Positions 1 to 33,950 of a stretch of DNA of 33,950 nucleotides are shown here, one piece after another. Source of the DNA: a virus; the IMG/VR virus record IMGVR_UViG_3300044641_003268, positions 1-33,950 of that record; one strand, 5' to 3'. Each line of letters starts with the position of its first letter. The stretch's first letter is position 1. A program made the position numbers and the translations under genes. The notes beneath the pieces are model-generated. The model saw only the letters and a program-made list of their open reading frames with translations, did no database searches and was not told where the DNA came from.

Positions 1-3
1 CGT

Positions 4-2067
4 CTAGCCGGCATGTTGGCCGTCCAACTGGTAGTACCAACGCCTCTTGCCGGTCGATTCGCGGCGTTTCGCCCAACCCAGCTCCTTCAGGATCGAAGCC
101 ACCTGCATCTGGTCGCCCTTGGACTGGCGCTCCATGGGTTTCTGGATGGCCTTGGCGAGGATCTCCTCAGAGGTCAGCAACTCGGTGCTGCGGCGTTCAG
201 CGAGGTAGGAAAGGATGGCGGCACGCCATGGCGACTCGATCATGTAGGCATCGTTTTCTTGCTGAACAGCTAGTTCCATGGATGCCGGCAGGCGGCTGGT
301 TTCACCGTTGCGATAGGCGTGAACCGCTGCAGACCAGATAGCATCACGCTCCATTAAAAGCATGGCGGTATTAATTTGATCGACCTGTGTGCGGGTTGTG
401 GGTATTACCCAAAAGCGACGGTTGCCAGTTTCATCTACAAGAAAACCAGCGGTTTTATTTGTGGTGCCAACAATGATGCCACGCCTTGGGAACGCTTCAA
501 CGGCCTTGCCATATGGCACACGGAGTAGATCTACCGCCTGCGATAAAAACGCCTTGACTTGCCCTGCGTGCTTGCGATTGGTGATGTGATCAAGCTCTGC
601 CCATTCCATGATCCACGAACGGTGAAGCACCATTACATCGTCTTTGGTGCTGATGTCACCCAATGCATCTGAGTAAAACGGACCACCTAAACACCCCCAG
701 AAGCTGGATTTGTATGCACCTTGATCGCCCATGATCACGCAGGCGGTGTCATGCTTGTAACCAGGATCAAAAGCGCGAGCAACAGCGCCGATCAAGGTGC
801 GCTTGAGCATCTCGTCGTAGATCGTGGCATCACCACCCTGGTCTTCTGGGCGAAGGTATGCGGTAGCAAGGCCGTCGATGTAAGCCGGCTGGACGTGCTG
901 CTCGCAATGGGTCAGGTACTCGGTTACGGGGTCGTAGGGGTTCTCGTTGGCGACCTGCACAAGGCAGTCAATAGCCAGCTCCTTGCCGACCTTGTAACCC
1001 ATCTCTGCCAGCTTTAGGTAAAAGCGATCGGCGCCATCGATGACCTTGCCCTTGATTTCGATCTGCTGGGTGAAGACGTTGTAGCGGATCTCATCGATCT
1101 GGCTGCGCAGCAGCGCTAACAGCTCTGCGGTTTCCAGCTTTTCCGGCTTCGTGATGATCGGCGCCTTGGCATCGCCGTCACCGTCACCTGTCGCCACCCT
1201 GCGCTGCGGCTCGCGCCGATGGGGTCGCCAGCCGTCTTTCTTGGCCATGTCACCAAGGGTGCCAAGGCTGATGCCGGACTTTTTGAAGCTACGCCATTTG
1301 CGCTGGCAATCACTGGGCTTGTGCTTGCCGGACTGCGCTGACCACTGCTCCCAGTCGTCTAGCAAGGCGTCATCGCCAACGCTATGGAGCGCCATGCCAA
1401 CGGCTAGCCAGTCGTCGTAGTCATCAGCGCGACTGCTGGCGAGGGCGTCTAGGTAAGAGCGCGCCCTGGTGGCATCGTCGGCACCATTCACCACTGGCGG
1501 CAAGACCACCGGCTCGGCTACTGGTTTAAGCATCCGCTCGATCAGGCAAAGCGGCGCCTCGGCTAGGTCGAGGTCTTCGGGGCTGTATTTCGCCACCCAG
1601 CGGTAGCCGCTGGTGGTTGGGTGCGCACCGGCCACAACGGACTGGCAGCCGGTCCATCGGAGTTCCACCTGCTCGGGTTTGCCGTCAGAGTCGGTGACAC
1701 CTGACTTGTACTTGCGCGTGGCAATCCCATGCCAATACTTTTCTGGGACGCGATAGATGACCTGAAACCTGCCGTCACGACCTGATGTAACAGTCCACGA
1801 GCGCGGCAGCGACGACATAGGGCAACCCCAGTCGCGAAGGATGGTGCTGGCGCTGCGGCCGTCGTGATCCAGGAACAGCAAGCCACCGGATGGCACGCCA
1901 CAGCACACGCCAATCGCACGAGCGCGACCGGAATCAAGCTCCGCCTGCAGGCTGGCTTTATCTAGTGGGTTGTCCTGCCACTTGAGTTGATACGGCCGCT
2001 TCTGGCCATCGACAGCAACGTATCCCCACCCATCGGGCAGGCGGTTTAGCTCTTGGGCAAGGGTCAT
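4..2067 (-). CDS. Primase-polymerase / VapE-type helicase fusion
   Basis: Likely replication initiator of 687 residues that combines primer synthesis with DNA unwinding. Residues about 1-180 look like a bifunctional primase-polymerase domain: an acidic motif LFLDHDG near 64-70, a basic stretch near 95-107, and ELRWTG...VVAGAHP near 135-150. Residues about 200-280 resemble a PriCT-type domain (repeated Trp, W..W...K..S). Residues about 415-560 resemble the VapE/D5 helicase core: Walker A GDQGAYKS at 447-454, acidic MEWAELD near 487-493, sensor-like GTTNK near 534-538 and GNRRFW at 548-553. The ATG overlaps the stop of the upstream small gene (ATGA), so the two are probably cotranscribed. It lies on the opposite strand to the other replication genes. 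Family calls are from motif recognition only. Confidence 0.86.
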   Translation of the reverse strand: MTLAQELNRLPDGWGYVAVDGQKRPYQLKWQDNPLDKASLQAELDSGRARAIGVCCGVPSGGLLFLDHDGRSASTILRDWGCPMSSLPRSWTVTSGRDGRFQVIYRVPEKYWHGIATRKYKSGVTDSDGKPEQVELRWTGCQSVVAGAHPTTSGYRWVAKYSPEDLDLAEAPLCLIERMLKPVAEPVVLPPVVNGADDATRARSYLDALASSRADDYDDWLAVGMALHSVGDDALLDDWEQWSAQSGKHKPSDCQRKWRSFKKSGISLGTLGDMAKKDGWRPHRREPQRRVATGDGDGDAKAPIITKPEKLETAELLALLRSQIDEIRYNVFTQQIEIKGKVIDGADRFYLKLAEMGYKVGKELAIDCLVQVANENPYDPVTEYLTHCEQHVQPAYIDGLATAYLRPEDQGGDATIYDEMLKRTLIGAVARAFDPGYKHDTACVIMGDQGAYKSSFWGCLGGPFYSDALGDISTKDDVMVLHRSWIMEWAELDHITNRKHAGQVKAFLSQAVDLLRVPYGKAVEAFPRRGIIVGTTNKTAGFLVDETGNRRFWVIPTTRTQVDQINTAMLLMERDAIWSAAVHAYRNGETSRLPASMELAVQQENDAYMIESPWRAAILSYLAERRSTELLTSEEILAKAIQKPMERQSKGDQMQVASILKELGWAKRRESTGKRRWYYQLDGQHAG

Positions 2068-2216
2068 CGGTTGCTGCTGCCTTGGCGTGATTTCATGGCC
2101 TCGGCAATTAGCAGACGAATGGCAGTGCTGCGCGAAAAAGTGTCACCACGCCAAGCGTCAAGCCACTCAAGCTGATCAGGCGCTAGGCGCAACGGGATGG
2201 GATGAGCTAACGGCAT
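2064..2216 (-). CDS. Small ribbon-helix-helix-like DNA-binding protein
   Basis: A 50-residue protein that starts at ATG 2216 and overlaps the start of the primase gene (ATGA). Residues 6-40 fit a CopG/Arc-type ribbon-helix-helix pattern: a short beta-like stretch PIPLRL, helix PDQLEWLDAWRG, a turn, then helix SRSTAIRLLIAEAM. Such proteins bind DNA as dimers and often repress their own promoter. The inverted repeat at 2233-2266 starts 16 bases upstream of its ATG and is a natural candidate operator. No Shine-Dalgarno sequence is visible before the ATG, so the transcript may be close to leaderless. The fold call comes from pattern only. The gene is too short for many gene callers. Confidence 0.62.
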   Translation of the reverse strand: MPLAHPIPLRLAPDQLEWLDAWRGDTFSRSTAIRLLIAEAMKSRQGSSNR

Positions 2217-2232
2217 CAGCGGGTTGGGGTGC

Positions 2233-2266
2233 TTGACGAGCGTAGCCGATTGCTCTACGGTGTCAA
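2233..2266. promoter_or_regulatory. Overlapping antiparallel promoters within an inverted repeat
   Basis: On the plus strand TTGACG (2233-2238), 17 bases, TACGGT (2256-2261) precedes the helicase ATG at 2282. On the minus strand TTGACA (2266-2261), 16 bases, TACGCT (2244-2239) precedes the ribbon-helix-helix ATG at 2216. Each -10 overlaps or abuts the other promoter's -35. The segment is also an imperfect palindrome: TTGAC/CGTAG at 2233-2237 and 2241-2245 mirrored by CTACG/GTCAA at 2255-2259 and 2262-2266. A dimeric repressor could bind here. Promoter activity is inferred from sequence only. Confidence 0.45.
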
Positions 2267-2281
2267 GGCCAGCTAGGTGCC

Positions 2282-3643
2282 ATGAACCTCCGTCCCTACC
2301 AGCAACAGCTAGTAACCGCCATCCGCCTGCAGTACCAGCTAGGCCACCGCAAGGTGCTGGCAGTGCTGCCGACTGGCGGCGGCAAGACGGTGATTTTCAG
2401 CCACATCGCCCAATCCGCAGCTTGCAAGGGCAATCGCGTGCTGATCGCCGTTCACCGGCAGGAGCTATTGGATCAGGCCTGCCGCAGTCTGCCAATGCCG
2501 CATGGTGTGATTGCCGCCAACCGCAGCATGGACCTATCCGCAGCAGTGCAAGTTGCCAGCGTGCAGACCTTGGCCCGCAGGCTGCACAAGCTGCCGCGTG
2601 ACTTCTTCCAGCTTGTCATCATCGACGAAGCGCACCACAGCAATGCGAAATCTTGGGCTCAGACACTGGAGCACTTCCAACAAGCCCACCTGCTGGGTGT
2701 TACTGCAACACCAATCAGGCTCGACGGCCGCGGCCTTGGCGAGCACTACCAAACCATGGTGGAAGGTCCCAGTGCGCAGTGGCTGACGGATAACGGCTAC
2801 CTCGCCGCGGCCAAGGTGCTAGCGCCACCGGGCTTTGACACCACCGGCCTACGCAAGCGCATGGGCGATTTTGACACGCGCGAGGCCGAGCATCGGATTG
2901 GCACGATCATGGGCGACTGCCTTAGCCACTACCGCAAGCACCTGCCAGGTCAGACGGCGATTGCGTTCTGTTGCTCTGTGGCACACGCGGAGGCCGTGGC
3001 ATCCCTGTTCCAATGCAACGGCATCCCAGCTGCCAGCATTGACGGCAGCATGGATGCGGCCAATAGAAGGCAGCTATTGGCTGACCTGGCAATAGGCCGG
3101 ATCAAGGTGCTCACCAGCTGCGCCCTGATTGGCGAGGGCGTAGATGTCCCGTCAGTCGGGGGATGCATCCTGCTCAGGCCCACTGCATCCACCAGCCTGC
3201 ACCTACAGATGATCGGCCGCTGCTTGCGGCCATCACCGGGTAAGGCTGCTGCAGTGGTGCTGGATCACGTCGGCAATACGCTCCGGCTTGGCCATCACCT
3301 AGAGCCGCGTGAGTGGACGCTAGACGGCGAGCGCAAGCGGGATCGGGAGAAGGCGCCCAGCGTCAAGGTGTGCCCCAGCTGCTTTGCCGCCATGGCCAGC
3401 CAGGCCAAGCAGTGCGGTGAATGCGGGCATCGCTTTGCACCAGAGGCACGCGAGCTGCAGCAGGTGGATGGGGAGTTGGTTGAGGTGGCCATGCGCGCCA
3501 AGCGCCGCGAGCAAGGCGGTGCGCAAACTCTGCAGGACCTGATTGCGCTCGGCCACCAGCGCGGCTACAAAAACCCGGCGGCATGGGCCAAGCACGTCCT
3601 GGCCGCCCGTCAAACCAAAGGACAGTGGAGCAAAGTTAGATGA
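2282..3643 (+). CDS. SF2 DEAH-type DNA helicase with C-terminal zinc ribbon
   Basis: A 453-residue ATP-dependent helicase of superfamily 2, probably unwinding or remodelling DNA during phage replication or recombination. Visible motifs: Walker A PTGGGKT at 30-36, DEAH at 115-118, TATP at 141-144, a motif V-like GEGVDVP near 284-290, and motif VI QMIGRCLRP at 309-317. After the core comes a four-cysteine zinc ribbon, C364-x2-C367-x10-C378-x2-C381. AGG at 2276-2278 sits five bases before the ATG and may be a weak ribosome-binding site. The next gene overlaps its stop by four bases. It could be annotated as a type III restriction-like helicase subunit, but no methylase is present, so a replication or recombination role fits better. 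Confidence 0.88.
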   Translation: MNLRPYQQQLVTAIRLQYQLGHRKVLAVLPTGGGKTVIFSHIAQSAACKGNRVLIAVHRQELLDQACRSLPMPHGVIAANRSMDLSAAVQVASVQTLARRLHKLPRDFFQLVIIDEAHHSNAKSWAQTLEHFQQAHLLGVTATPIRLDGRGLGEHYQTMVEGPSAQWLTDNGYLAAAKVLAPPGFDTTGLRKRMGDFDTREAEHRIGTIMGDCLSHYRKHLPGQTAIAFCCSVAHAEAVASLFQCNGIPAASIDGSMDAANRRQLLADLAIGRIKVLTSCALIGEGVDVPSVGGCILLRPTASTSLHLQMIGRCLRPSPGKAAAVVLDHVGNTLRLGHHLEPREWTLDGERKRDREKAPSVKVCPSCFAAMASQAKQCGECGHRFAPEARELQQVDGELVEVAMRAKRREQGGAQTLQDLIALGHQRGYKNPAAWAKHVLAARQTKGQWSKVR

Positions 3644-4503
3644 CAATAGCAGCAACTAGCAAACGTGATTCGTGGGTTAATCGCGCCTGGTATGTGCAGC
3701 CTGAGACTGCAAACCGCTTAAAGTCTTATGTCAATAGACAGCAGGAAAATGGGATAAACATTGATGCAAGTGATGTTGTGAATGAAGCGCTAGCTGCATT
3801 TTTAAGTAACAATGCTGTAACGGCAAGCGAACCAGCATTGGAGCTTGCTGACTTAGTTGATCTTGTGGTCAGCCTTAAAAATGATGTCGAAGAATTGCAG
3901 AAATGGCGCAAATCACAAGACAATTGCCATGACGCGCAAAATACTGAAGTGGACGAACAAAACTGCAAAATAAGTTATAGCATTTCAGAATTAGAAATAA
4001 TATTAAATAGACGCAGGGCCTCTATTTATCGATATCTAAACACTAGCAAAACCGTGCTAAATCCTTCATTTGATCCTTCAAAGTTAAACTATGAATACAG
4101 ATCTGACACCAAGGATGCGATTCGCGTTTCATTGCAAGAAGTAAATCGATGGAAACAATTTCAGCCTGAAATTCCACAAGAGCACTTAGCAATTTTACCA
4201 ATGCCAGAATTGTCAAGCGATTTTCGATATTCACCAAGCGTCTGGCGCGCTTCTTCTGATAAAAATATTTCGGCAACTGACCATATTATTTCAACAACAA
4301 ATACACTTATACGCATGGGCATTTTAAGCAATGGTGACAAAATGCCAAGCACTAGGGATCTTGCACAATACGTTGGCTGTCATAGAAATACAGCCAATAA
4401 AGCATATAGCATTATGGCAAAAAATGAAATAATTACAGGCAAGCCTGGTTCAGGTTACTATGTTTTACAAGCAAGCAAAAACGTGTCTATTTGTGCCATC
4501 TGA
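3640..4503 (+). CDS. AT-rich multi-domain DNA-binding protein with GntR-type winged helix
   Basis: A 287-residue protein, probably a regulator. Three regions look DNA-binding. Residues about 9-57 fit a ribbon-helix-helix or similar small helical domain. A heptad-like coiled coil follows at about 65-95. Residues about 112-132 (SISELEIILNRRRASIYRYL) resemble a helix-turn-helix. Residues about 215-280 match a GntR winged helix: ...GDKMPSTRDLAQYVGCHR, then a wing with GKPGSGYYVL. No GntR effector-binding domain follows, because the winged helix is at the C-terminus, reversed from the classical order. Base composition is clearly AT-rich compared with both neighbours, suggesting separate acquisition. 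It overlaps the helicase stop (ATGA). Its target sites are unknown. Confidence 0.75.
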   Translation: MTIAATSKRDSWVNRAWYVQPETANRLKSYVNRQQENGINIDASDVVNEALAAFLSNNAVTASEPALELADLVDLVVSLKNDVEELQKWRKSQDNCHDAQNTEVDEQNCKISYSISELEIILNRRRASIYRYLNTSKTVLNPSFDPSKLNYEYRSDTKDAIRVSLQEVNRWKQFQPEIPQEHLAILPMPELSSDFRYSPSVWRASSDKNISATDHIISTTNTLIRMGILSNGDKMPSTRDLAQYVGCHRNTANKAYSIMAKNEIITGKPGSGYYVLQASKNVSICAI

Positions 4504-4843
4504 ACAATCCATCCAGCAACACATCCGCCTGACCTGCAGCACCGGCGCTATCAGGCTGTTCCGCAATAACACCGGCACGCTCAAGGACCAGCATGGCCGC
4601 CCGGTGAGCTTCGGCCTGTGCAAGGGCAGCGCTGACCTGATCGGCTGGAAGCGCGTCACCGTGACCGAGGAAATGGTCGGCACCCAAGTGGCGGTGTTCA
4701 CCTCCATAGAGGTCAAGACCGCAACCGGCAGGCTGCGCCCTGAGCAGCAGCAGTGGCTGGATACGGTCCAAGCGGCTGGCGGTATTGCAGGCGTGGCGCG
4801 GTCGGTCAGCGATGCAGAGGCATTGTTAAGAGATGTTGCATAG
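4493..4843 (+). CDS. VRR-NUC-type nuclease
   Basis: A PD-(D/E)XK-fold nuclease of the VRR-NUC family, which in phages often acts as a structure-specific endonuclease. The signature is visible: GSADLIGW (catalytic Asp), then IEVKT (Glu and Lys) and RLRPEQQQWLD (the Arg/Gln helix). I chose GTG 4493 (116 residues). The family core begins at once after it with SEQSIQQHIR, and base composition changes from AT-rich to GC-rich at that point. An ATG at 4460 with AGG five bases upstream would add 11 residues and overlap the previous gene by 44 bases, and it remains possible. The gene ends just before a promoter at 4846. Confidence 0.82.
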   Translation: MPSEQSIQQHIRLTCSTGAIRLFRNNTGTLKDQHGRPVSFGLCKGSADLIGWKRVTVTEEMVGTQVAVFTSIEVKTATGRLRPEQQQWLDTVQAAGGIAGVARSVSDAEALLRDVA

Positions 4844-4845
4844 GG

Positions 4846-4873
4846 TTGATTAGGGCGGCGCATGGTGTATAGT
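4846..4873 (+). promoter_or_regulatory. Sigma-70-type promoter
   Basis: TTGATT (4846-4851), 16 bases, TATAGT (4868-4873). The predicted start is near 4880, which leaves a leader of about 130 bases before the ATG at 5011. It has the same arrangement as the promoter at 5179. Confidence 0.55.
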
Positions 4874-4880
4874 GGCATCA

Positions 4881-4900
4881 CGAGCGGGGCGGACCGCTCG
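4881..4900 (+). other. Hairpin at the predicted 5' end of a leader
   Basis: CGAGCGG (4881-4887) pairs perfectly with CCGCTCG (4894-4900) around a six-base loop. It falls right at the expected transcript start of the 4846 promoter. It could stabilise the RNA or pause polymerase. There is no T-tract, so it is not an intrinsic terminator. Confidence 0.5.
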
Positions 4901-4985
4901 CAAAACTCAACCGCCGCGGAACCGGGTACACGACGCGTTACCACGAGCCCAACACGGCCTAAGTAAGCCTGCACCGCCGGTTGGC

Positions 4986-5013
4986 CCGGCAACACCCCAA
5001 ACCGAGAATCATG
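4986..5013 (+). repeat. Leader element, copy 1 (includes start codon)
   Basis: These 28 bases match 5241-5268 at 24 positions without gaps. Both copies end exactly in the ATG of a small membrane-protein gene. The shared part contains CACCCCAA and CGAGAA a few bases before the ATG. The GAGAA may be a weak ribosome-binding site. Together with the promoter upstream this makes a duplicated expression cassette. Confidence 0.6.
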
Positions 5014-5196
5014 AGCACCACACTCGCACTGATTGCAGCCCTGCTGCTTCTGCCGATCATCATCATCCTGTGGGCCACTGAGTCCACTGAGCAACGCGCC
5101 AAGCGGCTGCGCAGCTACGGCTGGACGCAACGCCGCATTGCCGACCACATGGGCATCAGCCGCAGCCGTGTGCAACGGTTGACAGCGGTAGCCTAA
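5011..5196 (+). CDS. Small membrane-anchored helix-turn-helix protein
   Basis: A 61-residue protein with an N-terminal membrane helix at about 4-22 (ALIAALLLLPIIIILW). A basic stretch EQRAKRLRSYG follows, then a homeodomain-like helix-turn-helix at about 39-60 (GWTQRRIADHMGISRSRVQR), like those of invertases and small regulators. The positive charge after the helix favours a cytoplasmic C-terminus, so the HTH could bind DNA at the membrane. ATG 5011 was chosen because it follows the leader element; a TTG at 4981 would add ten unlikely residues. It is preceded by its own promoter and followed by another. Function is not known. Confidence 0.68.
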   Translation: MSTTLALIAALLLLPIIIILWATESTEQRAKRLRSYGWTQRRIADHMGISRSRVQRLTAVA

Positions 5197-5207
5197 GGCT
5201 ATACTGT
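5179..5207 (+). promoter_or_regulatory. Sigma-70-type promoter
   Basis: A perfect -35 TTGACA (5179-5184) is followed by TATACT after 15 bases (5200-5205) or TACTGT after 17 bases (5202-5207). It overlaps the 3' end of the gene ending at 5196 and would drive the gene at 5266 and the recombination genes behind it. Confidence 0.58.
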
Positions 5208-5240
5208 ATCCACACGCGGCCCGCCGGAGCCGCACCCAAT

Positions 5241-5268
5241 CCGGCATCACCCCAACTCGAGAACCATG
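5241..5268 (+). repeat. Leader element, copy 2 (includes start codon)
   Basis: The second copy of the 28-base element at 4986-5013, with four mismatches. It sits directly upstream of, and includes, the ATG at 5266. The GCGG-rich stretch between promoter and element is also alike in the two copies, though less well conserved. Confidence 0.6.
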
Positions 5269-5391
5269 ATCAAGACCATCGACCGACTTGCAATGCTGGC
5301 CATCATCTTTGGCATTGCTGCCATGGCATATGACACCGGCAAGCAACAGGTGCAGGCGCATCACGCTTGCCAAGAGCAGCTGAAGCCATGA
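5266..5391 (+). CDS. Small single-pass membrane protein
   Basis: A 41-residue protein that starts at ATG 5266, right after the second leader element. Residues about 8-22 (LAMLAIIFGIAAMAY) form a likely membrane helix or uncleaved signal anchor. The remaining 20 residues are polar with one cysteine (HHACQEQ). It overlaps the next gene by ATGA, so the two are translationally coupled. I do not recognise the family. Its position between a promoter and the exonuclease gene suggests an early-expressed accessory protein. Confidence 0.58.
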   Translation: MIKTIDRLAMLAIIFGIAAMAYDTGKQQVQAHHACQEQLKP

Positions 5392-5579
5392 CCACTAACG
5401 ATACCTACTGGACGCTGCAGACAGCTATCCACCACGGCGGCGGCTTTTATCGCCGCTTGGCTGAGGCGACGCTGCACGCCGATCCAGATAACAAGCAGCG
5501 CGTGCTGCTTGCATTTCCAGAGCTGCAGCAGTGCTACGGCCCACAGACGCACCTGCATCGCCAGCTGAGGGCAGCATGA
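5388..5579 (+). CDS. Small protein of unknown function
   Basis: A 63-residue protein. ATG 5388 was chosen because it overlaps the upstream stop by four bases, as is usual in this block; a TTG at 5367 lies further upstream. The sequence is mostly helical and rich in Gln, Leu and His, with no membrane helix and no metal-binding pattern I can name (TYWTLQTAIHHGGGFYRRLA near the N-terminus). It precedes the exonuclease gene and overlaps it by four bases. No family recognised. Confidence 0.6.
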   Translation: MTTNDTYWTLQTAIHHGGGFYRRLAEATLHADPDNKQRVLLAFPELQQCYGPQTHLHRQLRAA

Positions 5580-6361
5580 TCAGCAATGCTGAATATCACG
5601 CTGACCCAGCTGTTAGCGCTAGCCATCTGCACGCCGTCGCCGCCAGTCCATACCACTACTGGGCGCGGTATCTCAACCCGCAGCGGCCGTCATCGGTGCC
5701 GACCGCAGCGATGAAGCTAGGCAGTTTGGTGCATTGCGCCGTGCTGGAGCCAGACGATCTAGCCACGCGCTATGCCGTCTGCCTGCCGCGCAATACCAAG
5801 GCTGGCAAGGAGATGGCCGCCGAGATGGAAGCATCCGGCATTGAAGCCGTCACTGCAACCGACATGGAGCAGGCCATGGCCATGGCCGGTGCAGTACGCA
5901 GCCACCAAGCTGCCGCAGCACTGCTGCGTGATGGCAAGGCAGAGCAAAGCTTCTGGTGGGATGACATCCCAACCGGCCTGCGTTGCAAATGCCGCCCTGA
6001 CTGGTACGTGGGCACCACCATCGTGGACCTCAAGACCACGACGGATGCCAGCAAGGGGTTTGCCAAGTCGGTCGCGCAGTGGCGGTACCACGTCCAGCAG
6101 GCGCATTACCTGTCTGGCACCTTTGCCGAGCGGTTTGTCTTCATCGCAGTGGAGAAAACCTATCCGTTTGCGGTCGGCGTGTATGAACTGGACGCTGATG
6201 CAATGCAGCATGGCGACACCGAGCGCCGTGCCAACCTGCAAACCATTGCCGATTGTCGCGTCATCTCTGAATGGCCCGGTTACGGCAATACGATTCAACC
6301 GCTAAGCCTGCCCAGCTGGGCGCTTAGCACTACCCCAACCATGACATCCGATGACTTCTAG
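5576..6361 (+). CDS. Exonuclease VIII-like PD-(D/E)XK nuclease (DUF3799 type)
   Basis: A 261-residue nuclease that probably resects double-stranded ends to make single strands for the annealase encoded next. Visible motifs: SASHLHAVAASPYHYWA near 14-30, LGSLVHCAVLEPDDL at 48-62, RPDW with Asp 142, DLKTTTDASKGFAK with Asp 151 and Lys 153, and QQAHYLSG near 174-181 (motif IV-like Gln/Tyr). This order matches the RecE/DUF3799 family. ATG 5576 overlaps the previous stop by four bases, and a longer start would add residues outside the family pattern. The gene overlaps the annealase by 11 bases, which supports a RecE/RecT-like pair. Confidence 0.88.
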   Translation: MISNAEYHADPAVSASHLHAVAASPYHYWARYLNPQRPSSVPTAAMKLGSLVHCAVLEPDDLATRYAVCLPRNTKAGKEMAAEMEASGIEAVTATDMEQAMAMAGAVRSHQAAAALLRDGKAEQSFWWDDIPTGLRCKCRPDWYVGTTIVDLKTTTDASKGFAKSVAQWRYHVQQAHYLSGTFAERFVFIAVEKTYPFAVGVYELDADAMQHGDTERRANLQTIADCRVISEWPGYGNTIQPLSLPSWALSTTPTMTSDDF

Positions 6362-7109
6362 CTCACTTGCACTCTGGACGCCAGAGCAAACGCAGCTGAT
6401 CAGTACCACCATTGCGCCTGGCTGCAGCGGTGATGAGCTACGCCTCTTTGCCTATGCCTGCCAGCGCACGGGTTTGGATCCGTTTAGCAAGCAGATCTAC
6501 GCCATCAAGCGTGGTGGCAAAATGACCATCCAAGCCGGCATTGACGGTCTGCGCAGCATCGCTGAACGCACCGGGCAGCTTGATGGCTCTGAGACGCTTT
6601 GGTGTGGTGATGACGGCCAGTGGACTGATGTATGGCTTGGCAGTAAGCCACCTGCCGCGGCCAAGACCACCATCTGGCGTAAGGGTGCAAGCCATCCATT
6701 TACTGGTGTTGCACGGTTTGCGGATTACAACGCTGGCCAAGGGCTCTGGTCCAAGATGGGTGCCACGATGATTGCCAAGTGCTCTGAAGCGCTGGCATTG
6801 CGCAAAGCATTTCCCGCTGACCTTTCAGGTGTCTACAGCACCGATGAGATGGAGCAGGCCGAGATGCAGCCTGTCACGGTTACCGCAGCGCCTGCGCCAG
6901 CATTGCCTGCAGGTGATGCCAAGATCTTTGCTGCCGGCAAGGCCGCTATTGCCAAGGCAAGCAGCGTTGCTGATCTTGCCAAGGTGACCGAACGCATGGA
7001 GGCACGCAAGGCTGACCTCTCTACCGAGCAGCAGGAAGCCCTATTAGCGCTTGCGCTGGAAAAGGAAGCCAGCTTTGCTGCTACCGAGGAGGATCCGTTT
7101 GATGACTGA
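6351..7109 (+). CDS. bet: Bet/RecT-family single-strand annealing protein
   Basis: A 252-residue annealase that would coat single strands made by the neighbouring nuclease and pair them with homologous DNA. The family core is clear: LFAYACQRTGLDPFSKQIYA at 32-51 followed by RGGKMTIQAGIDGLRSIAER at about 54-73. Further on come a Trp- and Lys-rich stretch (TIWRKGA) and LWSKMGATMIAKCSEALALR. The C-terminal third is Ala/Lys-rich and ends acidic (EEDPFDD), which could contact SSB or another partner. It sits between exonuclease and SSB genes in a classical recombination module. The symbol is by family; no experimental link is visible. Confidence 0.9.
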   Translation: MTSSSLALWTPEQTQLISTTIAPGCSGDELRLFAYACQRTGLDPFSKQIYAIKRGGKMTIQAGIDGLRSIAERTGQLDGSETLWCGDDGQWTDVWLGSKPPAAAKTTIWRKGASHPFTGVARFADYNAGQGLWSKMGATMIAKCSEALALRKAFPADLSGVYSTDEMEQAEMQPVTVTAAPAPALPAGDAKIFAAGKAAIAKASSVADLAKVTERMEARKADLSTEQQEALLALALEKEASFAATEEDPFDD

Positions 7110-7311
7110 GCCGTACCTGACCAATGATCAATTGGCCGCGCGGTGGGGGCTAAAGCCAGCTGCCATCAAAAACCAACGCGCTCGCGGCATTGGACCCACT
7201 TACTACACCATCCCGCGCATTGGCTTCCCAGCTGGTACGCCACGGGTGCGGTATTCGCTATCCCAAATCCTGGCCTTTGAAGAGGCCAATAACATCACGC
7301 CACTGAAATGA
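7102..7311 (+). CDS. Excisionase-like helix-turn-helix protein
   Basis: A 69-residue DNA-binding protein of the MerR/excisionase-like HTH type. Residues 5-28 (YLTNDQLAARWGLKPAAIKN) form the helix-turn-helix, and RVRYSLSQILAFEEANN gives the wing and final helix. Such proteins may be excisionases, Cox-like or simple regulators. No integrase lies in the window, so a regulatory or replication role is just as likely. ATG 7102 overlaps the annealase stop by eight bases, and its own stop overlaps the SSB start. Confidence 0.72.
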   Translation: MTEPYLTNDQLAARWGLKPAAIKNQRARGIGPTYYTIPRIGFPAGTPRVRYSLSQILAFEEANNITPLK

Positions 7312-7652
7312 GCCTTTACGCATCCGGCATCGTTCGCATTATTTCTGATCCTCAGCTCCGTGCTTTTGAAAGCGGCAGCATGGTTGCCAACTTTGCAGGT
7401 GGTATCCAAGAGGGCAAAGACAAGGATGGCAATTACATCAACAATGTGATTGACATCGAAATGTGGGGCAAGTCTGCAGAACTTGTCGTAGACCGCTGCA
7501 AGAAGGGTGATTCCATCATGGTGACGGGTAACGTCCGCCGCCAAGAATGGAATGACAAAGAAACTGGCGCCAAGCGCAGTAAGCATGTGCTTAACGTGCA
7601 GCGATTTGAATTCTTGCCTCGCGCTGCACAAGTTGAGGAGCCTGCATTCTGA
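7308..7652 (+). CDS. ssb: Single-stranded DNA-binding protein
   Basis: A 114-residue SSB with one OB fold. The typical features are visible: an N-terminal strand YASGIVRIISDPQLR, VANFAGGIQ, IDIEMWGKSAELV near 45-57, then KKGDSIMVTGNVRRQEW and the final strand LNVQRFEFL. The acidic end EEPAF resembles the short SSB tail that recruits partner proteins, but it lacks the long linker of bacterial SSB. It protects single strands during replication and recombination. ATG 7308 overlaps the previous stop by four bases. Confidence 0.88.
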   Translation: MSLYASGIVRIISDPQLRAFESGSMVANFAGGIQEGKDKDGNYINNVIDIEMWGKSAELVVDRCKKGDSIMVTGNVRRQEWNDKETGAKRSKHVLNVQRFEFLPRAAQVEEPAF

Positions 7653-7804
7653 TGAACGAAGCAGATCTTGAGGCGCTATTTCGCCGCTGGTGGTCAGAAT
7701 CCTACCCAATGGCACCAGTCAATAAGCAAGCTGTAGCCAGTCACGTTGCATTTGCCGCATGGCTGCTGCGCAGCGAAGCGCTGCCTAACTTAGGCAATGA
7801 CTAA
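7652..7804 (+). CDS. Small acidic/aromatic protein of unknown function
   Basis: A 50-residue protein starting at ATG 7652, which shares one base with the SSB stop (TGATG). The first half is rich in acidic residues and Trp (MNEADLEALFRRWWSESYP), followed by a helix HVAFAAWLLRSEAL. It has no membrane helix or metal site. It resembles small phage proteins that I recall being encoded beside SSB or recombination genes, but I cannot name a family. Its stop overlaps the next gene by eight bases. Confidence 0.55.
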   Translation: MNEADLEALFRRWWSESYPMAPVNKQAVASHVAFAAWLLRSEALPNLGND

Positions 7805-7967
7805 AGCGCATTGGTGGCCGGTGGTCGCAAAAGCCCTTGGCGAAAAAGCGCATCACCGTGATCGTATTGCTGATCAAGTTGCTACCGTACGCATTGCAAT
7901 TCTGGTGGCCTATATGGCCACCAATTTATTCATCTGTGCAGGAGTCCTGAGGCACTGGAATGACTGA
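7797..7967 (+). CDS. Small single-pass membrane protein
   Basis: A 56-residue protein. ATG 7797 overlaps the upstream stop at 7802-7804 by eight bases. The N-terminal half is basic and His-rich (EKAHHRDRIADQ). Residues about 30-50 (TVRIAILVAYMATNLFICAG) form one membrane helix close to the C-terminus. It resembles a tail-anchored protein with the bulk in the cytoplasm. Function unknown. It overlaps the DUF3310 gene by eight bases. Confidence 0.52.
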   Translation: MTKAHWWPVVAKALGEKAHHRDRIADQVATVRIAILVAYMATNLFICAGVLRHWND

Positions 7968-8178
7968 TCTTGTTAACCATCCACCGCATTACAAGCAAGG
8001 TAACATTGAGTGCATCCAGGCCATTAAGGCTGCACTGGGCACTGAAGGATTTAAGGCTTATTGCAAAGGCCAGGTGATCAAATACCTCTGGCGTGCTGAG
8101 CACAAGGGTAATGCCGTGGAAGACCTCGGCAAAGCCGACTGGTACATGCGCCGGCTGCTACTGGAGGCGGAATCGTGA
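7960..8178 (+). CDS. DUF3310 family protein
   Basis: A 72-residue protein of the DUF3310 family, common in phages and sometimes annotated as a nucleotide-kinase-like protein after T7 gp1.7. The full family signature is present: NHPPHYKQGNIECIQAIKAA at 6-25, AYCKGQVIKYLWRAEHKGN at 33-51, then EDLGKADWYMRRLL. The biochemical role in this phage is not established. A link to nucleotide metabolism is plausible next to replication genes and given the dCTP deaminase at 11517. It overlaps neighbours on both sides. Confidence 0.87.
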   Translation: MTDLVNHPPHYKQGNIECIQAIKAALGTEGFKAYCKGQVIKYLWRAEHKGNAVEDLGKADWYMRRLLLEAES

Positions 8179-8492
8179 GCGACTACAAGGCAACGCCCGA
8201 GCAGTGGGTCAATCTTGAGCGCCGTCAACTCGGCGGCAATGATCTGGTTTGCGCTGCTTTAGAACTCCGCGCCAGGGTCGAGGCGTTGGAGGCGAACCGT
8301 CCGGGAAAACCAGATAGTTCAGATCCTGCCGGCTCGCTGGTGGAGCGGGTAGCGATGGCTATCACCCCGGCGAGTCAAACCTTGAACCGCGAATGGGCCC
8401 GCGCCGCAATCCGTGAGGTGGCGGCGTGGATGCGTGAGAACGATTGTGGATACAACGCCGTTCGCTGGCTTGAGCAGGAGGCCGAACTATGA
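8175..8492 (+). CDS. Protein of unknown function
   Basis: A 105-residue protein with a GTG start at 8175 that overlaps the DUF3310 stop (GTGA). Residues 25-45 (LVCAALELRARVEALEANRP) form a short coiled-coil-like helix. A polar linker follows, then a second helical region with AITPASQTLNREWARAAIRE. The PGKPDSSDPAGSLVERVA linker is typical of modular small cyanobacterial phage proteins as I remember them. No catalytic motif seen. It overlaps the next gene by four bases. Confidence 0.58.
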   Translation: MSDYKATPEQWVNLERRQLGGNDLVCAALELRARVEALEANRPGKPDSSDPAGSLVERVAMAITPASQTLNREWARAAIREVAAWMRENDCGYNAVRWLEQEAEL

Positions 8493-8671
8493 GCGACTTC
8501 CACCCCGCACCATTCCAAGACTTCTCCACCGAGCTACGCGACCCGTGGCCCTGTATTGAGCGTTTGCGACTAGCGCTGGTGGAAGCGCAGCATTACACAC
8601 CAGGCTCAGAAAACACGACAGGCCTTGCCATTGACTCACTTCTTGAACTCTTGCCCAACGAAGATGACTGA
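8489..8671 (+). CDS. Small protein of unknown function
   Basis: A 60-residue protein that starts at ATG 8489 in the stop of the previous gene. The N-terminus is rich in aromatic residues and proline (DFHPAPFQDFSTELRDPWPC), followed by a helix IERLRLALVEAQ. The end, DSLLELLPNEDD, resembles the ALEALPND end of the next protein, so it may belong to the same set of mosaic small proteins. No function assigned. Its stop overlaps the next ATG by eight bases. Confidence 0.52.
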   Translation: MSDFHPAPFQDFSTELRDPWPCIERLRLALVEAQHYTPGSENTTGLAIDSLLELLPNEDD

Positions 8672-9005
8672 ACACCCCATCACCCCACCGCCGGAGCTGG
8701 CGCAGCAGTGGCTTAATGAAGTAGATGAAGGAAGCATCTTTGGTGAGCACCTAGCTAATCGCGCTGCCCAATGGGGTGCGGACCAGGAGCTGGAGGCGTG
8801 CTGTGAGTGGCTCTCTAGTGAAGCACTTTGCGAGTCCAACACACACAGAAAACTGCGCACCGTCAGACGCCCCAAACCGCCGAGCTTGAAGGAGCGAGCA
8901 CTGGAGGGACTAACACGACTTGTAGCAACGGGAGAATTCTTCAATGACCAGATGAAAGACCTCGACACCATCCGCCGCGCCCTAGAGGCCCTGCCCAATG
9001 ACTGA
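8664..9005 (+). CDS. TPPPEL-family small protein, paralogue 1
   Basis: A 113-residue protein of unknown function, paralogous to the product at 8998. Shared blocks in order are ITPPPELAQQW near the N-terminus, NRAAQWGADQELEACCEWLS in the middle, an Arg/Pro-rich RRPKPPS linker, and DTIRRALEALPND at the end. The double cysteine in ACCE is conserved between the two. ATG 8664 was chosen because the homology begins there; a TTG at 8625 lies within the previous gene. I recall this pattern from picocyanobacteria and their phages but know of no function. Confidence 0.65.
   Translation: MTEHPITPPPELAQQWLNEVDEGSIFGEHLANRAAQWGADQELEACCEWLSSEALCESNTHRKLRTVRRPKPPSLKERALEGLTRLVATGEFFNDQMKDLDTIRRALEALPND
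8675..8700 (+). repeat. 26-base direct repeat, copy 1
   Basis: Identical to 9012-9037. It encodes the TPPPEL start of the first paralogue. The identity at DNA level suggests a fairly recent duplication, exchange between the two genes, or selection on the nucleotide sequence. Confidence 0.7.
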
Positions 9006-9345
9006 CCTCTCCCCCATCACCCCACCGCCGGAGCTGGTGCAGGAGTGGGCGAAGATACAACCCGTCCACCAAGCGGTTGCAGACCACTGGCAGCACATCG
9101 CCACCCGCGCTGCCCAGTGGGGTAGCGACCAGGAGCTGGAGGCGTGTTGTGAATATGTGTACGAGCGATTTAAGGTGACCACAGCTGCTTGTATTGCACA
9201 AGAACTCCGCGCCGCCCGCCGTCCACAACCCCAGACGCTGAACAGCATTGCGATGCAGATGCTGGGAACGATTGAGCGCGATGGCCACTACATCCCTGAG
9301 ATCACTGACACCATCCGCCGCGCACTGGAGCAACTCAATGACTGA
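8998..9345 (+). CDS. TPPPEL-family small protein, paralogue 2
   Basis: A 115-residue paralogue of the product at 8664, with ITPPPELVQEW, TRAAQWGSDQELEACCEYV, a basic RAARRPQPQTLNS linker, and DTIRRALEQLND at the end. The middle third (residues about 18-35 and 50-75) has diverged more than the blocks. The ATG overlaps the previous stop by eight bases and the stop overlaps the next gene by eight bases, so this is an in-line tandem duplication kept in one operon. No function assigned. Confidence 0.65.
   Translation: MTDLSPITPPPELVQEWAKIQPVHQAVADHWQHIATRAAQWGSDQELEACCEYVYERFKVTTAACIAQELRAARRPQPQTLNSIAMQMLGTIERDGHYIPEITDTIRRALEQLND
9012..9037 (+). repeat. 26-base direct repeat, copy 2
   Basis: Exact match of 8675-8700, in the same reading frame of the second paralogue. 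Confidence 0.7.
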
Positions 9346-9622
9346 CTACCGCGCCCTGTGCGCCCGCATGGCTGACGAGCTAGATCGTTACCGCCAGCTC
9401 CTGATGGATGATCGCCGTGAAACTCATGCGTTGGCGGCTGAAGCCCGCGCCGCCCTGGCCCAGCCCGAGCCGCAGGGGCCGACGGATGAAGAGCTGCACG
9501 ACCTGTGGGATCAGGAAGGCCCTGAGGCTGACTTCCAAGAGTGCCGCCGCTTTGCCCGCGCCGTCCTTGCCAAATGGGGCCGCCCCGCCATCGAGCCGGT
9601 GCCGCAGCAGGAGGCGGAGTGA
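9338..9622 (+). CDS. Small helical protein of unknown function
   Basis: A 94-residue protein starting at ATG 9338, eight bases inside the previous gene. Residues 1-40 are a long charged helix (YRALCARMADELDRYRQLLM, then an Ala-rich stretch) that could form a coiled coil. A proline-rich linker (AQPEPQGP) leads to a second block with TDEELHDLWDQEG and CRRFARAVLAKWG. The linker plus TDEEL block is another module that I recall recurring in small picocyanobacterial phage proteins. No function can be given. Confidence 0.6.
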   Translation: MTDYRALCARMADELDRYRQLLMDDRRETHALAAEARAALAQPEPQGPTDEELHDLWDQEGPEADFQECRRFARAVLAKWGRPAIEPVPQQEAE

Positions 9623-9825
9623 TGACTGAGCTATCGAAAGAGGCGCAGGCGGTGCTGGATGCTGCCGATGCGTTTAGCTGTCCTGGTCCAGATGACTGTC
9701 TCAACGATGTTTCAAAGGTTGTTGCCACCGCTCTTCGCGCTGCCGTTGAGATCTACTCCGAAGAAGGAAACGGTGAAGGGCCTCAGTGGTTTCTCGCCAT
9801 CGCCGCCGAGTTAGAGGGCCAGTGA
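9622..9825 (+). CDS. Small protein of unknown function
   Basis: A 67-residue protein. ATG 9622 overlaps the previous stop (TGATG), and a TTG further upstream is less likely. Helix ELSKEAQAVLDAADAF is followed by CPGPDDCLNDVSKVVATALR, with two cysteines five residues apart, and a C-terminal block GPQWFLAIAAELEG. No catalytic or membrane pattern is visible. It overlaps the next small gene by four bases (GTGA). Confidence 0.55.
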   Translation: MTELSKEAQAVLDAADAFSCPGPDDCLNDVSKVVATALRAAVEIYSEEGNGEGPQWFLAIAAELEGQ

Positions 9826-9911
9826 CTGTCCCCCTTCTGTTCGAACTGCTGATCGTCTACGTCGTGGCGTGCTGCTTGGCGCTGTGGCTGGCGTCGAAGC
9901 TACTGCCATGA
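9822..9911 (+). CDS. Very small membrane peptide
   Basis: A 29-residue peptide with GTG start 9822, overlapping the previous stop (GTGA), and stop 9909-9911 overlapping the next ATG (ATGA). Almost the whole length is one membrane helix (LLFELLIVYVVACCLALWL). It fits the coupled-overlap style of this block at both ends, which is the main argument that it is translated. No homologue is known to me. It is easily missed because of its size. Confidence 0.45.
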   Translation: MTVPLLFELLIVYVVACCLALWLASKLLP

Positions 9912-10141
9912 ACATTGGCGAGCAGCGATGCCCTAAATGCAATGGTCGGATGCGGCTGGTATTGCAAGAGCGCACCTACGGCAATCGTGCCAAACGCAGG
10001 CGGCATGAGTGCTACGACTGCCAAGAACGCAGTACTAGCTACCTTGTAAATGATGACTTTTTCCGGCAGCTAACGGCTGCGCATGATATCGTTCAACGGT
10101 TGCAGGGGTTTTACTTTGACCACTGCGACCCCATTAATTAG
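9908..10141 (+). CDS. Zinc-ribbon protein
   Basis: A 77-residue protein with a four-cysteine zinc ribbon: CPKC at 8-11 and CYDC about 25 residues later. Between them is a basic loop GNRAKRRRHE, which resembles NrdR-type or phage Ogr/Delta-type zinc ribbons. The rest is a helical tail. ATG 9908 was chosen because it overlaps the previous stop; a GTG/TTG further upstream would read through that gene. The gene lies just before the structured spacer and the sigma gene, so a role in transcription control is possible but unproven. Confidence 0.65.
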   Translation: MNIGEQRCPKCNGRMRLVLQERTYGNRAKRRRHECYDCQERSTSYLVNDDFFRQLTAAHDIVQRLQGFYFDHCDPIN

Positions 10142-10143
10142 GT

Positions 10144-10192
10144 GTGGGGGTGGCTGGTCCTCACGAGGTGCCGGCCTCACCGCAGCCCCCAC
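10144..10192 (+). other. Structured spacer, possible RNA element
   Basis: GTGGGGG (10144-10150) pairs with CCCCCAC (10186-10192). Inside, GGCTGG (10152-10157) pairs with CCGGCC (10171-10176) with one G-T pair, and CCT/AGG close a CACG loop (10159-10168). TCACCGCAG at 10177-10185 stays unpaired. No T-tract follows, so this is not a standard terminator. It lies between the zinc-ribbon and sigma genes and could be an attenuator, processing site or protein-binding RNA. Confidence 0.45.
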
Positions 10193-10208
10193 GCTACGGA
10201 ATGCCCAG

Positions 10209-10223
10209 TGACTCCGAAAGTCA
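10209..10223. promoter_or_regulatory. Inverted repeat upstream of the sigma gene
   Basis: TGACT (10209-10213) and AGTCA (10219-10223) flank five bases, 26 bases before the sigma ATG at 10250. It could be an operator or a small hairpin. I see no good -10/-35 pair next to it, so expression may come by read-through from upstream. Confidence 0.3.
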
Positions 10224-10249
10224 TTGGATCAACAGCATAGCACCCCAAA

Positions 10250-11137
10250 ATGACGCCCGATTCGTTCAAGCAGTACCTCAACGCCATCGGCCGATACCCA
10301 TTGCTGTCGGCTGAGCAAGAAATCCAACTGTCGCGCCAGGTGCGACGATACCTTGATCTGCGTGACGCAGAAGGAGAACGCACCAAGCAGGAACAGCGCG
10401 AGATGCGCGTTGGCATCCGTGCGCGCGACATGATCATTAATTGCAACCTGCGATTGGTGGTTCATATCTCCAAGCGGTACGTAACCCGGCTGCAGTCCAA
10501 CAACATGGACCTTATGGATTTGATCCAAGAGGGTGCGCTTGGCTTGCATCGTGCTGCAGAGATGTTTGATGGTACTAAGGGGTATAAGTTTTCCACTTAT
10601 GCCTACTGGTGGATTCGTCAAGCAATTACCCGCGCTATCGACACCAAAGAGCGGTTGATTCGAGTGCCGCAACATGCGCTAGAAAAAACCTACGCTGCTG
10701 CCAAAACGCAACGTGAATTTGCACAGACCAATGGCCGCACGCCTACGGTCCGGGAAGTAGCTGACATTCTCAATATCAAAACAGATGAGCTGTTAATGCT
10801 CATGGAGCGCAATAGACCGCACCGAAGCCTAGATGCGCTGATCACTGAAGATGGCAGTACAATACTAGACATCATCGCCGATGAATATGGCATTGACGAA
10901 GACCACAACCCTGAAGAGATTTGTGAGCGCGTTGAGCAGCTGCAGCTGGCTTTTTTTCGCCTAGATCCATTTGACAGGGATGTTGTGCGCATGAACTATG
11001 GCATTGGCTGTGAAACGCCTTGCAGCTATGCCGAAATCGGGCGCAATCTGGGTGTGTGCAGAGAGCGTGTCAGGCAACGTGCGCAACGTGCGCAGCGCAA
11101 GCTAAAGCTGATTCTGCAACCATCATTGGCGGCGTAA
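10250..11137 (+). CDS. SigA-like sigma-70 factor
   Basis: A 295-residue sigma-70 factor of the primary (group 1/2) type that would direct host RNA polymerase. Region 1.2 is at 4-36 (YLNAIGRYPLLSAEQEIQLS), very like cyanobacterial SigA proteins. Region 2 is at about 60-130, with NLRLVVHISKRYV, DLIQEGALGL and the -10 binding stretch FSTYAYWWIRQAITRAI. Region 3 is at 139-215. Region 4 is at about 232-290, with the HTH SYAEIGRNLGVCRERVRQRA. All main regions are intact; only the long region 1.1 is missing. The usual RQIE after the recognition helix reads RQRA, which may alter -35 or activator contacts. It is the last gene of the early block and ends convergent with the gene at 11123. Confidence 0.92.
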   Translation: MTPDSFKQYLNAIGRYPLLSAEQEIQLSRQVRRYLDLRDAEGERTKQEQREMRVGIRARDMIINCNLRLVVHISKRYVTRLQSNNMDLMDLIQEGALGLHRAAEMFDGTKGYKFSTYAYWWIRQAITRAIDTKERLIRVPQHALEKTYAAAKTQREFAQTNGRTPTVREVADILNIKTDELLMLMERNRPHRSLDALITEDGSTILDIIADEYGIDEDHNPEEICERVEQLQLAFFRLDPFDRDVVRMNYGIGCETPCSYAEIGRNLGVCRERVRQRAQRAQRKLKLILQPSLAA

Positions 11138-11362
11138 CAGCCGCTGCCACCATGATTTCGATTTGGAGCAGCCTAAAAACTGCTCCATTTCTAATTTGGC
11201 AATATGGCCAGTTGCCTGCTGGATTAGCTTGGATTGATACGCATTTTGACGAATCAACGACGCGCATAAATGCGCCACTTGGCTGGGGTCATCATGGGCA
11301 AGGGCGGCACGCGCTTGCCCTTCTAGTCGTAGTTGATCTTCTACTGATAGTTCTACAACCAT
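11123..11362 (-). CDS. Small helical protein of unknown function
   Basis: A 79-residue protein on the minus strand. It has a charged helix VELSVEDQLRLEGQARAALA, then DDPSQVAHLCASLIRQ and NAYQSKLIQQATGHIAKLE, and a basic end. I recall similar short proteins from picocyanobacteria and their phages, with no known role. ATG 11362 has GGGG about seven bases upstream; an in-frame ATG at 11380 would add six residues and is possible. Its 3' end overlaps the sigma gene's 3' end by 15 bases. The apparent plus-strand reading here is less protein-like. Confidence 0.6.
   Translation of the reverse strand: MVVELSVEDQLRLEGQARAALAHDDPSQVAHLCASLIRQNAYQSKLIQQATGHIAKLEMEQFLGCSKSKSWWQRLLRRQ
11129..11144. other. 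Hairpin at convergent gene ends
   Basis: GCGGC (11129-11133) and GCCGC (11140-11144) flank six bases that include the sigma stop codon. There is no T-tract on either side, so termination is doubtful. It marks the meeting point of the early plus-strand block and the minus-strand gene. Confidence 0.25.
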
Positions 11363-11378
11363 CCACTGGCCCCAAGAC

Positions 11379-11543
11379 ATGACTAACGACAACCTGCTAC
11401 CGCCAACACTAGAGCAGGTTGGCGATATATGGCGCGTCACTTATGCAGGAATGGTGAAGGAGCACAAGCAAGACTGGCAGGCGCAATGGCACTACCAGCA
11501 AGCTTGTGACATGTACTTATCCGCGCGAGGCAGTGACGATTGA
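11379..11543 (+). CDS. Small protein of unknown function
   Basis: A 54-residue protein from ATG 11379 to a TGA at 11541-11543. It has an N-terminal LPPTLEQVGDIWR, then a helical stretch with many Gln, Trp and Tyr (HKQDWQAQWHYQQACDMYLS). The start lies divergent from the minus gene, and the two possible ATGs share a CATG. No ribosome-binding site is visible. The last 27 bases overlap the 3' end of the dCTP deaminase on the other strand. It looks like a real short protein by composition, but there is no family to support it. Confidence 0.48.
   Translation: MTNDNLLPPTLEQVGDIWRVTYAGMVKEHKQDWQAQWHYQQACDMYLSARGSDD
11390..11424. promoter_or_regulatory. Two competing inverted repeats
   Basis: CAACCTGCT (11390-11398) pairs with AGCAGGTTG (11413-11421), a perfect nine-base stem. 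CGCCAAC (11401-11407) pairs with GTTGGCG (11418-11424), a perfect seven-base stem. The right arms overlap, so only one stem can form at a time. They lie just inside the 54-residue gene and upstream of the divergent gene at 11362. Function is not known; an operator or an RNA switch are both possible. Confidence 0.4.
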
Positions 11544-12032
11544 ATCGTTGTTATACCGTCCAGTCACTGCATAGGTGCGCTCTGGCGTGCCGGCAATGAC
11601 ATGAAACACCATCTGGCCAATCTTCATGCCAGGCCACAATGCAATATTGTGATACCGGCGGCTATTGTGCAGCTCCAAAGTGAGCCGACTGCCATGCCAG
11701 CCTGGGTCACAGTATCCAGCAAGCAGATGCTCCAAGCCAGACCTAGCGCGGCTGGACTTCAGTACAAACTGCGCAGCAATGTGATCTGGCAGATTAAAAA
11801 ACTCTTGCGTTTCAGCTAGCGCAAACTCACTAGGCGCCAACCAGTAAGGATCTGCTTCTGTGTGGTGCGCAATGCTTAGCAACTGCAGGTCTGCAGTATG
11901 TTCCACTTCCACCATTAGGTTGTCGCCAAGCAATACGTCAAGCGACGCTGGATTTTGCAGTTCTGCATTGTATGGCACCACCATTGCATGTTGCTTGCAC
12001 AGGCGGCAGATCTCGTGGTCAGGAATAATCAT
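11517..12032 (-). CDS. dcd: dCTP deaminase-like protein
   Basis: A 171-residue enzyme that would deaminate dCTP to dUTP (or, if bifunctional, on to dUMP), feeding thymidine synthesis. Signature residues: KSSRARSG at 92-99 (substrate-binding Ser and Arg), GYCDPGWHGSRLTLELHNS at about 106-124 with the catalytic Glu at 120, and PGMKIGQMVF at 134-143. ATG 12032 overlaps the lysin stop (TGATG); a TTG three bases upstream is less likely. Its place behind the lysis genes on the late strand is unusual for a nucleotide-metabolism gene. The dUTPase family shares this fold, but the RARSG and LTLELHN motifs favour the deaminase. Confidence 0.85.
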   Translation of the reverse strand: MIIPDHEICRLCKQHAMVVPYNAELQNPASLDVLLGDNLMVEVEHTADLQLLSIAHHTEADPYWLAPSEFALAETQEFFNLPDHIAAQFVLKSSRARSGLEHLLAGYCDPGWHGSRLTLELHNSRRYHNIALWPGMKIGQMVFHVIAGTPERTYAVTGRYNNDSIVTASRG

Positions 12033-13081
12033 CAATAATCCCAGCGGACTTTAGGACGGCCAGCGCGGATACCAAGATGCACAAAGCCCTTGGGTGCGCC
12101 GTAGCCAAGACTATACGGCCATTCCTTGTCACACCATGCCTGCAACTTATTGATGTCAACGCCTTGGATGTAGAAGTCCACAGCGCCGACATTAGGAGCG
12201 CTGTATAGGTGCTCCGAGCTGCTGGCGCCACCTACTGAGCGGTTGATTGCTGCTGGCCGGTAGCCGCTGGTAATAATGACAGGCTTGCCGCCAAATACAG
12301 ATCGTGCGCGCTCCATGAATGCCGCCAGTTCGGCTGCTGTATTTACTTGGTGCTGTGCATCAAATCGCCGCACCTCTTGATTTAATGCAAACTCACCTAG
12401 CGTGATGTGCGGTGTGATGCGCGCGCCAAACGAACTAGAAGGCGTCAGCTTGGCCGGTTGTTGCTGCTGCTCAAGGTTGCCAGTGAATAGCCGTACCTCA
12501 GCAGCGCGGCGCCTTGCAAGCCCTTCTAGCGTCTTGCCATCAGCCTTATCCCATTTGGGCAGCTCCTCTGGCACGACTACGCTGGGCGCCTCGCCAGCCG
12601 CCAGCCGCTTGCGCAGAGTTGACTCCTCTACGGCACCGAGCCCTACATTGAATGCCCAAGACACCAGCGCAGCTTGCTGGTTAGGCTTCCATGCCTTCAT
12701 CAAAGGCAGCAAGCCAAACAGGCCAGGGGCAAATAGGTTTTCGACTTGATTGCGCAGCAGCTCCTCGGCCATCTGCTGCGTGATCTTGTCGCCCATGCGC
12801 ACTGGCGCATCAATCAACCGTGTCGCGCCATAGCCAATGGTTGGCACACCAGCTGGGCAGCGGTATGCCTCAAGTCGCAAACCTTCGAATTCGCGGATGA
12901 TCTTGAGCGCTGGCTCCAACCATGGCGCTGCAGGCGTTGCCGGTGCAGCGCGGAACAGTTCTAGGAACTCCGCCTGCTGCTCCGCGCTTAACCAATCCCA
13001 TGCTGCATTCCATGCTGCAATTTGATGCGGCTGTGGATTCTGCTTGTCGGTCCACTTAGCTGCTGTAAGGAAGTTGCTCAT
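12032..13081 (-). CDS. Two-domain endolysin: GH24 muramidase plus M15 peptidase
   Basis: A 349-residue lysin with two different cell-wall enzymes. Residues 1-50 are a helical N-terminal segment (QPHQIAAWNAAWDWLS) of unknown role. Residues about 55-200 are a T4-type lysozyme: EFEGLRLEAYRCPAGVPTIG with catalytic Glu 66 and Thr 81; the Asp usual in T4 lysozyme is Cys 75. Then comes a Gln/Pro linker at about 203-215. Residues about 220-349 are an M15-type zinc peptidase: SGYRP with Arg 275, SSEHL with His 291, AVDF with Asp 302 and FVHLG with His 335. No signal peptide is visible, so export depends on the holin encoded upstream. It overlaps neighbours by ATGA and TGATG. Confidence 0.88.
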   Translation of the reverse strand: MSNFLTAAKWTDKQNPQPHQIAAWNAAWDWLSAEQQAEFLELFRAAPATPAAPWLEPALKIIREFEGLRLEAYRCPAGVPTIGYGATRLIDAPVRMGDKITQQMAEELLRNQVENLFAPGLFGLLPLMKAWKPNQQAALVSWAFNVGLGAVEESTLRKRLAAGEAPSVVVPEELPKWDKADGKTLEGLARRRAAEVRLFTGNLEQQQQPAKLTPSSSFGARITPHITLGEFALNQEVRRFDAQHQVNTAAELAAFMERARSVFGGKPVIITSGYRPAAINRSVGGASSSEHLYSAPNVGAVDFYIQGVDINKLQAWCDKEWPYSLGYGAPKGFVHLGIRAGRPKVRWDY

Positions 13082-13341
13082 CGCTTGATAATGGCGGCTT
13101 TGATGGGGTCGTAGGCCAGCACAACAAGGTCCAGCATGTCTTTATTTAACTTTCCGCCTGTGCCTTTAACAATGGCGCTGCTTATTGCACTTTGCACAAC
13201 AGATGGTGGCGCTTGGTTCATGAGCAGTTTGGGCACCTCGGAGTCAAGCTGCTTGTAGATCTTGGGCAGCGCCTGCTCTAAGGCTTTGTCCATTGCCAAC
13301 TTAAGCAGCACTTTGGCTAAACGGATCAGCAAATGCTTCAT
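13078..13341 (-). CDS. Protein of unknown function in the lysis cassette
   Basis: An 87-residue protein. ATG 13341 was chosen with AGGAAGG about ten bases upstream; a TTG at 13347 is also possible. The N-terminus is a basic amphipathic helix (HLLIRLAKVLLKLAMDKALE), followed by a helical region and a KGTGGKLNKDM turn. There is no classical membrane helix or lipobox, so it is not an obvious spanin. The position between holin and lysin suggests a lysis helper, which is inference from context. Confidence 0.6.
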   Translation of the reverse strand: MKHLLIRLAKVLLKLAMDKALEQALPKIYKQLDSEVPKLLMNQAPPSVVQSAISSAIVKGTGGKLNKDMLDLVVLAYDPIKAAIIKR

Positions 13342-13343
13342 GG

Positions 13344-13589
13344 TCAATCGGCCTTCCTGCTAAGGCTAATCAGGGTAGTTAGCACGCCCATGAGTACAGT
13401 TACGGTACGGGCGTCAATGTCATTGCATCCCATTGGCGCAGGGTCGATTTCAGTAGTGCCGCTGTATTTGGCATACCACGGCCAGACTTGCGGCAGTACG
13501 TAAAAGCGACACGCACCCCACTGCGCGGTAGCCATCATGGTCAGCACAACGGCCACACCAACAATCGAGCGCCACAGCCAGTTAGGCAT
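13344..13589 (-). CDS. Probable holin
   Basis: An 81-residue protein with two membrane helices: residues about 5-25 (LWRSIVGVAVVLTMMATAQW) and about 60-76 (ARTVTVLMGVLTTLISL), ending in SRKAD. Size, two helices, charged end and place directly upstream of the lysin genes fit a class II-type holin, which would open the inner membrane to release the lysin. Three cysteines or proline-rich turns lie in the loop (QVWPWYAKY). It overlaps the upstream gene by one base (TAATG). No antiholin start is visible. Confidence 0.7.
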   Translation of the reverse strand: MPNWLWRSIVGVAVVLTMMATAQWGACRFYVLPQVWPWYAKYSGTTEIDPAPMGCNDIDARTVTVLMGVLTTLISLSRKAD

Positions 13590-13852
13590 TAGCGCACCTG
13601 AGCCGATGGGCTGTGCTCAAAGTGCAGCTTGGGCGCGGCTGCGTTGATTATAAATGGGATCAAAAAACTCAAGCCAATTGCTAGGCCTACGCCGATGGCT
13701 ACGCGGGTTTCAATTTCGCGGAGACGGGCAAAGACGGAAGCCATGTCGCCGCGCTTTTCGCTGAGCTGAATCAGCACAGTTTCAAGTTTGCCTTCCAGGG
13801 AGCCAAGTTTGTGGTAAATGTCCCCATGCGAGACATCATCGGCTGGTGGCAT
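13589..13852 (-). CDS. Coiled-coil single-pass membrane protein, lysis-associated (XhlA-like)
   Basis: An 87-residue protein. Residues about 12-50 form a charged coiled coil (YHKLGSLEGKLETVLIQLSE, then ARLREIETR), and residues about 52-70 form one membrane helix (VAIGVGLAIGLSFLIPFII). This plan resembles XhlA-type hemolysin/holin accessory proteins and some cyanophage lysis genes. It lies first in the lysis cassette, upstream of the holin. Whether it modulates the holin or works as an inner-membrane spanin cannot be told from sequence. Confidence 0.6.
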   Translation of the reverse strand: MPPADDVSHGDIYHKLGSLEGKLETVLIQLSEKRGDMASVFARLREIETRVAIGVGLAIGLSFLIPFIINAAAPKLHFEHSPSAQVR

Positions 13853-13878
13853 GGGAACATTTACGCCTCAGTAGTAGC

Positions 13879-14154
13879 CTAGCTGTCCACAGCGTCAGCA
13901 TATTCGGGCTGCGCCTTGAGCCAGACGTAGGCGATGGCCAAGGGATTGGTGCCGGGCTGCAGCTCAGCGGTGGGCGCCGTGAAGGTGCGGTCATAGACCG
14001 GCTGAGCATTGGCGTGCCGTGCCTCAGCGCTGGCGTAATGCGACACCTGCATGAGCATATGCCCTTTGTCACACCGCAGCAGGGTGATGCAGGCGTAAGT
14101 GTCGGGCAAGGGGATGCCGATGTTGGTTTCGTTGAGCGAAATAGATAGGGCCAT
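13879..14154 (-). CDS. Small structural or accessory protein of unknown function
   Basis: A 91-residue protein starting at ATG 14154, which overlaps the stop of the YadA-like fibre gene by one base (TAATG). Strand-rich first half (ALSISLNETNIGIPLPDTYA), then a helix-rich second half with AIAYVWLKAQPEYADAVD. It has a phage structural or fibre-accessory look but no family I can name. It closes the fibre gene block before the lysis cassette and is followed by 26 bases without a gene. Confidence 0.6.
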   Translation of the reverse strand: MALSISLNETNIGIPLPDTYACITLLRCDKGHMLMQVSHYASAEARHANAQPVYDRTFTAPTAELQPGTNPLAIAYVWLKAQPEYADAVDS

Positions 14155-15203
14155 TAGAAGGTCATCTCAGTGGTGTCGATGCGGCAGACCCACCTGATCG
14201 TGGTGGCCGCTGCACCAGTGACGGTGATGGTGATGCAGCCGATGGCGGTATTTGCTGTGACGGCGACAACCCACGTAGCAGCGCCAGCATCGAAATGCGT
14301 CATGGTGACCGTAGGCGTGCCGACCATCACTGTGGATGCGGCGTTAGCACCACGCTTGATGGCGCCGCTGATGGTCCAGTGGGCGGCATTGCCTGCGCCA
14401 GTCACGCCAGCGATCACTTCACCAGAGAAGCTGTATGCGCTGTTGTTGGGGAGGGTGACTTGGTTGCTGAAGTTGGCTGCGCTGCTGTTGCTGGCGAGAA
14501 CTGTCGCAGTGGCATCAGTGGTTTGACGGCCAAGGATTAGCAGGCCAGCTTGACTGGCGCCTGAGGTATTTGCGACTGGTTGATTGCACGCGGGAAATAC
14601 GTGATTGCCAACGATACTCCGTGTGGTACCGCGGCGTCCACTGGCAACAAAGGAATAAGCTGAGTTTGCTGTATTGGACTCTCCGCCAGCAACAGTAGCA
14701 CTTGAGTCACTGGCGGTGTTGCTAACACCTCCTCCAACGACCGAATAGCCGCCACTTGCAATGTTACCGTTCCCCCCACACACCGTTGCGTGACTATTGG
14801 TTTGGGTGGTGTTGCTCTGGCCGCCGCCGATGAAGCTGTAGTTGCTGGAGGCGGTGTTGCTCTCGCCGCCAACTACACAAGCAAGAGAGCCTGAAGCAGT
14901 ACATGACGCTCCACCGCAGATAACCGAATAATCCCCGCCGGCTACGTTTGTGGCAGCGTTTCTAAATTTTTGAAAGTCAGTTGCAGAAAGTCCGCGTTTG
15001 TTGCCACCACTTCTGGTCCCATCCGGCACCTGAGCCAGCGTTGCGCCTGTGCCCTTGGCGACCAAGGCGATGTCCGCGTTGGTTGCGCTGATCGTGCCAC
15101 CGTTGATCTCGGTGACTGGTGTGGTGCTGTTGACGCCATCACTGTCTAGCCGCGCCAGTAGACGCAGCACCGCAGATGGCCAGCCGATAGGATTCAGGTT
15201 CAT
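14154..15203 (-). CDS. Tail fibre protein with YadA-like head repeats
   Basis: A 349-residue fibre protein. Residues about 88-190 carry a run of about 15-residue repeats of the type GGxSNTAS..YS.V (VVGGESNTASSNYSFIGGG as example), as in the left-handed beta-roll head of YadA-type trimeric adhesins. The part before it (30-85) resembles a trimeric neck (TISATNADIALVAKG), and the C-terminal part (190-349) is beta-rich, with VTGAAATTIRWVCRIDT at the end, possibly the receptor-binding tip. It would form trimers. It overlaps the upstream gene by four bases. Receptor specificity cannot be read from sequence. Confidence 0.72.
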   Translation of the reverse strand: MNLNPIGWPSAVLRLLARLDSDGVNSTTPVTEINGGTISATNADIALVAKGTGATLAQVPDGTRSGGNKRGLSATDFQKFRNAATNVAGGDYSVICGGASCTASGSLACVVGGESNTASSNYSFIGGGQSNTTQTNSHATVCGGNGNIASGGYSVVGGGVSNTASDSSATVAGGESNTANSAYSFVASGRRGTTRSIVGNHVFPACNQPVANTSGASQAGLLILGRQTTDATATVLASNSSAANFSNQVTLPNNSAYSFSGEVIAGVTGAGNAAHWTISGAIKRGANAASTVMVGTPTVTMTHFDAGAATWVVAVTANTAIGCITITVTGAAATTIRWVCRIDTTEMTF

Positions 15204-15595
15204 GTCAGGTCACCCCCGAACGCTGCAACCCGCACCGTGCCGGTCGTCGGTGCAGCCGTGATCGTGGCGCCCAGCTTCCATGTCGCGCTCGGTAGCACCA
15301 GATCGGTGTAGGCCGTCACTAGGCGGTAGCCCTTGACAGTATTGCTGCCCGTTACAGCACTGATGGTTACCTGATCGAACAGGTCCCACTGCGTCCCGTC
15401 AAAAAGGAACAGGTTGACCAGTGACGCCGCCGTGGTCGCGGTGCCTTGGACGTTGACGCTAAGGATGCGGGTGCCCGCAGAAACGCCGACGATCAGATCG
15501 TTGATCGTGCCGGTGCCATCGGTGGCGGTGTTTGCCGTGCTCAGCGACAGGCGCCCGATGCGTGCAGTCGAGATGAAGGCGGGTGAAGCAGCCAT
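15200..15595 (-). CDS. Structural protein of unknown function, fibre region
   Basis: A 131-residue beta-rich protein (AGTRILSVNVQGTATTAASL, then NLFLFDGTQWDLFDQVTI) with no charged helices. Composition and place between two fibre genes suggest a fibre or fibre-connector subunit. It starts at ATG 15595, three bases after the collagen-like gene's stop at 15599-15601, and its own stop overlaps the YadA-like gene start (ATGA). I recall similar short proteins in cyanophage fibre loci. No catalytic motif seen. Confidence 0.6.
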   Translation of the reverse strand: MAASPAFISTARIGRLSLSTANTATDGTGTINDLIVGVSAGTRILSVNVQGTATTAASLVNLFLFDGTQWDLFDQVTISAVTGSNTVKGYRLVTAYTDLVLPSATWKLGATITAAPTTGTVRVAAFGGDLT

Positions 15596-15598
15596 GGC

Positions 15599-16312
15599 TC
15601 AGATGCAGTTGTTGTTGAGGTACAGGTTGTCGCCCACGGAGCTGCCGCCACCTCCGCCGCCAGGCGGAGCCGCCCAACTGCCATCTGCCCGCAGGAAGTT
15701 GGTGGTGCCACCGCCAGACGAAGGCGTCAAGCCAGCCAGGGTGCTGGTGAACAGGGGCAGGGTGACATCGCCGCCGGTGCTCGACTCGAGCGACCTGGTG
15801 CTGGCCGTGTAGGAGAGGTCAGTGCCGCCGAGCGTGGCGCTCAGCGTGCCAGACGACAACGACAGGCCAGAGCCGACGCTGATCTCTTCAGCCACGCCAG
15901 CGCCAGCCGATGTCCGCCCCAACAGGCGGCTGGTGGCCATGCTGGTGCTGACCGTTTGCGTGCCGCTGTTGTAGCTGATCGGCGCAGTAGCTGCGACCAC
16001 GCCGGCCGGACCCGTTGCGCCTGTTGCACCTGTTGCGCCCGTCGCGCCGGTGGGGCCAGGGTCGCCCTGTGGTCCCTGCGGACCTTGCGGCCCCGTTGCT
16101 CCGGTAGCACCAGTCGCGCCGGTGGCACCAGCAAGTCCCTGCGGGCCAGTAGCGCCGGCGGCGCCGGTGTCGCCTTTCAGACCTTGTGGTCCCTGAGGGC
16201 CTGCAACTATGGTTGTCAGTGTGGATGTTTGCGGAACCGTGACGACGGTGCTGCTGCCGTTCTCGGTGACGGTGACGGTATTGGTTACAGCGCTGACGTT
16301 TACGGTAGTCAT
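15599..16312 (-). CDS. Collagen-like tail fibre protein
   Basis: A 237-residue protein with a collagen-like Gly-X-Y region at about 38-105 ([20 protein letters not shown] at its start), rich in GAT and GPQ triplets. Flanks are beta-rich: an N-terminal [18 protein letters not shown] part and a C-terminal part with [11 protein letters not shown], a motif common at the ends of phage fibre repeats, then a glycine-rich run. The triple helix implies a trimer, a stiff spacer between tail and receptor-binding parts. It overlaps its upstream neighbour by four bases. The DNA repeats of this region are coding and not a CRISPR array. Confidence 0.8.
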
Positions 16313-16647
16313 GCCGTGTAGCCCTCGGACACGTAAATGGTGCCCTCTAGGTAATACTCCTTTAGGCCGGAGGGATTAGTGAGCAGTACGTCGTAGTACG
16401 CCTCATTGGGGAAGATGGTTGTTTGGTCGTCGGTCAGAGCGATGGCGACGGTGCCGGTGGCGCGGTTGGTGTAGGTGACCGTGAAGTCGGCGTATTTGCT
16501 GGTGCGAGCTTGGTTCCAGGCTTGGGCGGCGACGGTCCAGCCGGTCAAGTTGATGGGCGCGTCCGTACTGTCTTTGAACTGCAGCGTGATGCTGTAGTCC
16601 GCCCGGCGCTGCAGGCTGATGTTGTATGTGCCGGGCGAAATAGCCAT
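16309..16647 (-). CDS. Beta-sandwich structural protein (baseplate/fibre-associated)
   Basis: A 112-residue all-beta protein. [20 protein letters not shown] leads to [25 protein letters not shown] and [10 protein letters not shown], then [13 protein letters not shown]. This order strongly recalls the N-terminal domain of BppU-like and similar phage fibre-attachment proteins with Ig-like folds. A likely role is linking the fibre genes next to it to the tail. It overlaps the collagen-like gene by four bases. Family assignment is by pattern and moderate. Confidence 0.65.
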
Positions 16648-16656
16648 GTTGCAATC

Positions 16657-16794
16657 TTAGCGACCTTGGCCCCGCAACTTCTTACGCCCGCGCCGTTGGG
16701 GACGGCTGTGGGCGCCTTGGCCGATGCTGGTGGTTTTGGGCACCGGCTCTTTGCGGATTGTGCCAGATAGGCCGGCTTTTGCTCTTACTGCCAT
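16657..16794 (-). CDS. Very small, strongly basic protein
   Basis: A 45-residue protein starting at ATG 16794, ten bases inside the upstream gene, and ending with TAA at 16657-16659. The second half is rich in Arg and Lys (SRPQRRGRKKLRGQGR), while the first half is MAVRAKAGLSGTIRKEPVPK. It could bind nucleic acid or an acidic protein surface. I remember similar short proteins in cyanophage structural regions, role unknown. It is below the length cut-off of most gene callers but fits the operon spacing well. Confidence 0.62.
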   Translation of the reverse strand: MAVRAKAGLSGTIRKEPVPKTTSIGQGAHSRPQRRGRKKLRGQGR

Positions 16795-17096
16795 GGCAAG
16801 CCCTGGGCGACGGTGGGCTGGCGCTGCTCGTCCAGTTGCTTCTGGAGGGCGGCTTCCACCTCTGCCACCTTTTCGGCGGTCAGCTTTTCTTGCACCCAGC
16901 CGATGACGATCTCGGGGGTGAGGTCGGCGAAGGGGATGATGTTGCCCTCGGGCTGCTCTAGGCCGATGCTGCCGTAGGCGCCGGCGTTGGCGTCAACGGT
17001 GTAATGCACCGTGAACACAATGCCGTCGGCGGTGTGGCGTTCCAGCTGGGCGATTCCCCACTGGAAGGTGGTGGTGGGTGTGGCGGTCTTGGCCAT
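16785..17096 (-). CDS. DUF7936-like protein
   Basis: A 103-residue protein with FQWGIAQLERHTADGIVFTV at 11-30, VHYTVDANAGAYGSIGLE and PFADLTPEIVIGWVQEKL, then a charged helix. I recall this pattern as a domain of unknown function found widely in cyanophages (DUF7936). The last part LPWQ overlaps the next small gene. It sits between the S74 fibre and the small beta proteins, so it is probably a virion or fibre-associated protein. The numbering of the family is from memory. Confidence 0.65.
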   Translation of the reverse strand: MAKTATPTTTFQWGIAQLERHTADGIVFTVHYTVDANAGAYGSIGLEQPEGNIIPFADLTPEIVIGWVQEKLTAEKVAEVEAALQKQLDEQRQPTVAQGLPWQ

Positions 17097-17174
17097 GGGT
17101 CAAGTGGGGGTAGGTGGAGTGTAATTGGGTTGCAACCTGTTGAGTAGGCCGGTTGCCCGCCTTAGCAAGCAGGA

Positions 17175-19556
17175 CTACACGCCCTCAAGGGCTGCAACTT
17201 TGGCTTCGATGGTTTCGATCTTGGCGATGGCTTCTTGGAGCGCTTTCACCAACCGTGCCTCTGTTTTGCTCCAACCAGTAACGGTAAGCATGTCGTCGGT
17301 ACCCTGGGCAACAGCGTCTGGATATACCTGCTCCATCTCCTGCGCAATAAAACCAATTTGATGACCACTACCATCTTTGTAATCAAATTCAACTGGCCTT
17401 AAGCTGCAGATATTTTGTAGTTGTGAAGGGATGTCGACGATATTTTCTTTCAACCTGGCATCTGAAAAACTTCCAAATGCGGCGGCGCCACTACCATTCG
17501 CGTTAATTTGCCCGCTGCCACCAGTGCCGTTGTTGATGTAGAAACGCTGGAAGATCTGCGCAGTTGTGGAGTTGTTGTCAAACTTAGATATAGCAATTCC
17601 TTCAAGAATGGCATCGCCGGCTCCGCTTCCAGAGAACAAAGCTATTCGCTGTGATGTTTCAGCAGGTATATTTGCGGAAACAAACAACTTGCCAGTGCTG
17701 ATATTTGTGCCTCCAATAAGCAGCGCACCGGTGCTAGTCAACCTCATCCGCTCCGTCGGGCTGCTCGCTCCGTCGGCGGTAGTGGAGAACACTAATCTAG
17801 ACGGCTTTGATGATGCACTCCAAGTGCCGCCATCACGCTGGGCGCCAAATCGCGCACCGGGGAGATGCCCTGAATCCGTAAAATCAAAGTAGGCAAGATA
17901 TTGGTCGGCCGCAGGTGTAGCTGTTCCCAATGCAAACTTGAGGATGGCAGAACCGGTTGAATCACCACTCCAACCTTGAAATACAGCTCTACTTCCCTCA
18001 GAAGTGGAAGACGTGCCAACTAAAAGGCGCCCTGCATTGTCCCAGCGGCCCCTTTCAATCGAAGGCGCTGATGTTGACGTACGAAAGATAATATTTCCGC
18101 CAGTACCACTCCCCGTGGAAGTTGAGAAGATTTGGTTGTTGTTGTTGGTTTCGTATTTAACAGAGTAAGAATCACCACCACTTTCTGTGGTTGATATTAA
18201 TAAATGTGTAACTGCTGAATTACTGGGCCTTGTCAGGGCAATTCCATCGTCAGAAGATGCACGAATTGTAAAAGTGTTGGTTGGTGCAGTAGTACCAATC
18301 CCCACGCGGCCACTTGCATCAACAAACAACCGCCCCGTGCTGGCCGTCGCCAGTGCCACGGTATTCGTGCCGCTGAGGTAGAGCCCGTTCGCGGGAACCG
18401 TGCTGCTGGTAGGAATGAAGCTGGCGGCGGTGCTAGTGCCGGTGGTGATCGTTGGTTGGTTAAAGGTCCAGCTATCGGTAGTGTCGCTCCAAGTGATGGT
18501 CTTGTCGGTTGCACCCTTGAGCGTGATACCGCCGCCGTCTGCTGTGGTATCGGAGGGAGTGGCAACATCACCCAAGATGATGTTTTTGTCTTCGACCACC
18601 AAGTTGGTGGTGTTGATGTTGGTGGTGGTGCCGTTGACGGTCAGGTCGCCTTGGACCGTCACGCTGCTGTCAAAGGTGGCCGCGCCCGTAACGTCCAGTG
18701 TGCCGGGGATGTCGATGTTGCTAGTCCACTCAACGCCAGTGCCGGCGGCGTCGGTCTGAAGCAGCTGACGGGCGGCACCATCGGCCAGCTTGCTGACGGC
18801 GATCTCGGCGGTGGCACTGATGTCCGCATCGACGATGGTGCCATCGGCCAGCATCGTGCTCGTGACGGTGCCGGTGTCGCCGGTTGTGACAACGGTGCCG
18901 GAAACGTTGGGCAGCGTGATCGTGCGGTCGGCAGTGGGATCGACAACGGCGATGGTTGTCTCAAAGCCGTCAGCGGTGGCGCCTTCAAAGCTGAGGCTGC
19001 CGGTGGTGCCAATCTCGAGGTTGCCGGTAATGTTACCACCGGTTCTGGGAAGCGCTGCGTTCGCAGTGGTTTGCGCAGCGTCAGCCGCATCCTTTGCGGT
19101 TTTGACAGCAGCACTGTTAGCGATGGTCGTCGTGCTTGTGCTGGCGGCGCTGCTGCTGAGTTTGGATTGCAGGCTGGCTGGAGTTACCGCACGCAGCGCG
19201 TCGCTACCCGTTTGGGTTTCTGCGTCGGTGGCTAGCTCGACAATGCCGGCTTGAGTTGTCGAGGCAGCGTAGACAGTGGTAGCGCCCACCCACGTGTCGG
19301 TACTGTCCTTGTAGACCTTGAGCAGTGCAGGTGTGCTGCCGATGTCGAGCCAGAACTCGCCAGGGGTTGGCGTCGCGGGTGCAGTGCTGTTGATCCAGAC
19401 GCCAGCCACACGGCGCACAACGCCAGCGGTGTCCTTACAACTAAGAAATGGCCCGTCAGCGTGGTAGTTGAGCGATAGTTCGCCGTTGGCAAGCTGATCA
19501 ACGGTCGGCTCTTTGGCGCTGACCGCGGAGTTCTTGAGGATGATCTGCAGGGACAT
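17175..19556 (-). CDS. Tail fibre with C-terminal S74 chaperone domain
   Basis: A 793-residue trimeric fibre. The N-terminus is tail-binding-like (LQIILKNSAVSAKEPTVDQL), with a GEFWLDIG segment near 85-92. The middle is beta-rich with ITLPNVSGTVVTTGDTGTVT and GDLTVNGTTTNINTTNLVVE repeats. The last about 96 residues from Ser 698 are an S74-type intramolecular chaperone: SDARLKENI with the Ser 698/Lys 703 dyad, IGFIAQEMEQVYPDAV, and a final coiled coil. In this family the chaperone cuts itself off after trimer folding. A perfect ribosome-binding site GGAGG (19568-19564) lies seven bases before the ATG. Confidence 0.88.
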   Translation of the reverse strand: MSLQIILKNSAVSAKEPTVDQLANGELSLNYHADGPFLSCKDTAGVVRRVAGVWINSTAPATPTPGEFWLDIGSTPALLKVYKDSTDTWVGATTVYAASTTQAGIVELATDAETQTGSDALRAVTPASLQSKLSSSAASTSTTTIANSAAVKTAKDAADAAQTTANAALPRTGGNITGNLEIGTTGSLSFEGATADGFETTIAVVDPTADRTITLPNVSGTVVTTGDTGTVTSTMLADGTIVDADISATAEIAVSKLADGAARQLLQTDAAGTGVEWTSNIDIPGTLDVTGAATFDSSVTVQGDLTVNGTTTNINTTNLVVEDKNIILGDVATPSDTTADGGGITLKGATDKTITWSDTTDSWTFNQPTITTGTSTAASFIPTSSTVPANGLYLSGTNTVALATASTGRLFVDASGRVGIGTTAPTNTFTIRASSDDGIALTRPSNSAVTHLLISTTESGGDSYSVKYETNNNNQIFSTSTGSGTGGNIIFRTSTSAPSIERGRWDNAGRLLVGTSSTSEGSRAVFQGWSGDSTGSAILKFALGTATPAADQYLAYFDFTDSGHLPGARFGAQRDGGTWSASSKPSRLVFSTTADGASSPTERMRLTSTGALLIGGTNISTGKLFVSANIPAETSQRIALFSGSGAGDAILEGIAISKFDNNSTTAQIFQRFYINNGTGGSGQINANGSGAAAFGSFSDARLKENIVDIPSQLQNICSLRPVEFDYKDGSGHQIGFIAQEMEQVYPDAVAQGTDDMLTVTGWSKTEARLVKALQEAIAKIETIEAKVAALEGV

Positions 19557-19610
19557 TGGAATACCTCCGTGGCCAGCAGGACATTCGCCTGCCCCTGCAT
19601 TCTAAAAGTC

Positions 19611-22600
19611 TCAACCGTAGAAGACAAAGCGAGGTGTGCCGCCCACAGTTACACTCTCCAGCTCGCCACCAACAAGCTGTGCAGTGTCCGTATCAATCCC
19701 TCGGAAGAAGACCGAGGAGCGGATGTTGAGCGGGTTGTCGTAGGAGTTGGTGTAAGCATTGGCCTGAACGCCGGGGGCGTAGGTAAGGGTGGTGTTGGAA
19801 GTCAATCGCGCTGCGGTGACTGCCTGCTGCCATACAGACCCGTGGTATGAGGCGAAGCGGTAGAAGTTCAAGGGATCAAGACCACCAGAGATGCCGACTG
19901 GCCCCTCAAGGCTGCTGCTGTCGTTGCCAAATGCACCGGCAAAGCCATGATGCTTGTTGGCGATTGTAAAGTTGATCTGGTAGCTGCCGTAACCGCCGGT
20001 GAAGACACGGCTGCCTGCAGACATTTCGCCAATAATCGCCGTCATTGTTGCGCCACGCGAACCGTTGGTTGCGGCCCTGTTGGACAACAGACCGTAGTAG
20101 CCGTTGTTGTCCAGAATGTGAATGCAGTTACCGTCGTAGTTGCGTTCAGCATCTCCGCCGACAAAATTGAACGCATGTCGCCCGGCAAAGGATATACCAA
20201 CATCGGTCGCAAGACTCCCGTCCGTGCGCGAACCGATAAAGCACTGCGTATTTCGTGTACCGTAAATGCCGCTCCCGTTGATAGTCAAGCCTTTGGCAAT
20301 AGTCAGCGGTAGGTCGGTGGCGCTGAGGCTTGTATTGCCCAGTAGATAAATACCACGGAGCGTGAGAGATGTATTAGCTATTGGTCGAATGGTGGGACCG
20401 AGGTCGCCGTAGCCGATGTACCCTAGGCCAGGCGCTTTCGCCCCAAAGATGCAGTCTTGGACGACAAGGCTGCCAGCACCAGCGTAGATGTTTGGATAGC
20501 CCCAGAACAAAGCAAACGTGTAGCTTGATGGGAAGGTTCTGGCGTGGCTGTCAATGAAGGGACCGAGTGTGACGCCAGGAGTCCTGTAGGGCGCCATTGT
20601 GAACAGGCTATTAGGATAGTTTGTTGTATCTGCAAGTGTCTTGGCAACGGACTGCCAAGCGACACCTGTAACACTGCCGCCATAGCTAAATTGCAATGAA
20701 ACTGGGGCTGCGTAATAATACAGTTGTTGACGGTCTGAATCCGATCCGTAGCCGACAACAGTGGCAAAGCACGGGAGCGCGTAGGCATCTACAAGCGCTT
20801 TTACGTTTGTGGTAGGAGTCGTATTAGCCGTGCCATATGACGCAACTACGTTGGCGGCGGGGAACTGAAGAGTGGCTCCATAGACATTGGCGATGTGGTT
20901 AAACGTGACCGCTGTCCAATAAGGACCGTTGGCGAGGAAGTAATTGGCGGTCTCAAGCGAGCTGTAGTTGGCGTTGACGTACTCAACGGCACGGCTAAGT
21001 CTCACCGCTCGTGCTCGGCTTGTCGGCGGATCTACGGAGATAGCCGATCCTGAGCGGTCGGGATCGAGGGTCAGCGTGGCAGACGTACCATCAAAGTTGT
21101 AGGTGCCGCCGTTGACGGCGTTGTCAGGCACCACGTAGAAGTTGGCCGCGCCACTGCGTTGGGTGAGTACCTTGGCCCAGGACGCCCAATACTTCAAGCC
21201 GGCGGCTGTGATGAAGTTGGCACCAGCGCCGTTTAGCCCGGTGTCTGTCGTGACCAGCGAGCTTTGCTCAATCTCGGAGATGCTGGCGATTTCGCCAATA
21301 CCCGCTCTCGTGGTCGAGGCGCTGAAACCCGAGGTGAAGCTTACGTTTGCCGCATTGATAACGAGGTTGTCGTTAATTGTGGTTGTGCCGCCGAGGGTCA
21401 GGTTGGACAGCTCGGTTGGTTGGTCCAAGGTGATGTCGCTGGCGCCGAGGTTTTCCACGCTCAGCGTGGTGCCGGTGGCGATGTCCTCGAGACCGCGGGG
21501 TGTGACTTGGAAGCCCTCTTCGTTGAAGCCAGTGGCGTAGACGCGGCCACCATCGACGTTGGTGAAGTAATAGGTGAACTTGTTCTGTGGGCTCAGTTCG
21601 CCTTGGTAGGCAGGGATAGCTTTGGTGTAGTTGAGGAAGCCCGCCCACTCCCACGCGTGACCGAAGAGTCGCACCACGCTCGGGCGGCGGAACTCAATGG
21701 GCCAGTTGTCGAGGGCGCTGGCGGCACCAGTGGGAGTAAAACCACCCATGTCGGTGCTGTTGGATGGGTCGCGATCTCGGGATGCTTCCGGCTTCGGCGT
21801 CAGGATCGTGTGAGCTTGGTTGCTCGAAAAGCCGAGGGCGGTCAGCAACAGGTGGGCGCCTCGATAATCGGCAGCGGTGCGGTACTGGTTCTGGATGAGC
21901 GCATCCGTGTTCCAGACCGTCGTCAGGTTGTAGCCCAGCGTGGTCGAATCCTGGACGCCGCTAGTGTCGTTGTCGAACACGAGGATGGGCGCTTCAGTTT
22001 TATAGAAGTCCTCCGGGTTGTAGGTGCTAGCCATATGGACATATGACTCCTCCCACTTGTCTGCGTTAAACGTCGTGTCGGCGTTGTCGGTGATGCAGGT
22101 GTAGTGCTTGTCGTTGCGCTTGACTGTTTCGCCTTTGCGGTAGTACGCGCCAGCCGTCCAATCCACCGAGCTGTTGGCGCGGCGAAGAATGATCTCTGCA
22201 GACGATGTAACGCCGCCACCGGCAACTGGGGTACGCGTCGCACTGCTGACTGTAATAGTGGCAGAGGTTGGCAGCAGGTTGTTGATCGACGGAGCGCCAG
22301 TGACGACCTGCAGCGCATAATCACGCAGAGGTGTCCGAACTACAGCGTCAGTAGTGTTGAGTTTCAGTGTGAAGCGCCGCTGTTCTGGGGTGCGCGTGTC
22401 CACCAAACGGCGGATGTAGACACGCTTGCCGATGGCGCGGTTATTGCCCTGATCGTTTACACCGGGCGCAGAACCGTTTTCATCCAAGGGTGCGGCGCTG
22501 ATGTTCAGCTGACTGGGGGTGCCCACGCTCCAAGCAGAACTGGTGAAGGTAGTGCGCCAGTCGTCGCCGAGGGGGTTTTCGACCCAGACATAGCTGCCGT

Positions 22601-24143
22601 TCCGCAGGGTGTAGCCATCGCGGGCCACCAGATCAGGGACGCCTGGTACGGTCAGCGAGTCACCGAGAGCCGTCGTGAGCGTGATCGTGCTGCTGGTGAC
22701 AGCAGAGATGGTGCCTAGGTAGATCCGGCGGACGTTGTTGGCCAGGTCGGTGAGGTTGGCGCCGACGCGCAGGCGGCTGACGTTCCAGTTGGTGTCGCTG
22801 GCAAAGGCGCTGGAGCGGTAGCCCTCCGAGACCGCTGCGCATCCCCCAAAGTTGGAGTTGCTGTTGGTGATGGTGATCTCGCCGCCGTTCTGGGTCCAGT
22901 GGTGGATGCCCTGGCCGATGGCAAAGACCGAGACCTCTTGGATGATCGCGTTGTTGACCACACGGATGTGGAAGCTCCTGCGGGAGGGGTGCATCCGCAC
23001 GTTGTCCGGGTCTGTGCTGATGTAGTCGGCGTAGTTGGAGAAGGTGCTGCCCCAGCGCGGGCTGGCCCCAGAGTCGTACTTTTGCCAGCAACTCAGGTCG
23101 CGCTGCAGGCTGACGCCGGTGAACTGGGCCACCACCATCGAGCGAAAACCTGACACCTTTGCGCCATCGGCATAGATGCCGCAGAGGCCGTAACTCGAAC
23201 GGATGGAGCAGTTAAAGATGTAGGGGGATGCCGAAAGGGTGGTGTCGGTGGAGGCAGCTTGGGAACCAGCGGCGGGTTGAGGCCCGACGATCTGGTACTC
23301 AGAGACGTTGGTGACAGCAAGCGCGTTGTTGATGCCGCCGGTGTTGTTGGCACCCCCGAAGGCTTGTGTGATCTTGGTGTAGAACTCGTCAAGCTCGGCT
23401 TGACTGGCGAACTGGAAGCAGTCCAGTAGGTGGTGGCTGGCGGTGCTGCCCGCCTTGTCCATGAAGGTGAAGCCGAAGTAGTAGCCGGTGCCGGTGACCT
23501 TGAAGACGGCGCGGCGGTTGCTTGCGTCCGAGGCTTCGTCTGCGACGGCAGGTACGAAATCGGGACGGATGATCGTTTTCCGCAGGTCCAAGCCGCAGAG
23601 GCTGACACCCCTGGGCAGCAAGATCCCGCCAGTGGAGTTGGGGTTGAACTCCTGCAGTTCAGCGTCGGTCGGGGTTTTGGTGGCCGCCCACTCGGACACT
23701 GAGGCTGCGCCAGTGCCGTTGAATACGGTGGCTGCGCCAGACATCAACACGATGCTGACAAGATCGTTGTTGGCTAGAGGCTGCGTGTAGTAGCTCTTGG
23801 CCGTGATTATGCCGGCCTCGATGATGGCCCGGTTGATCGTCTTGAAGGGGCGGGCTTCGGTGTAGCCACATTCCAGGCGCTGCAGTTCGATGCGCTGCAG
23901 GGCGTTGCCGCTGGTGCTGTAGTTGCCGCCTACGAACTTGTCGCTACCTGTATAGGGATTGACGTAAAGGACGTAGGGGGCGGAGAGGGGATCGTTGATG
24001 ACGGCGCCTGCACCAATCTCGGCAGCTCCGCCCAGTTGGCGAACAGCGTCGGTCAGTGCCGAAATTTGGGTGCGGAACGTCGCTTGGGAGCTGTTGATGT
24101 TGTCGAGTGACCCCGACTCCCCGCCGCGAACGATCTTAGTCAC
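19611..24143 (-). CDS. Very large tail fibre/tailspike protein
   Basis: A 1510-residue protein with GTG start (24143) and AGG about seven bases upstream. The N-terminus (NINSSQATFRTQISALTDAV) is an attachment helix-like segment. Residues about 60-400 look like a right-handed beta-helix/pectin-lyase-type fold: NPYTGSDKFVGGNYSTSG, PFKTINRAIIEAG, LLPRGVSLCGLDLRKTIIRP, SSYGLCGIYADGAKVSGF. The rest is beta-rich, with several aromatic GG and NxY patches and no S74 domain. I recall homologous giant proteins in many marine cyanophages. It probably carries host recognition or polysaccharide binding; I see no clear catalytic site. It is separated by 54 bases from the S74 fibre. Confidence 0.8.
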   Translation of the reverse strand: MTKIVRGGESGSLDNINSSQATFRTQISALTDAVRQLGGAAEIGAGAVINDPLSAPYVLYVNPYTGSDKFVGGNYSTSGNALQRIELQRLECGYTEARPFKTINRAIIEAGIITAKSYYTQPLANNDLVSIVLMSGAATVFNGTGAASVSEWAATKTPTDAELQEFNPNSTGGILLPRGVSLCGLDLRKTIIRPDFVPAVADEASDASNRRAVFKVTGTGYYFGFTFMDKAGSTASHHLLDCFQFASQAELDEFYTKITQAFGGANNTGGINNALAVTNVSEYQIVGPQPAAGSQAASTDTTLSASPYIFNCSIRSSYGLCGIYADGAKVSGFRSMVVAQFTGVSLQRDLSCWQKYDSGASPRWGSTFSNYADYISTDPDNVRMHPSRRSFHIRVVNNAIIQEVSVFAIGQGIHHWTQNGGEITITNSNSNFGGCAAVSEGYRSSAFASDTNWNVSRLRVGANLTDLANNVRRIYLGTISAVTSSTITLTTALGDSLTVPGVPDLVARDGYTLRNGSYVWVENPLGDDWRTTFTSSAWSVGTPSQLNISAAPLDENGSAPGVNDQGNNRAIGKRVYIRRLVDTRTPEQRRFTLKLNTTDAVVRTPLRDYALQVVTGAPSINNLLPTSATITVSSATRTPVAGGGVTSSAEIILRRANSSVDWTAGAYYRKGETVKRNDKHYTCITDNADTTFNADKWEESYVHMASTYNPEDFYKTEAPILVFDNDTSGVQDSTTLGYNLTTVWNTDALIQNQYRTAADYRGAHLLLTALGFSSNQAHTILTPKPEASRDRDPSNSTDMGGFTPTGAASALDNWPIEFRRPSVVRLFGHAWEWAGFLNYTKAIPAYQGELSPQNKFTYYFTNVDGGRVYATGFNEEGFQVTPRGLEDIATGTTLSVENLGASDITLDQPTELSNLTLGGTTTINDNLVINAANVSFTSGFSASTTRAGIGEIASISEIEQSSLVTTDTGLNGAGANFITAAGLKYWASWAKVLTQRSGAANFYVVPDNAVNGGTYNFDGTSATLTLDPDRSGSAISVDPPTSRARAVRLSRAVEYVNANYSSLETANYFLANGPYWTAVTFNHIANVYGATLQFPAANVVASYGTANTTPTTNVKALVDAYALPCFATVVGYGSDSDRQQLYYYAAPVSLQFSYGGSVTGVAWQSVAKTLADTTNYPNSLFTMAPYRTPGVTLGPFIDSHARTFPSSYTFALFWGYPNIYAGAGSLVVQDCIFGAKAPGLGYIGYGDLGPTIRPIANTSLTLRGIYLLGNTSLSATDLPLTIAKGLTINGSGIYGTRNTQCFIGSRTDGSLATDVGISFAGRHAFNFVGGDAERNYDGNCIHILDNNGYYGLLSNRAATNGSRGATMTAIIGEMSAGSRVFTGGYGSYQINFTIANKHHGFAGAFGNDSSSLEGPVGISGGLDPLNFYRFASYHGSVWQQAVTAARLTSNTTLTYAPGVQANAYTNSYDNPLNIRSSVFFRGIDTDTAQLVGGELESVTVGGTPRFVFYG

Positions 24144-24191
24144 AGCCTGTGCGCATCAATAGGACCATCCTACACAGACTAGAAGGGTCGG

Positions 24192-25280
24192 CTAGTTTGT
24201 GCCCATCTTGAGGGCGATCTCTCCGGTTGTAACAAAGTCTGCGGAACCTGCGATAACTTCTTCGGCTCTAACGTTTATCGCAGATGATGTTATCAATATG
24301 TCTGAAGTGTAAAACAGTTCTCCAGGCAATACGCCATTTGGACGGCTGGATTCAAAATCGTCAATCATCCAAAACTCGGCAGAAGCTTTGCAACCTTTTT
24401 CAATAAGCAAAAGTAGTTGCATTAAAACTGTGCTGTCTTGACCTTCAGCAGTGGTGTGGCGGTCTACCAGGAAGTCGAGAGTGCCGCCTCCGCTAACAAT
24501 GCTCTTGACGGCTTCGCCAAACTTTTCGCCGACTGCGGTAGTGTCAACTTCTGGACCACGTAGCGTCAATGACCAGCTAGCGAGATCGCACTGCAGCACC
24601 CAAAGTGTGTTTCGGCGAAGGGGAACCTCTGAAATGTAGGCAGAAGCGTACTCAGTGGAAGATGACGGTGGGGCCCCCGGCTGGAACGGGTAGTTACAGA
24701 TCGACTGGAGGGTATCTTCGTCTTGGATGTCGGCGAAATCGTACTCACCAAACAGCGGAAGGCATTGGGTGACGGCGTTTTGAAACTCGGTATCGCTGGT
24801 GGCGGCAATGGTCAGTTGACCGAAATCCACCATGTAGAGGGGGATGCGATTGGCAAAAGCCCCTTGCAGTGACTGCGCTTGTGTGGGATAGAAGCTGACG
24901 CGATCCAGTTGGTCGCGGTACATGTAAGCGGTTAGGGATGTAGTAATGCCGCTCTCGGTGCTGCGCATGTAAAACTGCGCGGCATCTGAAGCCTTGTAGA
25001 AGTTAGAGGTGCTGTCGACGATGTGAGACCTGTTGCTACCGACATACCATTTGCTGGTTCTGTATGTGGCGTAGCCGTCGGGGCAGTCGGGTCCGTTAGA
25101 GCCAGTTTCTATGGGCAGGCCGCTGGGTGAAACCAAGGTGACTGAATCACCACTCCAGAAGGCAGGATTACTGATGTAGACGCTATTGCTAATAGTGTCG
25201 ATGTCATCAGGTCGCAGGATGGTGGGATCGGGGGTGTCCCTTCTTAGTAGTAGCTTGCCACCAACACCGAGTACAGGCAT
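24192..25280 (-). CDS. Tail protein with C-terminal tail-tube-like motif
   Basis: A 362-residue virion protein. The first 200 residues carry no motif I know. From about 235 on, the pattern VDTTAVGEKFGEAVKSIVSG, GTLDFLVDRHT, then LFYTSDILITSSAINVRAEE and IAGSADFVTTGEIAL matches the motif order of the tail-tube-fold proteins at 25280 and 33326. It thus looks like a longer relative, perhaps a tail-tip or hub ring built on the tube fold. It lies between the tip protein and the giant fibre. The relationship is seen by eye, not by alignment score. Confidence 0.6.
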   Translation of the reverse strand: MPVLGVGGKLLLRRDTPDPTILRPDDIDTISNSVYISNPAFWSGDSVTLVSPSGLPIETGSNGPDCPDGYATYRTSKWYVGSNRSHIVDSTSNFYKASDAAQFYMRSTESGITTSLTAYMYRDQLDRVSFYPTQAQSLQGAFANRIPLYMVDFGQLTIAATSDTEFQNAVTQCLPLFGEYDFADIQDEDTLQSICNYPFQPGAPPSSSTEYASAYISEVPLRRNTLWVLQCDLASWSLTLRGPEVDTTAVGEKFGEAVKSIVSGGGTLDFLVDRHTTAEGQDSTVLMQLLLLIEKGCKASAEFWMIDDFESSRPNGVLPGELFYTSDILITSSAINVRAEEVIAGSADFVTTGEIALKMGTN

Positions 25281-25675
25281 TAGAACGTACCACTGATGGG
25301 CCCTGTTACTTGGAAGGTCAGGCTGCAGGCGATTACTTCACCTACTGACACTGGTGCTGTTACCTGCGTCAGGATGGCAGAGACTTCAAATACGGTGTTT
25401 AACGACGTATTTAGCACAAACCCGATGGTCTGGGCGCCCGTCGTATTGCTGAACACGGAGTTGAGCAGCTGGACGGTTGAGGTGTCGTCCTTGTCGTAGA
25501 GGACGGTGGCGTTACCTGATGCTCCACGTAGACCCTCTACGTATGTTCGATCCCAGGTGCCAAGCACTGTGGATTCGAGGGCGTCTCGGTTGATGTCCAG
25601 CGAAAAGCTGCGGCATTTGCCAACGCGGACGCCGTTGTAGCGCAACTCGCCACTTGTTCCGGTGACAACAGCCAT
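25280..25675 (-). CDS. Tail-tube-like protein
   Basis: A 131-residue protein with the tail-tube motif order: GELRYNGVRVGKCRSFSLDI, ALESTVLGTWDRTYVEGLRG, GNATVLYDKDD, LLNSVF, and a C-terminal ILTQVTAPVSVGEVIACSLT then FQVTGPISGTF. It is shorter than the likely major tube protein at the right edge (at least 208 residues). Being downstream of the tip protein, it may form a special ring at the tail end rather than the main tube. It overlaps the gene at 25675 by one base. Confidence 0.65.
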   Translation of the reverse strand: MAVVTGTSGELRYNGVRVGKCRSFSLDINRDALESTVLGTWDRTYVEGLRGASGNATVLYDKDDTSTVQLLNSVFSNTTGAQTIGFVLNTSLNTVFEVSAILTQVTAPVSVGEVIACSLTFQVTGPISGTF

Positions 25676-26055
25676 CAGCCGTCCCTCTGGCCTTCCAACT
25701 TCACTGTAATGCTACTGAACCCTGGGGCACCAGACGTAATGCCGGGAGCTTCGGCAAAACGCCACGAGTAATCACGCTGCAGACGCACCTTAAGGGTGTC
25801 GGCCATTCCTGCCCACAACTCGGACGGAAGTGTAATTACCTCTTTACTCCCTCGTGCTGTTTCGTAGGCGTTAGTGATCAGCAAAGCCTGATCATCGGCA
25901 ATATTGTCAAACTGTAGGGACAGTTGCGAATTAAACGGCTGGCTTCCGTAAATTCGAGACGTGCCCGTACCAGCAATGCTGTTGAAGCGTTTGACGGCGT
26001 ACTGCCCCTGAGTGACAGACCGGCTTGTGGGGACTATGGACGGAAAGGCAGTCAT
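25675..26055 (-). CDS. Small tail protein
   Basis: A 126-residue protein. ATG 26055 was chosen with GAGGT about eight bases upstream; a longer reading into the tip gene's 3' end would add 31 unlikely residues. Features: FPSIVPTSRSVTQGQYAVKR, FNSIAGTGTSRIYGSQPFNS and an end ITVKLEGQRDG. The first block resembles short phage tail proteins I recall beside tail-tip genes in cyanophages. No motif gives a function. It is followed at once by the tail-tube-like gene, suggesting that they assemble together. Confidence 0.65.
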   Translation of the reverse strand: MTAFPSIVPTSRSVTQGQYAVKRFNSIAGTGTSRIYGSQPFNSQLSLQFDNIADDQALLITNAYETARGSKEVITLPSELWAGMADTLKVRLQRDYSWRFAEAPGITSGAPGFSSITVKLEGQRDG

Positions 26056-26078
26056 TAGTAGACCTCGGCGCTGCTGTA

Positions 26079-29000
26079 CTAAGAAACCGTGACGCTCTTG
26101 GTTTGGGTGACGGGACTGTCGGACGCCGTGGGTGAGCTGATCAGGCACCTGGCGGTATAAGTACCTGCGGCCTCAAAAGTGATGCTAGCAGTGGCGGTGC
26201 CTGAGTTCACGATGGAAGCCGTTGTAGGCGTAGTGGACCACGCGTAAAACACCTGACCGAGTGGAGTGGTTCCGCTGTAAGTGGCTGTGTAATTTTTGGC
26301 TACGTTTACAACAGCAGTAGCATCACCTGTAATTGTTACTGTGCCAATAGTGGTAAGTGATGTTGCGGCAACCGCAGTAAATGTCTTGCTTGCGGAGTAA
26401 CTTGTGGCGCCTCGCGTTACCGTGCAGGTAATGGTTTTGCTTCCGCTACTGGTGGCGGTAACCGTGGTGCTTGCACTGGTGGCGCTGCCGAAGGTGACGC
26501 CGGAGCCTGACCAACTATAGGTATAGGTTCCTGAACCACCGCTGACCAGCGCAGTAAACGTGGAGGCCACGTTCACAGTTACCGTGCCAGGACCAGTAAT
26601 GGATACGCCAGTAAATGGAGACTGGGTGGTGCCGGTGTCCTCGCTGGTGCCGACCCTACCTTCAATTACCCAGTTGGTGGGTACATCCCAGCCGTCGGCA
26701 ATGGCGCTATAGCCGTTGGGTGTCAGTGGGAAGTACAGGGCTTCGATGGCAATATTGCCGTCTTCGTCGAAGCCAAGGCTCTGCACCTTGTATGCGCGGA
26801 CCTCGGTGGAGGACTGCTTGATGCAGAACACGGCGTTTTTGTAAGCTGCCGACCGCTGGTTTGCAATTGTAAGTTGGACTTCGGATACCTCGGTAAAGCC
26901 GGCTTTCCACATCAAAACGGTGTAGGTACCATCGGCCAATGGCTCGGTTGAGGTGATGGCACCATTGGAGTCAATGGCGCCGTTGTTGGGTTGGGCGTAG
27001 GCGATGGTTTCGAGGCCCAGCTTGAAGCAGCGACCGACCTCAAGAGCTGCCTGTGAGGGAACCGTTTTGAAGCTGACCGAGTGCGTAATCAGGCGACGGC
27101 CCCGGCAGATGAACTTGGCTACGTCGATGGCGTGCTTTTCACTGGTGCAGAAGTCCGTGAGATCGATGCTCTCCAGCGGTGCGTCGGCAGGAGTGCCAGC
27201 TTCTCGGACGGTGACCTCGCGGATGACAGGGAACAGACCTTTGTTGCTTTCGTCGGTGCTGGCTTTCTCTTGGCGCCACTTCACGCTTACTCGGTTTGGA
27301 ATGCGCTGCTCAGACTCCAAGTATGCGATGTTGAAGGTGTCTTCGAGAATGTTCCCGGCCGTGTAAAGGTTGGTGATTGGCTCGGGGCGGTCGAAGTACA
27401 GAGCTGGCTGCAGGGCAAATCGCCCGTTGCGGATAACGAGATCCAGCAGAAAATAGTTGGCAGTTTGGCTGCCCCACTGGCGCAGGTTGATGGGTTGCTC
27501 GAGGGCACCGTCAAAGAAGTAGCGGCGGTCGGTGGTCCATTCGGTGGCATCGTCAAAGCTGTCGGCGTCGATCTGTTCTGGGCTGAGGATTGCCCCGACG
27601 CCGTAGCGGTCGTTGGTCAGCAGATCCTTGAAGACTTCGGGGAAGGTATGGACACTATTGATGCCCTCGTTGATATAGACGCTGAGCTGGCTGAGTTGGC
27701 TGAACTCGGTGCTGCTTCTTAGATTGAGGCCAACCAGTGCAATGTCGGTGTACTCGGGGGTGTTCGGGTTAGGTGCCAGGACGTTGACGTAAACGACTTC
27801 GTGTTCGGGAGAGCGTGCGCTGCTTTGGATTTCGTTAAATACAAAGTCCTCAGCCAGCTTGCCCCAGTCGTCGGCGTAGTCGTTGGTGTCGGACAGCGTG
27901 ACGCCTAGGTTTTTGTTGCGTGTGGCGGCAATGGCAAAGGTGTCTGCACTGCGGGCTACGGGTTCGCCGCTATAGGTAATGGTGATTGTCTGTGCGCCTG
28001 CGCCAGAAGAGACGGTGCGCGAACCACCGATACGGGCGTCCAAAACTTCCAAGGTGCCAGTGGCGACGCTGTTGCGAATTTCCCAGCCGGTGAGAGGTTC
28101 AATCCGAAACTCCCAACGCTGAACCGATGGCATCTGCAGCCGGATGTAGTTGTAGACCGCTTGCTGGGTGAGGCTGCGGGTTCCAAAACACTGGCTGAGG
28201 TAGGTGTAGGCGCTGTCGCTACCAGCAATGCGATAGCCGATTTTGAAAAAGGAGTACCGGATTTCTGAGCCGCTGTAGGTGCCGGATTGGTAGTTGGACA
28301 GTTCCAAGCTCTGATCGGGACGGTAAGTCTTGTTGTTGAAGTAGTTGCAGGCGCGGCCGTCGATTTCTGTTTGGCTTAGCGAATCACGGAAGTTGCAGAT
28401 GCCGTTGAGACGAATTCCGAGGTTGCTACGGAGGCCAAGTTCCACGACCTGTGCGGAGCGTGGGACGGAGAAACTGGCGATGGCTACCTTGAACAGGTGG
28501 CTGGTTTCAGTTGCTGTTTTGGTGTCTGTAGTGGCGTTGAGCACGGCGTTGCCAGCCCTGACGCAGCGGAGTGTGATGGTAACTGGCTGCCCACCACCGA
28601 TAGGTTCTTGGTCAATCTCGGAGGCAAAGATTTCGTCTTGGGGCGAGCGGGTTTCGCAGATCAGCAAAGCGCTGCCCAGGCGGTAGAGATCGCCGATGGT
28701 TAGCGCGTCGTCCCAGCCACGCTGCCGGCCGCTGACGGTTTGAGCAACGTCGCGGCAGGTTTCTTCGTGATCGGGACCTTCTTGGACACCGATAAATACG
28801 GTGTTGGCGTCGCTGCTGGAATCAAGGTAGTAGGTAACGGTATCGCCTACAACCAGGCTGACAGCTCCGGTAAAAGGAGAGCCGTTGCGTTGGGTGATGC
28901 TTGAACGGGTAGAAAACTTGTTGTTGTACTTGTCGCGCTGGGATTGCGCCACGCCGTCAACGTTGCATTTGATGCGGGTGTCGGTTTTGCCGGCGGGCTC

Positions 29001-29861
29001 GGTTTTGACGACAACCGCAGGGCGAAGCGATGGGTTCACGCGATAACCCAGCCCGTTGCCGATTAGCTGGTACACGCCGAATTGCGTTTGAGTGCTGGGT
29101 TTGAAGGCGTAGCAAAAGTCAGTGGTCCACTCGTTGTTCAGGCCGCGGATCTGGAAAACATCTGTGCCGCCATTGTTGGTGGCGTTGCCCGTGTCGTTTG
29201 CGGCTGTCCGTCCGGCTACGCGGTCAGCGCTGACCAGACGACCACCATCCTTTGAGACGTAGAACGTGACCCGACTGGAGGTGCTATTGGCTGCGGCTAG
29301 GTCGTAGCCGCCGAGTACGTTGTCGCCAAACGCAAATTGGGAGGAGTCGACGGCGCCGATGGTCCCTTCACTAATCAGGAAGACAGCTCTCAACATTTGA
29401 GAGCCGCCCAGGCTCTGCATTTGGCTCCAGAGCATGTTGGTGTTGACGCGGACTCCGCCGTAGGTCACGCCGTCGATGGTTTCGCGCTTGGCGTAGACCA
29501 AGGGAACGGTACTGCCGAGTTCGACGACGTTTTGCAGGGAGTCGAAGCCGGCTTTGGGGGCGTACTCGGAGCGCCCAACGATGTTCTGCCCAGGCAGTGA
29601 GGTTTGCCGAATCTCGGCTGGGCGGGACGGGCCCTTTGGGCGGAATAAAAGACTTGCGGCAAAACTCAGCGCAATACCGATTGCAAGCTGAATTAGAAAC
29701 GGAATAATAAGAAAATTGACAGGTTTGCCTGGCTCAATTCGACTGCTTTTAACACACTCACGCAGGAAACTACGGTATTCCGCCTCGGTGATGCCAAGCA
29801 CTGCCATAAGCTCGCGGTCTTGCGGCAGTAGAACCAGCGGCCTATCGGAAGGGCTTAGCAT
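26079..29861 (-). CDS. J-like tail-tip protein with gpI-like N-terminal part and two Ig/PKD-like domains
   Basis: A 1260-residue central tail-tip (host specificity) protein. Residues about 48-73 form a strong hydrophobic helix (LIIPFLIQLAIGIALSFAAS), followed by a basic RPKGPSRP and then GSTVPLVYAKRETIDGVTYG. This order recalls lambda gpI (hydrophobic segment followed by VPLVYG), so gpI-like and J-like parts may be fused. The long middle part matches J-type patterns (LRAVFLISEGTIGAVDSSQF; later NRVSVKWRQEKA and IDLTDFCTSEKHAIDVAKFI). The last about 180 residues hold two Ig/PKD-like repeats (TYTYSWSGSG and VFYAWSTTPT). ATG 29861 overlaps the upstream stop by one base (TGATG). Confidence 0.82.
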   Translation of the reverse strand: MLSPSDRPLVLLPQDRELMAVLGITEAEYRSFLRECVKSSRIEPGKPVNFLIIPFLIQLAIGIALSFAASLLFRPKGPSRPAEIRQTSLPGQNIVGRSEYAPKAGFDSLQNVVELGSTVPLVYAKRETIDGVTYGGVRVNTNMLWSQMQSLGGSQMLRAVFLISEGTIGAVDSSQFAFGDNVLGGYDLAAANSTSSRVTFYVSKDGGRLVSADRVAGRTAANDTGNATNNGGTDVFQIRGLNNEWTTDFCYAFKPSTQTQFGVYQLIGNGLGYRVNPSLRPAVVVKTEPAGKTDTRIKCNVDGVAQSQRDKYNNKFSTRSSITQRNGSPFTGAVSLVVGDTVTYYLDSSSDANTVFIGVQEGPDHEETCRDVAQTVSGRQRGWDDALTIGDLYRLGSALLICETRSPQDEIFASEIDQEPIGGGQPVTITLRCVRAGNAVLNATTDTKTATETSHLFKVAIASFSVPRSAQVVELGLRSNLGIRLNGICNFRDSLSQTEIDGRACNYFNNKTYRPDQSLELSNYQSGTYSGSEIRYSFFKIGYRIAGSDSAYTYLSQCFGTRSLTQQAVYNYIRLQMPSVQRWEFRIEPLTGWEIRNSVATGTLEVLDARIGGSRTVSSGAGAQTITITYSGEPVARSADTFAIAATRNKNLGVTLSDTNDYADDWGKLAEDFVFNEIQSSARSPEHEVVYVNVLAPNPNTPEYTDIALVGLNLRSSTEFSQLSQLSVYINEGINSVHTFPEVFKDLLTNDRYGVGAILSPEQIDADSFDDATEWTTDRRYFFDGALEQPINLRQWGSQTANYFLLDLVIRNGRFALQPALYFDRPEPITNLYTAGNILEDTFNIAYLESEQRIPNRVSVKWRQEKASTDESNKGLFPVIREVTVREAGTPADAPLESIDLTDFCTSEKHAIDVAKFICRGRRLITHSVSFKTVPSQAALEVGRCFKLGLETIAYAQPNNGAIDSNGAITSTEPLADGTYTVLMWKAGFTEVSEVQLTIANQRSAAYKNAVFCIKQSSTEVRAYKVQSLGFDEDGNIAIEALYFPLTPNGYSAIADGWDVPTNWVIEGRVGTSEDTGTTQSPFTGVSITGPGTVTVNVASTFTALVSGGSGTYTYSWSGSGVTFGSATSASTTVTATSSGSKTITCTVTRGATSYSASKTFTAVAATSLTTIGTVTITGDATAVVNVAKNYTATYSGTTPLGQVFYAWSTTPTTASIVNSGTATASITFEAAGTYTARCLISSPTASDSPVTQTKSVTVS

Positions 29862-30334
29862 CACGAAAAAGAAATAGAGCCTGTGTTAGGAAGACTACCC
29901 ACCAAGAACTGGCTTAGTGTTCGACGCGGCGCTTGACCGGATACGGCGTCGAGCGGGCTGCCAAGGTCTAGCGCGAGTCGGCTTCCGTCATGCTGAAAGC
30001 TAGTTACTTGAAAGGTCTCCTCTAAAAAGGTGGATGTTTCAGCATAGCCATCGGGCTCTAACCATACAGTCCGAATACGGATGATCCAGCGTTGGTCCGC
30101 CGCTTCTTGAATAAAGTTCAGCAGTAGGTCACTAACTGCAAAAACTAAAGAAGCGCGAATATTGCTTCCTTGTAAGTCAACACTGCTGCCGCTAAAGCCG
30201 AAGCCGGCGTACACGTAACTAGTGCCTGCGTAGCTACGGGCCTCGTTGGCGTGGAAATTTTGAAAGGCGTAACCGGTGGTGCCACCAGATGGAAGTTGGA
30301 ATTTGATGTAGGTGCCGATTGCGATTTCAGCCAT
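29861..30334 (-). CDS. Minor tail-tip protein (gpL-like by position, DUF1833-like)
   Basis: A 157-residue protein between tape measure and J-like genes, the place of gpL/gpK-type tip proteins in lambda-like tails. It is beta-rich with FSGSSVDLQGSNIRASLVFA, RIRTVWLEPDGYAE and a C-terminal LGSPLDAVSGQAPRRTLSQF, reminiscent of the PRR end of L/DUF1833-type proteins. The metal-binding cysteines of lambda gpL are absent. It starts one base after the tape measure stop. The family assignment rests mostly on position and the C-terminal pattern. Confidence 0.6.
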   Translation of the reverse strand: MAEIAIGTYIKFQLPSGGTTGYAFQNFHANEARSYAGTSYVYAGFGFSGSSVDLQGSNIRASLVFAVSDLLLNFIQEAADQRWIIRIRTVWLEPDGYAETSTFLEETFQVTSFQHDGSRLALDLGSPLDAVSGQAPRRTLSQFLVGSLPNTGSISFS

Positions 30335-30335
30335 G

Positions 30336-32732
30336 TCAGATGCCTATACCGCGACGGGTGCCAGGGTTGTTGCGGAGTGCGGCGAGGGTGCGCTGTTGTC
30401 CAAGCTTGGCACCCTCTTGGGCGGCAATGCGAGAGGACTGGAGCATGTCTTCCTCTGTCACAAAAGGAAGGTCGCCGCTACCCACTCGGCTGTACTTGAT
30501 TTCGGTACTTGTGGCGCCTGAAGTAAGCAGATTTTCAACGCGGCGTTCACGCTCAATAGTAGAGACGTTGCCAAGGGCTGCCCTGTTTTCGCTGAAACTA
30601 TCGGCGGATGTACCGGCGTTCAAGCCGCTGGCGGGGAGGGCTTGGCGGGAGGCGTAGAGAGCGGCAGTCCGATCGGACGGGACGATGGTTCCACTACGCC
30701 CTGGGACAAACAGTTCAGGGCCACGCTCACCAACAAGATATGTTGAACCGCCGGTGACGGGGCCACCATTGGCGCGTGGCTTAAACAAGCCGCCCAGCAA
30801 ACCGCCTCCAGTGCCGGTGCCGGACATTGCACCAAACAGCGCCATATTAATGGCTACGTCCAAGAGCTTATTGGCAATGTTTTTCAATACGCCACTAGCC
30901 GCTTCGCCCAGCGTCTTGGTGCCATCGACGGCGCCTTGTATTGCATCGACAATGCCCGATTTGATAGACATGCCAATGTCGGTGTATACGTCTTTGAGCT
31001 GCTGGGCGGCAGTCTTGGCCGCTTCTTGCTCTTTGGTAAGCTTTTGAATCTCGGCAATTTTCAAGCCAAGCGCCTGCCTATCTGCATCGGTTAGAACGAT
31101 GCCAGCCTTCTTAAGTGTGTTCTCAATTTCCAGCAGTTGCAGCGCTTGCTTCTGGGCTTCTGTCACAGCAGATACCTTGATCTTTTGCATGTCAAGGTTG
31201 GCTAGTGCATCAGCAATGGCCGCTTGCTGCTGGCGGTACTGCTCTTCTGCCTTGCCTGTTTGCTCGGCAAGCAGCGTATTGATCTCCAATTCAAGCCCGA
31301 GTCTTTTTGTCTTGAGATCATTGGTGGTCTCATCAAAGGCCAAGGCTGCACGTGCTTTGTCTTGCTCAGATGCGATAATCTCTGCTCGCACTCCTGCCCG
31401 TTTAGTCAGTGTTTCATCAATCGCGCCAATCTGATACTTGATATTGAGCAGTTTTGACGAGTATTCAACCATCCGTTGTGCCTGCTGCGGATTCTCGCTT
31501 GCGGCTGCGGTGTTCATCATCTTTGCAGTGGCCGCAGACAGTTTTGCCTGCTGCTCTTGCAGCCTGCGCCCGATATTGCCGCCGATTAGATCGTCAATGT
31601 TGAGCGCTTTGCTGCGTTTCTCCTTCTCAGTTCCTGGCAGCAGTGCTGGGGTCGCAGGTGTAGTGGCTTGTCGTGGTGGCAGCAGAGTGCTACGCCCAGT
31701 TGGTGCCACAAGGTCTAGTTTTTTGTCAAGGTCTTTTTGTAAGCTGGCTCGAAGCTTGCGCAATTCAACAATCTTTCCTTGTATTAGCTTTTCTGCGTAT
31801 GGAGATGCGCCTTTGAGTTGCAACTGATTAGTGGCGATCATTTTGTCAAGATCGCCGATCTGCTGCTGCAGTGTTCCTATGTCCTGTCCTCGCAAGTCGG
31901 TAAGGAAGTTTTTATACTGCTGCTTCATGAACTGCAAGTTGCTGGCAAAGCTGTTCGCTAGTTCTGTCAGGTCTGTAATAACTTGGGAAATTACGGGCGA
32001 GAGGGTCTTGCCAATTTCGCGAGCGAGGCCGTCGATGGAATCTTGCAAGGTGCTGAACTTGCCCTGCAATGTATCACTCTGCGCAATGGCGCCATTGGCA
32101 TATTTGCCGCCTGCATTGGTCAGTCGAATAACCGCAACCTCGACTGCCTCGGCCCCAATGCGGCCTTTGCTCAGCGCTTTTTGGAATTCCTCTCCAGACA
32201 GCCCATACATCTTGCGCAACTCTTCCTGTAGCGCAATGCCGCGCTCTTGGAACTGCAGCAACTCCTCGCCCTGCAGCCTGCCTTTGGCCTGCACTTGGCC
32301 GTAGGCAGTAACCAAGCCTTGCAGTTCAGCGCCAGTGGCGCCGCTGACATCAGCCAGCCGTTTGGTGGTTTCGACTACCTTGTCGGCCTGTATGCCAAAC
32401 GCCTGTAGTCGCTTGGCCGAGTCAATCAGCTCAGCGCTTGTAAATGGCGTTACAGCACCCAGCTGCTGCAGCTTTTTGATGATCTGCGCAGCTTTTTCTG
32501 CGCTGCCGGTCAATACCTCAAGGCTGCGCGTTTGGCTTTCTAGCTCAGCCGTCTTGGCAAATACAAACTTAAATGCTTGCAGTGCCCCAAAAGCAATTGC
32601 AAGCTTGCCAGCGGCAGCGGCAATACCATTGAACGCCTTTTCTGTCGCGCCTGCCTGCGACTGCACCTCGCGCAGTTTGCTGACAGCATTGCGGCTGTCA
32701 ACGTTAATCGCGACATTAGCGACGACAGACAC
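30336..32732 (-). CDS. Tail tape measure protein
   Basis: A 798-residue protein that sets tail length and is ejected into the host. GTG start at 32732. Residues about 60-260 match the tape-measure domain (LEVLTGSAEKAAQIIKKLQQ, FTSAELIDSAKRLQAFG, LQGEELLQFQERGIALQEEL). Long helical regions follow, and a glycine-rich hydrophobic stretch near 635-655 (INMALFGAMSGTGTGGGLLG). The C-terminal YLVGERGPELFVPGRSGTIV is a motif typical of tape measures. Using the usual rule of about 1.5 angstrom per residue, a tail of roughly 120 nm is expected. The gene follows the chaperone pair, as in lambda. Confidence 0.92.
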   Translation of the reverse strand: MSVVANVAINVDSRNAVSKLREVQSQAGATEKAFNGIAAAAGKLAIAFGALQAFKFVFAKTAELESQTRSLEVLTGSAEKAAQIIKKLQQLGAVTPFTSAELIDSAKRLQAFGIQADKVVETTKRLADVSGATGAELQGLVTAYGQVQAKGRLQGEELLQFQERGIALQEELRKMYGLSGEEFQKALSKGRIGAEAVEVAVIRLTNAGGKYANGAIAQSDTLQGKFSTLQDSIDGLAREIGKTLSPVISQVITDLTELANSFASNLQFMKQQYKNFLTDLRGQDIGTLQQQIGDLDKMIATNQLQLKGASPYAEKLIQGKIVELRKLRASLQKDLDKKLDLVAPTGRSTLLPPRQATTPATPALLPGTEKEKRSKALNIDDLIGGNIGRRLQEQQAKLSAATAKMMNTAAASENPQQAQRMVEYSSKLLNIKYQIGAIDETLTKRAGVRAEIIASEQDKARAALAFDETTNDLKTKRLGLELEINTLLAEQTGKAEEQYRQQQAAIADALANLDMQKIKVSAVTEAQKQALQLLEIENTLKKAGIVLTDADRQALGLKIAEIQKLTKEQEAAKTAAQQLKDVYTDIGMSIKSGIVDAIQGAVDGTKTLGEAASGVLKNIANKLLDVAINMALFGAMSGTGTGGGLLGGLFKPRANGGPVTGGSTYLVGERGPELFVPGRSGTIVPSDRTAALYASRQALPASGLNAGTSADSFSENRAALGNVSTIERERRVENLLTSGATSTEIKYSRVGSGDLPFVTEEDMLQSSRIAAQEGAKLGQQRTLAALRNNPGTRRGIGI

Positions 32733-32741
32733 AGCGCAACC

Positions 32742-32927
32742 CTACCGCCTTTGCTTCATTCTACGCTCCTGCTCCTCGTTTTGAAGCTCAAAGTAGCTGC
32801 TCCAAATCAGCAGCTCCTCTAGCGTCACCTCTTGATTGAGCTTGGCCAAGCTATAGCCAAGCTCCTTTGCAACGCCAAGCTGCAGCAGTAGCAAATTATC
32901 TTTACTTAGCTCCTTCTTTAATGCTTT
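32742..32927 (-). CDS. Tail assembly chaperone, T-like extension (probable frameshift product)
   Basis: An open stretch of 61 codons in the +1 (or -2) frame relative to the upstream chaperone, ending nine bases before the tape measure start. It encodes NLLLLQLGVAKELGYSLAKL, then NQEVTLEELLIWSSYFELQ and a basic end, typical of the T part of lambda-like G-GT chaperones. No ATG or GTG start is available; a TTG at 32894 would give 50 residues but has AAGGAG 15 bases away. The frames can be joined in the A-rich 32929-32913 region. The stop of this frame is at 32928-32930, so the shift must occur after it. Production as a fused protein is inferred. Confidence 0.65.
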   Translation of the reverse strand, partial: KALKKELSKDNLLLLQLGVAKELGYSLAKLNQEVTLEELLIWSSYFELQNEEQERRMKQRR

Positions 32928-33258
32928 TCATGTCCAGTTGCTCAGCATCCTCAGGGTTAGTGATGATTGCCAGCATCATGCCTTGCAGGTCAGCATCTAA
33001 CACCTCTTCCTTGAGTTCGGCAATTTCTCCGGCCGCAAACAAGCGCTTGCCGGTGTCGTCCACGGCCTTGGTAACTAGCAAGTTCAATGCAAAGCCATTG
33101 GTGTTGCTGCCACCGGGCATGTTCTCTGCGCGCTCGCGTTCGGCCATTGTGAGTGGCGCGGAGTAAAACTCAAAAACGCTGCCATCGGTTAGCGTTACAG
33201 CCCGCTTGGTTGGCGTCAGGTTGGCTGCTTTTTTGAGGCGAGCGAGCGCGGATCCCAT
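32902..33258 (-). CDS. Tail assembly chaperone, G-like
   Basis: A 118-residue protein between major tail and tape measure genes, the usual place of the G chaperone that keeps the tape measure soluble. Typical helical pattern: SALARLKKAANLTPTKRAVT, SVFEFYSAPLTMAERERAEN, then an Ala/Leu/Glu-rich helical end with a DDTGKRLFAAGEIAELK stretch. ATG 33258 has no obvious ribosome-binding site. It lies 33 bases downstream of a strong terminator, so it is probably expressed at a lower level than the tail tube gene. The 3' end overlaps the T-like extension in another frame. Confidence 0.75.
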   Translation of the reverse strand: MGSALARLKKAANLTPTKRAVTLTDGSVFEFYSAPLTMAERERAENMPGGSNTNGFALNLLVTKAVDDTGKRLFAAGEIAELKEEVLDADLQGMMLAIITNPEDAEQLDMKSIKEGAK

Positions 33259-33290
33259 AAAAGTTGATGAGTTAGGCGTACTCTAAGCAC

Positions 33291-33316
33291 AAAAAAGCCC
33301 CAGCGCAAGCCGGGGC
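33291..33316 (-). terminator. Rho-independent terminator after the major tail gene
   Basis: On the minus strand GCCCCGGC, loop TTGC, GCTGGGGC (33316-33297) makes an eight-base stem with one G-T pair, followed by six T (33296-33291). It starts ten bases after the stop of the tail-tube-like gene and ends 33 bases before the chaperone start. Partial read-through would give much more tube protein than chaperone, as the structure of tails requires. Confidence 0.85.
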
Positions 33317-33325
33317 AATTTGCTA

Positions 33326-33950
33326 TCAAGCGCTGGTACTGAAATCAAACGTCGGCACGCCAGCCGGACGGAAGGCAATTTCCACCTGTTGGGCATCGTC
33401 AGGATTGACGTTCAGGCTGGCTGAGGTCAGCACTGCATCCATGGCGATACTGCGGCTCAGCGCCTCAGTCCCCTGCTTGTCGGTGTACAGCTTGAATGCG
33501 CAACCCACCTGCTGACGCTGCAACACGTCTTCCACCATGCGGTTAGACAGTGCAGCGTCTTCGTTGGTCACGTAGACGGTGGCAGTGCCATTGCCGTCGG
33601 CAAAACCAGGGATGTAGGCACGGAAGGGTGCATACTGCCCAGCGGCTTGGCCGATGGTGGTCACGTCAATCTCAGCGCGGCTGATCTCAAAAGACCAAGA
33701 CTGCACTTGCCCAACGGCGGCGTAGTCGGCGTAGTACACCTCAAACTCGTTGGGTGCCACTGCCGTGCCGTCGTCAGTGATGGCAAGGATGGTGCCACCA
33801 GCAGACGTGGAGACGGTCAGCGCACCAGTGGCAGCCGTGTAGGACAGCACGTAGTAGGTGGTGGCTGCATCAATGGGAGACGGCAGCGTACCAGTGCCGG
33901 ATCCGCCAGTCTGGCTGTTGATGACGCGGAACTTGACCGGATCGCCAGCC
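33326..33950 (-). CDS. Major tail-tube-like protein (5' end outside window)
   Basis: At least 208 residues; the reading frame is open to the right edge, so the start is missing. An internal GTG at 33850 is not the start, because protein-like sequence (VKFRVINSQTGGSGTGTLPS) continues upstream. The tail-tube motif order is visible: YYADYAAVGQVQSWSFEISR, EIDVTTIGQAAGQYAPFRAY, GNGTATVYVTNED, then AVLTSASLNVNPDDAQQVEI and a final FRPAG. It precedes a strong terminator and the chaperone and tape measure genes, exactly where the major tail protein belongs in siphoviruses. It is related to the proteins at 25280 and 24192. Confidence 0.78.
   Translation of the reverse strand, partial: AGDPVKFRVINSQTGGSGTGTLPSPIDAATTYYVLSYTAATGALTVSTSAGGTILAITDDGTAVAPNEFEVYYADYAAVGQVQSWSFEISRAEIDVTTIGQAAGQYAPFRAYIPGFADGNGTATVYVTNEDAALSNRMVEDVLQRQQVGCAFKLYTDKQGTEALSRSIAMDAVLTSASLNVNPDDAQQVEIAFRPAGVPTFDFSTSA

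Follow-up and report, generated by a model that had tools for sequence, protein, structure and literature searches.

A group-2-like sigma factor in a cyanosiphovirus contig and candidate -10-only promoters on its late strand

Late-gene timing in small cyanophages without an RNA polymerase of their own has been little studied, and the viral contig examined here (33,950 bases, analysed over its whole length and referred to as the window) raises the question of what such a phage does with a near-complete sigma factor: raise transcription of its own late genes, redirect that of the host, or serve a separate class of promoters. On the + strand, from position 2282, a helicase, a GntR-type HTH protein, exonuclease VIII, RecT and an SSB-like protein precede the sigma gene, and the - strand encodes tail, tail fibre and tape measure proteins and the endolysin, as well as a VapE-type primase/helicase (4-2067); the labels early and late are inferences from the genes that each block holds and from its strand. 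With replication, tail and lysis genes present and no host chromosomal genes or host flanks seen in the window, the stretch is, as an earlier sequence-only reading had supposed, a phage and not a host region carrying a host sigma. A host prophage was considered and rejected, as the window has no match to the Pfam tyrosine-recombinase integrase PF00589, no tRNA and no host flanks. The sister genome G005 (45,032 bases, with a 109-base terminal repeat) has a matching gene plan, and comparison with it shows that the window lacks the terminase-to-capsid part, those genes being assigned from their order. Coordinates of the main features are given in Table 1.

Table 1. Features of the window that bear on the sigma gene and on candidate promoters
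Feature	Position	Strand	Remarks
Group-2-like sigma-70 factor, 295 aa	10250..11137	+	ATG start; regions 1.2, 2, 3 and 4
Rho-independent terminator-like hairpin	11164..11187	+	26 nt past the stop codon of sigma; sister genomes share an unchanged stem and differ in the flanks
Conserved 54-aa ORF	11379..11543	+	downstream of sigma, same strand; 89-100% conserved; no Pfam match
Endolysin (phage lysozyme and peptidase M15)	12032..13081	-	last of the large late genes, with the dCTP deaminase gene after it; convergent with sigma
Candidate late -10, TACACT	17118..17123	-	21 nt before start codon at 17096
Candidate late -10, TACAGT	25703..25708	-	27 nt before start codon at 25675
Candidate late -10, TAGAGT	33280..33285	-	21 nt before start codon at 33258; immediately follows a terminator hairpin; three sister genomes conserve it
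Candidate early promoter, TTGACG-17-TACGGT	2233..2261	+	ahead of the helicase (2282), where early block and primase diverge; weakly supported, from one site; coordinates may be off by one or two bases

The protein itself proved to be as complete as the sequence-only reading had described it, with all four regions matched in Pfam above the gathering cut-offs: region 1.2 at residues 4-35 (E 3.8e-12), region 2 at 63-134 (E 7e-18, 64.6 bits against a cut-off of 24), region 3 at 145-217 (E 1e-12) and region 4 at 237-286 (E 3e-11, 43 bits against 24.1). Since regions 2 and 4 both exceed their curated cut-offs, the protein belongs to the sigma-70 family, and it also matches the sigma factor family PHROG 351 with 255 bits. 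The canonical -10-reading residues noted earlier were likewise found, those equivalent to E. coli Y430, W433, W434, Q437 and R441 being invariant in 25 of 25 members of its clade. An AlphaFold2 model (mean pLDDT 81) has an all-helical sigma fold with a long helix at 271-289, and in the PDB it most resembles primary sigma factors within initiation complexes. Globally it superposes poorly (rmsd about 23), which is to be expected when a flexible protein of several domains is modelled by itself. Comparison with six close relatives gave dN/dS values of 0.03-0.06, and the sigma protein is therefore under strong purifying selection.

The position of the gene is also conserved. The next long ORF is convergent with the sigma gene in 52 of the 53 metagenomic relatives whose neighbouring gene could be scored, and likewise in S-CBS1 and S-LBS1, which bears out the described convergence with the late block, where the endolysin gene lies opposite. 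The further description of the gene as the last of the early block holds in part: a terminator-like hairpin and then a conserved 54-aa ORF on the same strand lie 3' of it, and the sigma gene is therefore the last gene of a terminated unit and not strictly the last + strand gene.

Standard scans detected no canonical TTGACA-N17-TATAAT promoters beyond chance in the window or in the sister genome, a direct-repeat search for a long repeated late motif yielded only coding-like chance families, and an unbiased comparison of 6-mer strand asymmetry with crude gaps produced no motif. The hexamer TAnA(C/G)T was suggested by the late-strand gaps of four genomes, and as this choice was post hoc, only its positional peak in held-out genomes was counted as evidence. 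In the discovery genomes, on the strand opposite the sigma gene, 16 hexamers were located 20-29 nt upstream of ORF starts against about one in each other bin. The peak recurred in the held-out G006, S-CBS3 and S-LBS1 (seven in this bin against 0-1 elsewhere) and in the other held-out relatives (40 against about six), and antisense controls were flat; ORF calling was crude throughout, and several close loci share ancestry. Outside the discovery set, TAGACT and TAAACT ranked first in an unbiased test of 6-mer enrichment. The motif search upstream of late genes that had been proposed with the sequence-only reading thus returned a -10-like element, TAnA[ACG]T at 20-29 nt before the start, with 57 hits in 549 late ORFs compared with ten in 394 ORFs of the sigma strand (p about 1e-6, from related genomes that are not fully independent). 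Few ORFs were obtained from the control phages S-CBS2, S-CBS4 and S-CBP4, of which S-CBS2 itself carries a sigma gene. Upstream of the late elements, no excess of TTGACA was found at spacers of 15-19 (mean 3.02 of 6 positions versus 3.0 in the control), nor was an extended -10 TG enriched at them. Judged by sequence and spacing, the hexamers are probably late promoters that consist of a -10 element only, with short leaders. A terminator followed by a promoter, considered as a rule for the clade, was observed in g5, the window, KBS-S-2A, S-CBS1 and S-CBS3, is not general in other relatives, and was rejected as such.

The same geometry is present in a host. Synechococcus RCC307 also has a peak at 20-29 nt, at a lower frequency (13 in 433), and the mix of C/G versus A at the fifth position of the hexamer is alike in RCC307 and in the phage late elements (p=0.48). 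The matching peak and base mix mark the late elements as -10s of the host type, gathered on the late block and readable by either host or phage sigma; the idea that the late -10 sequence is distinct from that of the host is unsupported.

It is somewhat more probable than otherwise, in our judgement, that the phage sigma, made with the replication genes, binds the host core RNA polymerase and raises late transcription from -10-only promoters, and an early-to-late switch by the phage sigma, as proposed earlier, is plausible. The factor would be produced together with the replication proteins, would associate with host core and, being competent at the -10 element, would increase transcription of the structural and lysis operons, its target promoters being TAnA(C/G)T elements about 20-29 nt before start codons. 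It would probably do so in competition with host SigA and not by reading a sequence unreadable to SigA. What was observed is the gene, its fold, constraint and position, and the promoter-like elements; from these, binding to core, timing and the choice of promoters are inferred. A point against the late-activation account is that the late -10 elements are host-like, so the phage sigma is not required for them. An extension to the whole cyanosiphovirus clade, in which a self-encoded near-complete sigma would drive a -10-only late class with the -35 contact loosened through a basic region 4.2, is tentative and perhaps the lesser chance; if it is true, the late switch of the clade would consist of competing with host SigA rather than replacing it. 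Together with the conserved sigma, the predicted late promoters allow a direct, falsifiable test in the cultured phages S-CBS1 and KBS-S-2A.

Alternatively, the sigma might mainly redirect host transcription, keeping or shifting the expression of host metabolic genes during infection, in line with the earlier conjecture of a role under stress or at night, with the late genes being read by host SigA. We regard this as unlikely, although it is the only account with experimental support so far: according to a review, expression of RpsD4 of S-CBS3 and RpoD of S-CBS2 in S. elongatus changed growth and acetyl-CoA, and thereby host carbon metabolism (Sawa 2019 in PMC10452541), and such phage sigmas therefore do act in a cyanobacterium. 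The indistinguishability of late and host -10 elements also fits it, as does the reported use of SigA-type promoters for all gene classes by Ma-LMM01 (PMC5780444). However, host redirection leaves unexplained why almost every relative keeps the gene where the replication block ends, in convergent orientation to the lysis genes, and it does not account for -10 elements being about four times more frequent on late-strand than on early ORFs.

The region that follows the recognition helix bears on a third possibility. In E. coli, R584, E585, R588 and Q589 contact the -35 element. The recognition helix of the window protein starts at residue 271 (RERVRQRAQRAQ), and the change from RQIE to RQRA after it, pointed out in the sequence-only reading, is indeed present in the window and clade-wide: at position 590 all 40 host rows of the alignment have an aliphatic residue, and 21 of 25 viral rows have R, K, N or H; E591, which is E in 36 of the 40 host rows, is largely lost across the viral clade. 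Roughly one viral row in five has lost E585, R588 or Q589 as well. A redirected -35 contact through these residues is possible. It is rather improbable that a separate class of late promoters, with a -35 or activator contact of its own, is served by the sigma and reflected in the basic residues (RQR replacing RQ-aliphatic-E); the shift at positions 590 and 591 would agree with such a class, but the late sites share no -35 motif, and the window protein keeps the equivalents of all four -35-contacting residues.

Whichever promoters it reads, the lineage of the factor is not that of a primary sigma. A tree of 81 sigmas, with host and viral rows, placed the window protein inside a supported clade of 26 rows (95/99), all of them viral and including S-CBS1 and KBS-S-2A, which excludes every host group sampled. 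The window protein carries YAYWWIRQ, the group-2 signature, at residues 117-124, and the second Y, at the position of T432, is shared by all 25 viral clade members and by 35 of 40 host rows, mostly of group 2. All four cyanobacterial SigA rows have T there (YATWWIRQ), and in the tree the SigA rows L169 and L176 lie among the hosts, apart from the viral clade. The signature and the requisite clustering of group 1 (primary, SigA/RpoD) are thus absent from the window sigma, and on signature and tree its derivation from cyanobacterial SigA, which the sequence-only reading had favoured, is rejected. As for cyanobacterial group 2, the full set of regions 1.2-4 and the YAYWWIRQ signature are present, and nesting within group-2 clades is not; the full-length match to TIGR02997, a cyanobacterial RpoD/SigA-family subfamily, reaches 263.6 bits and is below the cut-off of 384.5. 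The window sigma is a cyanosiphovirus version of the cyanobacterial group-2-type sigma-70, whose viral lineage is old and has parted from the sigmas of the hosts. Recent capture of a host SigA or group-2 sigma that is now drifting or decaying is highly improbable, for in spite of an overall identity of about 40-42% to picocyanobacterial group-2 sigmas, the gene is under strong purifying selection, its viral-only clade is old and its functional residues are intact.

Elsewhere in the tree, a second viral set (L068, L073, L075, L080 and L081) is nested inside host group 2 together with the contigs L111 and L158, so sigma capture must have occurred more than once. These five AT-rich viral contigs have a very strong TAnAAT peak 20-29 nt before starts (35 hits in 80 ORFs), with no obvious -35 by eye at these sites. 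L111 and L158 are labelled as Blastopirellula (Planctomycetota) and Crocinitomicaceae (Bacteroidota) MAGs; their sigmas fall inside a viral cyanophage clade, and they are probably misbinned phage contigs.

The window sigma is not new in kind, being a member of an already described viral family that is ordinary for cyanosiphoviruses. The earlier view that a full-length sigma is unusual for a phage does not apply to cyanophages, as 65 of 153 cyanophage genomes were found to encode a putative sigma (reviewed in PMC10452541). Homologues in Synechococcus siphoviruses are described as group 2 or RpoD sigma factors in their records and in PMC6157547 and PMC3751600, and the group 2 sigma of P-SS2 was proposed to read canonical promoters (PMC2784084). 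The annotated homologues of S-CBS1, KBS-S-2A, S-CBS3 and S-LBS1 all lie beside the late block, at its endolysin end. Closest is RpsD4 of S-CBS1 (gp27, "group 2 RNA polymerase sigma factor"), with 50% identity over 91% of the protein, the same clade, the same location, where the replication block ends and in convergent orientation to the endolysin gene, and RQR after the recognition helix; unlike the window protein, with which it is only half identical, it has C as the T440 equivalent and other small flanking genes. The RpoD-like sigma of KBS-S-2A (CPKG_00011; 48% identity) agrees in position, orientation and clade, and differs, as far as tested, by sequence divergence only. S-CBS3 RpsD4, the version reported to be active in S. 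elongatus, and the S-LBS1 RpoD-like sigma share the genomic position, whereas their identities are lower (39% and 34%) and their long branches are placed uncertainly, outside the supported clade of the window. Picocyanobacterial group-2 sigmas of the TIGR02997 family resemble the window protein in regions 1.2-4 and YAYWWIRQ and differ in the tail of region 4.2 and in clade. The late sigma gp55 of T4 is short, lacks a canonical region 4 and works with the clamp and gp33. The window sigma retains region 4 and all the others and is not of this type, and an analogy between the two may be drawn through late -10-only promoters.

Several smaller features of the contig were also noted. The dCTP deaminase gene (11517-12035, - strand) lies beyond the endolysin gene at the convergent junction and was missed by a simple coding-score gene caller, which suggests a different codon usage and possibly a separate acquisition. 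Directly 5' of the sigma gene, a small protein (9869-10141, + strand) has a weak NrdR-type zinc-ribbon match below the cut-off. In the divergent region (2050-2282), a short - strand frame just upstream of the primase resembles a ribbon-helix-helix protein and a CTTGAC...GTCAAG inverted repeat is present, both read by eye only; they are possibly an autoregulator and its operator. Finally, 57 bases at 17739-17795 are 98% identical to the tail fibre gene of S-CBP4, an unrelated podovirus, and represent a small recent exchange in the tail fibre gene.
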